A stretch of DNA of 10,900 nt from Flavobacteriia bacterium (lineage in GTDB: Bacteria; Bacteroidota; Bacteroidia; Flavobacteriales; Flavobacteriaceae), in NCBI GenBank assembly GCA_003973375.1, contig QNYL01000058.1, positions 1 through 10,900 on the forward strand, given 5' to 3'. Shown here piece after piece: positions 1 to 10,900 of this stretch. The position numbers and the translations under genes are program-made. The stretch's first letter is position 1; each line of letters opens with the position of its first letter. The notes below the pieces were generated by a model. That model had not been told where the DNA came from. It worked only from the letters and a program-made list of their open reading frames with translations, and did no database searches.

Positions 1-212
1 TCACCCTTGACCCTGAAATTATTGTGCTTGGAGGAATCATTTCCAAAGCCTTTCCATTCTTTGAAAAATCGATGAATGAGATCGTCAGGAGTTTTCCGTA
101 TAAGCATTCTTTAAAAAATCTGGTGATCACAGCTTCAGAACAATCTGAAATTTCTATTATGGGAGCAGCGGCTTTGTATTATGATGCCAGAAACCTGACA
201 TTGACCAAATAG
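1..212 (+). CDS. ROK-family kinase/regulator, C-terminal fragment
   Basis: Open from the window edge; the first complete codon is at position 3 and 69 codons precede the TAG at 210-212. The visible part reads LDPEIIVLGG near its beginning, the ROK-family segment that follows the sugar/ATP site (usually PExIVLGG), and ends with SEISIMGAAALYYD, the usual C-terminal ROK helix (normally ...GAAxLA). ROK proteins are cytoplasmic sugar kinases (glucose, N-acetylglucosamine, N-acetylmannosamine, fructose) or sugar-responsive repressors. The substrate- and zinc-binding motifs lie outside the window, so the substrate cannot be named, and kinase cannot be told from repressor. The gene converges on the minus-strand DUF2911 pair with only 10 bases between the stop codons, and I see no convincing terminator there. 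Confidence 0.75.
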   Translation, partial: TLDPEIIVLGGIISKAFPFFEKSMNEIVRSFPYKHSLKNLVITASEQSEISIMGAAALYYDARNLTLTK

Positions 213-222
213 ATCTGAAGAA

Positions 223-759
223 CTATTGTATTTTAATAGGGACTGTAACTCTTGTTGTATCCCAACCAAGTATCATCTTTACCTTATCCTTTTTCTTTTT
301 AAATCCAATTGAAAAAGCCTCAACAGGTTCTGCTCTGGATACTTTTGCAGGGACTCTTACCACATCCTTTCTATTGTCGTAACCATTTGTTCCCCAAGCA
401 TCAAGATTTTTATTAAGAATAACTGTCCATTCTTTTTCTCCCGGAATGGTGTAAAGAACGTAACTACCCTTTTTAACATTTTTTCCTCCAAAGATCACAT
501 CTTTATAAAAAGTGATCTCTGTAGCTTCATCGGCACCTGTTCTCCATATTTTCCCGTAAGGCACCAACTCACCAAAGATCTTCCTGCCATTTTTTTGTGG
601 TCGCCCGTAAAGAACCTTGATCTCGGGAGGCGTAATTTTATTAATCCGGTAATAAATTATATCGTGCGGACTTTTATCAATTCCTTTGAATTCCTGAGCC
701 CCGGAATTAAGCACCGTAAATAAAAATAAGGGTAATATTTTTAAATAAATGTTTTTCAT
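223..759 (-). CDS. Exported DUF2911 protein (copy B)
   Basis: 178 residues. The N-terminus is a Sec signal peptide (MKNIYLKILPLFLFTVLNSGAQ, cleavage likely around residues 20-22), so the mature protein is periplasmic or secreted. The rest is one DUF2911 domain, a family common in Bacteroidota with no established biochemical role. Diagnostic segments are KVLYGRPQKNGRKIFGEL (48-65), IWRTGADEAT (71-80), KKGSYVLYTIPGEKEWTVILN (96-116), and a closing GWDTTRVTVPI (165-175). It lies 17 bases downstream of a paralogue with the same organisation (777-1340), so the two are probably co-transcribed from a promoter before 1340. Function unknown; family assignment is firm. Confidence 0.88.
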   Translation of the reverse strand: MKNIYLKILPLFLFTVLNSGAQEFKGIDKSPHDIIYYRINKITPPEIKVLYGRPQKNGRKIFGELVPYGKIWRTGADEATEITFYKDVIFGGKNVKKGSYVLYTIPGEKEWTVILNKNLDAWGTNGYDNRKDVVRVPAKVSRAEPVEAFSIGFKKKKDKVKMILGWDTTRVTVPIKIQ

Positions 760-776
760 TCTAGTCTGTTTTTAGC

Positions 777-1340
777 TTAATACAGATCGGCCAGAACCTG
801 CACATTGGTTTCAATTGGAATTCCAACACGTTCTGTATCCCAGGCAAGTACCATAAAAGTATCGTTATAATCTTGCTTAAAAGCGATTGAAAAGACATCA
901 ACAGGTCTTCCTTTTTTAACAGGAACTTTAATTCTCACAACATCTTTTTCAGGATCGTAAAAAACAGCACCCCAGGTATCGGTCTTACTGTTAAGTATGA
1001 CCGTCCATTCTTTCTCTCCCGGTATGGTTTGTAAAGTATAAGTTCCTTTTTTTACTATCTTGTTTCCAATCTTAACATCATTATAAAACTTAACTTCAGT
1101 AGCTTCATTAGCTCCTGTTCGCCAGATCTTATCAAAAGGTATCTGTTCGCCAAAAACCTTTTCAGATTTCTTTTTGGGCCGGCTGTAAACCACTTTGATC
1201 AATGGTTTTGAGAAATTCTTAGGTTTTAAATACGCGATGTCAACAGGATTTTTGTCTAACTGAGCAAATCCCTGACTCTGGGTCTGGTTTTGTAACATAA
1301 AAAAACATACAAAAACAGCAATAATATAGATTCTTTTCAT
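777..1340 (-). CDS. Exported DUF2911 protein (copy A)
   Basis: 187 residues, first gene of the minus-strand pair. A signal peptide (residues 1 to about 22, MKRIYIIAVFVCFFMLQNQTQ) is followed by a DUF2911 domain with VVYSRPKKKSEKVFGEQIPF (50-69), IWRTGANEATEVKFY (72-86), KKGTYTLQTIPGEKEWTVILN (97-117), the WG at 123-124 and a closing LAWDTERVGIPI. It shares the whole domain with the neighbouring copy and looks like its tandem duplicate, but has a longer C-terminal tail (ETNVQVLADLY). The start ATG gives a normal signal peptide. I could not find a clear TAnnTTTG box in the 146 bases shared with the divergent gene at 1487. Role unknown. Confidence 0.88.
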   Translation of the reverse strand: MKRIYIIAVFVCFFMLQNQTQSQGFAQLDKNPVDIAYLKPKNFSKPLIKVVYSRPKKKSEKVFGEQIPFDKIWRTGANEATEVKFYNDVKIGNKIVKKGTYTLQTIPGEKEWTVILNSKTDTWGAVFYDPEKDVVRIKVPVKKGRPVDVFSIAFKQDYNDTFMVLAWDTERVGIPIETNVQVLADLY

Positions 1341-1486
1341 AGCAATTTAGAATATATGTAACTGTATAATTGTGATACTATAACGCAGTTAAACCCCTTT
1401 TATTATAAAATTGAACAGATTTATAAAGATACTTTTAATTCGTTTTAATATGTTTTTTATTACATTGCTCACCTAAATAATAGCTT

Positions 1487-2689
1487 TTGTTTCAGATAGA
1501 AATATTTAAAATACAATACTTTACAATCTTTTTACTGCTCTTTTTTTTGTCGGCAAAAACAAACTATGCGCAAAATACACCCGGAATTTCTCCCCATGAC
1601 AGCATCAGGCTTCCCGGAGAAAAAAAGAATAAAAAGAAATACAACCTCTATTCCCAGCTTAAATTCGATTACGGAGGAATAATCAAAAGCGTAAGAGAAA
1701 AAGGGATAGAAGACTATTACGGAATAGACATACGTCTTGCCTGGCAAAAAAGAGAAAATAATACTTATTCAAGTCTTTACAAAGCACCAAAATACGGAAT
1801 AGGGATTTACAGCGGTAATTTTAACAGCAACGCTTTCGGAAAACCCTTTGGTGTTTATGGTTTTATGGATTTCCCCATAAGAGCCATGCACAATACCCAA
1901 AGCAAATGGAACTGGTTTTACACCATTGGCCTGGGTATGGCCTTTAACTTTAATTATTATGATCCGGAAGAAAACCCCGGGAATATTTTATTAGGATCGG
2001 CAAAGAATGTTTATATTGGTTTTTCTCTTGAGGGCAGGTATGACATTAGCGATCATTGGGTAACAGGAATTGGTGCCGGATTCAAACATTTTTCAAACGG
2101 AAGAATTCATTTACCCAACAGAGGTGTTAATTTGTTGCCTCTGACCCTATTTGTGCAATATAATTTTGATGATACGAAAACAGACCTGAATGAGGTTGGT
2201 GTAAGAGATTTTAAACCCTTTACAATTCTTGATGTATTTTGGGGTATTGGCAACAAGAACTTTGAATACGGAAAATCTGTGTATTTTAAATCATCACTGG
2301 GAGTGAGTTATTTATGGCAAAGAAATTATAAATATCGCTTTGGCGGAGGTATGGAGTTGTTTTATACAGCAGGATCTTTAGATCGTGTTGAAAGCGACAA
2401 AAGTAATTTTAAAAAACAATTCAGTTATGGCTTTGTGGGAATCTGGGAATGGGTGCTTACGGAACGCATATATATTCCTCTTAATTTTGGTGTTCACCTT
2501 AATTATAATTCCGAAAATTTTGAGCAGCGCCTTTATCCACGTCTCGGATTAAGATATCTGGCCGGAAAAAATAAAAATATCATAACCGGTGTTGGCTTAA
2601 AAATAACAGAATTCCATGCTGATTATGTTGAATGGACCATTGGATATTCCTTTAAAAAAGACAAGAACACCTACAAACTTCTTTTTTAA
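1487..2689 (+). CDS. PagL-like acyloxyacyl hydrolase / outer-membrane beta-barrel
   Basis: 400 residues with an N-terminal signal peptide (residues 1 to about 29, ending TNYAQ) and many alternating aromatic/glycine strands ending in a terminal Phe, as outer-membrane barrels do. The segment FKHFSNGRIHLPNRGVN (199-215) matches the signature of PagL (lipid A 3-O-deacylase), where HxSN carries the catalytic His and Ser: here His201 and Ser203. PagL's third residue is a Glu 12 positions after the Ser; here that position is Asn215. The expected job is trimming an acyl chain from lipid A in the outer membrane, but this is inferred from family. At 400 residues it is much longer than PagL itself (about 150 mature residues), with roughly 170 residues after the motif, possibly a second barrel. 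The start is a TTG at 1487, because an in-frame TAG lies at 1481-1483 and no ATG occurs before residue 127. Confidence 0.72.
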   Translation: MFQIEIFKIQYFTIFLLLFFLSAKTNYAQNTPGISPHDSIRLPGEKKNKKKYNLYSQLKFDYGGIIKSVREKGIEDYYGIDIRLAWQKRENNTYSSLYKAPKYGIGIYSGNFNSNAFGKPFGVYGFMDFPIRAMHNTQSKWNWFYTIGLGMAFNFNYYDPEENPGNILLGSAKNVYIGFSLEGRYDISDHWVTGIGAGFKHFSNGRIHLPNRGVNLLPLTLFVQYNFDDTKTDLNEVGVRDFKPFTILDVFWGIGNKNFEYGKSVYFKSSLGVSYLWQRNYKYRFGGGMELFYTAGSLDRVESDKSNFKKQFSYGFVGIWEWVLTERIYIPLNFGVHLNYNSENFEQRLYPRLGLRYLAGKNKNIITGVGLKITEFHADYVEWTIGYSFKKDKNTYKLLF

Positions 2690-2724
2690 TATATACCTGA
2701 AAATAAATCTTATTTAAAATTCTC

Positions 2725-2732
2725 TACCTTTG
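2725..2732 (+). promoter_or_regulatory. Probable -7 box for the two-component operon
   Basis: TACCTTTG matches the Bacteroidota TAnnTTTG element and lies 31 bases before the response-regulator ATG, giving a leader of about 28 bases ending in an A-rich tract. No good -33 element is visible, and the CTTCAGA direct repeats found downstream are not present here. Confidence 0.5.
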
Positions 2733-2763
2733 TATATAATTCTTTTAAAAAAAAATTAAAAAA

Positions 2764-3438
2764 ATGAAGATACTGATCGTTGAAGATGAAAAAGACCTGG
2801 CAGATGTTACCTGTAAATATCTGAAAAAAGAAGATTTTATTTGTGAATTTGCCTATAATTTTTTCGATGCAGAAGATAAACTGATTACTTACAATTATGA
2901 TATTGTAATTCTCGATATTAATTTACCCGATGGCAACGGAATGGATCTGTTAAAGATCATAAAAAAGCAATACCCTTCCACAGGTGTGCTTATTGTCAGT
3001 GCCAGAAATTCATTGGATGATAAACTCAAAGGACTCGATCTGGGAGCTGATGATTACATTACAAAACCCTTTCATCTTGCCGAACTGAATTCAAGAGTAA
3101 AATCGCTGATCAGAAGACAAAAATTCAAGGGACAGGATAGTATTTCATTTCATGAGATTGAGATCGATCCTACCGCAAGGTCTGTAAAAGTAAATCAGGA
3201 AACTGTTGGACTTACCCGTAAAGAATACAATCTATTGCTCTATTTTATTACCAATAAAGACCGTGTGCTTACCAAAGAATCGATTGCAGAACACCTTTGG
3301 GGAGACAGTATTGACATGGCTGATAACTTTGATTTTATTTACACCCATATGCGAAATCTCAGAAGAAAACTTAAGAAGAAAGGCGCAAAAGATTATCTTC
3401 AAACCATCTATGGTTTAGGCTATAAATTTGGTGATTAA
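2764..3438 (+). CDS. OmpR-family response regulator
   Basis: 224 residues, full length for the family. The receiver domain (about 1-115) keeps every key residue: acidic pocket Glu7-Asp8, phospho-acceptor Asp51 (ILDINLPDGNG), Ser79 (switch Thr/Ser position) and Lys101-Pro102 (ITKPFHLAEL). A winged-helix DNA-binding domain (about 125-224) follows, with LTRKEYNLLLYFITNKDRVLTKESIAEHLWG, an MRNLRRKLKKKGA recognition region and the closing IYGLGYKFGD wing. It is a cytoplasmic transcription regulator phosphorylated by the histidine kinase encoded next to it; the kinase ATG overlaps this gene's stop by one base (TAATG), indicating translational coupling. OmpR/PhoB-type regulators bind pairs of direct repeats with an 11-base period, and exactly such repeats precede three RNA-like units just downstream. 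I infer these are its targets. Confidence 0.95.
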   Translation: MKILIVEDEKDLADVTCKYLKKEDFICEFAYNFFDAEDKLITYNYDIVILDINLPDGNGMDLLKIIKKQYPSTGVLIVSARNSLDDKLKGLDLGADDYITKPFHLAELNSRVKSLIRRQKFKGQDSISFHEIEIDPTARSVKVNQETVGLTRKEYNLLLYFITNKDRVLTKESIAEHLWGDSIDMADNFDFIYTHMRNLRRKLKKKGAKDYLQTIYGLGYKFGD

Positions 3439-4685
3439 TGAAATTGATCCATAAAACCCGGAAAACTTATATTTTATACTCTATCATTATTTTTATAGTG
3501 TCGAGTACAATTATATATTTCATCTTTAAGAATATTATTGCCAAACGACAAGATGAAAAGCTGCTCTGGGATAAAAATATTATTGAACAGCGCATTAAAT
3601 ACGACTATCCTCTGCCTATTTTTGATGTTGAAGATTATAAGGCAAAGAATCCTGTAAAAGACACCCTTTATTATAAAGATACGCTGATGTATCAAATTAT
3701 TAAAGGAGTAGAGAATTATGAATTGTACAGACAGCTCACTTCTGTTGAAACGCTGCAGGGAAGAACCTATAAGATCATTACCCGGAGTTCTCTGGTAAAG
3801 AATCATGAATTTATTCTGGCCATCAGTTTATCTGTAGGTATTGTTATTTTATTACTGATCATTACCTTCTTTTTTATCAATACCATGGTGTTTAACCGGT
3901 TGTTAAAACCCTTTAATCATAATCTGAACTCACTAAAAAATTTTTCTGTAGAAAAGAATAAAAGTATAGAACTTGAGCAAACCGATATTGATGAGTTTAA
4001 AATTTTTAACGATTCTGTTTCAAAGCTCACCGAGAAACTGCGCAACGATTTTACCAATCTAAAAGAGTTTACCGATAATGCTTCGCATGAAATGCAAACT
4101 CCTTTAGCAATTATGCAGACAAAGCTTGAATATCTTATGCAGTCGGAAAATCTCAGGCATGAGGAAAAGAAATTGATCAGCGACATTTATTCAGCTTCAA
4201 AAAGACTATCGAAACTCAACAAGACCCTGCTGATGCTTTCGAAGATCGAAAACCAGCAATACAGCAATAAGGAAGAGATCGATATCAATGAAATTATTGT
4301 TGAACAACTTGAGATCTTTGAGGATTTTATCAGCAATAAGAAGCTTAAAGTTATAAAAAAACTTAAACCTGATGTAAAGATTGAAGCGAATCCAATGTTG
4401 TTTGATACCATCATTTCCAATCTGATTGGAAATTCGATAAAACACAATGTAAAAGGCGGAACCATTGAAATTGTTACAGATGAGCTCTTTTTTATGATCT
4501 CCAACAACGGAACAGAACTCAATACCGATTCCGACAAGATCTTTGAAAGATTTAAAAAAGAGAGTACCGCTTCGGATTCATTCGGGCTTGGACTGGCCAT
4601 TGTTAAAAAGATATGTGATGTACACGAATGGAAGATTAAACATAACTTTTCCGACCATATGCATTTTTTTACAATTTATTTTTAA
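3438..4685 (+). CDS. Sensor histidine kinase, partner of the OmpR-family regulator
   Basis: 415 residues. TM1 is about residues 11-34, a periplasmic sensor region of about 90 residues follows (35-125, no recognisable domain), and TM2 is about 126-149. A short cytoplasmic linker without a clear HAMP leads to the HisKA box NASHEMQTPLAIM with phospho-acceptor His217. The ATPase domain carries the N box (Asn328-Asn332...HN at 336-337), a variant G1 box ISNNGTEL (354-361), the F box IFERFKKES (368-376) and G2 box SFGLGLAIVKKICDVH (381-396). The usual G1 Asp is Asn356 and the second Gly is Glu360; related Bacteroidota kinases often vary here, so activity is still likely. It should autophosphorylate in response to an envelope signal and pass phosphate to Asp51 of the regulator. 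The signal is not deducible. The CTTCAGA-type operator of the first RNA unit begins 12 bases after its stop, with no terminator between. Confidence 0.93.
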   Translation: MKLIHKTRKTYILYSIIIFIVSSTIIYFIFKNIIAKRQDEKLLWDKNIIEQRIKYDYPLPIFDVEDYKAKNPVKDTLYYKDTLMYQIIKGVENYELYRQLTSVETLQGRTYKIITRSSLVKNHEFILAISLSVGIVILLLIITFFFINTMVFNRLLKPFNHNLNSLKNFSVEKNKSIELEQTDIDEFKIFNDSVSKLTEKLRNDFTNLKEFTDNASHEMQTPLAIMQTKLEYLMQSENLRHEEKKLISDIYSASKRLSKLNKTLLMLSKIENQQYSNKEEIDINEIIVEQLEIFEDFISNKKLKVIKKLKPDVKIEANPMLFDTIISNLIGNSIKHNVKGGTIEIVTDELFFMISNNGTELNTDSDKIFERFKKESTASDSFGLGLAIVKKICDVHEWKIKHNFSDHMHFFTIYF

Positions 4686-4696
4686 TTCTATTTAAA

Positions 4697-4731
4697 GTTC
4701 AAAATCTCTTCAGATTCAAAAAATATATTTG
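4697..4731 (+). promoter_or_regulatory. Direct-repeat operator and promoter of RNA unit 1
   Basis: Two 7-base repeats, GTTCAAA (4697-4703) and CTTCAGA (4708-4714), are spaced by 4 bases. Then come 9 bases and the -7 box TATATTTG (4724-4731). The expected start is G4736, 12 bases from the start of the box. Repeat length, 4-base spacer and placement over the -33 region match OmpR/PhoB-family activator sites; units 2 and 3 have the same geometry. Confidence 0.65.
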
Positions 4732-4735
4732 CCCT

Positions 4736-4967
4736 GTAAAAAGTTGATAATATCATCTTTTACTTATTTCAGAAAGTTCAAAATCATTTCAAAAATGATA
4801 CTGAAATAATCTGTCGCAAATGTGACAATCACCGTTAGATCTGCACTAATGTTATTTGAGGGAACTAATATTAGTACAATCTAACACGTACGCAAATATA
4901 ATTGGAATATTAAGCTTTTTTTATTTGTACAACATCTCCCGGTTCAAAGAATGAACCGGGATTTTTA
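4736..4967 (+). ncRNA. Structured small RNA, unit 1 of a tandem family
   Basis: About 230 bases between a TATATTTG promoter and a perfect terminator; no plausible reading frame. Predicted structure by eye: H1, GTAAAA/TTTTAC (4736-4741/4758-4763) closing a small TGAT/ATCA hairpin. H2, TTATTTCA/TGAAATAA (4764-4771/4802-4809), with an inner ATCATTT/AAATGAT stem (4783-4789/4793-4799) and an asymmetric bulge holding AAAGTTCAAA. A unit-specific hairpin TGTCGC/GTGACA (4812-4827). H3, GTTAGAT/ATCTAAC (4834-4840/4879-4885) and ACTAAT/ATTAGT (4845-4850/4870-4875), with a 19-base loop GTTATTTGAGGGAACTAAT. A 34-base linker (4901-4934), then the terminator. Units 2 and 3 repeat this plan with changed stem sequences that still pair, which supports RNA function. 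I do not recognise the family; a trans-acting regulatory RNA is the best guess. Confidence 0.7.
4937..4966 (+). terminator. Intrinsic terminator of RNA unit 1
   Basis: A perfect 10-base-pair stem TCCCGGTTCA/TGAACCGGGA (4937-4946/4952-4961) with a 5-base loop, followed by five T (4962-4966). Confidence 0.9.
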
Positions 4968-4970
4968 TAA

Positions 4971-5005
4971 CTTCAGATTATCTTCAGAATCTCCTCATAT
5001 ATTTG
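4971..5005 (+). promoter_or_regulatory. Direct-repeat operator and promoter of RNA unit 2
   Basis: Two identical CTTCAGA repeats (4971-4977 and 4982-4988) separated by TTAT, then 9 bases, then TATATTTG (4998-5005). Expected start G5010. This is the cleanest of the three sites. It begins 4 bases after the T-tract of unit 1's terminator. Confidence 0.7.
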
Positions 5006-5009
5006 CATT

Positions 5010-5216
5010 GTAATTGATTGAGAAATTGATTTCTTACAGATTTCGGAAAAGTTCAAGATCATAATTTTTATGAAAGCCGAAATAAAAAGTTAAACTTATT
5101 CATGTTAACTGAGGGGATTAATATGAGTAAGTTTAACAAAAAAATACATTGAAATATTAAGCTATTTTAATTTGCACAACAATCCCGGTTCATTCTTTTG
5201 AATCGGGATTTTTTTA
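5010..5216 (+). ncRNA. Structured small RNA, unit 2 of a tandem family
   Basis: About 205 bases. H1 is GTAA/TTAC (5010-5013/5034-5037) around a GAAA/TTTC hairpin. H2 is ATTTCGG/CCGAAAT (5040-5046/5077-5083) with an inner TCATAA/TTATGA stem (5059-5064/5068-5073), and the bulge between them carries AAAGTTCAAG, matching the bulge in unit 1. H3 is a 15-base-pair helix with one G-U pair (5089-5103/5123-5137) presenting a 19-base loop GTTAACTGAGGGGATTAAT, the same length as unit 1's loop and identical at 15 of 19 positions. The linker at 5148-5181 is identical to unit 1 at 30 of 34 bases. Stem sequences differ between units while pairing is kept, the mark of selection on structure. A 9-codon frame starting ATGAGTAAG at 5123 has no counterpart in the other units and is probably not translated. 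Confidence 0.72.
5181..5215 (+). terminator. Intrinsic terminator of RNA unit 2
   Basis: An 11-base-pair stem AATCCCGGTTC/GAATCGGGATT (5181-5191/5200-5210, one G-U pair) with an 8-base loop, running into a T-tract to 5215. It is clearly related to the unit 1 terminator. Confidence 0.9.
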
Positions 5217-5219
5217 TAA

Positions 5220-5254
5220 CTTCAGATTTCCTTTAGATTTGATTACTATATTGC
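5220..5254 (+). promoter_or_regulatory. Direct-repeat operator and promoter of RNA unit 3
   Basis: CTTCAGA (5220-5226) and CTTTAGA (5231-5237) are spaced by 4 bases, followed by 9 bases and a degenerate -7 box TATATTGC (5247-5254). Spacing is identical to units 1 and 2. The predicted start G5261 is two bases further from the box than in the other units. Confidence 0.6.
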
Positions 5255-5260
5255 ATACTT

Positions 5261-5428
5261 GTAAAGCGATTTTCTGTTTTTCTTCTTCGAAAAGAGGAAA
5301 TCATTTTTCTTACAAAATCTGTTTTTAATGAGGGGACAAATATTATTGCAGATTTTCTATTTTTTTACAAATACTCTAAATTTTGAGTTTACGAGTTAGA
5401 TAAAAAGCCCGTTCATCGGGCTTTTTTT
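5261..5428 (+). ncRNA. Structured small RNA, unit 3 of a tandem family (shorter, diverged)
   Basis: About 168 bases. H1 is enlarged: GTAA/TTAC (5261-5264/5310-5313) encloses GATTTTC/GGAAATC (5268-5274/5296-5302, one G-U pair) and an inner pyrimidine/purine hairpin. There is no H2 equivalent. H3 is AAAATCTG/CAGATTTT (5314-5321/5349-5356) and its loop includes TGAGGGGACAAAT (5329-5341), matching the core of the unit 1 and 2 loops. The linker is reduced, keeping only a CTATTTTTTTACAAAT resemblance. The terminator is of unrelated sequence. It is the most diverged member; the assignment rests on the shared operator, the shared GTAA...TTAC opening hairpin and the shared loop. Confidence 0.6.
5402..5428 (+). 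terminator. Intrinsic terminator of RNA unit 3
   Basis: Stem AAAAAGCCCG/CGGGCTTTTT (5402-5411/5417-5426) with loop TTCAT and a seven-T run (5422-5428). It insulates the RNA cluster from gyrB. Confidence 0.92.
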
Positions 5429-5472
5429 ATGGGATCTATTCCAATATTGGCAAGAATCATAAAAAACACCAT

Positions 5473-5495
5473 TTAATAACAATAATTGTTAATAA
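5473..5495. repeat. AT-rich inverted repeat upstream of gyrB, possible operator
   Basis: Arms TTAATAACAAT (5473-5483) and ATTGTTAATAA (5485-5495) flank a single central A; 10 of 11 arm positions pair, with a perfect 7-base core TAACAAT/ATTGTTA. It lies about 50 bases before the gyrB -7 box, where a repressor or activator dimer could bind. No partner can be named. Confidence 0.4.
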
Positions 5496-5543
5496 GTCGG
5501 TTCTTTTAATCAAATATTTTAAGTCTAAAAACAGTGCTTTTAC

Positions 5544-5559
5544 TATATTTGTACGTTTG
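5544..5559 (+). promoter_or_regulatory. Two adjacent -7 boxes for gyrB
   Basis: TATATTTG (5544-5551) is followed directly by TACGTTTG (5552-5559); both match TAnnTTTG. Predicted starts are near 5556 and 5564, giving leaders of about 25-35 bases before the ATG. No clear -33 element. Together with the inverted repeat at 5473-5495 this is all I see between the RNA cluster and gyrB. Confidence 0.55.
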
Positions 5560-5586
5560 TTATTTTACCTAAAAAAATACTACTAA

Positions 5587-7530
<1,944 letters not shown>

Positions 7531-7594
7531 ATTCTTAACAAAAATTTATTAGAATCTGGTGCTCACAGATACGTAAGAAATGCTTTTTTTAAAT

Positions 7595-7602
7595 TAACTT
7601 TG
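7595..7602 (+). promoter_or_regulatory. Probable -7 box for malate dehydrogenase
   Basis: TAACTTTG matches TAnnTTTG and lies 35 bases before the start codon, predicting a start near 7607. No -33 element is evident. Confidence 0.5.
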
Positions 7603-7629
7603 TTATAATAATTTTAAATCTTTAAACAC

Positions 7630-8550
7630 ATGAAAGTAACCATAGTTGGTGCAGGAGCCGTAGGAGCTAGCTGTGCCGAGTACATCGCTATTAAGAATTT
7701 CGCTTCTGAAGTTGTTTTGATCGATATTAAAGAAGGATATGCAGAAGGTAAAGCAATGGATCTGATGCAAACCGCTTCGTTAAACGGATTTGACACTAAA
7801 GTAACTGGAACCACTAATGATTATTCAAAAACTGCCGGTAGTAATATCGCTGTTATTACAAGTGGAATTCCCCGTAAACCAGGAATGACCCGTGAAGAAC
7901 TTATTGGAATTAATGCCGGTATCGTAAAAACCGTTACCCAGAACATTCTTAAACATTCTCCTGATGTTATTTTTATCGTAGTTAGTAATCCAATGGATAC
8001 TATGGCTTACCTGACTCATAAAACACTTGGAATTCCCAAGAACAGAATCATAGGTATGGGTGGAGCATTAGACAGTGCCCGTTTTAAATATCGTCTGGCT
8101 GAGGCAATCGGATGTCCTTCATCTGATATCGACGGAATGGTAATCGGACAGCACAGTGACACAGGGATGATCCCGTTGACCCGTCTGGCTGTAAGAAATA
8201 GTATTCCTGTTAGTAAATTTGTTTCTGAAGAACGTTTGAACGAGGTTGCCGAAGCTACCAAAGTGGGTGGAGCAACTTTAACTAAATTATTAGGAACCAG
8301 TGCCTGGTATGCACCGGGAGCTGCTGTATCTTCAATGGTACAGTCTATCGCTAATGATCAAAAAAAGATGTTCCCTTGTTCAACATTACTTGATGGTGAA
8401 TACGGATTGAGCGATCTTTGTATTGGTGTTCCTGTGATCTTAGGCAAAAACGGTATCGAAAAAATCGTTGAACTCGAGCTTACTGATGCTGAAAAAGAAA
8501 AAATGCAGACCAGTGCTGCTGCAATTAAGAAAACTAACGGTTTATTATAA
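7630..8550 (+). CDS. mdh: NAD-dependent malate dehydrogenase
   Basis: 306 residues of the LDH-like malate dehydrogenase group used by Bacteroidota. The Rossmann motif is G7-A-G9-A-V-G12, and Asp32 at the end of the second strand indicates NAD rather than NADP. The mobile loop PRKPGMTREE contains Arg82, the residue that selects malate over lactate (LDH has Gln there), and Arg88. Asn120 (VSNPMD), Asp148 and Arg151 (GALDSARF) and catalytic His175 (GQHSD) complete the active site. It interconverts malate and oxaloacetate in the cytoplasmic TCA cycle. It follows gyrB by 99 bases but appears to have its own promoter (TAACTTTG) and ends at a good terminator, so it is probably monocistronic. Confidence 0.95.
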   Translation: MKVTIVGAGAVGASCAEYIAIKNFASEVVLIDIKEGYAEGKAMDLMQTASLNGFDTKVTGTTNDYSKTAGSNIAVITSGIPRKPGMTREELIGINAGIVKTVTQNILKHSPDVIFIVVSNPMDTMAYLTHKTLGIPKNRIIGMGGALDSARFKYRLAEAIGCPSSDIDGMVIGQHSDTGMIPLTRLAVRNSIPVSKFVSEERLNEVAEATKVGGATLTKLLGTSAWYAPGAAVSSMVQSIANDQKKMFPCSTLLDGEYGLSDLCIGVPVILGKNGIEKIVELELTDAEKEKMQTSAAAIKKTNGLL

Positions 8551-8579
8551 AAAGCTGTTGTCATTAAAACAAATTCAAA

Positions 8580-8618
8580 AGACTGCTGCTATTCAATTCA
8601 TAGTAGTGGTCTTTTTTT
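8580..8618 (+). terminator. Intrinsic terminator after mdh
   Basis: Stem AGACTGCTGCTAT (8580-8592) pairs with ATAGTAGTGGTCT (8600-8612) using a few G-U or mismatched positions around a 7-base loop, followed by seven T (8612-8618). Confidence 0.8.
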
Positions 8619-8641
8619 ATTAATATTTAAAAATCAATCAA

Positions 8642-9301
8642 ATGAAACTTATAAAAAAAATTACTATCGTATTATTTCTGTTACTTAGCCTGAATACCTT
8701 TGCGCAGAAAGAGATCAATGAAGGTATGATCTCTATGAAAATAACCATGTCAAGTGATAATGACCAGATCAATTCTTCTCTGGCTATGTTGGGCGATATG
8801 AAAACAACCACCTATTTCAAAGGGAAGAAATCAGTAACTCTTTTAAGCAACCCGATGTCGGGCTCAACCAGTACGATTATTGATAATGACAAAAAAGAAA
8901 TGCTGCTTTTAATGGATAATCCGATGATGGGGAAAAAGTATAAGAAAACACCTATTGAATCTTCAGAGGAAGATATGAAAAACATCACTGTTAAAGAAAC
9001 CGGAGACACCAAGACCATATTGGGTTATAAATGCAAAGGTTATGATGTGACCATAAATAAAAACGGAACAGAATCAAAAATGACCATGTATGTTACCGAT
9101 AAGGTTACTGCACCAAATCAGCAAAACTGGACCTTAAACAAAAATATTAAAGGGTTTCCTTTGTATCTTACAGTAAATGCAAAACAAGGAGCATTTAATA
9201 TAACCACTACAATGGAAGCCACAGAGATAAAAAGTGAAAAAGTTGACAACAGTAAATTCGATATGACCATACCGGAAGGTTATACCGAAATGACAAACTG
9301 A
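8642..9301 (+). CDS. Exported DUF4412-type protein
   Basis: 219 residues. Signal peptide 1 to about 21 (MKLIKKITIVLFLLLSLNTFA, then Q), so it is periplasmic or surface-exposed. The body, beginning with EGMISMKITMSS, then TTTYFKGKKSV (55-65), a central IDNDKKEMLLLMDN segment and ILGYKCKGYDVTINKNG (126-142), fits DUF4412, a beta-rich family of unknown function common in Bacteroidota and similar in style to the GLPGLI family. It is methionine-rich (17 Met including the start, about 8 percent), with a MDNPMMG patch at 91-97. It follows the mdh terminator by 23 bases, so its promoter must overlap that region or it depends on read-through. I see no strong TAnnTTTG box. No function is assigned. Confidence 0.7.
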   Translation: MKLIKKITIVLFLLLSLNTFAQKEINEGMISMKITMSSDNDQINSSLAMLGDMKTTTYFKGKKSVTLLSNPMSGSTSTIIDNDKKEMLLLMDNPMMGKKYKKTPIESSEEDMKNITVKETGDTKTILGYKCKGYDVTINKNGTESKMTMYVTDKVTAPNQQNWTLNKNIKGFPLYLTVNAKQGAFNITTTMEATEIKSEKVDNSKFDMTIPEGYTEMTN

Positions 9302-9382
9302 TCAAAATTTTTTGCCTTTCGGCAGACTCTTTCAGGATAATATTTAGTTTATCGATCTTTATATTATCTTGTTAAGACTGAT

Positions 9383-9390
9383 TATTTTTG
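9383..9390 (+). promoter_or_regulatory. Probable -7 box for the hemC-hemD fusion
   Basis: TATTTTTG matches TAnnTTTG and lies 36 bases before the ATG at 9419, predicting a start near 9395. It suggests the fusion gene is not transcribed only from the DUF4412 gene. Confidence 0.45.
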
Positions 9391-9418
9391 GTTAAATCTA
9401 AAAAAATATCAAAATATA

Positions 9419-10900
9419 ATGAGTAAAGTTATACGAATTGGAACAGCACCGGATGAAATGGCTCTCTGGCAGGCCGAAACTGTTGCAAAACAATTAGAAT
9501 ATCTCGAACATAAAACTAAAGTGGTTATTATAAACACTTTAGATAAAAACAGTACAAAAAAACCGGTTTATAAAACCGGCGATGTTTATGTTTATACCCG
9601 GTATTTAGATACAGCTTTACTCAATAACCAAATTGATATTGCCATTTATGCGTTAAAAGATGTTCCTCCTTCCCTTCCGGAAGGAATTGTTCAGGCAGCT
9701 GTTTTAAAAAGAGGAAATTTTAACGATGTACTTATCCTAAAGGAAGATGAAGAGTTTTTTACCCATAAAACAGCCAACATTGCAGTAAGCAGTATCCGGT
9801 GTAAATCGCAATGGCTCCACCGCTTTCCAAATCATCAGATGATCGATATTGAAGGTGATGTAAGAACAAGGCTTAAAGCATTGGATGATCTGAACTGGGA
9901 TGCTGCAGTTTTTACTCAGACAGAACTAAAGAAATTAGATCTCTTACCCGAAGATCACCTCCGGTTAGACTGGATGCTTCCTGCTGCAGGGCAGGGAACT
10001 ATTATGATCAGTACTTTGAAAGAAAGTGAAGCTTTAATTGAGATTTGTAAGGAACTGAATCATAAAGAAACTGAGATCTGTACAGGTATAGAAAGAGCCT
10101 TTCTGGATTCTCTCGGGGCTGATCAGAATTCACCTGTAGGAGCTTTGGCCACTATTAAAAATGAAAAATTAAAGTTCAAAGGAGCTGTTTTCAGTCCTGA
10201 CGGAAGATCACGGATAGAATTTACCAAAATGACTCCTGTTGAAGAACTGGATGATCTTGGAAATTTTGCTGCCCGATATATTATCGACCGGAATGGAGAA
10301 AAGATCATGAGGGAAAGAATGAAAGCCGACAAAGATATCAAGGTTTTCTCTACCAAAGCTTTATCTCTTACTCAAACCAAGATATTATCTTCTCATATTC
10401 AGGTAGATATGGATGACTTTGTACGCATCAGATATACAAGAGTAAAACCAAGTGTTTTTAACAGGACAATAGAAAATGTATTGTTTACCAGCCCGGATGC
10501 CGTAACCGCAATTCTAAGCAATTTTTCACCGGCTGAATTTGATTTTAAACATATTTACTGTGCCGGAAGAAAGACCAAACGACTTATAGAAAAGCATATC
10601 GCTAAAGTAACTCACTTTGAAAGTACTCCTGAAAAATTATCAGAATACCTTACCTCAAACATAAAACCGGAAGTTATTACCTACTTTACAGGAAATAATG
10701 AAGGTACAGAGATCATTAAAAAACTTGAATCCAGCGGATTAAAGGTTAAGGAGATCGAATGCTACAGAACTGTACTCAATTCTAAAAAAATCGATCCTAT
10801 ATATAAAGGTGTCCTTTTCTTCAGTACAAGAGCCATTGAAAGTTTTCTGAAAGAGGGAAATCAGGATACTACAAAATTTTCAAGTATTGAAGAACTTGAA
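9419..10900 (+). CDS. HemC-HemD fusion with a degenerate HemC active site (partial, runs off the edge)
   Basis: From ATG 9419 the frame is open for 494 codons to the window end. Residues 1 to about 305 are a porphobilinogen deaminase (HemC) of flavobacterial type: RIGTAPDEMALWQA (6-19), ALKDVPPSLPEGIVQAAVLKR (78-98), WLHRFPNH, and MLPAAGQGTI. From about 308 it is uroporphyrinogen-III synthase (HemD): FTSPDAV (356-362), CAGRKTKRLIEK (381-392), YFTGNNEG, and FFSTRAIESFL (467-477). The two normally act in succession in heme and siroheme synthesis. Catalytic Asp81 (E. coli Asp84), Lys80, Arg127 and Arg151 remain. Against the E. coli enzyme the following are changed: Arg11 to Ala10, Ser13 to Asp12, Lys59 to Val56, His80 to Tyr77, Ser81 to Ala78, Arg132 to Cys128, Arg149 to Glu145, Arg176 to Lys172, and the cofactor-attaching Cys242 to Gln236. 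The frame shows no stops or shifts, so this is not simple decay. The HemD half looks normal; deaminase activity is doubtful. Confidence 0.85.
   Translation, partial: MSKVIRIGTAPDEMALWQAETVAKQLEYLEHKTKVVIINTLDKNSTKKPVYKTGDVYVYTRYLDTALLNNQIDIAIYALKDVPPSLPEGIVQAAVLKRGNFNDVLILKEDEEFFTHKTANIAVSSIRCKSQWLHRFPNHQMIDIEGDVRTRLKALDDLNWDAAVFTQTELKKLDLLPEDHLRLDWMLPAAGQGTIMISTLKESEALIEICKELNHKETEICTGIERAFLDSLGADQNSPVGALATIKNEKLKFKGAVFSPDGRSRIEFTKMTPVEELDDLGNFAARYIIDRNGEKIMRERMKADKDIKVFSTKALSLTQTKILSSHIQVDMDDFVRIRYTRVKPSVFNRTIENVLFTSPDAVTAILSNFSPAEFDFKHIYCAGRKTKRLIEKHIAKVTHFESTPEKLSEYLTSNIKPEVITYFTGNNEGTEIIKKLESSGLKVKEIECYRTVLNSKKIDPIYKGVLFFSTRAIESFLKEGNQDTTKFSSIEELE

Follow-up and report, generated by a model that had tools for sequence, protein, structure and literature searches.

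Small RNAs under the control of a two-component system are an already known kind of bacterial regulation. The enterobacterial OmrA and OmrB are tandem sibling small RNAs under EnvZ/OmpR; they are Hfq-dependent, and their genes are not known to lie beside the regulator genes. In GacA-controlled systems of the CsrB/RsmY type, RNA genes are the direct output of the regulator and the transcripts carry GGA words in hairpins. For CiaRH of Streptococcus, csRNA1-5 are described as similar small RNAs of 87-151 nt under one response regulator, acting additively through a single-stranded seed against the Shine-Dalgarno sequence and the AUG (PMC4387999). FopS and GibS of Bacteroides thetaiotaomicron are paralogous small RNAs with intrinsic terminators, the FopS group comprising 14 members that have a single-stranded seed at the 5' end and bind the RRM protein RbpB (PMC11697453). 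Rfp18 of Flavobacterium psychrophilum and F. columnare is described as a structured and conserved small RNA without which two metalloprotease mRNAs do not reach their normal levels (PMC9723704).

We analysed a window, the whole stretch of 10,900 nucleotides from a Flavobacteriia bacterium, in which three predicted RNA genes lie between a kinase gene and gyrB. Like csRNA1-5, these are several similar small RNAs with one proposed response regulator, and a conserved repeat at a fixed distance before the units is a candidate site for it; unlike the csRNAs as described, they stand in tandem beside the kinase gene, are longer and carry a conserved word in a hairpin loop. The comparison is with the published description and implies no sequence link. 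With OmrA/OmrB they share the tandem sibling arrangement and, as proposed here, an OmpR-type regulator, no sequence relation being claimed. RNA genes as regulator output (again as proposed) and a GGA word in a hairpin recall CsrB/RsmY, but the partner of those RNAs, CsrA (PF02599), was found in 0 of the 6 genomes searched here (control search positive in 3 of 14 named genomes). FopS and GibS are likewise paralogous, belong to the same phylum and end in intrinsic terminators; unlike the situation of FopS, RRM_1 proteins (RbpB type) were detected in 0 of the 6 genomes (control positive in 2 of 14, including a Bacteroides), a result on which an RRM-type chaperone was rejected and which counts against our preferred reading. 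Rfam 15 scans of the window and seven loci gave no FopS match, the inclusion of a FopS model in release 15 being uncertain. Rfp18, structured, conserved and from the same bacterial family, is a possible relative. A search of open-licence PMC papers returned no description of the RNA family, its repeat or the change of output discussed below.

Three RNA units between a kinase gene and gyrB

The genome that contains the window (G000) is assembled to 2.09 Mb and 76% complete, and its nearest named relatives are uncultured Flavobacteriaceae. The gene order is two DUF2911 genes (minus strand), a PagL-type gene, an OmpR-type regulator, a PorY-family kinase, a gap, gyrB and malate dehydrogenase; the DUF2911 genes form an adjacent pair at 223-1340. 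The kinase is assigned to the PorY family by its NCBIfam score, and a type IX secretion role for it is putative. An ORF scan of the 904 bases between the kinase gene and gyrB gave 0 forward ATG-started ORFs of at least 80 amino acids. The features of this slot and its borders are as follows:

2764..3438, + strand: response regulator of OmpR type and putative activator of the RNA genes (Pfam Response_reg, 95.5 bits, and Trans_reg_C, 71.7 bits, each above its cut-off)
3438..4685, + strand: sensor histidine kinase, PorY family (NCBIfam NF052314, 422.4 bits against a cut-off of 350)
4698..4716, + strand: direct repeat of unit 1, one mismatch, proposed regulator site (pattern search)
4724..4731, + strand: -7 box of unit 1, TATATTTG (read from the sequence)
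4736..4965, + strand: RNA unit 1, predicted transcript (fold z -6.07; model match 4825-4930, 97.9 bits)
4937..4965, + strand: terminator of unit 1 (terminator scan)
4972..4990, + strand: direct repeat of unit 2, exact (pattern search)
4998..5005, + strand: -7 box of unit 2, TATATTTG (read from the sequence)
5010..5214, + strand: RNA unit 2, predicted transcript, loop TGAGGGGA at 5110 (fold z -6.80; model match 5080-5177, 92.4 bits)
5181..5214, + strand: terminator of unit 2 (terminator scan)
5221..5239, + strand: direct repeat of unit 3, exact (pattern search)
5247..5254, + strand: -7-like box of unit 3, TATATTGC, weaker and imperfect (read from the sequence)
5261..5428, + strand: RNA unit 3, predicted transcript, divergent, loop TGAGGGGA at 5329 (fold z -3.31; conserved in the relative G001)
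5402..5428, + strand: terminator of unit 3, GCCCG-TTCAT-CGGGC with A and T runs (read from the sequence)
5544..5551, + strand: -7-type box TATATTTG directly 5' of gyrB (read from the sequence)
5590..7530, + strand: gyrB, right border of the slot (TIGR01059, 935.8 bits against a cut-off of 882.4)

The original prediction had placed three promoter-RNA-terminator units at 4697-5428. The units stand, with a weaker third -7 box and a third terminator recognised by reading only: the terminator scan of the window found two, those of units 1 and 2, against 0.2 expected, and that of unit 3 was absent from its output. A scan with an E. coli-type promoter model, which lies outside the promoter type of this phylum, returned 3 matches against 5.4 expected and therefore gives the units no support. 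The box at 5544..5551 is likely the promoter of gyrB itself, a prediction from its position; similar boxes also stand 5' of gyrB in the printed loci of relatives.

For each of the three units, 0 of 200 shuffles reached as good a fold energy. The predicted loop word TGAGGGRA is present throughout, as TGAGGGAA in unit 1 (at 4857, the 3' hairpin ending near 4930) and as TGAGGGGA in units 2 and 3, and the H3 helices named earlier were recovered in the computed folds. The 5' GTAA...TTAC hairpin, claimed for every unit, stood in part: its letters occur in 3 of 3 units and the local hairpin forms in unit 1 (centroid fold) and in a 74-nt fold of unit 2, but when units 2 and 3 are folded at full length the minimum-energy structures lack it, GTAA pairing with other bases.

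A covariance model, which the original prediction had suggested for an Infernal search, was built from 11 units and run on loci reached through the kinase. At E <= 0.05 it matched 25 times across 13 loci, and 11 of these units were in the building set or were copies of its members; units 1 and 2 of the window, with their matches listed above, both belong to that set, and the divergent unit 3 had no match at this threshold. Two-sided changes occur in 20 of 27 pairs when the 25 matches are aligned to the model, 88.8% of the cells pair, and the covariation score is 0.499 against 0.201 for shuffled alignments and no more than 0.111 when the pairing partners are shifted by 1-3 columns, values from an alignment that was fitted to the structure and so leans towards it. 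With RNAalifold on the 11 MAFFT-aligned units, 12 of 27 pairs show such changes. The covariation of the RNA units across genomes is real, as the pairing among the three units had led the original prediction to expect. Of the 25 aligned rows, 24 have the word TGAGGGG (unit 1 of the window reads TGAGGGA) and 23 have TTAAGC at the apex of the 3' hairpin.

The gap has matches in 5 of 5 other sampled genomes of the genus (in G002 partial, at a contig end), and the order kinase, RNA, gyrB is preserved in G030, from another genus. Family-wide searches with Infernal's stricter filters found the RNA family in 3 of 149 genomes (2 of 148 genera) and in 5 of 397 (2 of 237 genera). Among the family genomes searched in this way the RNA family is rare, and its absence elsewhere is soft because the filters are strict and G001, G002 and G004 were not among the sampled matches. 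Rfam 15, with 6S-Flavo and Flavo-1 included, gave nothing over threshold in the window (best 25.9 bits against a cut-off of 60), and the seven related loci gave one match up to E 0.1, at 31.7 against 50 and outside the units. A known Rfam family was rejected on these scans, in agreement with the earlier statement that no named family has this plan, and the units are supported as a family of structured RNA genes outside Rfam 15.

A direct repeat before the -7 boxes

The original prediction had overlooked an element of control that fits the neighbouring regulator: a direct repeat, TTCAGAWT-N3-TTYAGAWT, lies 7 nt upstream of the -7 box of each unit, its half sites 11 bases apart. Repeats with an 11-base spacing directly 5' of the promoter core are what OmpR-type activators use, and from its sequence the repeat looks like a candidate site for the OmpR-type regulator encoded next to it. 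Besides marking the locus, the two-component system probably controls the RNAs. In 12 loci of the RNA type we counted 26 sites (at most two mismatches plus a -7-like box), 20 exact and 6 with one mismatch, and the distance from repeat to box was 7 in 26 of 26 with 6-8 allowed. The exact repeat occurs in the window's own genome in two places, both here, before units 2 and 3; with at most one mismatch there are seven places, three of them in the gap, and 0 for the reversed control. Across eight genomes the repeat with a -7 box, allowing up to two mismatches, was found in 40 places versus 2 for the control.

Some observations count against our preferred reading. Four one-mismatch repeats elsewhere in the window's own genome have no clear promoter setting, and three own-genome repeats, L035, L036 and L038, appear to be chance occurrences. 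Locus L053 has a repeat at 6288 without a model match. Conversely, a third RNA match in L051 (5924-6023) has a possible -7 box and no recognised repeat, and is perhaps under other control.

Further sites precede a gene for an OmpA-family lipoprotein in G030, G280 and G251, which points to an envelope regulon. In the window's own genome a two-mismatch repeat with a -7 box (G000:C9:365-397, L166) stands before a lipoprotein gene with a similar start; the contig end cuts this gene, and a Pfam scan of the fragment gave no match over the cut-off. Another two-mismatch repeat with a -7 box, L037 (about 1501-1533 of G000:C84), recurs with the same 33 letters at G001:C64:8850-8882, upstream of a gene that by eye we take to encode PBP1A, and may be either a further member of the regulon or merely conserved sequence.

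Protein genes in the same slot of related genomes

A comparison with sister genomes, likewise overlooked before, revealed protein genes filling the same slot. There the sister clade has between one and three genes for small, secreted PepSY-like proteins, and in L054-L059, whose kinases are 48-52% identical to that of the window, the same kind of site precedes genes for secreted proteins of about 100 amino acids. In the gap, none of the 10 RNA-type loci scanned has a forward ORF of at least 80 amino acids, and each of the 5 protein-type loci whose gap is complete has 1 to 3. When the small proteins of L059 and L053 were scanned with PepSY-like Pfam models, their scores stayed under the cut-off, the best being 22.5 bits where 28.3 is required. 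In the kinase tree, RNA-type loci form one group (96/99) and PepSY-type loci another (99/98). The outgroup locus L092 encodes, 3' of the kinase, a protein with 60 bits to PepSY_like, preceded by a two-mismatch site; in L094 and L096 the kinase is followed by what by eye is presumably an outer-membrane protein. The protein output is likely the older state on this comparison, and only likely because the outgroup branches on the kinase tree are long.

The recognition helix of the regulator and its site differ together between the clades at the sequence level. The stretch THMRNLR is present in 13 of 13 RNA-type regulators, with R replaced by G or V in 7 of 7 of the protein type, and the first half site begins with TTC in 25 of 26 RNA-type sites versus 1 of 11 protein-type sites, the latter taken from a search whose pattern favoured TTC. 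The sole protein-type site with the RNA-type half site TTCAGA, in L057 at 6301, counts against our preferred reading.

Locus L053, from the RNA clade, has both outputs, with a PepSY-like gene behind a repeat array near the regulator gene and an RNA before gyrB. A DUF2911 pair, recognised by eye and presumably similar to that of the window, flanks this PepSY-like gene. The protein of this PepSY-like gene was matched in 13 of 60 genomes and had no match in G001, G003, G004 or G030. Weak PepSY-like matches elsewhere in G000, G002 and G005 (E 1.5e-4 to 6.4e-4) count against our preferred reading; no repeat site was found in the sequence stretch examined around them.

Four genomes of the sister clade also have a unit without an ORF. 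In L055 and L057 the last unit before gyrB lacks an ORF and comprises the site, the -7 box and a 3' end that resembles those of the protein genes. Aureibaculum marinum (L148), whose full gene is split over two contigs, and L171 (G341, same genus) have a full gene, a cut gene of 47 amino acids and an ORF-less unit in a row, and in Aureibaculum-group genomes these three kinds of unit have a 3' word and terminator in common. The 18-mer GCAAATTGGGTTGATTGC is unchanged in eight places of L054, L058, L059 and L148 and in two of G341; it occurs in 4 of 397 genomes, with single one-mismatch places in G018 and G309. An 18-mer hairpin word, unchanged throughout, lies in PepSY-like 3'UTRs of L054 (6677/7161), L058 (2938), L059 (3969/4613/5386), L148 and L171, and from its sequence is possibly a 3'UTR-derived small RNA of its own. 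In the 3' hairpin of the RNAs, TTAAGC is followed by TGTTT or TATTT, the order seen in the 3' arm of the protein-gene terminators.

The units in a row, the ORF-less end units and the common TTAAGC order suggest descent of the RNA genes from PepSY-like genes, a reading that we hold tentatively and would not yet call probable. Reading frames would have been lost singly, promoter, 3'UTR hairpin and terminator kept, and the leftover transcripts would have become the output; the 3'UTRs of the protein clade may already work as RNA. Alignments of the RNA units with protein-gene 3' ends gave 0 significant results, and in L054, L055 and L059 the RNA model reached only noise-level scores. An independent origin of the RNAs is one alternative to this descent.

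Proposed mechanism and alternative explanations

The reading we favour, and consider reasonably probable, is that an envelope-type two-component system activates three tandem sibling RNAs via the repeat, in place of a PepSY-like protein output. A signal would pass from the PorY-family kinase to the OmpR-type regulator, which would activate the three non-coding RNA genes that follow in tandem, each with its own terminator, through the two-half-site repeat 7 nt before the -7 box, and the RNAs, with their common TGAGGG(G/A)A loop, would most likely act on mRNAs as partly redundant siblings. In the sister clade the slot of the RNAs holds PepSY-like genes preceded by a site of the same kind, so that in one lineage the system's local output would have switched from protein to RNA. 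Sequence comparison supports the RNA family, its structure, the repeat and its spacing, the position and one tree group per state; we infer that the regulator binds the repeat and activates the units, that RNA and mRNA pair, and that the system serves the envelope. How bacterial small RNA genes arise can rarely be seen. In this case a single kind of site and a single slot go with protein genes in one clade and with RNA genes in the other, and L053 (both outputs) and Aureibaculum-group genomes (cut and ORF-less units) may represent intermediate states. If true, this would be a case in which the passage of a signalling output from protein to RNA can be traced. It would give Flavobacteriaceae a proposed small-RNA arm of an envelope system with testable handles: a site, a regulator and a cultured species, A. 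marinum, that has an ORF-less unit.

Action on mRNAs through the common loop is modelled on the CiaRH csRNAs and would make the units the multi-copy trans-acting system of the original prediction, of which the three paralogous RNAs in sibling layout held up and trans action is putative, the target search giving nothing usable, which counts against our preferred reading. That search used one loop complement. With at most one mismatch, ATTCCCCTCA occurs, against the reversed control, 102/51 times in G000, 162/130 in G001, 84/50 in G003, 87/52 in G005, 203/123 in G030 and 187/114 in G280; this excess in 6 of 6 genomes is taken as no evidence of targets because the control was the reversed word only. 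The loci with exact ATTCCCCTCA (one strand, 13 printed, including the RNA units) had no conserved site near a start codon, a weak negative.

Alternatively, the RNAs could use the GGGGA loop to bind and sequester a protein, in the manner of CsrB/RsmY under GacA. The several RNA copies, the invariant GGGG loop in a hairpin and a regulator with few own-genome sites beyond the RNA genes are consistent with such a sponge, but each RNA has one such loop only, and a CsrA sponge was rejected because CsrA was found in none of the six genomes; a sponge for another protein is possible, and the explanation as a whole appears unlikely. The full, cut and ORF-less units in a row of two Aureibaculum-group genomes could also mean that the units are functionless relics, promoters and 3' ends left from decayed PepSY-like genes. 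That the RNA clade keeps its structure by compensating changes, and its TGAGGGG loop in nearly every row while the kinases diverged to about 60% identity, makes this very unlikely.

Compensating changes at paired positions also argue against small peptides encoded across the loop (e.g., MLTEGIN...). Units 1 and 2 of the window, like close relatives, do have an ATG in frame with the GAG of the loop, but only 7 of the 25 aligned units have one before the loop; a loop-spanning peptide was rejected on that count and we regard peptide-coding units as highly improbable. The position of the units just upstream of gyrB, on the same strand, would suit leader or attenuator elements of that gene, an explanation to which we give next to no credence: a terminator closes each unit, gyrB has its separate -7-type box (the grounds on which a gyrB leader was rejected), and in the sister clade protein genes or an ORF-less unit precede gyrB instead.

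Two minor observations concern the right part of the window. Words like TGTTGATAACTT or TGTTAATAA recur upstream of gyrB, in the window at 5485-5500 and in the printed loci of relatives, and resemble a DnaA box on the other strand. The ORF at 9419-10900, which runs past the window end, reads by eye like what is presumably a HemC-HemD fusion.
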